Part shown: positions 1 through 64,000 of the stretch, piece after piece
How positions within the stretch are numbered: the first letter of the stretch is position 1
How the letters are laid out: each line of letters starts with the position of its first letter
DNA from: Progne subis subis
Taxonomy: Eukaryota; Chordata; Aves; Passeriformes; Hirundinidae
Assembly (NCBI GenBank): GCA_022316685.1
Contig: JAKJHU010001082.1
Location: 1-64,000, forward strand
Reading direction: 5' to 3'
Length of the DNA: 64,000 nt
Position numbers and translations under genes: made by a program
The notes under the pieces: model-generated
Seen by the model: only the letters and a program-made list of their open reading frames with translations
Databases searched by the model: none
Told to the model about the DNA's origin: nothing

Positions 1-614
1 CCCCCCCCCCCCCCCCCCCCCCTTGCCCCGTTTAAGTAGGGGCAGTTTAAGCGGTGCTTAACCTGACAAAAGAAGTTGATCACTTGGTTTTGGGGAAGGG
101 AGGAGGCTCCGGAGAGAGCTGGGGGGTGGCCTCACTTCTCTCAGCTTTCCCGGGGAGGACGGTCGGACTACGGGTAGCTGCCTGGAGTCCACAGCTAACG
201 GAGGAGTTTGGTCCTGGGAATTCTATCATCTGTTAGAGCGCCCAGGAATTCGGAGTTTCTTCGTTACCCTGCTGGATTTTGGGTCAGCCCGGGGTCCAGC
301 CGCTGCGAGTTCTTCGGCACTGCCCACTTTGCCTGCCGGGGCACCCCCTGCCTGCTGAGGACAATCCATCGCTTCCAGCTTGCAGCCATCAGCGACGGAC
401 TTTGCCACCGTTTGCCCTCAGGGTTCTTGGTTCTGTTTTACTGTTATTATAAGTGCTGTTGTTGTTTGTCTGTCCTGTTATATTTACTAGTAAAGGACTG
501 TTATTCCTTTTCCCTATAGCTCTGACCGAAAGTTTTTTTTTTAATCTTCTAAATTATAATAACCCGGAGGCTTGCCTCTCCTTAGCAGACAACTGTCTTT
601 TTCAAACCAAGACA
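1..614 (+). repeat. 5' LTR (partial) of the ERV-L-like provirus
   Basis: From position 54 to the CA at 613-614 this matches the 3' LTR base for base except for one missing A (compare 361-370 with 6191-6200). The window opens inside a run of C about 22 long, which corresponds to a shorter C run at 5832-5847 of the 3' LTR. The dozen bases after the C run differ between the two LTRs. An AGTAAA near 490 could be the poly(A) signal, since no AATAAA is present. Confidence 0.9.
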
Positions 615-619
615 GAATT

Positions 620-637
620 TGGCGCCCAACGTGGGGC
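620..637 (+). other. Primer-binding site, tRNA-Lys1,2
   Basis: TGGCGCCCAACGTGGGGC is complementary to the 3' end of tRNA-Lys1,2 and lies five bases after the CA that ends the LTR. It fixes the LTR boundary and the direction of the provirus. Confidence 0.9.
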
Positions 638-640
638 TCG

Positions 641-1156
641 AGGGGCATTGAGAGAAAAAGGAATAACAGTTCTTAAGTGCCTACATTGTTGTGTACTGGG
701 CATCATGTGGTCTGCCTTTGTCTGGTTCGGGTGGCATGTGGGTGTGGCCGTATTCCTCCCATTTGCAGGGCCTTTTCTAAACATGGGCCCTGTAACTAAG
801 GTTGCTGTGGCTGTCATCCAGTTTGCTATATGGGTTAACGAAGTGAGGAAATCGTGGATTTTTAATTTTCTCTGGAAGGCAGGCACATGGATTCAGGGCT
901 ACCATACACTGACTGTGTGTTTTTGGGTTACTTTAAGAACGGTACATACTGTGAGGAAATAACACCAGGGGAAACCTTTTCCCAACCCTTCACCCAGCTC
1001 TTTGGGCCTACCCCACCAGTCTTTGAAGGGTTCAAATCTCTGAATGTTAATGACATCATACAGTGGCTGGTGTTGCTGGTATGCCTGTTCTGTGTAGCAT
1101 TTAGAGATAAGGGGACTGGACTGGGTAACCACCCTGATACCTCCCCTAGAGAATAA
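641..1156 (+). other. Leader with two hydrophobic open stretches
   Basis: About 600 bases separate the primer site from gag, long for a retroviral leader. Two overlapping frames are open. One runs from inside the LTR to 962 and is rich in Trp, Phe and Val. The other, 887-1156, is 89 codons with a Cys-containing stretch, an N-x-T sequon near its start and one strong hydrophobic segment of about 17 residues (LVLLVCLFCVAF core) before its end. I do not recognise either product. They could be chance open frames, remnants of a captured membrane protein, or an element-specific accessory gene. The second has an in-frame ATG at 887. Confidence 0.4.
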
Positions 1157-1163
1157 GGATACT

Positions 1164-1232
1164 GCCCCACAGCCTGACCCTGCCCCACAGCCTGAGCCTG
1201 CCCCACAGCCTGACCTGCCCCACAGCCTGCCT
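1164..1232 (+). repeat. 18-bp tandem repeat before gag
   Basis: Four imperfect copies of CTGCCCCACAGCCTGA(CC) follow each other directly upstream of gag. Translated they give a Pro/Gln-rich stretch, so the array may have expanded within coding sequence. Confidence 0.8.
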
Positions 1233-1255
1233 CAGGAATAAACCACCCAGATTGG

Positions 1256-2517
1256 GTGAAGGAGATAGGTGAGATGCTGAGGGAGTACCTTGCCCCTGTA
1301 GTAGCCTCATTAGCCCCAGCTGCTGGGAAACCCTCCCCCTGCCCCGACAAAGGAGAGTCTGATGGTGCAGCAGCGGAACCCACAGACGTTACAACCGTCC
1401 AGGTTCCAGCTGAACCACAGGGGCAGCCACAGCCAGCAGCAGTGGCCCCTGTGGAAACAAAGAAGTACAAGGTGAAATCAGAGCACCCAGGCAACAAGGA
1501 TAAGAAAGGAGGGCCCTCACAACCCGCGGGGGACTCAGAGGTTGAGATCATCACCGAGTCCCTGACATATGAAAGTCTCCGTAATCTGCAAAAAGATCTT
1601 GCACGACGGGGACGTGAGGCTTATACAGCCTGGTTAGTTCGGGTCTGGGACCTTATAGGTACAGGCGTGCAGCTAGATAGTAGTGAGGCAAGGAATTTGG
1701 GACCCTTGACCCAGGACTCGGGTGTGAATCAGGTATTGTAAGGGAGCCAGGGCCCCTTTCCCTTTGGGAGCGGCTTTTAATGAGTGTAAGGGAGAGGTTT
1801 GTCCACAGAGACAGAATGCAGGAGCACCATCATAGAATGCGCTGGAAGACCCTTGAGGAAGGGATCCAACAGCTGAGAGAAGTGGCAGTATTGGAGGTAC
1901 TCTTTGGGAGGGGTGGACAGCATGATAATGACCCCGACAAAGTCAGGTGCACAGGGCAAATGCTGTGGAACCTGGCAACTCTAGGACCATCTCAATACGC
2001 CACCTTCATTGCAACAATTAATGCCGATAACAACCGAGAGACAGTGGGTTCTGTGGCCAACAAGCTTAGAAATTATGAGAGCATGATCAGTGGCCCAATG
2101 CAGGCTCAGGTCTCTGCCATGGTTAAGGAACTCAGAGAGGAGATGAGGGAGGTGAGGGAGGAGATGAGGAGGAACAGTTCCTGTGTGGCACCGGTGCGAG
2201 TTACAGGCCCCAGAGTCAGAGCTCAACGGCCCCCAGCTAGAGAGAGAGGGTACACCCCACGAGCTGACCTGTGGTTCTTTCTGAGTGACCATGGGGAAGA
2301 CATGGGAAGGTGGCATGGGAAACCCACTTCTGCCCTGGCAGCACGGGTGCGTGAGCTCAAGGAGAGAAACACTAACCGAGGGGGTTCCACTAAGATGAAG
2401 GTAGCCTCAACCTCACATGACCAAGCTGCCAGGTATTATAGAAGTGAGGATATGTCAGATCCCTGTGAAGGAACCTCTACCATGTATGCCCAGGAAGGGA
2501 GTAATGACCAGTGCTAG
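1256..2517 (+). pseudogene. gag: gag of the ERV-L-like provirus, frameshifted
   Basis: The first open part, 1256-1741, has a Pro/Ala/Gln-rich low-complexity N-terminal half. It ends in a Trp-containing helical segment of the kind seen in ERV-L Gag (AWLVRVWD). Its frame closes at 1739-1741. The second open part, 1780-2517, is in another frame and continues the same protein with a capsid-like helical region, a Glu/Arg coiled-coil-like stretch near 2120-2175, and a C-terminal segment with GEDMGRWHGKPTSALAARV. A one- or two-base shift between 1700 and 1780 separates them. No CCHC zinc knuckle is visible. No ATG is obvious for the first part, so the true start may lie upstream or have been lost. 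The product would be the structural core protein; this copy cannot make it whole. Confidence 0.75.
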
Positions 2518-2561
2518 AGGGGCCCTGCCTCTAGCCAGGGAGAGGCACGGGAAAACCGGAT

Positions 2562-5500
2562 CTATTGGACGGTGTGGATTCGATGGCCTGGCACATCAGA
2601 GCCACAGAAATACGAAGCTTTAGTTGATACTGGTTCGCAGTGTACACTGATACCATCGGAATATGTGGGGACAGAACCTATTTCCATTGCCGGGGTGACG
2701 GGGGGATCACAGGAATTGACTCTGTTAGAAGCGAGGTGAGCCTGACCGGGAAGGAGTGGCAGAAACATCCAATTGTGACTGGCTCAGGGGCCCCGTGTAT
2801 TTTGGGCATAGACTTCCTCCGGAATGGCTATTACAAAGACTCTAAAGGACTCAGGTGGGCTTTTGGAATAGCAGCTGTGGAGGCAGAGGGCATTAAGAAA
2901 TTGAATAGCTTGCCTGGACTGTCGGAGAACCCATCTGCAGTAGGACTCCTAAAGGTAGAAGAGCAACGAGTTCCAGTTGCCACCTCGACGGTGCACCGCC
3001 GACAGTACCGGACAAATCGAGATGCCGTGATCCCCATCCACAAGATGATCCGTGAGCTGGAGAGCCAAGGGGTGGTCAGCAAAACCCACTCACCCTTCAA
3101 CAGCCCCATCTGGCCTGTGCGCAAGTCTGACGGAGAATGGAGATTGACTGTGGACTACCGTGCCTTGAACGAAGTGACTCCACCATTGAGCGCTGCTGTG
3201 CCGGACATGCTGGAACTCCAGTACGAGCTGGAGTCCAAGGCAGCAAAATGGTACGCCACCATTGACATTGCTAACGCATTTTTCTCCATTCCTCTGGCTG
3301 CAGAATGCAGGCCTCAGTTTGCTTTCACCTGGAGGGGCGTGCAGTACACCTGGAACCGACTGCCCCAGGGGTGGAAACACAGCCCCACCATCTGCCATGG
3401 ACTGATCCAGGCTGCACTGGAAAAGGGTGAGGCTCCGGAGCACCTACAGTATATCGATGACATCATTGTGTGGGGGAACACGGCAATGGAAGTGTTTGAG
3501 AAAGGAGAGAAGATCATCCAAATTCTCCTGAAAGCTGGTTTTGCCATCAAGCAGAGCAAGGTCAAGGGACCTGCCCGAGAGATCCAGTTCCTGGGAGTAA
3601 AGTGGCAAGATGGACGGCGGCAGATTCCCACTGAGGTCATCAATAAGATCACCGCAATGTCTCCACCGACCAGCAAGAAGGAAACACAAGCTTTCCTAGG
3701 CGCCATAGGTTTCTGGAGGATGCACATTCCTGAGTACAGCCAGATTGTGAGCCCTCTCTACCTGGTCACCCGCAAGAAGAACGATTTCCACTGGGGCCCT
3801 GAACAGCAACAAGCCTTTGCCCAGATCAAGCAGGAATCGCTCATGCAGTAGCCCTTGGCCCAGTCAGGAGGACCAGATGTGAAGAACGTGCTCTACTCAG
3901 CAGCCGGGAACAATGGCCTGTCCTGGAGCCTTTGGCAGAAGGTGCCTGGGGAGACTCGGGGCCGACCACTGGGATTCTGGAGCCGAAGCTACAGAGGGTC
4001 TGAAGCCAACTACACTCCAACAGAGAAGGAAATCTTGGCCGCCTATGAAGGAGTTCAAGCTGCCTCAGAGGTGATTGGCACAGAAGCACAACTCCTGCTG
4101 GCACCTCGACTACCAGTGCTGGGGTGGATGTTTAAAGGAAAGGTTCCCTCCACCCATCATGCCACCGACGCCACGTGGAGCAAATGGATTGCCCTCATCA
4201 CTCAGCGTGCCCGCATTGGAAACCCAAATCGCCCTGGGATTTTGGAGATAATTACAAACTGGCCAGAAGGTGAGAACTTTGGTCTCACAGATGAAGAGGA
4301 GCAGGAACAAGTGACACGTGCAGAAGAGGGTCCACCATACAACCAACTACCAGCAGAAGAAACACGCTATGCTCTTTTCACTGATGGATCCTGCCGCATC
4401 GTAGGGATGAACCGGAAGTGGAAAGCAGCTGTATGGAGCCCCACACGACAGGTTGCAGAAGCCACTGAAGGAGAAGGTGGGTCAAGCCAACTTGCTGAAC
4501 TCAAAGCTGTTCAACTGGCCCTGGACATTGCTGAAAGAGAGAAGTGGCCAAAGCTCTACCTCTACACTGATTCGTGGATGGTAGCCAATGCTCTTGGGGT
4601 TGGCTGGACAGGTGGAAAAAGGCCAATTGGCAGCGTAGAGGAAAGCCAATCTGGGCTGCAGATGAGTGGAAGGACATTGCCACTAGGGTAGAGAAGCTAC
4701 CTGTCAAAGTCCGTCATGTAGATGCCCATGTCCCCAAGAGTCGGGCTAATGAGGAGCACCGAAACAACGAGCAGGTAGATCAAGCTGCAAAGATAGAGGT
4801 GTCAAAGATAGACTTAGATTGGAACACAAGGGAGAGTTGTTCCTAGCTCGATGGGCCCATGATGCCTCAGGCCATCAGGGCAGAGATGCCACCTATAAGT
4901 GGGCACGAGACCGAGGGGTGGATCTAACCATGGACAGTATTTCTCAGGTTATCCATGACTGTGAGACGTGTGCTACCATCAAACAGGCCAAGCGGGTGAA
5001 GCCCCTATGGTATGGCGGGCGATGGTCCAATATAAGTACGGGGAAGCCTGGCAGATTGACTACATCACCCTTCCCCAAACCCGCCAAGGCAAGCGCTATG
5101 TGCTGACCATGGTGGAAGCCACCACTGGATGGTTGGAGACCTACCCTGTGCCTCACGCTACTGCCCGGAACACCATCCTGGGCCTTGAAAAGCAAATCCT
5201 GTGGAGACATGGTACCCCTGAGAGGATTGAGTCTGACAACGGGACTCATTTCAAGAACAGCCTTATAAACACCTGGGCTAGAGAACATGGCATTGAGTGG
5301 GTGTACCATATTCCTTATCATGCGCCAGCAGCCGGGAAAGTTGAACGGTGCAATGGCCTGCTTAAAACCACTTTGAAGGCACTGGGTGGGGGGACTTTCA
5401 AGAACTGGGAGATTAATTTAGCAAAGGCCACCTGGTTAGTGAACACTCGAGGTTCCACCAACCGAGCAGGCCCTGCCCAGTCTGAGCCCCTGAGAACAAG

Positions 5501-5693
5501 AGATGGAGATAAGGTTCCAGTGGTACACATGAGAGGAATGCTGGGAAAAACTGTCTGGATTAATTCTGCCTCCAGCAAAGACAATCCCGCTCGTGGGGTG
5601 GTTTTTGCTCAGGGACCTGGCTGCACATGGTGGGTGATGCAAAAGGATGGAGAGACCCGCTGCATACCTCAAGGGGACCTTGTTTTTCGGTGA
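2562..5693 (+). pseudogene. pol: pro-pol of the ERV-L-like provirus, one stop and several frameshifts
   Basis: The domains come in the usual order. Protease has DTGS at 2626-2637 and its C-terminal part in another frame, with a shift near 2735. Reverse transcriptase covers about 2990-3850, with YIDD at 3450-3461. A TAG at 3849-3851 interrupts the tether before RNase H. RNase H has TDGS near 4380, AELKA near 4495 and YTDS near 4563; its end moves to another frame near 4610. Integrase has an HHCC zinc region at about 4850-4975, then the three catalytic acids near 5055 (IDY), 5233 (SDNG) and 5341 (VERC). Two more frame changes fall near 4830 and 5000-5040. All catalytic residues survive, so damage is confined to reading-frame breaks. 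The enzymes would copy RNA to DNA, degrade the template and insert the copy into the host chromosome. Confidence 0.85.
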
Positions 5694-5774
5694 ATACTGT
5701 GACTGTGTCTGTATTTATATTCACGTGTATATATATGTATATTATTTAAAGGTTTAAATTCAATATAATATGTT

Positions 5775-5801
5775 AGGGTGGGAAAAATTCGGGGTGGATA
5801 A
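5775..5801 (+). other. Polypurine tract candidate
   Basis: A purine-rich stretch (GGGTGGGAAAAATTC, then GGGGTGGATAA) sits directly before the TG at 5802 taken as the LTR start. Such tracts prime plus-strand synthesis. Confidence 0.6.
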
Positions 5802-6445
5802 TGTTGAGGGTTAAGTTCTCCTGTAGAATTTTCCCCCCCCCCCCCCATGAGTTGCTAGATTTTAAGTAGGGGCAGTTTAAGCGGTGCTTAACCTGACAAA
5901 AGAAGTTGATCACTTGGTTTTGGGGAAGGGAGGAGGCTCCGGAGAGAGCTGGGGGGTGGCCTCACTTCTCTCAGCTTTCCCGGGGAGGACGGTCGGACTA
6001 CGGGTAGCTGCCTGGAGTCCACAGCTAACGGAGGAGTTTGGTCCTGGGAATTCTATCATCTGTTAGAGCGCCCAGGAATTCGGAGTTTCTTCGTTACCCT
6101 GCTGGATTTTGGGTCAGCCCGGGGTCCAGCCGCTGCGAGTTCTTCGGCACTGCCCACTTTGCCTGCCGGGGCACCCCCTGCCTGCTGAGGACAAATCCAT
6201 CGCTTCCAGCTTGCAGCCATCAGCGACGGACTTTGCCACCGTTTGCCCTCAGGGTTCTTGGTTCTGTTTTACTGTTATTATAAGTGCTGTTGTTGTTTGT
6301 CTGTCCTGTTATATTTACTAGTAAAGGACTGTTATTCCTTTTCCCTATAGCTCTGACCGAAAGTTTTTTTTTTAATCTTCTAAATTATAATAACCCGGAG
6401 GCTTGCCTCTCCTTAGCAGACAACTGTCTTTTTCAAACCAAGACA
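5802..6445 (+). repeat. 3' LTR of the ERV-L-like provirus
   Basis: It starts TGTTGAGGG and ends CA at 6444-6445, about 644 bases. It holds a run of C at 5832-5847 and is essentially identical to the 5' copy downstream of that run. The flank AGTCCTCC follows. The matching 5' flank is outside the window, so the target-site duplication cannot be tested. Confidence 0.85.
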
Positions 6446-6480
6446 AGTCCTCCTTGGCTATTTGGTTAAATAGGATATTG

Positions 6481-7060
6481 TTACACTCTTATTAAAAACT
6501 CCAAATCTACAACAATAACCTTCACAGGCTCAATATTTAATTTGCCAATTTCCTCAGGAGTATACCATACACTATGACATATCTCTTCATCTTGGTTTCT
6601 CAGTTTATATAACCATATTTGTAATTGATCATCTTGAGGTTTTATACCAATTCCCAATGCCAACACTAAATCTCTACCTAACAAATTACATTTAGCTTTG
6701 GGAACGAATAATAAGTTACAAATTTTTTTAAAACAAAATCAATAATACATCTTTAATAATGGGGACCTTAAAGGCCTCCCCCTTTGCTCCAATTTGAGCC
6801 ATTTCTCAGCTCGGTTTACATCCCCTTGGTAATTTTTGAACTGTTGACCTCTCTGCCCCCATGTCAATTAAAAATGTAACTTCTTTTTCTTGGGGACCTA
6901 CTTTTAATTTTATCAAGGGCTCTTTTGAAGTTATTGTTCCCAAGATATAGAGCCCCAGACCCCCCTATTACTGTTCTTCAAACAATTTTTCATCCATCTC
7001 CTGCTTTTTGCTGTCTCTTTTAAAGTGGCCTTTCTTCCCACAGGCAAAGCAGGTTAATGA
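6481..7060 (-). pseudogene. Nucleocapsid and protease remnant with substituted active-site motif
   Basis: A CFACGKKGHFKRDS-type zinc knuckle lies at about 7011-7051, with the fourth zinc ligand replaced by Ser. Downstream in the minus direction, the protease active-site triplet reads DMG at 6857-6865 instead of DTG, consistent with a single C-to-T change of ACG to ATG. The protease C-terminal LGRDL motif is at about 6670-6682, followed by the start of the RT region. Frames differ between these pieces. Both key residues have decayed, which supports an old, inactive copy. Confidence 0.7.
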
Positions 7061-7349
7061 AGTGGTGTTTTCAGGTTTCTTTAAGCTCCCATTTGTTTTA
7101 ATAGGGTATTTTTTAAAATTTCATGGGGACGCACTCCCCTTCTGAGCTTCCCTCACTGCTGCCACAGAAACCTTAGCTTTTGCCTTTGCCTTTTCTTTCT
7201 CCTGCCATACATAAACCTTCTGTGCCTCTCTCAACAATTCCTGTAATCCCTGCTCCTACCAGTCCTCTAATTTCTCAAGTTTCTTCTTTATGTTTTTCCA
7301 TGATTTTGCCACAAACTGGGTTTTTATTAATGCCTCCCCGACTGCTGTG

Positions 7350-8500
7350 TCAGGCTCCAACCTTGAGTATATTTGTATATTCTTTCTCAAGCCTTTCTAA
7401 CCAGTTGGTTGGGGACTCATCTTTTCCCTGTTCACTAAAGGCCTTGTTGATGTTCTGTCCCCTAGGGACTGCTTCCTGGATCCCTTGAATAATCATGTTC
7501 CTGAGATCCACCATGCTCTGCCTATCCTGGTCATTATTGTGGTCCCAGTTCGGGGCCACATTTGGCCATTTCACATCTCCTGGGGGTCCCAGCAGATGAT
7601 TTTTTTCCCAAATCCTCATACCTGCTTATCATTTGCCGTTCCTCTGTGGCGAATAGAATGCTTAAAATTGCTTGTGTCTCTGCCCAGGTATAGGTATTGG
7701 GTCCCAGGAACTGATCCAACCTATGCGTAATCCCCAGGGGATCTTCAGGTAATCTCCCCATTTCCTTTAAAGGCTCTTACATCTCCTGTGTTCAGGGTTA
7801 CTGACACATCTCCGATAGCCTTGGTCCCCTATTATCGGTACCTCCCTCATGGATACAACTGGCCCCCTTCGTCTTCGTTATCACCATCTCTGCACTTCTC
7901 CGTCCGAGCCTTTTCCCTGCTTCTTGTTCAGAGGGAAGGTGGTGAATCTGGTACGGGAAGTGGAGCCACAGGGTGCAGGAGGAGCCGTAGGGGCTTTGAG
8001 GTGCAGGATGAGGCACCACAGGGGGCAAGACCAGCTGTGGTGGTAAGGAGGGGGTAAAGTGTCTAGGATGTCCCACAGTTTCTTTCTCCTCCTCCTTGGT
8101 CTTTAAAGTGAATGCATAATGGAGAAGGCCAAGACCCATGCCACAGGGCAGCATAATCACTCTCTTCCTGATTAAAAGGTTCCTTCTTATTTACATACAT
8201 GTTTAAAGTTTGTCAAATCCAACCCTCAAGTGACCCATACATTGGCCAAAACAAACTATCACATCGTATCATTTCCTTAGTTCATTCTACCGTCCAGTAC
8301 TGTATCATTTTCTCCTTACTTTTCCCTTTTCCACATTCCCATCCATCCCAAAATTTACACGTTAAACCCAGGGGACTGTCCTGGGGTATGTCTACTAAAG
8401 TGCTCCCTTTCTTTCCTGTACCTTGTCCTGTCCTGGCCCTTTGGTACTCCGCCAGTCCATGCCAGCCCCTAGTCCTTGTCTGAACATTGACCCATTTTAC
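7350..8500 (-). pseudogene. gag: gag remnant (matrix, Pro-rich linker, capsid) of a gamma-like ERV
   Basis: Reading from high to low coordinates, the matrix end has a PLGL box and a Trp-rich stretch near 8350-8390. A proline-rich linker covers about 7880-8080. The capsid occupies 7761-7350 in two frames. The capsid C-terminal part carries the major-homology-type segment ESPTNWLERLEKEY near 7385-7425, which in this spacing is typical of gammaretroviral Gag. The shift between 7534 and 7619 breaks the protein. The product would build the viral core; this copy is non-coding. Confidence 0.75.
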
Positions 8501-8928
8501 CCGGATTGGTTCCCTCGGATGCCTCCGGCCCCCGATTTCAATAATAAAAATCCCCTCAGTCAGTGCCTGCAGCCCCCAGTCTTTAGAGATCCCTTCAGTC
8601 AATGTCTCCAGCCCACCAATCTTTATTACAAATCCCTTTAATCTCTTTGTCCCTTCACTCGCCGATCCCCTCGCGGGAAGTCGGAACCGAGGTTGGAAGG
8701 ACTCTGCTCTCGCATCGTGACTCGATCGCGTCTCACACGCACACCAATTGTAGCCCACCCAACCAAGAGATACTCACAGTCCGGTCTACTCGCCTGGATC
8801 TTCGTGCACTAGAATTGTGGGTGGTTTTATTTTACTGCAGTATTTCCAGGGAGCTCAAATTCCTTGCCTGATTTTTGTTGCTTTTATTCTCTGATTTCCC
8901 AGTGGGTTCAGATGGCTCCCAGAGCCAC

Positions 8929-9572
8929 TGTCCTAGGGTGACTGTGTATCCCCAATCGTCTGTTGGGTGCAAAGGGGAGGGGAAGCACGGTTTGTTTTTC
9001 CCCAGGAGAACTCTGCTCCTCGGAGTGACCTTGAAGCGGGGGAGAGTTGGAACACTGAAGACAAAGAAGCTCTGTTTGTTTTCCTCCCTGGCAGTTAGTT
9101 AGTTTAGTGCTAGCGCAGTTAGATGCTGTAGAATCGCTGAAGCTTTTTTTTTTTTTTTTCTTTTTTCTTTTTTCTTTTTTTTTTTCTTCTTTTTTTTTTC
9201 TTTTTTGCCCTCCTCCTCGGAACTGTTCCAACCTCTCTGGACTAAGGACCTGGGGAAGCACCGGGGGCCTCCACAGGGGACCCACCCCACCAAGACCAGC
9301 CCTGCACATCTCCTTTTCTCCCAGCGCCAGCGGAGACAAGAGTGGTGGAGCACAGTGACGATCTTCAAGAGGAGACTTTCTTTAAGTTTGTTATCCCTCC
9401 GTAGCGGCACGAAAGCTCTTGTCATCGGGTATTGTGCTGGGAGTGCTTTGCCTGTTTAATAAACAGGTTTTTTCCACTTCTCTCTGAGGAAGTCTTTTCC
9501 CGAACCGGTTGGGGAGGGGAGGGGGGGGCCCTTGGGAGGGTTTCTCCCCAAAATATGCCTGAAACCACAACA
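8929..9572 (+). repeat. LTR, same family as 57141-57812
   Basis: It starts TGTCCTAGGGTGAC, ends CA, and contains ATCCCCAATCGT near 8950, a long pyrimidine tract at 9144-9205, GGAACTGTT near 9219 and an AATAAA at 9459-9464. The order and many short blocks match the LTR at 57141. Its neighbour on the left is antisense gag of a different lineage and no short target duplication is evident, so it is a solo LTR or the end of a rearranged element. Confidence 0.7.
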
Positions 9573-9576
9573 AAGA

Positions 9577-10056
9577 GGAAAAGGAATTGAAGACATAGAA
9601 GCTAAAATTAGAAAGGGAAAATTTTGAAAGCACTTCAAAAGCAAAGAGTGAATGGAATGACAAGAAGTGCAGGGAAAGGAATGGGAGGCTGCCCAATTAA
9701 TCTTCATTGGAATTGCAAGATGTCCTTCCCACTTCTTTAAGGAGACACTTCCTTTTGGGAAAGGGAAGGAAATCTTGAAAACAGAGAACAAAGGTGAACA
9801 CTCAAGAAAGGAGATATGATGAAAAACAGTGCGAATGAAAACAACTGAGAAAATTTGGAACAGGAGGGATTGAGACCAAATGGACTGGGATAAAATGTCG
9901 GGCAGTGAAATGGACCAACACTTGCCAAAAGTACACCAATTCAAATGCTGCAATCATGCAAGAAAGGGAAATAAAAGAAGTAGAGGAAAAGGAATTGAAG
10001 AATTCAAGTTTAAGATGAAAATAGGGAATGTTGAAAGCACGTGAAAAGCAAAGAGA
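9577..10056. repeat. Direct repeat pair of about 80 bp flanking a 320-bp spacer
   Basis: The segments 9577-9660 and 9980-10056 share GAGGAAAAGGAATTGAAG, GTTGAAAGCAC-like and AAAAGCAAAGAG blocks in the same order. The spacer is AT-rich and without a recognisable gene. The right copy ends exactly where the CR1 3' end begins. Confidence 0.6.
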
Positions 10057-10886
10057 GAATCACAGAATCACAGAATTTTTAGGTTGGAAGAGACCTTCAA
10101 GATCATCAAGTCCAACCCATCTCTAATACCTCAACTAGACCATGACACCAAGTGCCACATCCAGTCTTTTTTAAAACACTTCTAGGGATGGTGACTCCAC
10201 CAACTCCCCTGGCAAGCCATTCCAGTACTTTATCACTCTTTCAGTGAAAAACTTTTCCTCATATCCAGCCTATATCTCCCTTGTTGCAGCTTGAGACTGT
10301 GTCCTCTTGTTCTATCTATTGTTGTCTGAAGAAAGAGACCAACCCCCAGCTGACACAGCCACCCTTCAGGAAGTTGTAGAGAGTGATAAGGTCCCCTTTG
10401 AGTCTCCTTTTCTCCAGGCTAAACAACCCCAGTTCCCTCAGTCGTTCTTCATACAGCTTGTGCTCCAAGGCCCTCACCAGCCTCATTGTCCTCCTCTGGA
10501 CATGCTCAAGCATCTCCCACATCCTTCCTAACTGAGGGGCCCAGAACTGGACACAGCACTCAAGGCCTCATCAGTGCAGAGTACAGGGGAAGAATGACCT
10601 CCCTGCTCCAGCTGGCCACACCATTCCTGATCCAGGCCAGGATGCCACTGGCCCTCTTGGCCACCTGGGCACACTGCTGGCTCGTGTTCAGCGGCTGCTG
10701 ACCCGTACCCCCAGGTCCCTTTCCTCCTAGGCACTGTCCAGCCACACTGTCCCCAGCCTATAACGCTGCAGGGGGTTATTGCGGCCAAAGTGCAGGACTC
10801 GGCACTTGGATTTATTAAACCTCATCCTATTGGACTCTGCCCATCTGTACAACTGTTCCAGGTCTTTCTGCAAAGCCCTTCATCCT

Positions 10887-12967
10887 TCAACAGGTCGACA
10901 CATGCTCCCAGTTTAGTGTCATCTGCAGATTACTAATGAAAGACTCCATGCCTTCATCCATGTCATCAATAAAAATATTGAACAGAGCTGGCCCCAGCAC
11001 AGACCCCTGAGGAACACCACTGGTGACTGGCTGCCAGCTGCATGCAGCACCGTTCCCCACCACTCTCTGGGCCCGGCCATCCAGCCAGTTCCTAACCCAG
11101 CACAGAGTGCTCCTGTCCAAGCCACAAGCTGCCAGTTTATCCAGGAGTGTGTGTGGGAGACAGTGTCAAAGGCCCTTGCTGAAGTCCAAATGGACAACAT
11201 CCACAGCCTTCCCTGCATCCACCAGGCAGGTCACCTGGTCATAAAAGGTGATCAGATTGGTCAAACATGACCTACCCCTCCTAAACACATGCTGGCTGGG
11301 TCTCATACCCTGGCCATCCTGCAAGGTCTGTGTGATGGCACTTTATATAAACTGTTCCATTATTTTGCCAGGTACTGAGGTCAGACTGACTGGTCTATAA
11401 TTACCAGGATCCTCCTTCGCACCCTTTTTGTGAATGGGTGTCTCATTGGCCAGCTTCCAGTCGTCTGGAACCTCACCAGTGAGCCAGGACTGTTTGGTAG
11501 ATGATTGGAGAGTGGCTAGCAAGCTCATCTGCCAGCTCTCTCATCACTCTGGGATGGATCCCGTCTGGGCCCATAGATTTATGGATATCCAGGCATTTTA
11601 GCAGTTCTCTGACTGCCTCCTCGTGGATAATGAGGGGACCATTCTGCTCCCTGACACCATCTACAAGCCCAGGAGGGCAGTTGTCTTGAAGGCAAGTTGT
11701 CTCCTCACTAAAAACTGAGGCAAAGTAGGCATTAAGCACTTCTGCCTTCTCCTCATCTGCAGATATTAAGTTCCCTCCTTTGTCCAGTCAAGAACAAAGG
11801 TTGGTCTTACCCTTCCTTTTAGCATTAATATATTTGTAAAAACATTTCTTATTATCCTTTACAGAAGTTGCCATTCTAAGTTCAAACTGAGCTTTGGCCT
11901 CCTTAATTTTTTTCCTACATGCTTTAGCAGCTTCCTTAAATACTTTCTGAGAGACCTGACCCCCCTTCCAAAGCTGATACATCCTCTTTTTATTCCGAAG
12001 TTCCTCCAAAACCTCCTTGCTCATCCAGGCTGGACGTTTACCCCGTTGACTTACCTTTTGGCACACAGGGACAGTCTGTTCCTGTGCCCTCAAGATCTCT
12101 GTTTTGAGGCATGCCCAGCTTTCCTGAACTCTTTTGTTTTTAAGGGCAGCTTCCCAAGGGATGCTCTGAATAAGTCTCCTAAACAGGCCAAAGTCTGCCC
12201 TCTGGAAGTCCAATGCAAGAGTTTTACTGGTGCTCCTCCTGACTTCACCAAATATTGAGAACTCTATTATTTCATGATCATTCTGCCCCAAGCGACCTCC
12301 AACCACCACATCTCCCACCAGTCCATCTAACATAGTCCCTCCCCTGGTGGGCTCACCCACCAACTGCGACAAAAAGTTGTCCTCCATACACTCGAAAAAT
12401 TTCCTGGACTGCCTCTTTTCTGCTGTATTAAGTTCCCAGCAGATGTCTGGTAGGTTGAAATCACTCACAAGAACAAGGGCTGATGATCCTGAAACATTAC
12501 CTAGCTGCTTATAGAATAAGTTGTCCACCTCTTCTTCCTGGTTGGGTGGATGATAACAGACTCCCAGCAGGATGTCAGCCTTGTTGGCCTTCCCCTTCAT
12601 TCTTACCCACAGGCATTCAACTCCATCTCCCTTAGTTCCAATTCCATCTTCTTTAGTTTCAATTCCTACGGTATCAAAAGTCTGCTTAATATAAAGGCCA
12701 CCCCTCCACCTCTTCTTCCTTGCCTGTCTCTTCTGAAGAGCTTGTAGCCATTGAGTGCAGTGCTCCAGCCATGTGAGTCATCCCACCATGTTTCCCTGAA
12801 CAGCTCTGCTGTTGCACCATGGCCTCCAGCTCTGCCTGTTTGTTACCATGCTGTGTGCATTGGTATACATGCACCTCAGCTGGGCTACTGACTTCACCCC
12901 CTAACTCAGCCTTGCAACCCTTGGGCCTGCTTCCAGACAGCCCAGCTGCATCCCCTTCCCCCTTCAA
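10887..12967 (-). pseudogene. CR1 ORF2 remnant: endonuclease and reverse transcriptase
   Basis: The endonuclease part is the longest open piece, 12600-11788. It includes a GVCYHPPNQ block and VLVSDFNLPDICW, an APE-type endonuclease motif. The reverse transcriptase lies at 11739-10887 in several frames, with [50 protein letters not shown] and then the catalytic ADDTKL block near 10905-10925 in a shifted frame. The 3' UTR covers 10058-10886. The enzyme would nick target DNA and copy CR1 RNA into it; this copy cannot. Confidence 0.85.
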
Positions 12968-12969
12968 AC

Positions 12970-14042
12970 CTAGTTTAAAGCCCTCTCAACAAGTTCTGCC
13001 AGTTCATGAGTTAAGAATCTTTTCCCCTTAACAGAGAGATGTATCCCATCTGGTTCAAGCAGAGCAGGTGCTGTAAAAAATTCCCCATGATCAAAGAATC
13101 CAAAATTTTGCCAATGACATAAACCCTTAAGCCACTTGTTGATGGTGTGGGTTCTCCGGTTTCGTTCATCATTTTCCTCTGCCACCAAAGGGACTGAGCA
13201 GAACACTACCCTATCAATTACCTGACCCAGTGCCAATTAAAAGTCTCTTTTAATTGCCTTGACACTCCTCTTTTCAATCTCATCACTGCCAGCCTGGAGT
13301 ATCAGCGGTGGGTGATAATCAGAGGGCTGAATGAGTGCAGGAAGTCTCTCAGTGATATTTTGTACCCGAGCCCCAGGGAGGCAGCAGACCTCGCTGGTCC
13401 CGTCGGCATATGGGGCCCTCTGTTCCCCTCTGAAGGGAGTCACCTACTATGATTACCCTTCTTTTCTTCTTGATGTTAGAGGTGGTGATGCATCTTTCAG
13501 ATGAATCATAATTGGGGGCCTCACTGGGCAGACAATTTTCTTCTAAATCATCTAGTTGGCCCTCTAGATCCAGGGCCTCATATCTATTCTGAAGTGGCAC
13601 CTGGCTGAGGGATGGGGAGGAGTTTTTGTTATTACCTCCCCGAGCAGGGACCCCATTTCCACTCCTCTTCATTTATCAGGTGCCCTTCTATTGCCTGGGA
13701 GCAGGAGTCATGTAAGTGCTCAGACTCACGGTCAGAGGCCACCCTTAAGGATGGAAGGGCTGAATTCCACCAGTCTATTCCCATTTCACTTTCCCTGATA
13801 CTTCTTAATCTTTCTACTTCCTCCCTAAGCTCAGCCACCAGCGAAAGGAGATCACTCACCTGTTCACACCGTAGGCAGGCCTCCTCCACAGCAGCCCCTG
13901 AAGCCACCGATAAGCTCAAACACTCTGGGCAGGAATGGGTCTGTACAGACACATCCTTTTTGGAGGGCTCCACTTGGTCACATACACTTAGACCAACCAC
14001 AGTTTTCAACCGTGTAGAAACCATTACTAGCAGACACCCCAA
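12970..14042 (-). pseudogene. CR1 ORF1 remnant with Cys-rich and SGNH-esterase-like parts
   Basis: On the minus strand, 14042-13632 has two CxxC-type pairs (CPEC, CLRC) before a Glu/Arg-rich coiled-coil-like stretch (VAELREEVERLR), as in CR1 ORF1. The next frame, 13672-13349, has the nucleophile block VIIVGDSLQRG. The frame 13236-12970 ends with LEPDGIHLSVKGKRF, which carries the Asp and His of an SGNH hydrolase. The three pieces are in different frames, so the protein is lost. Known ORF1 proteins of this clade bind RNA and carry an esterase domain of unclear role. Confidence 0.8.
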
Positions 14043-14289
14043 AAGCAGCCAGGCAGCAGAAATACCTCAAACAACACAGAGGACACCTTACTAGCCAGAA
14101 AACTTGCAACCCGGCCTGCCTGCCCTGCCTGCCTGCCCTGCCTTGTCCATGCCCCAGTGACTCGCCACGCTCCTGTTTGCCCGCTCCTGTTCGCCCGCTC
14201 ATGTTTGCCGCGCTTCCCAGAGACCTCTTATAATCAGCCACTCAGCATCAGTGCAGGAAGCTCCACCCCTTGCTCCTCAATGACTCACA

Positions 14290-16695
14290 AATAAAAAAAA
14301 TAACACAAAGGGATCTAAAGTCCCCCTTAAATCCACAGGGTTCGGCCTAAAATCAGCCAAATGCCGTTAAAATCAGCCAAAGCGGCCTAAAATCAACCAA
14401 AGGGGCCTAAGACTTGCCCAAACTGGTTTAAAACCCTCACAAAACTGCCTGAAATTCCCCCAAAAATCTCCGAAATGGGCCTAAAATCCACCCCAAAAGT
14501 ACCTGGTTTGCTGCAAAATCACCCAAAGGGACCTACAGTCCACCCTAAACACTCACCACATTTGGCCTACAAACACCTAAACATACCGAAAACTCATGCA
14601 AATGGGCATAAAATCCTCCAAATGTATCTAAAAATGCACACTAAAACTGCCCAGCTTATCCTAAAATCACCCAAATGAGACAAAACCCCAACAGATTTGG
14701 CCTAAAATACGCCAAAGGTTCCTAAAATCCACACTAATCCTGCCCAGTTGGGCAAAAATCACCCAAACGGGTCTAAAATCTTGTTGGAACAAACGGGACC
14801 ATGGTGGGGGACACTGGGATCAGACTGGATCATACTGGCAGCAACTGGACTGCACTGAGGGTGACTGGGAGCAACTGCGGGCAACTGGGAGTGACTGGGA
14901 ACGTGCTGGCTGCAACTGGGATATACTGGGAGAGACTGAAACCATGTGAGTGTAAGCGGGAGCAACTGGAACCACACTGGATGAGAATGGGAGCAGCTGA
15001 GCCCATGTCAAAAGGGGCCAAAAATACACCCTAAACCAAATCACGTTGGGTCTGAAATCACCCAAAGAGGCCTCAAAACCCCACAAAGTGGCCTCAAATG
15101 ACACAAAGGGCCCTAAAATCCACCTTAAATCCACATGGTTTAGCCTAAAATGAGCCAAATGCCGTTAAAATCATCCAAAGTGGCCTAAAATCAAAGGCCA
15201 GGGTAATACTGGGATCCTGCTGGAACTGACAGGCATCATACTGGGAATGACTGGAATAGTGCTGGGAGTATTTTAGAGGAAACGGGATCACATTGGAATC
15301 AGACTGGGAGTGACTGGAAAGGTGCTGGCCAGGACTAGAACCATACTGGGAGTGACTGGGAGCAACGGGGCCCACACTGGGAGTGACAGGGAATCACCCT
15401 GGGCAGGACTGGAATAATGCTGGGAGTATCTGGGAATGACTGGGGTCATACTGGGGGTGACTGGGAACAAGGGATCATACTGCAAGCCACTGGGATTACA
15501 GTGGCTGTGAATGGATCCTGACTGGGGTTACTGGGAGCTACTGGGCACATGTTTGCAGGAAAATGGGGCTGAGATGAACTGGAAAGTACTGGAAGCACCC
15601 TGAGGAGACTGAGATCCCAACTGCGATCATACTGGGAGCAACTGGGACTATACTTGGGCAACTGCCAGAAACTGGAGTCATGCTGGAGGAAAGGGCGAGT
15701 AACTGGGAAAAACTGGGATGGTTCTGTGGGAAATGGAAAACTTATAGGGGAAACTCGGAGTGCCTGGGAATGACTATGAGAATTTCCAGGGACACTGGGA
15801 TACACTGGGAATGTCTCAGACCATAGGGGCAGTAACTGGGATCAAACTGGGAGAGACTGGCTATGTGCTGGGGGGAGCTGGGACCATGCTGGGGACACTG
15901 GGAGCAAGTGGGAGTGCCTGGGGCCCTGCTGGGAGAGACTGGGATCATACTGGGAGTGCCTAGGACTATGCTCGGGGTAACTCTTCCTCCCCCATCTCCT
16001 CCTGCCCCGTTCTGAACCCCGAACGGTGAGGGCGGGGTCAAGGAAAGGGCGGGAACTGTGAGGGGAAAGGGGCAGGGCCAAGGAAAGGGCGGGAACTGTG
16101 AGGGGAAAGGGGCGGGGTCAAGGAAAGGGCGGGAACTGCGAGGGGAAAGGGGCGGGGTGAGGGACAGAGCAGGAATTCTGAGGGGAGAAAAGTGCGGGCA
16201 AGGCAACAAACGGTCCTAAAAGGGCCTGGTTTGGTCTAGAATCACACTAAAGGGCCTAAAATTGCCCAAAGAGGCTGAAAATCCAGGCTAAACCCGGTCA
16301 GGTTTGGCATCAAATCACCCAAAGAGCCTTGCAATCCCCACAAGAGATATTTAAATAACACAAAAGGGCCTAAAATCCACCCTGAATCCATAATTTGGCC
16401 TAAAGCAAGCCAAATAGGGTTAAAATCTTCCAAAGGGGTTTAAAATCCAACCAAAGAGGTGTAAAATTGCCCAAAACTGGTTGAAAACCTCAGGCAAAAA
16501 TGTCCCCAAATCACCCTTAAATCTCACCAAAAGGTGTAAAATCCACCCTAAAACTACCTGGTTAGGCTTAAAATCACCCAAAGGAACGTAAAGTTCACTC
16601 TAAAACCCACCAGATTTGGCCTAAATTCATCCAAAGGTTGCTAAAATCCACACTAATTGTCCCCAGTTTTGGCTAAAATCACCCAAAGTGGGCTA
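14290..16695. repeat. Mixed minisatellite domain: CCTAAAATC and ACTGGGAGTG families
   Basis: Two short motifs alternate in blocks. CCTAAAATCACCCAAAGG-like units fill 14330-14790, 15010-15195 and 16200-16695. ACTGGGAGTGACTGGGA-like units fill 14800-15000 and 15200-15985. A GC-rich array (GGGCGGG..AAGGAAAGGGCGGGAAC units of about 56 bp) occupies 16028-16180. The open frames across it are products of the repeats. The same motifs recur throughout the window, so this is probably the outer end of the repeat domain. Confidence 0.8.
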
Positions 16696-17860
16696 AAATC
16701 TCCCTGATCGAGACTGAGACCAAGATCGAGACCGAGACTGAGACCATAATCAGCACCGGAACCGGCACCAGCACCGAGACTCAGACCGACACCAGATCCG
16801 AGACTGGCACCGCTCTGGTACTGGGACCGAGAATGAGATTGGCACTGGGAGCACTCCGGGACCAAGACAGGCAGTGGGACCGACACTGGGACCGGCACTG
16901 ATCCGAGACCGAGACTGAGGCTGGGACTGAAACCGGGCCTGGCACCGAGACTGGCACCCCTGGAGTGTGTGCCATGCAGGACCAGACAGACTGGGATCAT
17001 GCGGACTGGCACCTTGTAGGCTGGGATTGTACACACTGGGAATCACACGGACTGGGATTTCACAGGCTGGCAGCGCATGGATCAGAACCACAGAGACTGG
17101 GATCATACAAACTGGGATCATATGGAGCGGGATGGCTGCAGCGGAACGACGCGAACCGAGGCGGTCCCGCCCGGCCCAGGGCTCCCTCCCAGTCCCGCCC
17201 GGGTGTGCGGCCAAAACTCCCCGGAGCGAACGCGGCGGTCCAGAGCGATCCTGGAGCCAATCCCGGAGCGATTCGGGGTCCGATCCCCGTCCCGGTGCCG
17301 CCTCCAGTCTCAAGTCTCAGTCCCGGAGCGCTCCCGGTGCTGATTCCGGTCCCGGTGTGGATCTCGATCCCGGAGCGGTTGCCATTCTTGGTGCCGGTGC
17401 CGCTTCCTGTTCCACTCCTGGTCTCAGTCTCAGTCTCAGACTCTGTCTCGGAGCGTTCCCGGTACCGGAGGCGGTGCCGGTCTTGGTCCCAGAGTGCTCC
17501 CAGTGCCAATCTCAGTCTCGGTCCCGGAGCAGTTCCAGTCTCGGTGCTGGTTTCCGGTGCCGCTCTTGGTCTCAGTCCTGGCGTGCTCCCGGTCTCAGTT
17601 CTGGCCACAGTCCTGGAGCGGTCCTGGAGCGCTCCCGCCGCCGGTGCCGGTTCCAAAGCATTCCCGGTGCCGGTCCCAGTGTCGCTCTTGGTGTCAGTCT
17701 TGGTCCCTGCACCGCTTCTGGTGCCGGGTTTGGTCTCGGTCTCGGTCCCAGAGCGGTGCCGGTCTCGGTTCCGGTGTGGGTCTCAGTCTCGGTGCTGGTG
17801 TCGGTTCTGGTGCTGATCTCGGTCTCGGTGCCGGAGATTTCAGACCCTTTTGGGTGATTT
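16696..17860. repeat. GGTGCCGGTCTCGGT-type and ACTGGGATC-type minisatellites, module 1
   Basis: 16696-16960 reads as GAGACTGGCACCG units (reverse sense). 16965-17130 reads as ACTGGGATCATAC-like 15-mers. 17250-17850 reads as GGTCTCGGTGCCGGT-like units. The last give long open frames full of Ser, Arg, Gln, Cys and Val on both strands, with no domain, no Kozak-like start and different frames in the other modules. I treat them as non-coding. Confidence 0.85.
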
Positions 17861-17874
17861 TTGGGCAAAGCGAG

Positions 17875-18148
17875 CCTTGGAGGAGGGCGCGTCCCCTTGG
17901 CCATGCCCACTCTGCTCCTCGTTCCCGCCCTTTCCTTGGCCCCGCCCCTTTCCCCTGCCGGGCCCTGCGCTTTCCCTGACCCCGCCTCATTTCATTCCTT
18001 TCCTGAGCTTTCATTGGCCGCAGCTCTCTTCTCCCTTGAGCCCCGCCTATCTGCTGGCGCGTTGTCTCCGGCGCATGCGCAGAGTGCTCGGAAGTTGCTT
18101 CCCCGGAGTGCCGCCATCTTTGCTCCTGGTCCCCGACGGTGCTCCCGC
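17875..18148 (+). promoter_or_regulatory. CpG-rich RAB4-like promoter, module 1
   Basis: This has GC boxes (CCCCGCCC near 17940 and a degenerate one near 18040), an inverted CCAAT box (ATTGG at 18013-18017), the NRF-1-like palindrome GCGCATGCGC at 18071-18080, an ETS-like CGGAAGTT at 18089-18096 and a YY1-like GCCGCCATCTT at 18110-18120. There is no TATA box. This arrangement is typical of a housekeeping promoter, and it lies just before the 16-nt exon at 18149. It is kept almost base for base in modules 2 and 4. Confidence 0.75.
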
Positions 18149-19013
18149 GTGTGTGAGACCTACGGTGGGGCAATGGGGGATCTCTCGGGGATCCTGAGGG
18201 GTCTGAGTGGACCTGGGGGTCTGTCTAGGGAATTTGGGGGGTGTCTAGGGGATTTAGGGCGGTCGGGGGGTCCCTAAGGGGTTTTTGGGCGGCTCTAGGG
18301 GCTTTGTGGGTTTGAGGGGTCTATTGGTGATCTATAGGGGTCTGTGGGAGCCTCTAGCGGTTCCAGGGAGGTCTGGGGGTGTCTGTGGGTCCTATGGGGG
18401 ATTTGGGGGGGTCTAGGGGTCTCCGGAGAGGGTCTGAGGGCGCTATAGGGGATCTCTGCGGGATCTATAGAGGGTCCGGGGGGCTGGGTGTCCCTGTGGG
18501 TGATCTGGGGGTTCTCTAGAGGGGATCCCGGCGTCTCTAGGGGGGATTTGGTGGGGTCTTGTGGGGCTCTAGAGGCTCTATAGGGGTTTGGGGGAGCCAA
18601 AAAAGGGTCCAGGGGGATCTGGGGGGGGTTTCTCAGTATCTGTATAAGGAGATTCTGGGGTCCTTCAAGGGAATTTTTTTTTTAATTTTGGGCTTTGTAG
18701 GGGAAATTTTGAGGTCGAAATGGGGAAATTTTGGGTTTTCTATTGGGAATTTTTTGGAATTTTGGGGGAAATGCAGGAATTTGGGGAATTTCAGGTCCAA
18801 GTCTGGGAATTTTAAAATCTCTAGGGAGGATTTGGGGGGAATTTTATGTCTAAACATGGGAGATTTGGGGAATTTTAGTAACAAATGTAGGAAATCTTGG
18901 CAATTTGGGTCCAAACGTGGGAATTTTTTTCCAGATTTCCTCTTCAAGTTCTTGGTGATCAGCAGCGCTAGCACCAGCAAGTCTTGCCTGCTACAGCCCT
19001 TCATCAAGTGCAA
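18149..19013 (+). pseudogene. RAB4-like exons 1 and 2, module 1 (truncated pseudogene)
   Basis: Exon 1 at 18149-18164 reads GTGTGTGAGACCTACG and is followed by a GT donor. RAB4 proteins begin M(A/S)ETY, and the last 12 bases spell ETY plus the first base of the next codon; the ATG has become GTG. Exon 2 at 18935-19013 follows a TTTTTTTCCAG acceptor. Its AT completes an Asp codon and it then encodes FLFKFLVISSASTSKSCLLQ, clearly the RAB4 beta-1 strand and P-loop. The second P-loop Gly and the Gly before Lys-Ser are replaced by Ser. No exon 3 is found. The GTPase would act in endosome recycling; this piece cannot encode one. It may serve as a leader for the finger gene 3 kb downstream, which is inference. 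Confidence 0.8.
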
Positions 19014-20110
19014 GTATAGGAAATTCTGGGAATTTTTAGGGATTTTGGGAATTCCGGGCGGTCGGGGGATTTGGGGGGGGATTTTTTAAAAATATTTCTG
19101 GGCATTTTAAGGGTTTGGTTGCTTGATTCTTTGTTTTTCATTTTCTGTGTGTTTTTTGTTGAGTTTGGTGGAATTTTTTGAAATTTGGGGAATATTGCTG
19201 GCATTTTTGGCTTTTTTTTTAGCACTTTTGATGTTTTTTTCTGGTTTTTTTTAAATTTTGCTTTTTTGATGCAATTCTGGGCGATTTGAATTTTTGGAAT
19301 TCTGTGTCCCTCTGGGTTCTCCCCCATTCTGCAGTATTTTGGGGCATTTCCTGTCACTTTAGAGTAATTTTTGGTCACTTTTGGGGCATTTTTTGGCCAT
19401 TTTTGTGGTGTTTTCTGTCACATTGGGTAATTTGGGGCAATTTTGTCTCATTTTTGGGTAAATTTAAAGGGGATTTTTGGTCACTTTTTGGGCCATTTTG
19501 TGTCATTTTGAGCTGTTTTTGTAATTTTGGGTACATTTCTTGTCAGTTTTTGATCATTTGGGGGCCATTTTCTGCCACTTTTTGGTCTCTTGAGGGGTGT
19601 TTTTGGTGACTTTTGAGCCCTTCTTTGCTGGCTTCAGTCCCGGTCTCAGTGTTGATCTCAGCGCAGTCCAGGTCCCAGTGCCGGTAGCGGTGTCAGTCTT
19701 GGTCCCGGAGTGCTCCCAGTGCCAGTCTCAGTCTGGGTCCCAGTCCCGGAGCGGTGCCAGTCTCGGTGCTGGTTCCGGTGCCGGTCTTGGTCTCAGTCTT
19801 GGTGCCAGTGCCAGTTGTGGTGTCAGTTACGGTCTTGGTGTCAGTCCCGGTGCCGGTGCCTCTGTGGCGCCGGTCTCAGTTGCGGTGTACTGGTTCCGGT
19901 CCTGGTCCCGGTGCTGCAGCGGTGCCGCTCTCAGTTCTGGTGTCGGTTCTGGTCCCAGTCTTGGTCTCGGTGCCCGTCCCAGAGCAGCGCCGCTGTTGGT
20001 GCCGGTCTCGGATTCGGTGTCGGTCTGAGTCTTGGTGCTGGTGCCGGTTCTGGTGCTGACCTTGGTGTGGGTCTCAGTCCAGGTGCTGGAGATTTTAGGC
20101 CCATTGGGGT
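18180..20110. repeat. Intron and minisatellite stretch of module 1
   Basis: 18180-18640 is GGGGTCTCTAGGG-like minisatellite. 18650-18930 and 19020-19620 are T- and G-rich with many AATTTTGGGG-like units and hold no gene apart from RAB4-like exon 2. 19630-20090 is the GGTGCCGGTCTCGGT array again. The same order is present in modules 2 and 4. Confidence 0.75.
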
Positions 20111-20128
20111 AATTTTGGGCCAAAGCGT

Positions 20129-20690
20129 GTTGCGTTGTGGTTTTCAGGAGTGGAGCTGAAGCCCAGAGCCGATAAGCCTCTGCGGTGGAAAGGCCGCTTG
20201 GGGAAGCTCAGGCGAAGCAGTCAAGCTCACACATGCACACACGCCACGTGGGCAGCTCAGCAAGGAGAGGCCAGAAGGCCTTGGCACTGGATCAGTTCCA
20301 GCCAGGTTTATTTCCAGAAGCCCAAGGGGAATCCAGATTGGAAAGGGGAGCACGTGTGCCGGTCTGCAGCTCAAGTGTGAGCTTCAGCAGCCCAAGACCT
20401 TGAGGCACGGGGGCAGAGCAAAGGGCAGGAAAGGTCAGTGTCCTCTAGGGAAAAGGGGGCCAGTCCCCGGGAACCCCAAACCAATGGAGACACAGAGGAA
20501 GGGAGAACCCAAAGGGCCAGGGGAATCAGGGAGGGGAGAAACTGAGGCAAACCATCGTGTCCAGAGCCCCATTGGGAAGTTCTCTGTCTGAGGCTGGGCA
20601 GGTGACTCTATGATGTGTCCTGCCAAGGCCAGGCCCTAGGTATTATGGCAAGGGGCTGCAGGGACTCCACACTCAGCAGGATTCCAGTTG
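20129..20690. repeat. Conserved 0.55-kb block, copy 1
   Basis: This is non-satellite sequence shared by all four modules. It includes GCCACGTGGGC (an E-box) near 20245 and, on the minus strand, GGAAATAAACCTGG (AATAAA complement near 20308-20313), as if it were the 3' end of an antisense transcript or the R-U5 part of an old LTR. I cannot name it. Copies: 31270-30725, 43395-42850 and 53650-54205. Confidence 0.6.
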
Positions 20691-21930
20691 CTCACAGCCA
20701 CTCCCAGTCAATCCCAGTATGATTCCCATCACCCTCAGTGTGATCCCAGTTCTCCCCAGCATGGGTGCAGGTGTTCCCACTGTGGTCCCAGTGTGATCCC
20801 AGTTTCCCCTGGAATAGTCCCAGTCCCTCTCAGCATGGTCCCAGTCATGCCCAGTTGCCCCCAGTGCAGATCCAGTCACTCCCAGTTTCCTGTAGCGTGG
20901 TCCCAGTCATTCCCAGCATGATCCCAGCTGTTCCCAGTGTTGTTCCAGTCCCCCCAGTATGGTTCCAGACCCTCCCAGTATATCCCAGTTGCACTCAGCA
21001 TGCTCATAGTCATTCCCAGTCACTCCCAGTTGCCCCAGTAAGGCTCTAGTTACCTGAGGATGATGCCATCCTTTCCCAGTTACTCCCAGTCACTCCTAGT
21101 ATGATCCCAGTTGTGATCTCAGTCCCCTCACCATGGTTCCAGCACATTCCGGTTGATCCCAGTTGCTCCCAGTATGTTCACATTTTCCTGCTATCATGGG
21201 CCCAGCAGCTCCCAGTAACCCCCAGTGAGGATCCAGTCACAGCCACTGTAATCCCAGTGGCTCCCAGGACGATCCCAGTGGGACCCGTAGTCACTCCCAG
21301 TATGGTCCAGTCACTCCCAGTATGATCCATTGCACCCAGTCACCCCCAGTATGGTTCCAATCACGGCCAGCACCTTTCCAGTCTCTCCCAGTCTGACTCC
21401 AGTATGATCCCAGTCTCTGCCAGTACTATTCCAGTCACTCCCAGTATGATCCCAGTATGATTCCAGTCACTTGCAGTCTAATTCCAGTCACTCCCAGTGC
21501 AATGCCAGTGGCTCCCAGTGTGATTCCCAGTTGCTCCCTGTCAATGCCAGCATGACCCAGCAGCCTCCAGTATGATTCCAGTGACTCCCTGTCTCTCCCA
21601 GTATGTCCCATTCACCCCTTGCATGCTCCCAGTCACCCCCACTTCATCCCAGTTGCTCTCAGCATGATTCCAGTTACTCACAGCCACTCCCAGTCATTCC
21701 CAGTATGATTCCCATCACCCTCAGTGTGATCCCAGTTCTTCCCAGCATGGACCCAGCTGTTCCCACTGTGATCCCAGTATGATCCCAATTTCCCCCATCA
21801 AAGTTCCAGCTGTTCCCAGTTCCTCACAGTATTATCCCAGTTGCCCCTGGAATAGTCCCAGTCCCTCTCATCATGTTCCCAGTGACTCCCAGTTGTCCCC
21901 AGTGTAGATCCACTCACTCCCAATTACCTG
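20690..21930. repeat. CCCAGT/CCCAGTATGATC minisatellite, module 1
   Basis: TCCCAGTATGATCCCAGT-like units run for 1.2 kb. This is the complement of the ACTGGGA family elsewhere. It ends directly before the first zinc-finger coding exon. Confidence 0.85.
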
Positions 21931-22024
21931 TTTTTATGCACTCCAGATGCCTGGTGACTTCTAGAGATGGACTTGGGCAGAGAGACCTTCAAACTCAACG
22001 TGCTCATCCCTTCTTCTCCCCTAG

Positions 22025-23465
22025 ACAGGATTTCCAATTCCCAAACCTTCGCAGGATGGAGGAGGAGGCTGTGAGGAAGAGGAAGGTGCCCCAGGACAGC
22101 CAGGCAGGTGAGGAGGAAGTCAGTGCCCCTTTCCCCCTCTCTCCTGCTCCATCTCCCAGCCCAGCATGGCCCTGGATGCAGGACAACCCCGCAGCCGACG
22201 CCGTCCTGCCGGGGACGCACTGAGGGGATCTCCTTCCCCTTCCCTCTGGCACGGAGGCAAATCCCATCCTCCTTGTCCTTCCTCCCCCAGACAAGGAGCT
22301 GAGCATGGAGACCAGGGAGGACAAATCCCCACGGCAGATCCTCGTGGAAGAGGCCGTTTTGAGCGGCTCCATGGGGCAGGAATCCAACGGGGAGGAAAAG
22401 TCCTGGCGATCCCTCATGAGAAGAGACTGCAAAAGCAGATCACGAGGATCCGAGGAGGAAAGAGCCACCCTGTGCCAGGAAGGCGGCCAGAGATGGAGCC
22501 AGAGCTCAGACCTGGTGGTCCATGAGCAGCTTCATGATGGGGAGAAGCCCCACAAGTGCTTTGGGTGTGCAAAGAGCTTCAGCTGGCGGAGCCACCTGCT
22601 TCTCCACCAGAGGATTCACACAGACGAACGGCCCTACGAGTGTGGGGAATGTGGGAAGAGCTTCAGGCGCAGCTCCAGCCTGATAGAACACCAGAGGATC
22701 CACACAGGGGAGAGGCCCTATGAGTGTGAGGAATGTGGGAAGAGGTTCAGGAAGAGCTCCAACCTGATCTATCACCAGAAGATCCACACAGGGGAGAGGC
22801 CCTATGAGTGTGGGGAATGTGGGAAGAGGTTCAGACACAGCTCCAGCCTAACCAAGCACCAGAAGAGCCACACTGGGGAACGGCCATACAAGTGTTGGGA
22901 ATGTGGGAAGTGCTTCAGGCGCCATTGTTACCTGACTGTACATCAAAGGGTCCACACAGGGGAGAGGCCCTACAAGTGTTCCCAGTGTGGGAAGGGGTTT
23001 CTGACCAGCTCCCAGCTCCTTGAACATCAGCAGACACACATAGAGGAGAGGCCCTTCCGCTGCCCCGACTGTAGGAAGGGCTTCAAGCACAACTCCACCC
23101 TCATCAGCCACAGGCGCATCCACACCGGGGAGAGGCCCCACGAGTGTGATGTATGTGGGATGAGCTTCATACGGAGCTGTGACCTGATTCACCACCAGAG
23201 GACCCACACTGGGGAGAAGCCTTTTGAGTGTGATAAATGCAGCAAGAGGTTCCGCACGAGCTCCAATCTCCTCCTGCACCAGCGGATTCACACAGAGGAG
23301 AGGCCCTTCCGCTGTCCTGACTGTGGGAAGGGCTTCACTCAGAACTCCGTCCTCATCAGACACCGGCGCATCCACACCGGGGAGAGGCCCCACGAGTGTC
23401 CCCAGTGTGGGAAGAGCTTTTCATGGAGGTCTGACATGACCAGACACCAACTGAGGCACCGGTAA
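22025..23465 (+). CDS. C2H2 zinc-finger protein, 11 fingers (copy A, intact)
   Basis: A first coding exon has its acceptor at 22024, ATG at 22056 and donor at 22108, and encodes [17 protein letters not shown]. The second exon runs from 22291 to the TAA at 23463-23465. The joint falls after the first base of an Asp codon, giving 408 residues. The N-terminal 145 residues are acidic and charged, with no KRAB, SCAN or BTB domain. Eleven C2H2 fingers follow from 22551, joined by TGERP-like linkers; some are TEERP or TDERP. Finger 1 is GCAKSF-type. This is the songbird-expanded family; members are presumed nuclear DNA-binding repressors, but the target is unknown. It is one of two open copies and has the RAB4-like promoter 3.9 kb upstream. 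A further finger lies in frame after the stop. Confidence 0.88.
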
Positions 23466-23545
23466 GGGAAGCCCTGTGAGTGCCCTGAGTGCAGGAAGAG
23501 CTTCGTGCTCTGCTCCAACTCCATCCCCCACTGGAGGTCCCACGT
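23466..23545 (+). pseudogene. Decayed extra finger after the stop codon, copy A
   Basis: Directly after TAA the same frame reads GKPCECPECRKSF and then a His-x3-His with exact C-x2-C-x12-H-x3-H spacing. The helix residues (VLCSNSIP) are unlike a working finger. All four copies keep this remnant, so the stop arose before the modules multiplied. Confidence 0.7.
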
Positions 23546-24007
23546 TGGGCAGAGCCTCGGTGACCCACATTCCCTGTCATCCATGTCAGGAAGACACCTG
23601 GCTGCTTATCCTTTATTTTGGCCTTAATTTTTTTCTCTTCCACCTCTGTTTGCACTCCAGAAGCCAAGAAGAATTGCTCTGTCACCTCAAAACCACTCCA
23701 ATCCCACTGAGAACAACTCACATTTTACTGACAGGGTTCAATCCCACCCCAAATGGCTTGTTCCCACCTCAGAAAAACTCAATCCCATGCCACACTTACT
23801 TGATTCCACAGCTTCCAGGGTGAGATGGGGTTGGAAGGAGATTGGGAGATGTGGGATCCAAATTTGGAGCAATGGGATTAGGATTGTGTGGGGCTGGGTG
23901 AGTGGGAGGTATTTGATAGTAAATCAGACATTCAGGGTTATTGATTTCTGTCCCATTCCTTTTCAGTCAGTGTCAGTTCTGTTTTCAGTGTGCCACCTTC
24001 TCAGCTG

Positions 24008-24500
24008 ATTGTGTTAGGGAAATTAATCCACGCACACCAGAGGTTTATGTCCAAAAAGGAGACACAGAAGTCCTTTTACTTTATTCGAATAAAGAGAGAG
24101 GCCATGGGGAATTTCCCCTGGGGTCTCTCAGGTTTTCGGAGGACGCAGCCTCCTTTTTTATCCTAATAATTTCCTGTCCGCATTTCCCTCTCTCTTTCCC
24201 CATTGGCTGAGGTACTTGAGAGGTACAGACTTCCCAAAATGCCTAAGATTCACCTTTTAATGTATAACCCCCCTAATTTTCAGTTTTTATGGGATTTATG
24301 GGTTTTCCCCATTGTTGCTTTCATCTTTCAATATTCAATTTCATTTAGAAACCTATGGTTTGTTTGTAAAGGCAAGTATCTTCTTTTCCATTCATCAATC
24401 AGTAGAGTCCTTCCCATTGTTTCTCTCATCTCTCAGTGCTAGTTGGATCTACCAGCAGACCCAGGGCTTGTTTGTAAAGACAAATCTTGTCATTCCTCTC
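24008..24500 (-). repeat. Antisense LTR in the 3' flank, module 1
   Basis: Its minus strand matches the sense LTR at 40078-40571: it begins GAGAGGAATGACAAG at 24500, has an AATAAAGTAAAAGG poly(A) region near 24070-24095, and ends near 24008. The same LTR sits at the same place in modules 3 and 4, so it entered before duplication. Confidence 0.75.
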
Positions 24501-24639
24501 AGTGTTTGTGTTCTCCTTTCTCTCGTGCCTCTCTCTGCCTGCTCTGTTTGTCTCTCAGTGTCTCCCTCGACCCAGGGCAGCTCCCACCAATGACCCTGCC
24601 CTGATTTAATTCCCAATCCAGGAGCTACAACAAGCATGG

Positions 24640-25930
24640 ATGAAGTTCTGGAGACTGGCAGTGAAACGTCACTGTAGGATCTTGCTGCACTCTGCTTTTG
24701 CCTCCTTATTCAGAGCTTTGCCTTCAAGGGCTGGAACAGCTTTTCCTTGCTGGGAACTGGAATTCCAGAGTCTTGGAGTATGTGCCATGCAGGAGCAGAC
24801 AGACCGGGCTCCCACAGACTGGGATCACATGGACTGGGATCCTACAGACTGGGCCTGCACAGACCGGGACCGAATGGATCAGGAACATCCAGACTGAGAT
24901 GATGCAGATTGGGACCTTGTAGACTGGGATTGTACAGGTTGGGCTCACGTGGACTGGGATTGTACAGACTGGGATTGTATGGGTTGGGATTACATGGACT
25001 GGGATTGTACAGACTGGGATTGAACAGGTTGGGATTACATGGATTGGGATTGTACAGACTGGGATTGTATGGGTTGGGATTACATGGACTGGGATTGTAC
25101 AGACTGGGATGGTATGGGTTGGGTTCACCTGGACTGGGATTTTACAGACTGGGATTGTACGCACTGGGATCCCATGGACTGGGATTTCACAGGCTGGGAC
25201 CATCTGGATCAGAACCCTAGAGAATGGGATCATGCAAACTGGGATCATATGGACCAGGATGGTTGCACTGTAACGATGTGAACTGAGGCGTTCCTGCCCT
25301 GCCCAGGGATCCCTCCCAGCCCCACCCGGGGGCACGGCCAAATGTTCCATTCCACTGCTGTGGAACGAACACAGCAGTCCTGGAGCCAATCCTGGAGCAA
25401 TTCTGGGTCTGATCCTGGTCCCGGTTCTGACCTCGGTGTCAGTCCCGGAGCGCTCCTGGTGCTGATTCCAGTCCCGGTGCCGAGCTCGATCCCGGAGCGG
25501 TTCTGGTCCCAGTCTCAATCTCGGTCCAGACGCGGTGCCAGTCTCGGTGCTGGTGCCGGTTTCAGTCCTGGGATATACTGGGAGTGTCTGAGACCATAGG
25601 GGTTGTGACTGGGAGCAAACTGGGAGAGACTGGCTATGTGCTGGGGGGAACTGGGACCATGCTGGGGACACTGGGAGCAAGTGGGAGTGCCTGGGGCCCT
25701 GCTGGGAGAGACTGGGATCTACTGGGAGTGCCTAGGACTATGCTTGGGGCAACTGGGAGAACTGGGAACACACTGGACAAAAGATTGACAAACTGGGAGT
25801 AACTGGAACTGTATTTGGGGCAAATGGCATCATAATTGGGAATGACTGGGAGTGACTGGGCTCATACTGGGAGCAACAGGGATCAGGTAGGGAGTGAGGG
25901 GAAGTAACAGGTCTCCTGCTGGGAATAACT
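24640..25930. repeat. Partial module start: ACTGGGATTGTACAG and ACTGGGAG minisatellites
   Basis: 24780-25270 is about thirty 15-mers such as ACTGGGATTGTACAG. It opens with the same GTGCCATGCAGGA lead as 16969. 25380-25570 is the GGTCCCGGT family. 25570-25930 matches 15796-15985 at high identity. So the left end of module 1 has been duplicated here without its promoter or gene. Confidence 0.75.
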
Positions 25931-26389
25931 GGGCTCAAACTAGGAGCAGCCACTTCCAGCACCAAGACCCCGAAAGCCCTTTCCCGGCCATCCCACCCCT
26001 CCAGCCCCAGCAGCTCCTGCTGGGGTCCGAGAAATCCCAGGGGTCCCCCTCTCTTGGGGTCCCCTCTTTGCACTTCTGGGGCTTTCCTTTCTCCAGGGTC
26101 CTGCTTAGGGAAGCTGAGGCTTTCCCAGGGCTCCCCAAACTCGGTGTCCCCATGCTGGTCCAAGAGCTCGGAGGGCCCGGCCCGGGAAGCCCAACCCCCA
26201 CCGCGGGGGGACCCGCATCCCCCCGGCCCCCACCGGGGCTCTGCCGCCACCGGGACCCCCCAAAAACACATCCTGGGGAGCTCCTGATGTCTCCAACAGG
26301 AGAATGTGCTGTTCAGCTTTGGAACCCTGCAAGCTCCAAACATCCCACCCCCAAAAACCCCAAACCCAGGGACCCCCCGGGATATTTGG

Positions 26390-26690
26390 GTCCTCGTCCG
26401 CAATGGATGGGGGCTGGGTTGTTTCTGTTCCTGCTTCCCTCAGTGTGGGCTGGAGGTGATCTCCACAGAGCGGAGTTTCTGCTGGGGTCTCCGCAGCGCT
26501 CCTTGTTGCTCTTGGCTCGGATCAAGGTTTTCTGTGGTGATAATGGGAGGCAGGTCATGTCCATCCTCCTCCCCTTATGGGGGTGCCCTGATGGTCTCCA
26601 TCCGTGCTTAGCTGGGTGCTGGGCTGGAGGTGGTCTCTGTGGAGCGGAGTCTGTGCTGGGGTCTCTGCAGCCCTCGTTGCTGGGCGGAAA
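26390..26690 (+). repeat. About 170-bp tandem repeat family, left locus
   Basis: Two copies share GGGCTGGAGGTG, GGAGCGGAGT and CTGGGGTCTC blocks at matching spacing. The family recurs in the opposite direction at 47690-48320. It is not similar to the module minisatellites and I do not recognise it. Confidence 0.55.
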
Positions 26691-26705
26691 GCGCGGAGCG
26701 GTGGG

Positions 26706-26773
26706 GAGATGGAGAGGGAGAGGGAGAGGGAGAGGGAGAGGGAGAGGGAGAGGGAGAGGGAGAGGGAGAGGAG
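26706..26773 (+). repeat. (GAGAGG)n purine hexamer repeat
   Basis: Eleven or so perfect hexamers of AGAGGG form a pure purine run of more than 60 bases directly before a CpG-rich segment. Confidence 0.95.
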
Positions 26774-26779
26774 AGGAGC

Positions 26780-27010
26780 TGAACGCGGTTCCGCCCGCTC
26801 CCTTCCGCCCGTGCCGCCGCCGCCGCTTTCCAAACCCTGTCTAAGCCCCGCCTCCCTTGACGACAGCCAATGGGCGTCCAGGAACAGCCTGAGGGGCGGA
26901 GCACGCGGCGTTCCACGGTGGGAACCAACAGACAGGGGGCGTGACCAGAACACAACCGAGCGATCTGATTGGGCGGGAGGCGGAGGGTTCTAAAAGGGGC
27001 GGGGCTCGGG
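26780..27010 (+). promoter_or_regulatory. CpG-rich promoter-like segment, unrelated to the modules
   Basis: It contains GCCGCCGCCGC, a CCAAT box in AGCCAATGGG near 26870, an inverted CCAAT box in GATTGGGCGGG near 26967, a GC box GGGGCGGGGC near 26997 and TTCTAAAAGG as a weak TATA-like element. The downstream sequence reaches an AATAAA at 27371. I see no coding exon I can name, so the transcript, if any, may be non-coding. Confidence 0.5.
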
Positions 27011-28244
27011 CCCGGGGTCACCCCGGGATTTTGGGAGCAGCTCCAGGTGTCCCCAGTCCCTCTCCAGCTCTCCTGGAGCCCCTTCACGCCCTGCAAGGGG
27101 CTCTGAGCTCTCCCTGCATCCTTCCCTTCTCCAGGGGAACATTCCCAGCTCTCCCAGCCCGGCTCCAGAGGGGCTCCAGTTGCTCTGGGCTCGCCCCAGC
27201 AGCTCCCATCCTGCAGCTGGGCTCTCACCTGAGCGGGGCCCAGGGGCAGAATCCCCCCGCAGCCGCTGCCCACGCTGGGGCTCAGCCCAGGGCACCTTTG
27301 GCCTCATGTCCAGCCTCTCACCCACCCGCACGGTGCCCATGGCGGGAGCTGAGCAGGTGACATTGACACCAAATAAACCATCTCGCCCTGTTTATTTTTT
27401 AACTCAGTCCTGGTCACTCTCAGTTATCATTTTTGAGAATCGCATTTCTTTGGCAAGGCGAGGGCTGGCAGAGCCGTGCAGGTGCAAACAAAAAAGGATG
27501 AAAACCCGCAGAAATCAGCCATGGGAAAAGGGTTCCAGCAACTCTGTGATGCTTTGGGGGAATTTCAGCCTTTGGCACTGGTTACAGGTGCATCTAGGGT
27601 GGCTCAGTTATGCTGGGCTGGGGTCTCTGAGGGTCCCAGCCCCATCCCAGGGGTGCCCAGGCAGCTCCCTCAGCATTCCTGTCGGGATAGCAGCTCAGGA
27701 TCAGGGCAATCCCCTCCTGGCTGGAGAATTCACTGAGGACAGGGACAGGAGCTTGGGAAGGGGCTTCAAAGTCAGGAAAGTGGGCAACTGGGGGCTCCTC
27801 AGCGTTTCAGTACCCTCCTGCCCTGGGGAGGGAATCCTCCAGGATTCTGGGGCTCTCCGAGGCAGTTTCCCTTGGAAACATGGAATTCTATGGAATTCTA
27901 TGGCATCTGTCATCATGCTGGTGTCAGAGGAGCTCACAGCCCCAGCCAGGCGAGCGCATTTCTGCCTGGCTGCTGCCTTTGGACACGGCTGGACGGGGCT
28001 TGGAGCACCCCGGACAGTGGCAGGTGTCCCTGCCACGGCAGGGCTGGCACTGCCTGGGCTTTAAGGTCCCTTCTGTAAGAGTTGCTCTGAAGTTCCCCTC
28101 ATTTGCCTCACGATCATTGCGAGGACCCCGAGGACCCCACTGCAGTTCTGGCCTGCTCGAGGTGGATGCTTGCCAATCGTCTGCAGGTGCATTTTCCTGT
28201 GTCACCACGCCACGGTGCACTGGCTTTGAGCAGTGTAATGGCAG
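27011..28244. other. Stretch without a recognisable gene
   Basis: A 294-codon open frame at 27180-28064 starts at a non-ATG codon, has no domain and crosses an AATAAA at 27371, so I do not call it. The sequence is mostly unique, with small direct repeats such as GGAATTCTAT at 27887-27902 and GAGGACCCC at 28120-28137. Confidence 0.5.
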
Positions 28245-28947
28245 TTTCTGTGCCTGAAGATTGCACCCGCTTCACGCTCCCTGCTCCACGACAATAGCCT
28301 ATGAATTTCCCCACCTCTTGGCCAAGGGAACTTTCTGGGGTAACTCTGGTGGTCCCCCACGGAAATCCCTCATCTGCTTCACAGCCACTGTGACAGACGG
28401 AGATCGAAGCCCCCTCCCAAGGACTGAGATTGAGACCTCTGTACGAAGCCCCTCCCAAGGACTGAGACACGAGACCCGTATAACCCCAGTACGGGGCTGG
28501 GGCTGACTTACCCAAAGTGAGATGTTTGCCTGCAGGTGTGGTCCTTGGACCAAGAAGACAATGGCTCTCACTTACTGCTGAGAACATGGGCTACCTGTTC
28601 CCCCTTGGTGGCTTCAGTAGACTTATTACTTGTTCCCCCCACGATGAAGGACTATAATAAAAAACCCTGAGTTAACCAGAGATTATGAGAGACTCCCCGA
28701 CATGACAGGTGGATCCATCGCCCAGACCACGAGGACTTCATCTCCACCTTTGGTAGCTATATCCCTCCTTTCCTCTCTCGCTTTTTCTATCTCTCTCTCT
28801 TAATCCCTCTATGGCATTTGCTGTGGTCAATCAATAAAAGGTGCATTTGTTTTGATTAATACTTAAATCCCCTCTGTGTTGTGTTTTGCACTCTGAGATC
28901 AGTAAATGAACCATCTCGACTCTCGCTTGTACGAGCAGATCGTGACA
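28245..28947 (+). repeat. LTR truncating the 3' flank of module 2
   Basis: It shows LTR-like order: an internal duplication of CCTCCCAAGGACTGAGA (28412 and 28448), a TATA-like TATAATAAAAAA near 28651, a polyadenylation AATAAA at 28834-28839 and a terminal GTGACA at 28942-28947. The module 2 sequence starts immediately after. The left boundary is uncertain. Confidence 0.5.
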
Positions 28948-29042
28948 CCAGGGCTCTGCCCAACGTGGGACCTCCAGTGGGGGATGCAGTTGGAGCAGAG
29001 CACGAAGCTCTTCCTGCACTGGGGGCACTCACAGGGCTTCCC

Positions 29043-30400
29043 TTAGCGGTGCCTCAGTTGGTGTCTGGTCATGTGAGACCTCTGTGAAAAGCTCTTCCTG
29101 CACTGGGGACACTCGTGGGGCCTCTCTGAGTGTGGATGTGCCGGTGGGCGGAGAGCGTGGAGTTGCGTGTGAAGCCCTTCCCGCAGTCAGGACAGCGGAA
29201 GGGCCTCTCCTCTGTGTGAATCCGCTGGTGCAAGAGGAGATTGGAGCTCGTGCAGAACCTCTTGCTGCATTTATCACACTCATAAGGCCTCTCCCCAGTG
29301 TGGGTCCTCTGGTGGCGGATCAGGTGAGACCTCTGTATGAAGCTCATCCCACATACATCACACTCGTGGGGCCTCTCCCCGGTGTGGATGCGCCTGTGGC
29401 TGATGAGGTTGGAGTTGTGCTTGAAGCCCTTCCCACAGTCAGGACAGCGGAAGGGCCTCTCCTCTGTGTGTGTCTGCTGATGTTCAAGGAGATGGGAACT
29501 GGTCAGAAAACCCATCCCACACTTGGAACACTTGTAGGGCCTCTCCCCAGTGTGGATCCTTTGGTGCATGGTCAGGGAGTTACGGCGCCTGAAGCACTTC
29601 CCACATTCCCCACACTTGTACGGCCGTTCCCCAGTGTGCATCCTCTGGTGCTGGGTTAGGTTGGAGCTCTCTCTGAACCTCTTCCCACATTCCTCACACT
29701 CATGGGGCCTCTCCCCAGTGTGGATCTTCTGGTGCCGCATCAGGCTGAAGCTCTTCCTGAAGCTCATCCCACATTCCCCACACTCATAGGGCCGTTCGTC
29801 TGTGTGAATCCTCTGGTGGAGAAGCAGGTCGCTCCGCCAGCTGAAGCTCTTTGCACACCCAAAGCACTTGTGGGGCTTCTCCCCATCATGAAGCTGCTCA
29901 TGGAGCACCAGGTCTGAGCTCTGGCTCCATCTCTGGCCGCCTTCCTGGCACAGGGTGGCTCTTTCCTCCTCAGATCTTCGTGATCTGCTTTTGCAGTCTC
30001 TTCTCACGAGGGATCGCCAGGACTTTTCCTCCCCGTTGGATTCCTGCCCCGTGGAGCCGCTCAAAACGGCCTCTTCCACGAGGATCTGCCGTGGGGATTT
30101 GTCCTCCCTGGTCTCCATGCTCAGCTCCTTGTCTGGGGGAGGAAGGACAAGGAGAGGATGGGATTTGCCTCCGTGCCAGAGGGAAGGGGAAGGAGATCCC
30201 CTCAGTGCGTCCCCGGCAGGACGGCGTCGGCTGCGGGGTTGTCCTGCAGCCGGGGCCATGCTGGGCTGGGAGATGGAGCAGGAGAGAGGGGGAAAGGGGC
30301 ACTGACTTCCTCCTCACCTGCCTGGCTGTCCTGGGGCATCTTCCTCTTCCTCACAGCCTCCTCCTCTATCCTGCAAAGGTTTGGGAATAAGAAATCCTGT
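29043..30400 (-). pseudogene. C2H2 zinc-finger pseudogene (copy B): lost ATG and frameshift
   Basis: Same gene as copy A on the minus strand. The first exon at 30369-30318 has ATA in place of ATG (forward 30367-30369), and the second exon begins at 30132. Nine fingers are in frame. In the linker after finger 9, near 29128-29134, one base is missing relative to the other copies, so the tenth finger is out of frame and translation would end at 29069; the original TAA is at 29043-29045. Finger 10 and the HQLRHR end match copy A more than C or D. A minus-strand ATG at 30259 opens a frame through the intron, but this is probably accidental. The RAB4-like promoter is 3 kb upstream (33380-33655). 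Confidence 0.85.
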
Positions 30401-30724
30401 CTGGGGAAAACAAGGGATGAGCACGTTGAGTTTGAAGGTCTCTCTGCCCAAGACCATCTCCAGAAGGCACTAGGCATCTGGGGTCGATAAAAAACAGGGA
30501 ATTGGGAGTGAGTGGATCTACACTGGGGACAACTGGGAGTGACTGGGAACATGATGAGAGGGACTGGGACTATTCCTGGAGAACCTGGGATCATACTGGG
30601 ATCACAGTTGGAACAGCTGCACCCATGCTGGGGAGAACTGGGATCACACTGAGGGTGACGGGAATCATACTGGGATTGACTGGGAGTGGCTGTGAGCAAC
30701 TGGAATCATGCTGAGTGTGGAGTC

Positions 30725-31270
30725 CCTGCAGCCCCTTGCCATAATACCTAGGGCCTGGCCTTGGCAGGACAGATCATAGAGTCACCTGCCCAGCCTGAGA
30801 CAGAGAACTTCCCAATGGGGCTCTGGACACGATGGTTTGCCTCAGTTTCTCCCCCCCTGATTCCCCTGGTCCTTTGGGTTCTCCTTTCCTCTGTGTCTCC
30901 ATTGGTTTGGGGTTCCCGGGGACTGGCCCCGTTTTCCCTAGAGGACACTGACCTTTCCTGCCCTTTGCTCTGCCCCCGTGCCTCAAGGTCTTGGGCTGCT
31001 GAAGCTCACACTTGAGCTGCAGACCGGCACACGTGCTCCCCTTTCCAATCTGGATTCCCCTTGGGCTTCTGGAAATAAACCTGGCTGGAACTGATCCAGT
31101 GCCAAGGCCTTCTGGCCTCTCCTTGCTGAGCTGCCCACGTGGCGTGTGTGCATGTGTGAGCTTGACTGCTTCGCCTGAGCTTCCCCAAGCGGCCTTTCCA
31201 CCGCAGAGGCTTATCGGCTCTGGGCTTCAGCTCCACTCCCAAAAACCACAACGCAACACGCTTTGGCCCA
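30725..31270. repeat. Conserved 0.55-kb block, copy 2 (inverted)
   Basis: It is the reverse complement of 20129-20690 with few differences. It keeps the CCCACGTGGC E-box near 31135 and the AATAAA at 31074-31079, now on the plus strand. Confidence 0.7.
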
Positions 31271-31274
31271 AAAT

Positions 31275-32450
31275 TACCCAAATGGGCCTAAAATCTCCAG
31301 CACCTGGACTGAGACCCACACCAAGGTCAGCACCAGAACCGGCACCAGCACCAAGACTCAGACCGACGCCGAATCCGAGACCGGCACCAACAGCGGCGCT
31401 GCTCTGGGACGGGCACCGAGACCAAGACTGGGACCAGAACCGACACCAGAACTGAGAGCGGCACCGCTGCAGCACCGGGACCAGGACTGGAACCAGTACA
31501 CCGGAACTGAGACCGGCGCCACAGAGGCACCGGGACCGGGACTGACACCAAGACCGTAACTGACACCAGAACTGGCACTGGCACCAAGACTGAGACCAAG
31601 ACCGGCACCGGAACCAGCACCGAGACTGGCACCGCTCCGGGACTGGGACCCAGACTGAGACTGGCACTGGGAGCACTCCGGGACCAAGACTGACACCGCT
31701 ACCGGCACTGGGACCTGGACTGCGCTGAGATCAACACTGAGACCGGGACTGAAGACACCAAAGAAGGGCTCAAAAGTCACCAAAAACACCCCTCAAGAGA
31801 CCAAAAAGTGGCAGAAAATAGGCCCAAAATGATAAAAAAATGACTAGAAATGTATCCAAAATTACAAAAAACTGGCTCAAAATGACACAAAATTGCTCAA
31901 AACTGACCTCAAATCCCCTCAAATGTTCCCCAAATGGTACAGAATTTCCCCAAATTACCCAATATGACAGAAAATGCTATAAAAGTAGCCAAGAATGGCA
32001 CAAAAGTGACCAAAAATGACTCCGAAGTGACAGGAAATGCCCCAAAATGCTGCAGGATGGAGGAGAGCCTGGAGGAACACAGAATTCAAAAAATGCAAAA
32101 AAAATGTCCAAAATTGCACCAAATAAGGAAAATTGAAAACAAAAAAACAAAAGAGCGTTAAAAGGGCTAAAAGAAAGGAAAACTTTGAAAATTTGTTCAA
32201 AAAGGCCAATAATATTCCACAAATTTCAAGAAATTCACCAAACCAAACAAAAAACATCCAGAATGAAGGAAAAAACAAATAAAAAACCAAAACCCACCAC
32301 ACACACAAAAGAAACCCTCAAAAAAAACCCAACAAAACCCAAACAAATACCAGAAATATATTAAAAAAATCCATCTGAAAATACCCCCAAAATCCCCCTA
32401 ATCCTTTGACCACTCAGAATTTCCAAAATACCTGAAAATTCCCAGAATTT
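31275..32450. repeat. Minisatellite and A-rich intron of module 2
   Basis: 31290-31750 is the inverted GGTGCCGGTCTCGGT array. 31755-32450 is A- and C-rich sequence matching the module 1 intron in reverse, with many CCCCAAAATG-like units. No gene is seen. Confidence 0.7.
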
Positions 32451-32457
32451 CCTACAC

Positions 32458-33379
32458 TTGCTCTTGATGAAGGGCTGCAGCAGGTAGGACTTGCCAGTTC
32501 TGGCGCTCCTGATCACCAAGAACTTTTAGAGGAAATCTGGAAAACAACTCCCACATTTGGAGCCAAATAGCCAAGATTTCTACATTTGGACCTAAAATTC
32601 CCCAATTTACCCATGTTTGGATAAAATTCCTGCAAATCCTCTCTAGAGATCTCAAAATTCCCACACTTGGACCTGAAATTCCCAAATTCCTGCATTTGCC
32701 TCAAAATTCAAAAAATTTCCCAAGAGAAAACCCAAAATTGCAACATTTAAACCCCAAGAATTCCAGACCCCCAATGACCCTTTATTGGCTCCCACAGACC
32801 CCGATAGAGCCTCTAAAGCACCACCAGAACCCCCCAAACCCCCCCTAGAGAACCCCAGACCCCCCAGACCGCCCCAAATCCCCTACAGGGACTCCCAGAG
32901 CCCGTAGAGACCCCCCGAGATCCCCCACAGGGACACCCAGGCCCCCTGGACCCTCTATAGATCCCCCAGAGATCCCCTATAGCTCCCTCAGACCCTCTCT
33001 GGAGACCCCTAGACCCCCCCAAATCCCCCACAGGGACCCACAGACACCCCCAGACCTCCCCGGAACCGCTAGAGGCTCCCCCAGACCCCTACAGATCCCC
33101 AATACTCCCCTCAAACCCACAAAACCCCTATAAATACCCCCCTACCCCATTTAGGGACCCCCCGTGTCCCTTTACGGAATCCTCTGGACCCTCTAGAGAC
33201 CCCCCCCCCAGACGCCTAGAGAGCCCCTACAGCCCCCCCGCACAACCCCCTTAGGGACACCCAGGCCACCCTAAATCCCCTAGACAACCCCCAAATCCCC
33301 TAGAGAGACCCCCAGGCCCACTCAGACCCCTCAGGATCCCCGAGAGATCCCCCATTGCCCCACCGTAGGTCTCACACAC
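32458..33379 (-). pseudogene. RAB4-like exons 1 and 2, module 2
   Basis: Exon 1 on the minus strand is 33379-33364, with the same GTGTGTGAGACCTACG and GT donor as in module 1. Exon 2 is 32536-32458, again 79 bases after a TTTTCCAG acceptor. Its fourth codon has become TAA, so this copy is closed, and other residues of the P-loop are changed (SARTGKS). Intron length is about 0.83 kb, near that of module 1. Confidence 0.8.
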
Positions 33380-33655
33380 GCGGGAGCCCCGTCGGGGACC
33401 AGCAGCAAAGATGGCGGCACTCCGGGGAAGCAACTTCCGAGCAGTCTGCGCATGCGCCGGAGACAACGCGCCAGCAGATAGGCGGGGCTCAATGGAGAAG
33501 AGAGCTGCAGCCAATGAAAGCGCAGGGAAGGAATGAAATGAGGCGGGCTCAGGGAAAGCGCAGGGCCCGGCAGGGGAAAGGGGCGGGGCCAAGGAAAGGG
33601 CGGGAACGAGGAGGAGAGGGGGCGTGGCCAAGGGGACGCGCCCTCCTACAAGGGC
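33380..33655 (-). promoter_or_regulatory. CpG-rich RAB4-like promoter, module 2
   Basis: It carries the same elements as module 1 in reverse: YY1-like AAGATGGCGGC at 33408-33418, NRF-1-like GCGCATGCGC at 33448-33457, a CCAAT box at about 33513 and GC boxes near 33485 and 33586-33595. It points toward the finger pseudogene B. Confidence 0.75.
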
Positions 33656-35297
33656 TCGCTTTGCCCTAAAATCACCCAAAAGGGTCTGAAATCTCCGGCA
33701 CCGAGACCGAGATCAGCACCAGAAGCGACACCAGCACCAAGACTGAGACCGACACCGGAACCGAGACCGGCACCGCTCTGGGACCCAGAAGGAGACCGAG
33801 ACCGAGACCAAAACCAGCAACAGAAGCGGTGCAGGGACCAAGACTGACACCAAGAGCGACACTGGGACCGGCACCGGGAATGCTTTGGAACCGGCACCGG
33901 CGGCGGGAGCGCTCCAGGACTGCTCCAGGACTGCGGCCAGAACTGAGACCGGGAGCACGCCAGGACTGAGACCAAGAGCGGCACCGGAAACCAGCACCGA
34001 GACTGGAACTGCTCCGGGACCGAGACTGAGACTGGCACTGGGAGCACTCCGGGACCAAGACCGGCACCGGCTCCGGTACCAGGAATGCTCCGAGACAGAG
34101 TCCGAGACTGAGACCAGGAGTGGAACGGGAACCGGCACCGGCACCAAGAATGGCACCGCTCTGGGATCGAGATCGACACCAGGACCGGAATCAGCACCGG
34201 GAGCGCTCCGGGACTGAGACTTGAGACTGGAGGCGGCACCGGGACGGGGATCGGACCCCGAATCGCTCCGGGATTGGCTCCAGGATCGCTCCGGGACCGC
34301 CGCGTTCGCTCCGGGCAGTTTTGGCCGCACACCCGGGCGGCACTGGGAGGGAGCCCTGGGCCGGGCGGGACCGCCTCGGTTCGCGTCGTTCCGGTGCAGC
34401 CATCCTGCTCCATATGATCCCAGTTTGTATGATCCCAGTCTCTGTGGTTCTGATCCATGCGCTGCCAGCCTGTGAAATCCCAGTCCGTGTGATCCCAGTG
34501 TGTACAATCCCAGCCTACAAGGTGCCAGTCCGCATGATCCCAGTCTGTCTGGTCCTGCATGGCACACACTCCAGGGGTGCCAGTCTCGGTGCCAGGCCCG
34601 GTTTCAGTCCCGGCCTCAGTCTCGGTCTCGGATCAGTGCCGGTCCCAGTGTCGGTACCACTGCCTGTCTTGGTCCCGGAGTGCTCCCAGTGCCAATCTCA
34701 TTCTCAGTCCCAGTACCAGAGCGGTGCCAGTCTCGGTGCTGGTTCTGGTGCCGGTCTTGGTCTCAGTCTTGGTCCCAGTTCCAGTTCTGTTGCCGGTTTC
34801 AGTCTTGGTCTCAGTCTCAGTCCCGGTGCCTGTGCAGTGCCGGTCTCAGTTCTGTCGTTGGTTCTGGTCCTAGTGTTGGCCCGGCTCCCGGAGCAGTGTC
34901 GGTGTCAGTTCTGGTGTCGGTTCTGGTCCCAGTGTTGGTCTCAGTGCCGGTCCCAGAGCAGCGCCGCTCTTGGTGCCAGGCTCAGATCCGGTGTCAGTCT
35001 GAGTCTTGGTGCTGGTGCTGGTTCTGGTGCTGATCTTGGTCTCGGTCTCTGTCTCGGTTGTGGTCGTGGAGATTTTAGGCCAGTTTGGGTGATTTTAGGC
35101 AATACTGGGGATGCTTAGCGGGGATTTTAGGTACCTTTGATTGATTTTTGGCCAAACCTTGTGGGTTTTAGGGTGGATTTTTGGTAATTTTGGATTACTT
35201 TAGTCGCATTTGGTTGATTTTAGGCCAAATCTGGTGGGGTATAGTCCAATTTGGGTGATTTTTGCATAAGCAAAAACACATAAGCTGTGTGCGCGAC
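33656..35297. repeat. Minisatellites at the outer end of module 2
   Basis: 33690-34250 is the inverted GGTCTCGGT array. 34400-34560 is the inverted ACTGGGATC 15-mer array. 34575-35060 is another GGTGCCGGTCTCAGT array. 35070-35270 is TTTTAGGC-like. The open frames here are repeat artefacts. The provirus begins at 35298. Confidence 0.8.
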
Positions 35298-35590
35298 TGT
35301 GGGAGATTAGGGACAGGCGGTCGGAAGATATCGCGTTGTACGGGCAGACAGAACCCCTCCCTCAACACTTAGTTGTTTAGTGTCCTTGATAAGGTAAGCA
35401 ACACGTAACTTGTAACATAAGCAGACGGATGTGATGTAGCAAACAGAGGTTTTATAACTCCATGTAACCAGTTAATAAACGCCATTAGCCGTCCACCACA
35501 CTGGTGTCTGTGAGCTGGTGGCCCGAGCAGCCTGGCTGTGGCTGCCGTGTCGTTCCCGAACCAGGTCGCTACGCCTCAGCGGAGGCAGCA
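35298..35590 (+). repeat. 5' LTR of the TgERV-F-like provirus
   Basis: It runs TGTGGGAGATTAGG to GGCAGCA, with TTTTATAA near 35452 as TATA-like element and AATAAA at 35473-35478. It differs from the 3' LTR at roughly ten positions. Confidence 0.9.
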
Positions 35591-35592
35591 AG

Positions 35593-35610
35593 TGGTGCCG
35601 AAACCCCCAG
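35593..35610 (+). other. Primer-binding site, tRNA-Phe type
   Basis: TGGTGCCGAAACCC matches the complement of the tRNA-Phe 3' end for 14 bases, then diverges. It begins two bases after the LTR CA. Confidence 0.75.
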
Positions 35611-35709
35611 GAGTCGCCCGGGAGATCGGGAGTCGCCTGGACGGGTGAACGACGGCCGAGCGGCGGGCCAGCTCGGCGGGAGGGACGCCTCCAGACCCGT
35701 GGGAGAAGG

Positions 35710-37535
35710 ATGGAACCTCTCATGAAGGTCGTATCTCAGATTCATAAGCAGTGGGGAATTGATTGTAAAGCAAAAGATTTTACCCTCGCAGTGACGAGGC
35801 TTTTGCAACTTAGTATTATTGATAGACCGGTGGATATCCTCCACCCAGATGTTTGGGATCAATGCACTAAGGCTCTCGCTGAAGACACAATGTCTTCTGG
35901 CTCAGGGAAAAATCTTAAGGCATGGGGGAGGGTCGTGGAAGCTTTACAGAAGGCTCTGCACGAGCAAGAAACCTGGAAAGCTGCCCGAAATTGTTTAAAG
36001 ATTTCTCCTCAATTGGGTATCGCGGCAGCGATGCAAACTTTCTCAGAGGGAACTGTTGTTGAGAATTTTCAGAGTGTAAAAGAATGCAGTCTGAAAGTTA
36101 GTGATAATGTGCAGAGTGTTGATGGGGTTGGTTCTACCGAATGCAGAAGCTCAGAAGAGCAAGAGCTCGCTTCAGAGCCTCCAAACTCAAGGTCACTCTC
36201 TGAGGGGATAAAACAGATGCAGTCATTTTACAACAATCTAGCTGAAGAAGCTAGGAATACTGGAAAAGCGGGGGAGGGACCCCCACCTTATGCGCCTCAA
36301 GATAGCGCTGAATCCGAGAGGGAAAGCAGGACAGAAAACAAAGAAGGTCATGTAGATAGTGGGCTCGTTGCCAATGAAAACGAAGAGAGCTTGTTTGTTA
36401 ACGCGGGGGCGCGCGAGCAGAAAAAGGGAAAAGAGCTCAAAGAGATAACTGAAGCTAATCTTTGCCAAAAAGCATGTTTTTCTAAGGCGAGAAGCTCCCA
36501 CAGCAGGAGGCGGGGGCAGCGCAGGTGCAAGGAGCGGCCCAGCCCTGAGAGAAAGGGGCAGAGGCCCAGAGGGAAGGAACGGCCCAGCCCTGAGGGAAAG
36601 GGGCGGGGCCAAGAGGGAAGGGACGGCGGCCCAGCCCTGAGGGAAAGGGGCGGGGCCCAGGGGGAAGGGACGGCCCAGCCCTGAGAGAAAGGGGCGGGGC
36701 CCAGAGGGAAGGGACGGCCCAGCCCTGAGGGAAAGGGGCGGGGCCCAGGGGGAAGGGACGGCCCAGCCCTGAGAGAAAGGGGCGGGGCCCAGAGGGAAGG
36801 GACGGCCCAGCCCTGAGAGAAAGGGGTGGGGCCAAGAGGGAAGGGATGGCCCAGCCCTGAGGGAAAGGGGCGAGGTCGGAGCCCGACCAAAAGGCTCCGG
36901 AGCCCGGAAGCAGCCAGTCAGTTGACTTCCGGCACTGAATCGGACTCTAGCTGGGACGGGGACAGCCAGTCCTCCGCTGCCGGCTCTGGCTCCGACTCCG
37001 ACAAAGAAGAAGTAACAGTATATAAAATCAGTAACAACGGTGTTTCTACTCGGGTTGAGGGGAAGTCAGAAAAAGAATGAACTCCCCTCACAGACTGGAG
37101 GAAGATACAGATGTGCCGATTGGGGTCCATCGGCAAAACTAGCTTTTCCAGTTTGATTAGGGGGGGGCAGGTGGAAACCAGAGAACGTACTCACAGGTAA
37201 ATCCTAAAGATGTGCAAGCAATTGTTAAAGCAATCACTGACAGAGGGATCAATTCAGCAATGGTTTCTACTCTCATTGATAGTGTTTTTGGAGGGGATGA
37301 CATGCTCCCATTTGACATAAAGCAAACCTGCAGATTGATTTTTGATGGGGCAGGGATGATAGTTTTTAAACAAGAGTGGGAGGAAAATTGCACAAAGCAA
37401 CTAGCTTTGGTCACTGGTGCAGATCATCCGCTACACGGCTCCAGCCTGCAGCGGCTCATGGGCACAAACCCAACCATGATCACCCCCCAGGCACAATCCG
37501 AGGGCCTATGGGCCCATGAGGTGATGCCAGCCTAG
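35710..37535 (+). pseudogene. gag: Alpharetrovirus-like gag remnant
   Basis: The ATG at 35710 opens a matrix domain of about 100 residues whose helices and Trp positions (VWDQCTKAL, LKAWGRVVEALQKA) resemble those of alpharetroviral matrix. A PPPY late-domain motif for ESCRT recruitment lies near 36280-36291. The frame then enters a GC-rich tandem array and closes at 36684. An acidic Ser/Asp-rich segment follows in another frame (to 37080). The capsid N-terminal domain is open at 37212-37535, ending in a TAG. The capsid C-terminus, nucleocapsid and pol are gone. Gag would build the particle; the copy is dead. Confidence 0.8.
36530..36875 (+). repeat. 44-bp GC-box minisatellite inside gag
   Basis: Seven to eight copies of a 44-bp unit (CGGCCCAGCCCTGAG, then AAAGGGGCGGGGC, then CCAGAGGGAAGGGA) lie between the PPPY region and capsid. 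Because 44 is not a multiple of three, each copy shifts the frame. Five or so copies hold GGGGCGGGGC, an Sp1-like GC box. Confidence 0.9.
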
Positions 37536-37550
37536 TCGAAAGACTGATAA

Positions 37551-38297
37551 GTGGGCAGTCCTGTTCCTATCAGGAATGTGGGTCTGTCAAAAATTGGAAT
37601 AACCCCCTGTGTGTACCTTAGCAAATTCTATAACCTTGCTGACTTTTGTGTCCAAGTTCTGATTGTTCCTAGAGTCCTGTATCACCAAGAAGAAGAAATG
37701 TATCACTTTTTAGAAGAAACCATCCAGCTCCACAAAAGAGAAGTAATAACACGTATAACCATTGCACTGCTCCTTGGCCTAGGAGCCACTGGCACAGCCA
37801 CAGGTGTTTCAGCTCTCGTGATCCAACATCAAAGACTTTCTCAGCTGCAAATGACAATTGACGAAGACTTACTGAGAATTGAAAAATCCATCTCCTCTCT
37901 GGAAAGATCTATCTCCTCGCTTTCGGAAGTCGTCCTGCAGAACAGGCGAGGACTGGACCTCTCGCTCATGCAGCAAGGAGGCCTGTGTGCCGCCTTGAGA
38001 GAAGAATGCTGTTTTTATGCAGACCATACCGGAGTCGTGCGACACTCCATGGCCCAACTCAGGGAAAGACTGGCCCAGAGAAAGAGAGAGAGAGAGGCCC
38101 AACGAGGATGGTTCGAGTCATGGTTCAATCAGTCCCCATGGCTGGCCACCCTTGTTTCCACCCTAATAGGCCCTCTCACCATGATACTCTTGGTATTGAT
38201 TTTTGGGCCTTGCATTTTGAACAAGTTAGTGTCGTTTGTTAGAAGCCGTTTAGAGAAAGTCGACATCCTGTTTGTCGAACGCCTGCAATTACCATGA
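37551..38297 (+). pseudogene. env: Gamma-type env remnant: surface tail and transmembrane subunit
   Basis: The frame is open for 248 codons and starts at a non-ATG codon at the deletion edge. It holds the last part of the surface subunit with a degraded KR cleavage site near 37733-37740, a hydrophobic Gly/Ala-rich fusion-peptide-like segment, heptad-repeat helices, a QNRRGLD-type segment, a CX6CC motif near 37984-38015, and a C-terminal membrane span near 38150-38220. This layout is gammaretroviral, unlike the gag. Known envelope proteins of this type mediate membrane fusion. Without the receptor-binding part, this copy is only a fragment. The transmembrane region itself shows no stop. Confidence 0.85.
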
Positions 38298-38408
38298 AGT
38301 GCACTTATTACTAACATGTTGTATCACTTTGTATCCTATTATACTAACTTTAACAGCCTTTGCATTTTTTATAACATTTATACTTTTATAGGTGTTTTAC
38401 TTAGTCAT

Positions 38409-38424
38409 GAGAGGGGAGGGGAGA
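38409..38424 (+). other. Polypurine tract
   Basis: GAGAGGGGAGGGGAGA abuts the TG of the 3' LTR exactly. Confidence 0.9.
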
Positions 38425-38717
38425 TGTGGGAGATTAGGGACAGGCGGTCGGAAGATATCGCGTTGTACGGGCCGACAGAACCCCTCCCTCAACACTTAGT
38501 TGGTTAGTGTCCTTGATAAGGTAAGCAACACCTAACTTGTAACATAAGCAGACGGATGTGATGTAGCAAACAGAGGTTTTATAACTCCATGTAACCAGTT
38601 AATAAACGCCATTAGCCGTCCACCACACTGGTGTCTGTGAGCCGGTGGTCCGAGCAGCCTGGCTGTGGCTGCTGTGTCGGTCCTGAACCAGGTCGCTACG
38701 CCTCAGCGGATGCAGCA
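38425..38717 (+). repeat. 3' LTR of the TgERV-F-like provirus
   Basis: It is 293 bases, the same length as the 5' LTR, from TGTGGGAG to TGCAGCA, with the same TATA-like and AATAAA sites. Confidence 0.9.
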
Positions 38718-38764
38718 AATAACACAAATTATAAGGGAAGGATTTGAATTCCTCATTTCCTAGA

Positions 38765-38985
38765 GAAGCCTGCCTCTCCTTAGCAGACACCTCTCTTTTT
38801 TCAAACCAAGGCACAAGGCCATGCTACAGCTGCACCTGGCAGCTCCGAGCAAGGCCTCATGTCCCATACAATAAACCTCTTCTTCTAAAACCTAACTTCA
38901 GAGATCTCTCGTCTACATTCATCCACACCGTCCTGGAGTCTTCAGCAGCAGCGGAGGAAGTATTTCTACAGGAGAAGAAGTAGCA
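38765..38985 (+). repeat. Two LTR tail fragments
   Basis: 38765-38812 matches the end of the ERV-L-like LTR (GCCTGCCTCTCCTTAGCAGA and TTTCAAACCAAG). 38813-38985 is the R-U5 part of another LTR with AATAAA near 38871; the same family is at 45302-45560. Both are sense strand. Confidence 0.65.
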
Positions 38986-38989
38986 AAAC

Positions 38990-40040
38990 CCTTTAACCTT
39001 AGCAATTGTTGGGTCTGCGGAGGGCCAGGGGGATCTGACGACTGGCCATGGGTGGCCAGCCCAGTCGAACCCAAACGGTGGGTTAGCACCCTGAGTGAAG
39101 TCAATAATGGAACAGGATTTTGCGATGAGGAAGGAAGTCCATGGCGGCTTCATTCCTCTGAAAGAGGCATTTCTTGTCTAAATAGAACAGGAGGCGTATA
39201 TGTAGGAAAAAGTGTCTGCGACTGGACTTTGAGTTGAGATTGTTGGACCCCCAACTGCCCTCCTTATGATTGTTCCAGATATCAAGGCAGATAGAATCAA
39301 ACACACGTTAAGCTCACTAATGGTAGCTGGGTAAGGTGCTCCTTCCATAATCACCAAAAGAATTTTGAAGGCTGTAAAGCAGTGGGAAAGGATAGGGTTT
39401 TTGACCCTTTATTTTTAAGCTGGCCCCGAGATAATTCCACAAGTAGGACACATGTTGCTGATGACTATCAGTAGAAGTGGCAGCACCGGAATGGAACTCA
39501 GACCCTTTTTTAATAGCTTCCAGTCCAGCTCCAACAAAACAGATCCGGGATGTAACTGCAAGTAAAAACCTGATGTGAGAGCTTAGAAATGCAATATTCC
39601 AACATCAGATAGTATTAGATTATTTATTAGAAGAAGAAAGAGGAGTGTGTGGCAAATTAAATGACTCAAACTGCTGTTTGCAAATAGATGACAATAGAAA
39701 AGTAGTAAAACAAATAACAAAAAGAATATAAAAAGTTAGCTCATGTGCCAGTCCAAACATAAAAAAGATAGAATGGGACATGTTTTCATAGTTACCCGGT
39801 GAACTATGAGTTAAACAAATGTTTTTCTTTCCTCTCATATGTTAGAGCAACTCTAATCTTTTTACCACGCATGATCCCTTGCTTAGTACAACTTATTCAA
39901 CACGTGATCAAAGGGATGCAGGTAGCAGCCAAGCCTACTGATCCAGAGAGAGCTACAAAAGGACAGAAATGGATGTCACTGCAAATAATTGCAAACCCAA
40001 AAAAGACCCAAGAACAAAAAATAGTCAATGATACCTAAAA
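38990..40040 (+). pseudogene. env: Env remnant of another ERV
   Basis: The surface part, about 38990-39240, has a CWVCGGP motif and several Cys and N-glycosylation sequons. Its frame closes near 39236. At 39600-39730 a transmembrane-subunit core follows with GVCGKLNDSNCC, a Cys pair spaced CX7CC rather than CX6CC. 39840-40038 holds a membrane-proximal tail. Frames differ and stops are frequent. A purine stretch (AAAAGAGGAGGGA) near 40066-40077 precedes the LTR at 40078, so this is the 3' end of an element whose LTR is shared by the modules. Older and more decayed than the TgERV-F-like copy. Confidence 0.7.
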
Positions 40041-40077
40041 TTAGTAGAGACAATTATTAAAAATAAAAGAGGAGGGA

Positions 40078-40571
40078 TCGAGAGGAATGACAAGATTTGT
40101 CTTTACACACAAGCCCTGGGTCTGCTGGTAGATCAAACGAGCACTGAGAGATGAGAGAAACAATGGGAAGGATTCTACTGATTGATGAATGGAAAAGAAG
40201 ATACTTGCCTTTACAAACAAACCATAGGTTTGTAAATGAAATTGAATATTGAAAGATGAAAGCAACAATGGGGAAAAACCCATAAATCTCAAAAAATTAA
40301 AAATTAGGGGGGTTATACATTAAAAGGGGAATCTTAGGCATTTTGGGAAGTTTGTACCTCTCAAGTACCTCAGCCAATGGGGAAAGAGAGAGGGAAATGC
40401 AGACAGGAAATTATTAGGATAAAAAAGGAGGCTGCATCCGCCAAAAAACTGAGAGACCTCAGGGGAAATGCCCCATGGCCTCTCCCTTTATTCAAATAAA
40501 GTAAAAGGACTCCTCTGTCTCCTTCTTGGACATAATCCTCTGGTGTGCGTGGATTAATTTTCCTAACAACA
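40078..40571 (+). repeat. LTR shared by the 3' flanks of modules 1, 3 and 4
   Basis: It begins after the polypurine tract and ends near CCTAACAACA at 40571, with CAAATAAAGTAAAAGG near 40493 as poly(A) region. Relative to the finger gene of module 3 it is antisense. Unlike the copies at 24008 and 56640, it still has internal retroviral sequence attached. Confidence 0.75.
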
Positions 40572-41110
40572 CAATCAGCTGAGAAGGTGGCACTCTGAAA
40601 ACAGAACTGACACTGACTGAAAATGAATGGGACAGAAATCAATAACCCTGAATGTTTGATTGACTATCAGGTACATCCCACTCACCCAGCCCCACACAAT
40701 CCTGATCCCATTGCTCCAAATTTGGATCCCACATCTCCCAATCTCCTTCCAACCCCATCTCACCCTGGAAGCTGTGGAATCGAATAAGTTGGGCATGGGA
40801 TTGAGTTTTTCTGAGGTGGGAACAAGCCATTTGGGGTGGGATTGAACCCTGTCAGTTAAATTTGAGTTGTTCTCAGTGGGATTGGAGTGATTTTGAGCTG
40901 ACAGACCAATTCCTCTTGGCTTCTGGAGTGCAAAGAGAGGTAGAAGAGAAAAAAATTAGAGCCAAAAAAAGGATAAGCAGCCAGGTGTCTTCCCAACATG
41001 GACCACAGGGAATGTGGGTCACCAGGGCTCTCATGCAACCTCCAGTGGGGGATGCAGTTGGAGCAGAGCACGAAGCTCTTCCTGCACTGGGGGCACTCGC
41101 AGGGCTTCCC

Positions 41111-42469
41111 TTACTGGTGCCTCCGTTGGTGTATGGTCATGTGAGACTTCTGTGAAAAGCTCTTCCCACACTGGGGACACTCGTGGGGCCTCTCCCTGCT
41201 GTGCATGTGCCGGTGGTTGGAGAGCGTGGAGTTGCGTGTGAAACCCTTCCCACAGTCAGGACAGCGGAAGGGCCTCTCCTCTGTGTGAATCCGCTGGTGC
41301 AGGAGGAGATCGGAGCTCGTGCAGAACCTCTTGCTGCATTTATCACACTCATAAGGCTTCTCCCCAGTGTGGGTCCTCTGGTGGCGGATCAGGTTGCAGC
41401 TCTGTATGAAGCTCATCCCACATACATCACACTCGTGGGGCCTCTCCCCGGTGTGGATGCGCCTGTGGCGGGTGAGGTTGGAGTTGTGCTTGAAGCCCTT
41501 CCCACAGTCGGGGCAGCGGAAGGGCCTCTCCTCTATGTGTGTCTGCTGATGTTCAAGGAGCTGGGAGCTGGTCAGAAACCCCATCCCACACTCGGAACAC
41601 TTGTAGGGCCTCTCCCCAGTGTGGATCCTTTGGTGGACGGTCAGCTTGGTACGGTGTCTGAAGCACTTCCCACATTCTCCACACTTGTATGGCCGTTCCC
41701 CAGTGTGGATCCTCTGGTGTTGGGTTAGGTTGGAGCTCTCTCTGAACCTCTTCCCACATTCCCCACACTCATAGGGCAATTCCCCCTTGTGGATTCTCTG
41801 GTGACAGATCAGGCTGGAGCTCTCTCTGAAGCTCTTCCCACATTCCCCACACTCGTAGGGCCGTTCGTCTGTGTGAATCCTCTGGTGGAGAAGCAGGTCG
41901 CTCCGCCACCTGAAGCTCTTTGCACACCCAAAGCACTTGTGGGGCTTCTCCCCATCATGAAGCTGCTCATGGACCACCAGGTCTGAGCTCTGGCTCCATC
42001 TCTGGCCGCCTTCCTGGCACAGGGTGGCTCTTTCCTCCTCAGATCCTCGTGATCTGCTTTTGCAGTCTCTTCTCACGAGGGATCGCCAGGACTTTTCCTC
42101 CCCGTTGGATTCCTGCCCCGTGGAGCCGCTCAAAACGGCCTCTTCCACGAGGATCTGCTGTGGGGATTTGTCCTCCCCGGTCTCCATGCTCAGCTCCTTG
42201 TCTGGGGGAGGAAGGACAAGGAGAGGATGGGATTTGCCTCCGTGCCAGAGGGAAGGGGAAGGAGATCCCCTCAGTGCGTCCCCGGCAGGACGGCGTCGGC
42301 TGCGGGGTTGTCCTGCAGCCGGGGCCATGCTGGGCTGGGAGATGGAGCAGGAGAGAGGGGGAAAGGGGCACTGACTTCCTCCTCACCTGCCTGGCTGTCC
42401 TGGGGCACCTTCCTCTTCCTCACAGCCTCCTCCTCCATCCTGCGAAGGTTTGGGAATTGGAAATCCTGT
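41111..42469 (-). CDS. C2H2 zinc-finger protein, 10 fingers (copy C, intact)
   Basis: On the minus strand the ATG is at 42438-42436, the first coding exon ends at 42387 before a GT donor, and the second exon runs from 42201 to the TAA at 41113-41111. The joint has the same phase as copy A and gives 380 residues. The charged N-terminus is as in copy A ([10 protein letters not shown] start; [10 protein letters not shown] variation). Ten C2H2 fingers follow. Contact positions vary among copies: for example, finger 4 has RHRTKLTVH where copy B has RRRNSLTMH. The last finger ends HQRRHQ as in copy D. The module is cut at about 45000, so the RAB4-like promoter is missing; whether it is expressed is unclear. 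Presumed nuclear DNA-binding protein. Confidence 0.88.
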
Positions 42470-42849
42470 CTGGGGAGAGAACAAGGGATGAGCACGTTGA
42501 GTTTGAAGGTCTCTCTGCCCAAGACCATCTCTAGAAGTCACCAGGCATCTGGGGTCCATAAAAAACAGGCAATTGGGAGTGAGTGGATCTACACTGGGGG
42601 CAACTGGGAGTGACTGGGACCATGCTGAGAGGCACTGGGACTATTCCAGGGGAAACTGGGATAATACTGTGAGGAACTGGGAACAACTGGAACTTTGATG
42701 GGGGAAATTGAGATCATACTGGGATCACACTGGGAACAGCTGGGTCTGTGCTGGGAAGAACTGGGATCACACTGAGGGTGACGGGAATCATACTGGGATT
42801 GACTGGGAGTGGCTGTGAGCAACTGGAATCCTGCTGAGTGTGGAGTCCC

Positions 42850-43395
42850 TGCAGCCCCTTGCCATAATACCTAGGGCCTGGCCTTGGCAGGACAGATCAT
42901 AGAGTCACCTGCCCAGCCTGAGACAGAGAACTTCCCAATGGGGCTCTGGACACGATGGTTTGCCTCAGTTTCTCCCCTCCCTGATTCCCCTGGCCCTTTG
43001 GGTTCTCCTTTCCTCTGGGTCTCCATTGGTTTGGGGTTCCCGGGGACTGGCCCTGTTTTCCCTAGAGGACACTGACCTTTCCTGCCCTTTGCTCTGCCCC
43101 CGTGCCTCAAGGTCTTGGGCTGCTGAAGCTCACACTTGAGCTGCAGACCGGCACACGTGCTCCCCTTTCCAATCTGGATTCCCCTTGGGCTTCTGGAAAT
43201 AAACCTGGCTGGAACTGAGCCAGTGCAAAGGCCTTCTGGCCTCTCCTTGCTGAGCTGCCCACGTGGCGTGTGTGCATGTGTGAGCTTGACTGCTTCGCCT
43301 GAGCTTCCCCAAGCGGCCTTTCCACCGCAGAGGCTTATCGGCTCTGGGCTTCAGCTCCACTCCCAAAAACCACAACGCAACACGCTTTGGCCCAA
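42850..43395. repeat. Conserved 0.55-kb block, copy 3 (inverted)
   Basis: Nearly identical to 30725-31270, including the CCCACGTGGC E-box near 43259 and the AATAAA at 43198-43203. Confidence 0.7.
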
Positions 43396-43399
43396 AATT

Positions 43400-44586
43400 A
43401 CCCAAATGGGCCTCAAATCTCCAGCACCTGGACTGAGACCCACACCAAGGTCAGCACCAGAACCGGCACCAGCACCAACACTCAGACCGACACCGAATCC
43501 GAGACCGGCACCGACAGCGGCGCTGCTCTGGGACGGGCACCGAGACCAAGACTGGGACCAGAACCGACACCAGAACTGAGAGCGGCACCGCTGCAGCACC
43601 GGGACCAGGACCGGAACCAGTACACCGGAACTGAGACCGGCGCCACAGAGGCACCGGGACCGGGACTGACACCAAGACCGTAACTGACACCACAACTGGC
43701 ACTGGCACCAAGACTGAGACCAAGACCGGCACCGGAACCAGCACCGAGACTGGCACCGCTCCGGGACTGGGACCCAGACTGAGACTGGCACTGGGAGCAC
43801 TCCGGGACCAAGACTGACACCGCTACCGGCACTGGGACCTGGACTGCGCTGAGATCAACACTGAGACCGGGACTGAAGCCAGCAAAGAAGGGCTCAAAAG
43901 TCACCAAAAACACCCCTCAAGAGACCAAAAAGTAGCAGAAAATGGTCCCAAAATGATCAATAAGTGACTAGAAATGTACCCAAAACTACAAAAACCAGCC
44001 CAAAATGACAGAAAATGTCCCCAAATGTGAGCAAAAATCCCCTCAAATGTACCCAAAATGAGACAAAATTGCCCCAAATTACCCAATATGACAGAAAATG
44101 CCACAAAAGTGGACAAAAACAGCCCAAAAGTGACCAAAAATGACTCAAAAGTGACAGGAAATGCCCCAAAATGAATGGAGGAGAGCCTGGAGGAACACAG
44201 AATTCCAAAAATGCATAAAAATTGTGCAAAATTGCATCAAAAAAGCAAAATTGAAAATAAAAAATGAAAAGAGCATTAAAAGGGCTAAAAGAAAGGAAAA
44301 CCTTGAAAATTTCTCTAAAAATGCCAATAATATTCCACAAATTTCAAGAAATTCACCAAAGCAATCAAAAAACATCCAGAGAATGAAAAAAACCCAATAA
44401 ACCCCAAGAAAACACCACATACACAAAAGAAACCCCAAAAAAACCCAACAAAAACCAAACCAACCAAACCCTTGAAATGCCCAGGAAGATATTATACACA
44501 ACACCCCCCCACCCCTCCCCCCCCAAATCCCCTAAATTCTCCCCAGAATTCCCAAAATCCCTGAAAATTCCCAGAGTTTCCTGCAC
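43400..44586. repeat. Minisatellite and A-rich intron of module 3
   Basis: 43415-43870 is the inverted GGTGCCGGTCTCGGT array. 43880-44580 is A-rich intron sequence matching module 2 at 31755-32450. No gene is seen. Confidence 0.7.
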
Positions 44587-44665
44587 TTGCTCTTGATGAA
44601 GGGCTGCAGCAGGTAGGACTTGCCGGTGCTGGTACTGCCAATCACCAGGAATTTGAAGAGGAATT
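44587..44665 (-). pseudogene. RAB4-like exon 2 only, module 3
   Basis: Seventy-nine bases follow a TTTTTTCCAG acceptor and encode FLFKFLVIGSTSTGKSYLLQ. This is the best-preserved P-loop of the four copies, keeping GKS. Exon 1 and its promoter are absent: module homology stops at about 45000, where retroviral sequence starts. Confidence 0.8.
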
Positions 44666-45004
44666 CTGGAAAAAAATTCCCATGTTTGGACCCAAATTGC
44701 CAAGATTTCCTATATTTGGAACTATATTTCCCCAAATTCCCCATGTTTGGACACAAAATTCCCCCAAATCCTCTCCAGAGATCTCAAAATTCCCACGCTT
44801 GGACCTGAAATACCCCAAATTCCTGCATTTGCCTCAAAATTCAAAACATTTCCCAATAGAAAACCCAAAATTGCCCCATTTGGACACAAAGAGTTCCCCA
44901 TACAGAGCCCAAAATTCCCAAAAAATTCCCTTGAAGCATCCCAGAACTTCCATGTAGACATATTGAGACCCCCACAGACCCCTCTGGACCCTTTATTTGT
45001 TGGG

Positions 45005-45560
45005 GAGGATGAAGCCAAAAAACCCTATAAATATGATTGCCTATATTCTGAGAATGGGGGACCTGTTAGTGAGATAGAATTGAAAGTAAGTTTTGATGTT
45101 TGAGATGTATTGGATACTGGATGTATGGGAAAACAGTTGTGTGACCAACTGAAAGTTACCTGCAGCCAGACCCAGGTCAAATGGAATGTTCTGTCTCAGC
45201 CCCAATGGTTCATCCCACACCTGTACCCCTCCCCTGAAGTGTCAGGTATCTGTAACCTCATTGGCACAGATCCTGTTTCAGCCCACCTCGAGACCCCTTA
45301 GCAGGGGTCTGCAGTGGTGGCTCGCTCTCTTGCCTCTCTTGCTTTTGCTCCCCTCCCTCTTGCCCTTTGCTCCCCTCCATTCCCTACCTCTCCCTTCCCC
45401 CACCTCCTAGGCCTTGCGCTGAGCTGCAGCCTGGCAGCTCATAGCAAGGCCTCACATCCCTTACAATAAACCCAATCTTCTAAAACCTAGCTACAGAGAT
45501 CTCTCGTTTGCATATATCTATGCCGTCCTGGAGTCCACAACAGCAGCGGGAAAAAACAAT
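45005..45560 (+). repeat. ERV fragment and LTR R-U5 at the module 3 breakpoint
   Basis: 45005-45301 has two short open frames without a recognised domain. 45302-45560 holds a pyrimidine-rich stretch, an AATAAA at 45465-45470 and a tail matching 38813-38985 (GAGATCTCTCG, CCGTCCTGGAGTC). This element replaced or deleted the promoter half of module 3. Confidence 0.55.
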
Positions 45561-47039
45561 TTCTACACCACACTTTTCACCTTTCTTTGTTGAACAATTA
45601 GAACGGGAACAAAATGTGTGTTTTGGAGCAAAAGGAATCAGGTGAAACTTTAAACTGCCCATATGTTTTACCATCGCTCAGGGTCTGCTGCTGCTGAAGG
45701 GCCTCTTTATCACAGTGAGGGCTTGAAGAGCCTCTTCTGGATGAGGCTTTTCATGTTTATCTGAGAGGAAAGAAGGTTTAACTCCTGTTAGCCAAATCAG
45801 TTAGTCCAAGTGACTTGCTTTTAGTTTTAGAAATTTGCTGTTGACTTTAAGAGGAGTTGGCATGAGTGAAATCGGAAAGGTGGCTGTTAGTAATTTTTTG
45901 CATGAAAATGCTCTGTTGAAATGCTGTAACTGAAATGGTAGGATTTTTGGAAGAGAAAAATAAATATCTTGGTGCTTGCCTTTTTCTTTGGAGGGTAAAA
46001 ACAGCATGTAAATGATGATGAGTTTTATGCAGAAAAATTTGTCAAATTAAGCCACATTTTTGAATACCACTTTGCATTATATTGTAACTTCAATGCACAC
46101 CTGAAGAGAAGAGAGTTTACTACAGTTAGGACTAAACTGTTGAGAGTATTTAAAAACAGTATTAGAATGGATATTTGTTTTAATGGTGACTATTTGTTGT
46201 GTCCAATTGTTGAAAGCATAATTCTGTGGTGAGTCCTTTCTGGGTTTTTTCTGCCTGTTGACCATCTGCATTCCCACGGGCAGTGGGCTGTGGCAGCGTG
46301 GCTGGGAGGGACGCCCGCCGCTCCCCGCGGCCATCCTGCCCGTGCTCTGCTCTCCGGGCCCGGTGTGGGGGGCGCGGCGCTGCTCGGGGCCCCTCAGGAT
46401 GGGGTTACTCGTGGGAAGCGTAGAATAAGGACTTTACAATTAGAAATTGTACAGCAGGTATGTTTTCTGTCCAGCTGGGACACGCGGGGGGATGTCTCCT
46501 CCAAAGCGTGCGTCCCTGGTCAGAGCAAGGTCCAGGTTTAAATACACATTGATCCCACAAACCCACACCTCCCCACCCGCCCATTCCCCGCCTTCTCTCG
46601 CTTTGTATTCTAATTAGCTGTCACAGCTCCTGGTGCTCCTGAGCTGGGCTCTTGGGAGGAAGGCCGATGTCTTCCTCAGGTTGATCTTTGCTTCTGGGCA
46701 GGCACAGTGGAGGTTTGGCTCTTTTTCAGGTCACTTTGCTCTTGCCAGAAATTAGGAGCTTGATTTTGCTGGATTCAAGCCACAAAGTTCTGGCTTTGTC
46801 TATTTGTGACAAATCCCTAGGTCCCGCTTTGCTGAGTTCCAACATTATACATCTTACCTGTATGACTTCTACTCAGTAACTACCTAACAACCAGGCTTCA
46901 TAGCGAATCTTCTATGTGTTTCTCAGTACAAGCTGTTTCTCTACTTCTACAAAATCACCAAAAGCTGCTTCTAAAATCTTGTATTTTTCTATCCATAAAC
47001 ATCCTCCGTATCACGTGTAGTTAGGTTTTTCTCTAGTAC
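45561..47039. other. Mostly unique sequence without a recognisable gene
   Basis: AT-rich to about 46250. Then a CpG-rich patch at 46280-46430 (CCCGCCGCTCCCCGCGGCC-like) is followed by an unremarkable stretch. An 83-codon open frame at 46290-46541 has no domain. Confidence 0.45.
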
Positions 47040-47460
47040 AGTCTCAGCGTACGAGGGCCCGCAGCAGACGGGAGCTGGGGCTGTTGTAGGAGCGGTGGCA
47101 GTGGCTGGTAGGGCTTTCCCAGCTTACAAGATGTTGGCCACGCTTTACCGGGTGAATTTTGCTGTGCTGGGGGAGGCAGGGAACGCGGTGCCGCTTCTGT
47201 TGTGCTTTGTAGTTGCCTGAGGCTTCGCACGCTCCCCTCTCTCGCCGTCTCTGTCACTGCTGCTGCGCTTTCGCAGAGGCTGGGCTGAGAGGGGGCACGC
47301 CGCTAGGAAGGGTCTCCCCGGCCCCGACCACCCGCCCCACTCGGCTCTGCCTGAGGCCACATGGTGCGGGGCAGCAGCAGCATTTTGGGATATTGTCAGG
47401 GCCCCTCTTGGAGTCATGCACCCCCCACTCCCGAGTCAGCATTTCTGTATAAGGAAAAGG
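47040..47460. other. CpG-rich segment with an open 60-codon stretch
   Basis: The plus-strand frame containing TACGAGGGCCCG at 47050 stays open for about 60 codons, until a TGA near 47219. It has a Gly/Ala/Val-rich part. No start codon sits at its beginning and I do not recognise the product. It may be a degraded exon or a chance open frame. Confidence 0.3.
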
Positions 47461-47689
47461 GGTTCAGTTGACTTGAAACATAAGGAAACCAAACTAGAAA
47501 GTTCTGTGTCTTTCTCTTTGTAATTGTCTCAATGCAAAGAGAGAAGCACCTGTTGGACCTTGTCACTGTCCTTCAAAGTTTGTACCTTTCCTTACTGGCA
47601 ATTTGCCAGTGGAACCCACCTAGGACTATTCAGTACTAAAGGGATTACACAAAAGAACCAAAGAGCTTTTTTGGGACTGCCGTAACAGT

Positions 47690-48320
47690 GTCAGGATGGT
47701 CTCTGCACTGTGTTCGACTTGCATTTTATTTTTCTGTTTATGTTTACTATTTTCCTTTATTAAACCTTCTGTTTCACAAAGCATGTCTGGGGAAGTTGTC
47801 ACGCTCCATGATTTAAGCCATTCCCCTGAAAGCTGGCAGGATGTGATGTCCCGCAGTCCCGGGTGCCGGCAGCGCCGGCCGCGTCTCCCATTCTCTCGGG
47901 TGCTGACTGCTGCGCTGGCAGAAACTCCGCTGCACAGAGAGCACCTCCAGCCCACACTAAGGGAAGCACAAATGGAGACAGCCCAGCCCCCATTCACTGC
48001 GGGGACAAGGACAGACATGAGCTGATGCCCCAAATTCCCACCGAAAATGAGGACACACACCACCCGCCCCTTCCATAGCGGAGGAGCAGCAGCGAGGAGA
48101 GGAGGGCAGAGATGAGCTGATCCCCTCATCCCCACCATAGACCTTGATCCTAGCAAAGGGCAAAAACAAAGGTGCGGAGACCCCACCAGAAACTCCGCTC
48201 CAGAGACCTCCTCCAGCCCATGGCCAAGGACAGCACGAACAGAAACGACCCAGCCCCCATCCACTGCGGACGAGGAGGACAGACATGAGCTGACCCCCAG
48301 AGTGGAGGATGGAGATGAAC
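47690..48320 (-). repeat. About 170-bp tandem repeat family, right locus (inverted)
   Basis: Three or four units with GGGCTGGAGG, GGAGCGGAGT and GGGGTCTCCGCA blocks match 26390-26690 in the opposite direction. The two loci flank the three right-hand modules unevenly, so they are not simple module ends. Confidence 0.55.
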
Positions 48321-48868
48321 CTGGCCCCCCTCAGGAAGCTGAGGAGGACGGAGAGCACCCGGTGCCTCTGTCCGTCTCACGCCAGGGGATTCTCAGGAGG
48401 TCACCCCAATGAATGGAGGGAGACAGGGACCATCCGACCCCCCACATTTAAGGGAAGAGGACGGAGAGGAAGAGTGATAAGAGGGAGAGTGATCCTCCCT
48501 GGGCCTCCTCAGATCTGTGATAGTCGGAGAGCATCAAAAAAAGGTGGAGGGGGAAACAAGAGAGTGGCAGAGAGATGAAGTAGAAAAATCCAGGGATGAT
48601 TCTCAGCACAGCTCTGCGCTTGGCTTTTTGCATTCATTCTTCTCCCTCAGCCTTGCTTCCTTCTCCCTAGACCTGGGATCACTGGACAATGGTGTCACCT
48701 GAGCCTCAGCTCAAGGTCCCTGAGCTCAACTCACGGCCCAAAGTTCCCCTCAGGAGGCACATTCATGGAATTGGGGCTGGGTGTAAGGTCAGCGTTAAAC
48801 GTGGCCTTGGGTTTAGGGCTGCGGCTTTAGGAAGGGTCTGGAACTGGGGCTGGATTTGAGGTCAGGGC

Positions 48869-49260
48869 TGTCAAAAACGCCAATCACTTGTTTTAAAATT
48901 TTTAAAGTTTAATAGTAATAAAATTGTTACAAAAATCAAATTAGGGTAATAAAGAAATGGAACAATTTGGTTTAGGACAATAGGAGACAATAAAAACAAG
49001 TAACAGATGTCTGGGTGCCTTCCTGAGCAAAAAGCTCTGAAGAAGGAGCCGTTAACAAAGGAATATCTCTTAAAAGCAATAGCCTGTTGAATATTCATAC
49101 ATTTCATACTTGATGCATAAATTCCATTCAAACAAAGAATTCTCTCTGGTTAGTGTCACTTTTTTCCCCTTAATCTCTGTGGTGTATTTTTGGGTCTGAG
49201 CAAGGCAGGAGAAGCTGGTCTCTTCTGATAAGGAAGTCATAATTTTTTTTCTCTGAAAGA
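48869..49260 (-). repeat. Solo LTR, antisense
   Basis: On the minus strand it ends TGGCGTTTTTGACA at 48869. It has a long AT-rich U5-like part with TTTATTACTATTAAAC near 48920 and a poly(A)-like AATTAAATA region upstream. The start is uncertain. Confidence 0.5.
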
Positions 49261-49429
49261 TTTACATTTTCGTGTGGTTGGTATATAAAAACTACATTTT
49301 AACTAAAAAACGACATTTACCATACTATGAAAAATATTAATACAACATTACTAATCAATACAACATAATACATATAGTAAATATCTTGTGTAGAGTCATA
49401 TAATATGCTCTTTTCACAAAAACCCACAC

Positions 49430-51250
49430 AAAATGCCCTCAAATCACACTTCAGTCTCACCAAAGGTCATAAAATCCACCCTGTAAGTACTTGGTTTGGC
49501 TTAAAATCACCCAAAGGGACCTAAAGTCCCCTGTAAAACCACCAGATTTGGCCTAAAATCACCCAAATGGGTTGAAACCCAAGCAAATAGGCTTCAATTA
49601 ATCTAAAATTATCTAAAATCCACTGTAAAACTGCCTTGCTTATCCAAAAATCACCCAAATACCCCACCAGATTCTGCCTAAGATCAACTAAATGGGACTA
49701 AAATAATCTAAAATTACATAAAATCCAACCCTAAAACCCACCAGGTTTGGTCAAAAATCAATCAAATATGCCTAAAATCCCCCCTAAGCGTCCCCAGTTT
49801 TGCCTAAAATCACCCAAACTGGCCTAAAATCTCCGTGACCACAACTGAGACAGAGGCCAAGACCAAGATCAGCACCAGAACCGGCACCAGCACCAAGACT
49901 GAGACTGACACCGGATCTGAGCCTGGCACCAAGAGCGGCGCTGCTCTGGGACCGGCACTGAGACCAACACTGGGACCAGAACCGACACCAGAACCGACAC
50001 CGACACTGCTCCGGGAGCCGGGCCAACACTAGGACCAGAACCAACGACAGAACTGAGACCGGCACTGCACAGGCACTGGGACTGAGACCGAGACCAAGAC
50101 TGAAACTGGCAACAGAACTGGAACTGGGACCAAGACTGAGACCAAGAGCGGCACCGGAACCAGCACCAAGACTGGCACCGCTCTGGTACTGGGACCGAGA
50201 ATGAGATTGGCACTGAGAGCACTCCGGGACCAAGACAGGCAGTGGTACCGACACTGGGACCGGCACTGATCCGAGACCGAGACTGAGGGCCGGGACTGAA
50301 AACCGGGCCTGGCACCGAGACTGGCAGCCCTGGAGTGTGTGCCATGCAGGACCAGACAGACTGGGATCATGCGGACTGGCACCTTGTAGGCTGGGATTGT
50401 ACACACTGGGATCACACGGACTGGGATTTTCACAGGCTGGCAGCGCATGGATCAGAACCACAGAGACTGGGATCATACAAACTGGGATCATATGGAGCGG
50501 GATTGGCTGCACCGGAATGACGCGAACCGAGGCGGTCCCGCCCGGCCCAGGGCTCCCTCCCAGTCCCGCCCGGGTGTGCGGCCAAAACTCCCCGGAGCGA
50601 ATGCGGCGGCCCTGGAGCGATCCTGGAGCCAATCCTGGAGCGATTCGGGGTCCGATTCCCCGTCCCGGTGCCGCCTCCAGTCTCAAGTCCCAGTCCCGGA
50701 GCGCTCCCGGTGCTGATTCCGGTCCCAGGGTCGATCTCGATCCCGGAGCGGTGCCATTCTTGGTGCCGGTGCCGGTTTCCCGTTCCACTCCTGGTCTCAG
50801 TCTCAGACTCGGACTCTGTTTCGGAGCGTTCCCGGTACCGGAGCCGGTGCCGGTCTTGGTCCCGGAGTGCTCCCAGTGCCAATCTCAGTCTCCGTGCCGG
50901 AGCAGTTCCAGTCTCGGTGCTGGTTTCCGGTGCCGCTCTTGGTCTCAGTCCTGGCGTGCTCCCGGTCTCGGTTCTGGCCGCAGTCCTGGAGCAGTCCTGG
51001 AGCGCTCCCGCCGCCGGTGCCGGTTCCAAAGCATTCCCCGGTGCCGTCCCCCCAGTGTCCCTCTTGGTGTCAGTCTTGGTCCCTGCACCGCTTCTGGTGC
51101 CGGGTTGGTCTCGGTCTCGGTCTCGGTCCCAGCTGCAGCACCAGAGCTGGTACCAATCTCGGTTCTGGTGTCGGTCTCAGTCTTGGTGCTGGTGTCGGTT
51201 CTGGTGCTGATCTCGGTCTCCGGTGCCGGAGATTTCAGACCCTTTTGGGT
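49430..51250. repeat. Minisatellites at the outer end of module 4
   Basis: 49440-49830 is the CCTAAAATCACCC family. 49840-50330 is the GAGACTGGCACCG family. 50340-50520 is the ACTGGGATC 15-mers with the GTGCCATGCAGGA lead. 50560-51230 is the GGTGCCGGTCTCGGT family. The order equals that of module 1. The long open frames across it are repeat artefacts. Confidence 0.8.
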
Positions 51251-51269
51251 GATTTTAGGGCAAAGCGAG

Positions 51270-51546
51270 CCCTTGGAGGAGGGCGCGTCCCCTTGGCCAC
51301 GCCCCACTCTCCTCCTCGTTTCCCGCCCTTTTCCTTGGCCCCGCCCCTTTCCCCTGCCGGGCCCTGCGCTTTCCCTGAGCCCGCCTCATTTCATTCCTTG
51401 CCTGCGCTTTCATTGGCCGCCAGCTCTCTTCTCCATTGAGCCCCGCCTATCTGCTGGCGCGTTGTCTCCGGCGCATGCGCAGAGTGCTCGGAAGTTGCTT
51501 CCCGGAGTGCCGCCATCTTTGCTCCTGGTCCGCGACGGGGCTCCGC
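51270..51546 (+). promoter_or_regulatory. CpG-rich RAB4-like promoter, module 4
   Basis: NRF-1-like GCGCATGCGC is at 51471-51480, YY1-like GCCGCCATCTT at 51509-51519, an ETS-like CGGAAGTT just before 51500, an inverted CCAAT box near 51412 and GC boxes near 51341 and 51441. Almost identical to module 1. Confidence 0.75.
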
Positions 51547-52467
51547 GTGTGTGAGACCTACGGTGGGGCAATGGGGGATCTCTCGGGGATCCTGAGGGGT
51601 CTGAGTGGGCCTGGGGGTCTCTAGGGGATTTGGGGGGGTCTGGGTCTCCTTAAGGGGTTTATGGGGTGCTATAGGGGCTCTCTAGGGGTCTGAGGTATCT
51701 CTAGAGGGTCCAGAGGAGTCCGTAAAGGGGCTCTGGTGGTCCTATAGGGGGTCGAGGGGTCTCTTTAGGGTCTTTGTTGGTTTGAGGGGTCTATTGGGGA
51801 TCTATAGGGGTCTGGGGGAGCCTCTAGCAGTTCCGGGAGGTCTGGGGGCTGTCTGTGGGTCCCTATGGGGGATTTGGGGGTGTCTAGGGGTCTCCAGAGA
51901 GGGTCTGAGGGCGCTATAGGGAATCTCTGGGGGATCTATAGAGGGTCCAGGGGGGCTGGGTGTCCCTGTGGGGGATCTGGGGGGGTCTCTAGGAGTCCCT
52001 ATAGGGGATTTGAGGGGATCTGGGGGTGCTCTAGAGGCTCTAAAGGGGTCTAGGGGAGCCAAGAAAGGGTCCAGGAGGGTCTGGGAGGTTCAGTATCTCT
52101 ATACGGAAAGTTTGGGGTTCTTCAAGGGGATTTTTTTGGAATTTTGGCTCTGTATTGGGAATTTTTGGGGTCCAGATGTGGCAATTTGGGTTTTCTGTTC
52201 GGATATTTTTTGAATTTTGAGGCAAATGCAGGAATTTGGGGAATTTCAGGTCCAAGTGTGGGGATTTTGAGATCTCCGGAGAGGATTTTGGGGGAATTTT
52301 GTATCCAAAAATTTGAAACTTGGGGAATTTTAGGTCCAAATGTAGGAAGTCTTGGCAATTGGGTCCAAATGTGGGAATTTTTTTCCAGATTTCCTCCTCA
52401 AGTTCTTGGTGATTGGCAGCGCCAGCACCAGCAAGTCTTGCCTGCTCCAGCCCTTCATCAAGAGCAA
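51547..52467 (+). pseudogene. RAB4-like exons 1 and 2, module 4
   Basis: Exon 1 at 51547-51562 is GTGTGTGAGACCTACG with a GT donor. Exon 2 at 52389-52467 is 79 bases after a TTTTCCAG acceptor, and encodes FLLKFLVIGSASTSKSCLLQ without a stop. The first Gly of the P-loop is kept, while the Gly before Lys-Ser is Ser. The minisatellite of GGGGTCTCTAGGG units at 51580-52080 lies in the intron. Confidence 0.8.
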
Positions 52468-52469
52468 GT

Positions 52470-53650
52470 GTAGGACATTCTGGGAATTTCAGGGATTTTG
52501 GGAATTCTGGGCAGAATTTAGGGGATTGGTGGAGGGGAGGTGTGTTTAATATATTTCTGGGCATTTCAAGTGTTTTTTTGGTTTGGTTGTGGTTTGGTTT
52601 TTTGGGGTTTCTTTTGTGTGTGTGGTGTTTTTTGGTTTGGTTTTTTTGGTTTTTTTTTTCATTCTCTGGATGTTTTTTGTTTGGTTTGGTGAATTTTTTG
52701 AAATGTGGGGAATATTACTGGCATTTTGGAGGAATTTTCAAGGTTTTCCTTCTTTTAGCCCTTTTAATGCTCTTTTCATTTTTTATTTTCAATTATGCCT
52801 TTTTTGATGCAATTTTGGACAATTTTTTTGCATTTTCGGGATTCTGTGTTCCTCCAGCCTCTCCTCCATTGTGCAGCATTTGAGGCATTTTCCTGTCACT
52901 TCTGAGTCATTTTGGTCACTTTGGGCCATTTTTATCCATTTTTGTGGTGTTTTCTGTCATATTGGGTAATTTGGGACAATTTTGTCTCATTTTGGGTACA
53001 TTTAAAGGGATTTTTGGTCATTTTTTGTGCTGTTTTCTGTCATTTTGAGCCAGTTTTTTGTAATTTTGGGTACATTTCTAGTCAGTTTTTTGATAATTTT
53101 GGGGCCATTGTCTGCCACTTTTTGGTCTCTTGAGGGGTGTTTTTGGTGACTTTTGAGCCCTTCTTTGGTGTCTTCAGTCCCGGTCTCAGTGTTGATCTCG
53201 GAGGTCCAGTGCCGGTAGCGGTGTCAGTCTTGGTCCCGGAGTGCTCCCAGTGCCAGTCTCAGTCTGGGTCCCAGTCCCGGAGCGGTGCCAGTCTCGGTGC
53301 TGGTTCCGGTGCCGCTCTTGGTCTCAGTCTTGGTGCCAGTGCCAGTTGTGGTGTCAGTTACGGTCTTGGTGTCAGTCCCGGTGCCGGTGCCTCTGTGGCG
53401 CCGGTCTCAGTTCCGGTGTACTGGTTCCGGTCCTGGTCCCGGTGCTGCAGCGGTGCCGCTCTCAGTTCTGGTGTCGGTTCTGGTCCCAGTCTTGGTCTCG
53501 GTGCCCGTCCCAGAGCAGCGCCGCTGTCGGTGCCGGTCTCGGATTCGGTGTCGGTCTCAGTCTTGGTGCTGGTGCCGGTTCTGGTGCTGATCTTGGTGTG
53601 GGTCTCAGTCCAGGTGCTGGAGATTTTAGGCCCATTTGGGTAATTTTGGG
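52470..53650. repeat. T-rich intron and minisatellite of module 4
   Basis: 52480-53160 is T-rich with GGTTTGGTTTTTTGG-like runs. 53180-53625 is the GGTGCCGGTCTCGGT array. No gene is seen. Confidence 0.7.
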
Positions 53651-54205
53651 GCCAAAGCGTGTTGCGTTGTGGTTTTTGGGAGTGGAGCTGAAGCCCAGAG
53701 CCGATAAGCCTCTGCGGTGGAAAGGCCGCTTGGGGAAGCTCAGGCGAAGCAGTCAAGCTCACACATGCACACACGCCACGTGGGCAGCTCAGCAAGGAGA
53801 GGCCAGAAGGCCTTTGCCCTGGATCAGTTCCAGCCAGGTTTATTTCCAGAAGCCCAAGGGGAATCCAGATTGGAAAGGGGAGCACGTGTGCCGGTCTGCA
53901 GCTCAAGTGTGAGCTTCAGCAGCCCAAGACCTTGAGGCACGGGGGCAGAGCAAAGGGCAGGAAAGGTCAGTGTCCTGTAGGGAAAACGGGGCCAGTGCCC
54001 GGGAACCCCAAACCAATGGAGACACAGAGGAAGGAGAAACCAAAGGGCCAGGGAATCAGGGAGGGGAGAAACTGAGGCAAACCATCGTGTCCAGAGCCCC
54101 ATTGGAAGTTCTCTGTCTCAGGCTGGGCAGGTGACTCTATGATGTGTCCTGCCAAGGCCAGGCCCTAGGTATTATGGCAAGGGGCTGCAGGGACTCCACA
54201 CTCAG
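53650..54205. repeat. Conserved 0.55-kb block, copy 4
   Basis: Same strand as copy 1 and very similar, with the GCCACGTGGGC E-box near 53774 and the minus-strand AATAAA near 53839-53844. A CCCAGT minisatellite of about 270 bases follows, much shorter than in module 1. Confidence 0.7.
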
Positions 54206-54568
54206 CATGATTCCAGTTGCTCACAGCCACTCCCAGTCAATCCCAGTAGGATTCCCATCACCTTCAGTGTGATCCCAGTTCTCCCCAGCATGGCCACAGC
54301 TGTTCCCACTGTGATCCCAGTAGGATCACAATTTCCTCCATCAAAGTTCAGTTTGTTCCCAGTTCCTCACAGTATTATCCCAGGTGCCCCTGGAATAGTC
54401 CCAGTCCCTCTCATCATGTTCCCAGTCACTCCCAGTTGATCCCAGTGTAGATCCACTCTCTCCCAATTGCCTGTTTTTATGGACCCCAGATACCCGGTGA
54501 CTTCTAGAGATGGACTTGGGCACAGAGACCTTCAAACTCAACGTGCTCATCCCTTGTTCTCCCCCCAG

Positions 54569-56096
<1,528 letters not shown>

Positions 56097-56639
56097 GGGA
56101 AGCCCTGCGAGTGCCCTGAGTGCAGGAAGAGCTTCGTGCTCTGCTCCAACTGCATCCCCCACTGGAGGTTGCATGAAAGCCTTGGTGACCCACATTCCCT
56201 GTGGTCCATTTTGGGAAGACACCTGGCTGCTTATCCTTTTTTTGGCTCTAATTTTTTTCTCTTCTACCTCTCTTTGCACTCCAGAAGCCAAGAGGAATTG
56301 TTCTGTCAGCTCAAAATCACTCCAATCCCTCTGAGAACAACACACATTTAACTGACAGGGTTTCAATCCCACCCCAAATGGCTTGTTCCCACCTCAGAAA
56401 AACTCAATCCCATGCCCAACTTACTCGATTCCACAGCTTCCAGGGTGAGATGGGGTTGGAAGGAGATTGGGAGATGTGGGATCCAAATTTGGAGCAATGG
56501 GATCAGGATTGTTGTGGGGGCTGGGTGAGTGGGATGTATTTGATAGTCAATCAGACATTCAGGGTTTATGATTTCTGTCCCGTTCATTTTCAGTCAGTTC
56601 AGTTCTGTTTTCAGAGTGCCACCTTCTCAGCTGATTGTG

Positions 56640-57140
56640 TTGTTAGGAAAATTAATCCACGCACACCAGAGGTTTATGTCCAAAAAGGAGACAGAGGAGT
56701 CCTTTTACTTTATTTGAATAAAGGGAGAGGCCATGGGGCATTTCCCCTGCGGTCTCTCAGTTTTTCGGAGGACGAAGGCCTCCTTTTTTATCCCAATAAT
56801 TTCCTGGCCGCATTTCCCTCTCTCTTTCCCCATTGGCTGAGGTACTTGAGAGGTACAGACTTCCCAAAATGCCTAAGATTCCCCTTTTAATGTGTAACCC
56901 CCCTAATTTTTAGTTTTTGTAGGATTTATGGGTTTTCCCCATTGTTGCTTTCATCTTTCAATATTCAGTTTCACTTACAAACCTATGGTTTGTTTGTAAA
57001 GGCAAGTATCTTCTTTTCCATTCATCAATCAGTAGAGTCCTTCCCATTGTTTCGCTTTCTCTCTCAGTGCTAGTTTTGATCTACCAGCAGACCCAGGGCT
57101 TGTTTGTAAAGACAAATCTTGTCATTCCTCTCGATCCCTC
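56640..57140 (-). repeat. Antisense LTR in the 3' flank, module 4
   Basis: Same LTR as 24008-24500 and 40078-40571. Here a few bases of the retroviral polypurine side (TCTCGATCCCTC) remain before the next LTR begins at 57141. Confidence 0.75.
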
Positions 57141-57812
57141 TGTCCTTGGGTAACTTTATGATGTTTGTATCCCCAATCGTCCCTTCTGTTTGTGCTGTAT
57201 ATTGAGTCCTGTGCCTTTCAGACTGGTTCTAAGAGCAAGGAGAAGCGCAGAGTTTGTTTTGAGAAAACTGCCTGACTCCTCCACATTCTTCTGCGGACGG
57301 GGTGTTCAGCGGAGGCTTGGAGAGACTGCAGGACAGAGATTTATTTTTTTTTTTTTTTTGCTTTTAGTTAGTTTTCAGCTAGCTAAGGCAGAGAAGTTCC
57401 CCTGGACTGTTTTTTTTTCCCTTTTTCTTGGAACTGTTTAAACCTGCTCTAGACTGAAAACCCAGGGGAGCACTGGGGGCTGCAGCTGCGGCCCACCGGG
57501 GCCTGGAGCTCGGCATTTTCCAGCAGCGCCGGAGGGACTGGGACTGAGGAGAGACTGAGAGAGAGCCGAGCTACACCCACGGCAAGGACTTTCTCAATTT
57601 GCCATCTCACTTCAGAAGAGGTTTTATTGTTTCATATTATTCATTCTTTATACTTGTATGCACTTTATTTGTTTAGTAAAATAGTTTTTTTCCCACTTTT
57701 CTCCAAAGAGGTTTTTTTTTCGGACTGGTTGGAGGGAGAGGCCACTTGGGTTTGCTTCCCAGAGGGATCCTATACAGGAGTTTTCCCCCAAATTTGTCTC
57801 CAAACCAGGACA
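57141..57812 (+). repeat. LTR, same family as 8929-9572
   Basis: It starts TGTCCTTGGGTAAC, contains ATCCCCAATCGTCC near 57169, a T run at 57344-57359, GGAACTGTTT near 57430 and ends AAACCAGGACA at 57812. No target duplication is evident; it directly abuts the module 4 LTR. Confidence 0.7.
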
Positions 57813-60800
57813 AGCACAAACACATTTTTTTTACAATAGCCCCTCACCTCTACTTTTTCTGCAAAGCAGACTGGGTGCTGAATGCCTCCCACGCATGAAT
57901 TAGAGACCAATTGGCCAAAATTTCTCTTTCTTGCCTCCAGTCCAGCTTTAGCCATGACTGCACCCTCAGAAACCATAGGGCAATGGAAGAATTTATCCTC
58001 TTAGCAGCATTAATGCAAGACCATTGTTGATGAATTTTATATTCTAATTAATCCCTGGTCCCCAGGGATGCTCCAGAGTTACCTGGCTGTTCAGAGGTGT
58101 CCCAGCTCCTTCAAACACGACAGCAAGCACCAGCCAGGACATCTCATTTCACGGCCCATGGCAGCAGAAACGCACTGCTGCAAGGCTCTGATGCCAGTGG
58201 GCACACTACAGAGCAGATAATCCTCGCCAGGGCTTGGAGGAGGAGTTCTGCCTTGAACTCACCTGAAGCTGATCAATAGCTGCACCCACAAAACTGGTTT
58301 TGTTGGTGCCCATCAGAAATAAGGAGAAGGATTTCTCACGTGAAGGAACTCCTGCCGACCGTGAGCTATTTGAAACTCGTGTCCTTGTCCCTTTCCCAGG
58401 TCTGCTGTGTGAGGAGCCACCTCCAGAGCGCTGCCAGACACCCTGGGGCCACCAGCCCCTTGCTGGAAGGCTCCCAGCCAGGTGCTGCCAGCTCTGCCTG
58501 TGCTGGGGATGTCACCTGCTGTACACACACCTCATCAAAGCCTTGTAAACCCCAGGCACTGCAGTGGTGTGTGTGCATTACTATCAAGATATGTCACTGC
58601 TTCCATAATAAAATTCTTTCAGCGGGTTGTAAGTCAGGTATAAAACTCTCCTTGGGCTAAAACTTGGCGCACTGCACATGTGCAAACACACTCACACAGC
58701 CTGCTTCTGGGAAGGAGAGACATTGTGCATTACTTCTGAGTTCTGGCACGGGGGAAGAGGGTTTTTTCAGGGGGTGTTCTCGCAGGGAGAAGCCGCAGAG
58801 CTCCCACAAGGCCAGTGGGGACAGCAGAAAACTGCTGGAAGTGGGACAGCCACAAACCTGCCCTTCACTGCCATGCCAGCCTCCTCCTTTCCACCTCCCA
58901 GCTCCGGGAAAGGGGGATGGAGGGCATCTTCTCTCTCTTTGCGGTGGTTAGGGGAAGGTTGCCTGTCTTCCCAAGCTCCTTCTGAAACTCGGAGGGTACA
59001 GGGACACTTCAGAGCCCGATGCATCTGCCGCTTCAAGGGAGAGTCCTTGGAAGCTCACCGGGGCTAAACCATCCTTTGCAAGAGCTTGGATGCTGCTATT
59101 ACTGCAAACTGCAGAGGGAGAACGTGTTAGCAGTGCCAGGAGTGTCCTGGGACATGACTGCAAAGAGTGCAAGTCGCAGGGCTCACAGGCGTCCCTCCTG
59201 CGGGGCCCTGCGAGCTCGGCAGAAGGTGAAATCGTGCTGCTGGCAGCTGCATCCACAGTGCTAGTACTGTTAGTGGGAAGAGGGGAGGGATTTTTAAGAA
59301 GCATCAAGAAAAAAGGAGCCTCCTGCTGTCTCTTGAAACCTGAACAAGCTCTGTGTGGGGCTAGAGACTCCCAGCAGCAGAGTGGGGGCACTGCCTGGTG
59401 TAACCACAGCATCCTTCAGATCGGCCGCAGCTGCCGGTGTTTGTACCCTTGACCTTTTGTAATAAACAGTAAGGACATTTCCTTCGTGCTTACTTCACAA
59501 GTCTATTAAGGAACACACCAAACTCAAGGCACTCATTTGCTGTGACGCTTTGTTCCCTGAATAACACAACACTCCACCTTTGTGTCAGTGTTCCTCTGGT
59601 TTGCTGGGTCAAAATCCACGTCTGGCCCGAGGGAGGTGAGTCATTTCCCCGGGTGCTTCCACTCGTGCTGCAGCTGCAGCCCCCAGGATGATCAACATAC
59701 AGAAAGAACATGAGAACTATAACAACCTATTACCATAGAATCAGGTAATAAAAAGGCGAGTGTGATTAACAGTAAGGGTATTCTTATTTCATCTCATGCA
59801 ACTATACTTAGTGATATCAGTGGTTGGAGCGTTGCTATCCATCCTCCCAACTGGAAATGATCTGGTTACACCATGTGCACTCAGGAAAACGTAACACCTC
59901 CATCTTTTCAGGAGTAGGCAGCACCAGGACCTCAGTGGCTGTTTCACACAGCAGACCTGAGCACACAGCTTGCTCCAGCTCCAAGCAACAGGCTGATCCC
60001 AGCCTAAGAACTCCTGAAGCTAAAGTATTAGAAATATCATTACAACAGGACCTCTGATGGCTATCATGAGATAATCACCACACATCTGGATTTTTAAGAC
60101 ACGGGGCACAGTCTGGTGCTTTCCAGTCCCCGGTGACATGACCTAATAGCAACACACCCCTGGAGCTGCGCTGATGGAGAGCTCTGTGCTGGGGAAGGAT
60201 GGCGCCGCTGGGCTGGGACAGCACGCAGCCAGCAGCTCGTGGCTGTGGTTTACACAAAGCAGTTGTGTCTTGGAAACAGATTTCTTTCCTTCAGCGGTAG
60301 GGAGCCAGAAGATGCACGGAGCAGCAGCAGAACAGAGAACATCTTGGTGCAAAGCAGGAGCCTTCCGGCGCAGAGTGCTCCCGTGGTGGCTTTTGAAATG
60401 AAGAGGTGTAGTGAATGTGGAGGGGTAAATGAGGCAGAAAATCTTTTGCTGTACGAATGAACTCCCTACTATTTGTGTTGAAGAGGTTCCAGGGATGTTG
60501 CTCTGGAGCTGGGCTCCTTCTGGGCAAATAATTCTTCCCAAATGGAGGTGGTGCCACGTTTCATTCCCTGGCCCTGCCTGTCACTATCTGGCCTTTCCTC
60601 AAAAGCTCCGGCTTCAGTCCCAATCCTCTGCCTTCTGAGCAGCAGCAGCAAAATTAAAATGGTCCTTATCATTTAAATCAATGATTTGACTATTTTAATA
60701 ACTGATTAAATCAGCTCCCTCCTGATCTAATGGTGTTGGTGTCTGGGAACAGTGCAACCAGGACCAAGGTGCTGAGCACAGGCTGCAAAACCTGCTGCAA

Positions 60801-61270
60801 ACACTCAGGTAGTTCCATCCCCCCGTTTTCCTCATGCTCCTCCTGCACCTGTGGCTGGGTGAGCCAGGCTGTGTTTGCCCTTTGAGCAGAGATGAATTTT
60901 AGGGGATCAGCTGCCTAATGGCAAGGAGGTGCCAAACTCTTTGGGTCACTGGTGTCCTCTGCCTGCCCTGCAATTCATGGCCACAAACCATTTCTCTCGC
61001 CTCTTATTTCTTCTCCCTCTGCCACTACTTCAGCTTCTCAACCCTTTTCCTTTTTCTCCTCCCCTCTGGATGTGGCAGAATCTTCTGTTCCCTTCCCAAA
61101 GGAAGGGCTCATTTCCTTCTCCACTTTTCACACCTGGTTTTATTTCTTCCATGTTCTGGAAGATGCACTGGAGGATGGACATGGATGGATGGACATCATG
61201 GATGAAGGATGGACATCAGAGAGTGACCCAAGTTATTTACACAAGAGAAATTAGGTTCGGTTATCACTGG
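57813..61270. other. 3.4 kb without a recognisable gene
   Basis: Unique, moderately GC sequence. Small open frames on both strands have no domain I recognise. AATAAA sites at 58607 and 59461 are isolated. It appears to be ordinary flanking DNA outside the repeat domain. Confidence 0.5.
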
Positions 61271-61274
61271 CTGG

Positions 61275-61655
61275 TTTAGAATCATGAATCATAGAACCCT
61301 AAAGGCTGGGAAAGGCTTTTACAATCATCCAAAACATCATCCACCACCACCACCTTGTTCACCACTAAACCAAGTGCCATATCAACGTGTCTTTTGAACA
61401 CTTCAGGCATGCTGACTCCACCACTGCCCTGGGCAACCTGTTACAATGCTCTGCAGCCTTGTTCCATGGAGAAATTTTCCCCAATTTCCAAATTTGAGGC
61501 CAAATTAAATTTGCAAGTTGAGGCCATTTCCTCTTGTCCTGTTCCTTGTTTTTGGGATCAGAGCCCCACTTGGCTCCACCCTCCTGTCAGGGAGTTGTGG
61601 AGAGCAGAAGGTTCTCCCTGAGCCTCCTTTTCTCCAGGCTGAACAACCACAGTTG
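61275..61655 (-). mobile_element. CR1 3'-end fragment, antisense
   Basis: It begins with GAATCATAGAACCCTAAAGG at the 3' tail and runs through the familiar CR1 3' region (ACCAAGTGCCATATCAA, CTCCTTTTCTCCAGGCTGAA), clearly diverged from the copy at 10058. Confidence 0.85.
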
Positions 61656-63763
61656 GAGCTGACTCAGAGGAACCAACAGATCTGTTTTAGGCTCTGCTAG
61701 ATGATTCCTGGCTGCTCTTAGTCAGTAAAACCATAAAACAAATCAGATATGCCCAGCAGCTCAGCATGGTGAGTTGTGCTAGGAAAGAGCCCTCTCCCAG
61801 ACCCCAAGGGCACAAGCACCAGCATCAGATTCTGCCTGGGAAAACCACTGTGAATTCCTCCCTCAGCTTCTGCAGCTGAAAGAAGAAATGACCCACAACA
61901 ACCAAATCTTCACACGGGGCACATTTTTTCTCCTACTGTTTCCAAACAAAAAGCAAACATAAACAGTGAGAAATTATTCCATCTCTACGAATGAGTGGCA
62001 GCATGAGAACATCAGCAATGTGTTAAGAGAAAATCTGCCTGGTACACTGAATTACGCTTTTCCTGGAGTGAAGCAAGAACCCTTGTGATTGTAAAACTCC
62101 CTTTCCAGGCTGAGAAATTGTTTTCATTAAGTATTAAATATATATATAATATTCCAAAAATGAGCCAGGAAAGCAGTGGTAATAATTCCTCCCCAATGCC
62201 TCTGAAATTAGCCACACTTTGCCATTTTTTTTATTTTGGAGTGCATGTATACGCAATAATTGCAAACATATCCCCGTGGCAGACGTGTGCAATGCGTGCT
62301 GCGCTGCCCAGCCGCTGCCTCTGTCCGTGCCAGGACCTGCTGCTGCACACCCAGGGGCTGCAGGCTGGGCAGGGCTGGGCCGTGGGGGCTGCTCCCCTGC
62401 GTGGCCTCCCCTCCACATCCCTGCCAGAAGCCGTGGGCAACTGCCCGCGGCCACCAAGTGCGCTCGGAACCGACCGCTGCTGCTGGAGGTCTTGGTGCTG
62501 AGGCCCCGAATCATCTCTCACTCGGTCCGTGCTCCCAAAAAAAGGAGGAGCGGGGCCTCAGTGGCCTAAAGAGCTGCCCACGGAACCAGGGGGACCTGGA
62601 CGAGGGGCACTGCAGAAGTGGCACGGGAGGACATCCAGGCAGGCTGCGGGGGGCTGAGGCTGGGCCGATGGAAAATCCGCAGTGGGAAGGAAACAACACA
62701 GCCTCTGGTATTTTGAAACACAGCTAAAGTTTTTCTGACTATGAGTCACCAATGGTAGGCTGTGAAATTCCTGATACCCATCTGGCCCTTGGGGCTGAGC
62801 CACGATGAAGCTCAGGAAGGAGACCTGGGAGAGATCCTGGAGTTAGCCGGGGTCCCCAGTGTCACTGCAGAGCCCTGGGCTGGGATCCCACCCCCCAAAC
62901 ACAAGGCCAGGAGGGATGCTGCAGCAGTGCCTGCGCCAGGAGCCTCCTTGGGAAGCAGCAGCCACATGCAGCGATTCTCAATTCTCTCGGCACCACAAGG
63001 TGAGCAGGAGGAGTTTGGCTTCAGCAGACACATACCCTGAGCCAGCCCAGCCTCATGCTGGGCCAGGGAGAGCAGGAGAGCACAGAGTGCCAGGGAGAGA
63101 GGCCCAAGGCGGGTGTCTCAGCAGCAGGAGCAGCGCTGCTTGCTGCAGGCTGGGCACCAGCCCTGCAGGGCTCTCTCAGCCCAGCTGAGAGGAATGCCTC
63201 AGGCAATAGCCAGGGAGCAGCAGCCCCGGGGGCTGCAGACCCCCCCTCCACTGTCCCTGCAGCCAAGGACCAGGAAAAGAAAGCAAACAGCAGTGGAGCA
63301 GAGTGTTTTCTTTCCATTACGAGGCCCACAGGACAGCAAGCTGTTGTGTATAAAGCTGTCAGTACAGAGACAGGAGTGACCCAATGGTCGCAGCTGCTCT
63401 GGGAGCCCTTTGCAGAGCAAGCTGTGTGCAGGGCCAGCATGGTGTGGGCAGGCAGGAGCCCAGGCAGGGGCTGCTGTGACCAGCGGCGGGGCCCCGAGGG
63501 GCTGGGGGAGCCCGTGCTGAGCGTCCCTGGGCTGAGGGCACATTTCCTTCACTGGGATCACCTGGGCCTGCACCTCCTCCAGTGGCAGGGCCCCAAAAAG
63601 AGCAAGCATCAAAAGCATCTCCAGGGGCACAGCCTGAGCAGCAACGTCAGCAGGCAAAACAAAGGTTTGTTCAGCCATGGCCATTTCATGAAGACAAACA
63701 TTTACAATCAAGGCAGTCCATTAGTACAGATGGGGGTGCACTCTGGGGATACAGCTAAGGCCA
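61656..63763. other. 2.1 kb without a recognisable gene
   Basis: A 255-codon ATG frame at 63055-63822 and an antisense 170-codon frame at 63711-63199 overlap. Neither shows a domain, and the former runs into the terminal tandem repeat. I call neither a gene, though a 3' exon cannot be excluded. Confidence 0.4.
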
Positions 63764-64000
63764 TGAGGTCAGAGCAGGCTCTGAGGTCACAGCAGTGCTC
63801 TGAGGTCACAGCAGTGCTCTGAGGGTCACAGCAGGCTCTGAGGCACAGCAGGCTCGAGGTCACAGCAGTGCTCTGAGGTCACAGCAGTGCTCTGAGGTCA
63901 CAGCAGTGATCTGAGGTCACAGCAGGGCTCTGAGGTCACAGCAGTGCTCTGAGGTCACAGCAGTGCTCTGAGGTCACAGCAGTGCTCTGAGGTCACAGTA
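63764..64000. repeat. 19-bp tandem repeat reaching the window edge
   Basis: Units of CTCTGAGGTCACAGCAGTG repeat about twelve times, with small deletions near 63800-63860. The array continues past the window. Confidence 0.95.

Follow-up and report, generated by a model that had tools for sequence, protein, structure and literature searches.

The 5' end of a RAB4B gene, consisting of a CpG promoter and the first two exons, stands upstream of and on the same strand as the members of an amplified C2H2 zinc-finger family in Progne subis subis. The order and strand of the parts are fixed, the RAB4B start codon is lost, and the promoter sites and splice dinucleotides are kept. We see about an even chance that this 5' end, once captured and rid of its ATG, was multiplied in the role of promoter and leader of a diversifying finger family, in which case the captured block would probably be the on-switch of the finger genes.

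Modules in the window

The window, i.e. the whole stretch of 64,000 nucleotides analyzed here, contains four modules (A to D) with the features listed below. The names NRF-1, ETS and YY1 are those which we take to fit the promoter sites at 18071, 18089 and 18110.

16820..17870 (+): GC-rich variable tandem repeat (VNTR) upstream of the promoter, module A; 84-100% alike per 100-nt window among modules A, B and D, mostly 93-100%
17875..18148 (+): RAB4B-derived CpG promoter and 5' leader, module A; CpG o/e 0.81, 2.8% mean divergence over 22 copies
18071..18080 (+): NRF-1-like site GCGCATGCGC, kept in 22/22 copies
18089..18094 (+): ETS-like site CGGAAG, kept in 22/22 copies
18110..18121 (+): YY1-like site GCCGCCATCTTT, kept in 22/22 copies
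18149..18164 (+): coding part of RAB4B exon 1, GTGTGTGAGACCTACG, 16 nt, module A; GTG for ATG, donor GT at 18165
18935..19013 (+): RAB4B exon 2, 79 nt, module A; eroded P-loop SSASTSKS, AG/GT at the ends
19630-20130: second tandem repeat (vntr2), module A, between exon 2 and the leader
22029..22107 (+): finger leader exon, module A, start codon at 22056; acceptor kept 21/21, songbird models enter at the same D
22291..23465 (+): finger coding exon, module A; 408 aa and 11 fingers in the protein after splicing
33364..33379 (-): RAB4B exon 1, module B
32458..32536 (-): RAB4B exon 2, module B, with an in-frame stop
29069..30132 (-): finger coding exon, module B; leader exon without the start string ATGGAGG
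44587..44665 (-): RAB4B exon 2, module C
41111..42201 (-): finger coding exon, module C
51547..51562 (+): RAB4B exon 1, module D
52389..52467 (+): RAB4B exon 2, module D
54837..56096 (+): finger coding region of module D; five fingers, then a break in the frame

The copies of the exon pair at 33379-32458 and 51547-52467, and of exon 2 alone at 44665-44587, were found as claimed in the original prediction made from this sequence. In module C promoter and exon 1 were looked for and not found, exon 2 being its sole RAB4B part.

Origin of the promoter and exons 1 and 2

The spliced peptide of exons 1 and 2 has RAB4A as its best match in the PDB (E 4.9e-9), the first non-RAB4 chain being RAB43 (E 7.8e-4). 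All 84 proteins matched by this peptide in a protein database search carry the RAB4-type segment KFLVIG(S/N)A(G/N)TGKSC(L/I)L, with the P-loop GSAGTGKS in 51, GNAGTGKS in 32 and GNANTGKS in one. Exon 2 had been predicted to encode the RAB4 beta-1/P-loop segment, and both searches bear this out, RAB4 scoring better than any other GTPase; the splice phases of the two exons also fit. The 32-aa peptide, which is too short for the purpose, gave no Ras match in a Pfam scan. Matches were likewise lacking in an Rfam scan of the window, in two viral-contig pattern scans and in a bacterial promoter scan, the last being a method unsuited to bird DNA.

The earlier wording of a RAB4 type can be made more precise. 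Passerine RAB4B (P0143, P0138, P0180) reads GSAGTGKSCLLHHFIESK and avian RAB4A (P0146, P0168) reads GNAGTGKSCLLHQFIEKK, while HQFIENK is the RAB4B form in goose, cuckoo and emu (P0123, P0126, P0144). Most array copies have GSA and the final SK, and HH is retained in one fetched locus (L023), all of these being residues of passerine RAB4B and not of avian RAB4A. These residues identify the segment at 17875-19013 as the 5' end of RAB4B rather than RAB4A, and suggest that the capture took place after the rise of the passerine HHFIESK form. The array copies resemble passerine RAB4B in the phase of exons 1 and 2, the end of exon 2 and most residues; unlike it, they have lost the start codon, their P-loop is eroded and the downstream exons were not found.

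Two of the 84 matched proteins are fusions to other sequence. In the predicted protein P0127 (Cinclus cinclus) intact RAB4 exons 1 and 2 lead into a UFO-like kinase, and in P0121 (Trichonephila clavipes) into unrelated sequence. A VNTR-like stretch upstream of RAB4B in Cinclus P0127 matches the VNTR of the window in mixed sense, and we do not claim the VNTR as a co-traveller of RAB4B.

Copy number and order of the modules

Looser first searches of the 1.166-Gb assembly (2896 contigs) returned 273 promoter/exon 1 candidates and 279 exon 2 candidates, 40 of each being scored. The exact GTG exon 1 with its donor occurs in 178 places, and the reversed-pattern control in 0. The block is thus copied to many dozens of copies. 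Since some matches fall at identical coordinates on several contigs (e.g. C1051, C1396 and C2612 at 273-378), some contigs may duplicate each other and the distinct loci may number well below 178.

We read 23 modules, the four in the window and 19 fetched from elsewhere in the assembly, all 19 picked through exon 2 matches. Their recurring order is promoter, exon 1, exon 2, finger leader and fingers, the exceptions being module C, without promoter and exon 1, and two modules without leader. Promoter and exon 1 lie upstream of the fingers in 19/19 fetched loci and the leader is also present in 17/19, being lost in L019 and L020. The original prediction, that the promoter block is built into the finger modules, therefore holds for 22 of the 23 modules read. 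A 60-kb stretch of contig C2002, read end to end, contains five finger modules, each preceded on the same strand by promoter, exon 1 and exon 2, and one of them without leader. Taken together with the window, a same-strand exon 2 stands upstream in 9/9 finger modules, and promoter and exon 1 in 8/9; C2002 was chosen for its many exon 2 matches, and these figures speak to modules inside arrays and not to the existence of block-free arrays. In structure the arrangement is that of a captured-promoter duplicon, an amplified family whose members are preceded, in fixed orientation, by the promoter and exon 1 of a gene unrelated to them.

L019, L020 and the C2002 module near 133,700-134,900 have neither a leader nor the beginning of the finger exon, so that what comes after the RAB4B intron 2 sequence is a truncated finger exon.

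Start codon, splice sites and reading frames

None of the 22 copies with exon 1 has an ATG, 21 reading GTG and one (L028) TTG. A shorter and looser pattern for exon 1 with ATG has one exact place in the assembly, an array copy in a CATG context, which fits a CpG transition of CGTG. The absence of ATG from all copies read, and its single occurrence against 178 GTG places genome-wide, bear out the earlier claim that the start codon was lost before amplification. The second codon is still TCT in 5/22 copies (L016, L017, L018, L022 and L028) and in some listed genome matches; as TCT persists in some copies while the ATG is gone, the loss of ATG probably came before the change of TCT to TGT. It had also been proposed that all copies were altered alike, which stands for ATG to GTG (in all but L028) and fails for TCT to TGT. 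Selection against regaining an ATG is not claimed, the proportion of 1 to 178 being in keeping with the low CpG decay of the promoter core described below.

The donor GT of exon 1 is kept in 22/22 copies and the AG and GT of exon 2 in 23/23. In the modules with a leader the acceptor AG before GATTTCC is kept in 21/21, placing the exon start at 22029, and songbird gene models enter the leader exon at the same D. The site originally proposed, before 22025, is kept in only 15/21 and gives way to that at 22029.

In module A the former RAB4B start and the finger ATG lie in different frames, whether exon 1 is joined to 22029 directly or through exon 2. The same comparison was made for the 13/22 modules whose leader was recognised by the search expression. 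In these, both splice forms are free of ATG from the YY1-like site up to the finger ATG, and for each form 12/13 modules have the former start out of frame, the in-frame cases being L017 (direct form) and L018 (through exon 2). Outside the 13, L022 has one ATG in the exon-1 leader. Five modules (B, L012, L021, L024 and L028) gave no match to the leader start string ATGGAGG. They could start instead at an in-frame ATG (METRED) near the beginning of the finger exon, as the Hirundo model P0001 does.

The finger genes

Finger frames reach 300 aa or more in 15/23 modules, of which 9 also have the leader ATG and its donor and 6 have no leader recognised as complete; the remaining 8/23 are broken or without leader. 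Over 112 distinct fingers, positions -1, +3 and +6 are the three most variable of 26 (3.16, 3.20 and 3.39 bits). By the usual finger numbering we take these to be the DNA-contact positions, so that the family behind the putatively captured promoter varies most at the residues that presumably touch DNA. The array looks like a diversifying C2H2 family with many dead members. In the Pfam results, obtained for the module A frame only, KRAB is absent from the best 25 of 32 rows.

Nearest to the N-terminus of the finger protein comes Hirundo rustica P0001 (96% over 79% of a 105-residue stretch), the fingers of which are only about 69% like those of the modules here. The same leader exon appears in gene models of many other songbirds, after other predicted exons. 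Being so widespread, it suggests that the finger family presumably once had a different start. Hirundo models join the leader to retroviral and olfactory-receptor pieces, and for this reason we did not rely on gene models to prove splicing.

Conservation of the promoter block

Divergence, given as the pairwise mean with n the copies passing the length cut, and CpG decay, given as the ratio of the rate of CpG transitions to that at other C/G, were compared over the blocks of the module:

Upstream VNTR: divergence 3.5% (n=18); CpG decay ratio 7.0 (18 copies)
Promoter: 2.8% (n=22); ratio 4.1 for the whole block
Intron 1 end: 10.0% (n=22); ratio 3.5, on 2 CpG sites
Exon 2: 8.2% (n=23); ratio 11.4
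Intron 2: 10.4% (n=16); ratio 3.2, on 4 CpG sites
vntr2 (19630-20130): 5.7% (n=23); ratio 3.2, CpG o/e 0.66
20140-20690: 1.7% (n=21); ratio 8.2
Leader: 5.2% (n=21); ratio 10.5
Leader intron: 1.0% (n=21); ratio 7.9
First part of finger exon: 2.4% (n=23); ratio 25
Downstream: 4.5% (n=14); ratio 8.1

In raw conservation the promoter is not special. Its non-coding neighbours are about as conserved, so that homogenisation could account for much of what is seen. Block distances among the copies do not share one history, which makes sequence exchange between module copies likely. Homogenisation appears uneven, 20140-20690 (1.7%) and 22111-22290 (1.0%) standing against 5 to 10% in other blocks.

In the chief rival of the captured-promoter reading the RAB4B fragment would be a passenger, duplicated along without a role, with the finger genes starting from a promoter nearer the leader. 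We consider this a serious possibility, if somewhat short of even. It agrees with the equal conservation of the flanking non-coding blocks, with the presence of the leader exon in finger relatives of many other songbirds, and with the CpG-rich vntr2, which lies nearer the leader and has a low decay ratio of its own. Exon 2 is also what a passenger would look like. Its 30 variants comprise 17 non-synonymous, 12 synonymous and one stop, stops occur in 2/23 copies, and the exon evolves near-neutrally. Coding constraint on exon 2 was considered and set aside, as the synonymous excess (12 against 6 to 10 expected) fades under realistic transition and CpG weights; the invariant columns number 51/79 in the exon against 104/240 and 56/240 in the flanking introns.

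Two finer signs, invariant sites and low CpG loss in the core, nevertheless favour a promoter function over a passenger. The NRF-1-, ETS-, YY1- and GC-box-like sites are invariant in 22/22 copies, whereas four random windows of the same lengths are all invariant with a frequency of 0.002; as the ETS and GC-box sites were chosen post hoc, the value for NRF-1 and YY1 alone, the two sites already named in the original prediction, is 0.22 x 0.17, or about 0.04, a product of single-window values. The promoter core has a CpG o/e of 1.01, and CpG transitions there amount to 6/570 versus 4/1112 at other C/G, a ratio of 2.9; sites and CpGs alike were counted in related copies, so that the observations are not independent. 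CpGs of the core thus decay less than those of most other blocks, as would be expected if they were unmethylated in the germ line. Against a passenger also speak the splice dinucleotides kept throughout exons 1 and 2, and, against a promoter nearer the leader, the stretch 20200-22290 of module A, where no 100-nt window exceeds a CpG o/e of 0.41.

The RAB4-like exons had been put forward as the obvious leader of the finger genes. They remain candidates for it, and a non-coding leader would be invisible in protein databases. Near-neutral change with stops counts against exon 2 as a needed part, though its AG and GT are kept, and the occurrence of the finger leader exon in other songbirds weighs against RAB4 as the obvious leader of the whole family.

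Proposed mechanism and remaining alternatives

According to the captured-promoter reading, the 5' end of passerine RAB4B, from the promoter through exon 1, intron 1 and exon 2 into intron 2, would have come to lie in front of a C2H2 finger gene and on its strand. The RAB4B start codon would have changed from ATG to GTG, and the module would then have been amplified in arrays to many dozens. From the DNA we infer promoter activity, splice path and the effect of ATG loss as follows. Transcription would start near the YY1-like site, a housekeeping-type promoter driving each module. Exon 1 would be spliced to 22029 directly or through exon 2, the RAB4B exons forming an untranslated leader, and the first AUG of the message would be the finger start codon at 22056. 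In most modules a retained RAB4B ATG would begin a reading frame that overlaps the finger frame out of register, and without this ATG the finger protein could be made. Frame arithmetic would in this way explain the loss of the start codon.

The same sites and CpG pattern would be expected if the RAB4B promoter were active in the arrays and yielded a separate non-coding RNA in place of the finger message, and intact splice sites around a near-neutral exon 2 would suit such an RNA. The fixed same-strand order and the acceptor kept downstream at 22029 argue against it, and we regard it as unlikely. That we are looking at a RAB4B gene, functional or decaying, instead of the front end of finger genes is highly improbable in spite of the correct phase of exons 1 and 2, given that every copy read lacks the ATG, that the lone ATG copy of the genome lies itself in an array, and that beyond exon 2 no RAB4B match in the window is better than E 0.017 among the matches listed and no exon 3 onward is found at high identity in the assembly.

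Native RAB4B was also sought in the assembly as a whole. Neither an exon 1 reading ATG TCT as in RAB4B nor any high-identity match to RAB4B exons 3 to 8 was found there, and the native gene may be either lost or merely unassembled. RAB4A is present on contig C202, which matches the query of RAB4B exons 3-8 at 74 to 86% and was ruled out as RAB4B. The top match for the same query (74%), on C2287, reads GVGKSCLLHQFTEKK and was not taken as RAB4B either; it is presumably RAB14. RAB4B-like matches in songbird assemblies may be array fragments.

More tentatively, we put forward that one housekeeping-type promoter, that of RAB4B, freed of its start codon, made a large array of separately driven, fast-diversifying finger genes, possibly serving genome defence in the germline or early embryo. 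It is also a convenient case in which to test how expression is acquired across so many finger genes.

Comparison with known systems

Primate core duplicons are a documented case of promoters captured through segmental duplication. NBPF is described as a duplicated, expanding family with a promoter from the unrelated gene EVI5 (PMC6920530, PMC3429928), with 23 genes in human that are expressed (PMC3429928). The swallow array resembles what is described there in having the promoter of an unrelated gene in front of an expanding duplicated family; it differs in belonging to a bird, in its C2H2 fingers, in the 178 exact exon-1 places in one assembly, in the lost start codon of the donor and in being known from DNA alone. 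In LRRC37, the unrelated BPTF and DND1 promoters are reported to front an expanding duplicated family (PMC6920530). Gene family and donors are other than here, where one donor, RAB4B, is common to the modules read. By structure only, the array may be seen as a variant of this primate promoter capture, the same route having apparently been taken in a songbird at far higher copy number.

C2H2 finger clusters of chicken are described as lineage-specific and formed by duplication, the largest, on chr29, having 16 KRAB genes of 21 (PMC11476951). The portions of that paper drawn on here mention no captured foreign promoter, and for the module A frame KRAB is absent from the best 25 of 32 Pfam rows. 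Literature searches for RAB4B with zinc finger and avian, for EGLN2 and chicken, or for songbird found nothing relevant.

Other elements in the window

Two endogenous retroviral elements share the window with the modules. The first has direct repeats at 9-614 and 5833-6445, 98.0% alike, flanking reverse transcriptase and integrase matches. In the second, the direct repeats at 35298-35591 and 38425-38718 are 96.9% alike and lie around Retro_M and TLV_coat matches. An open frame of 329 codons at 11788-12777 (-) presumably resembles the endonuclease of a CR1-type LINE.
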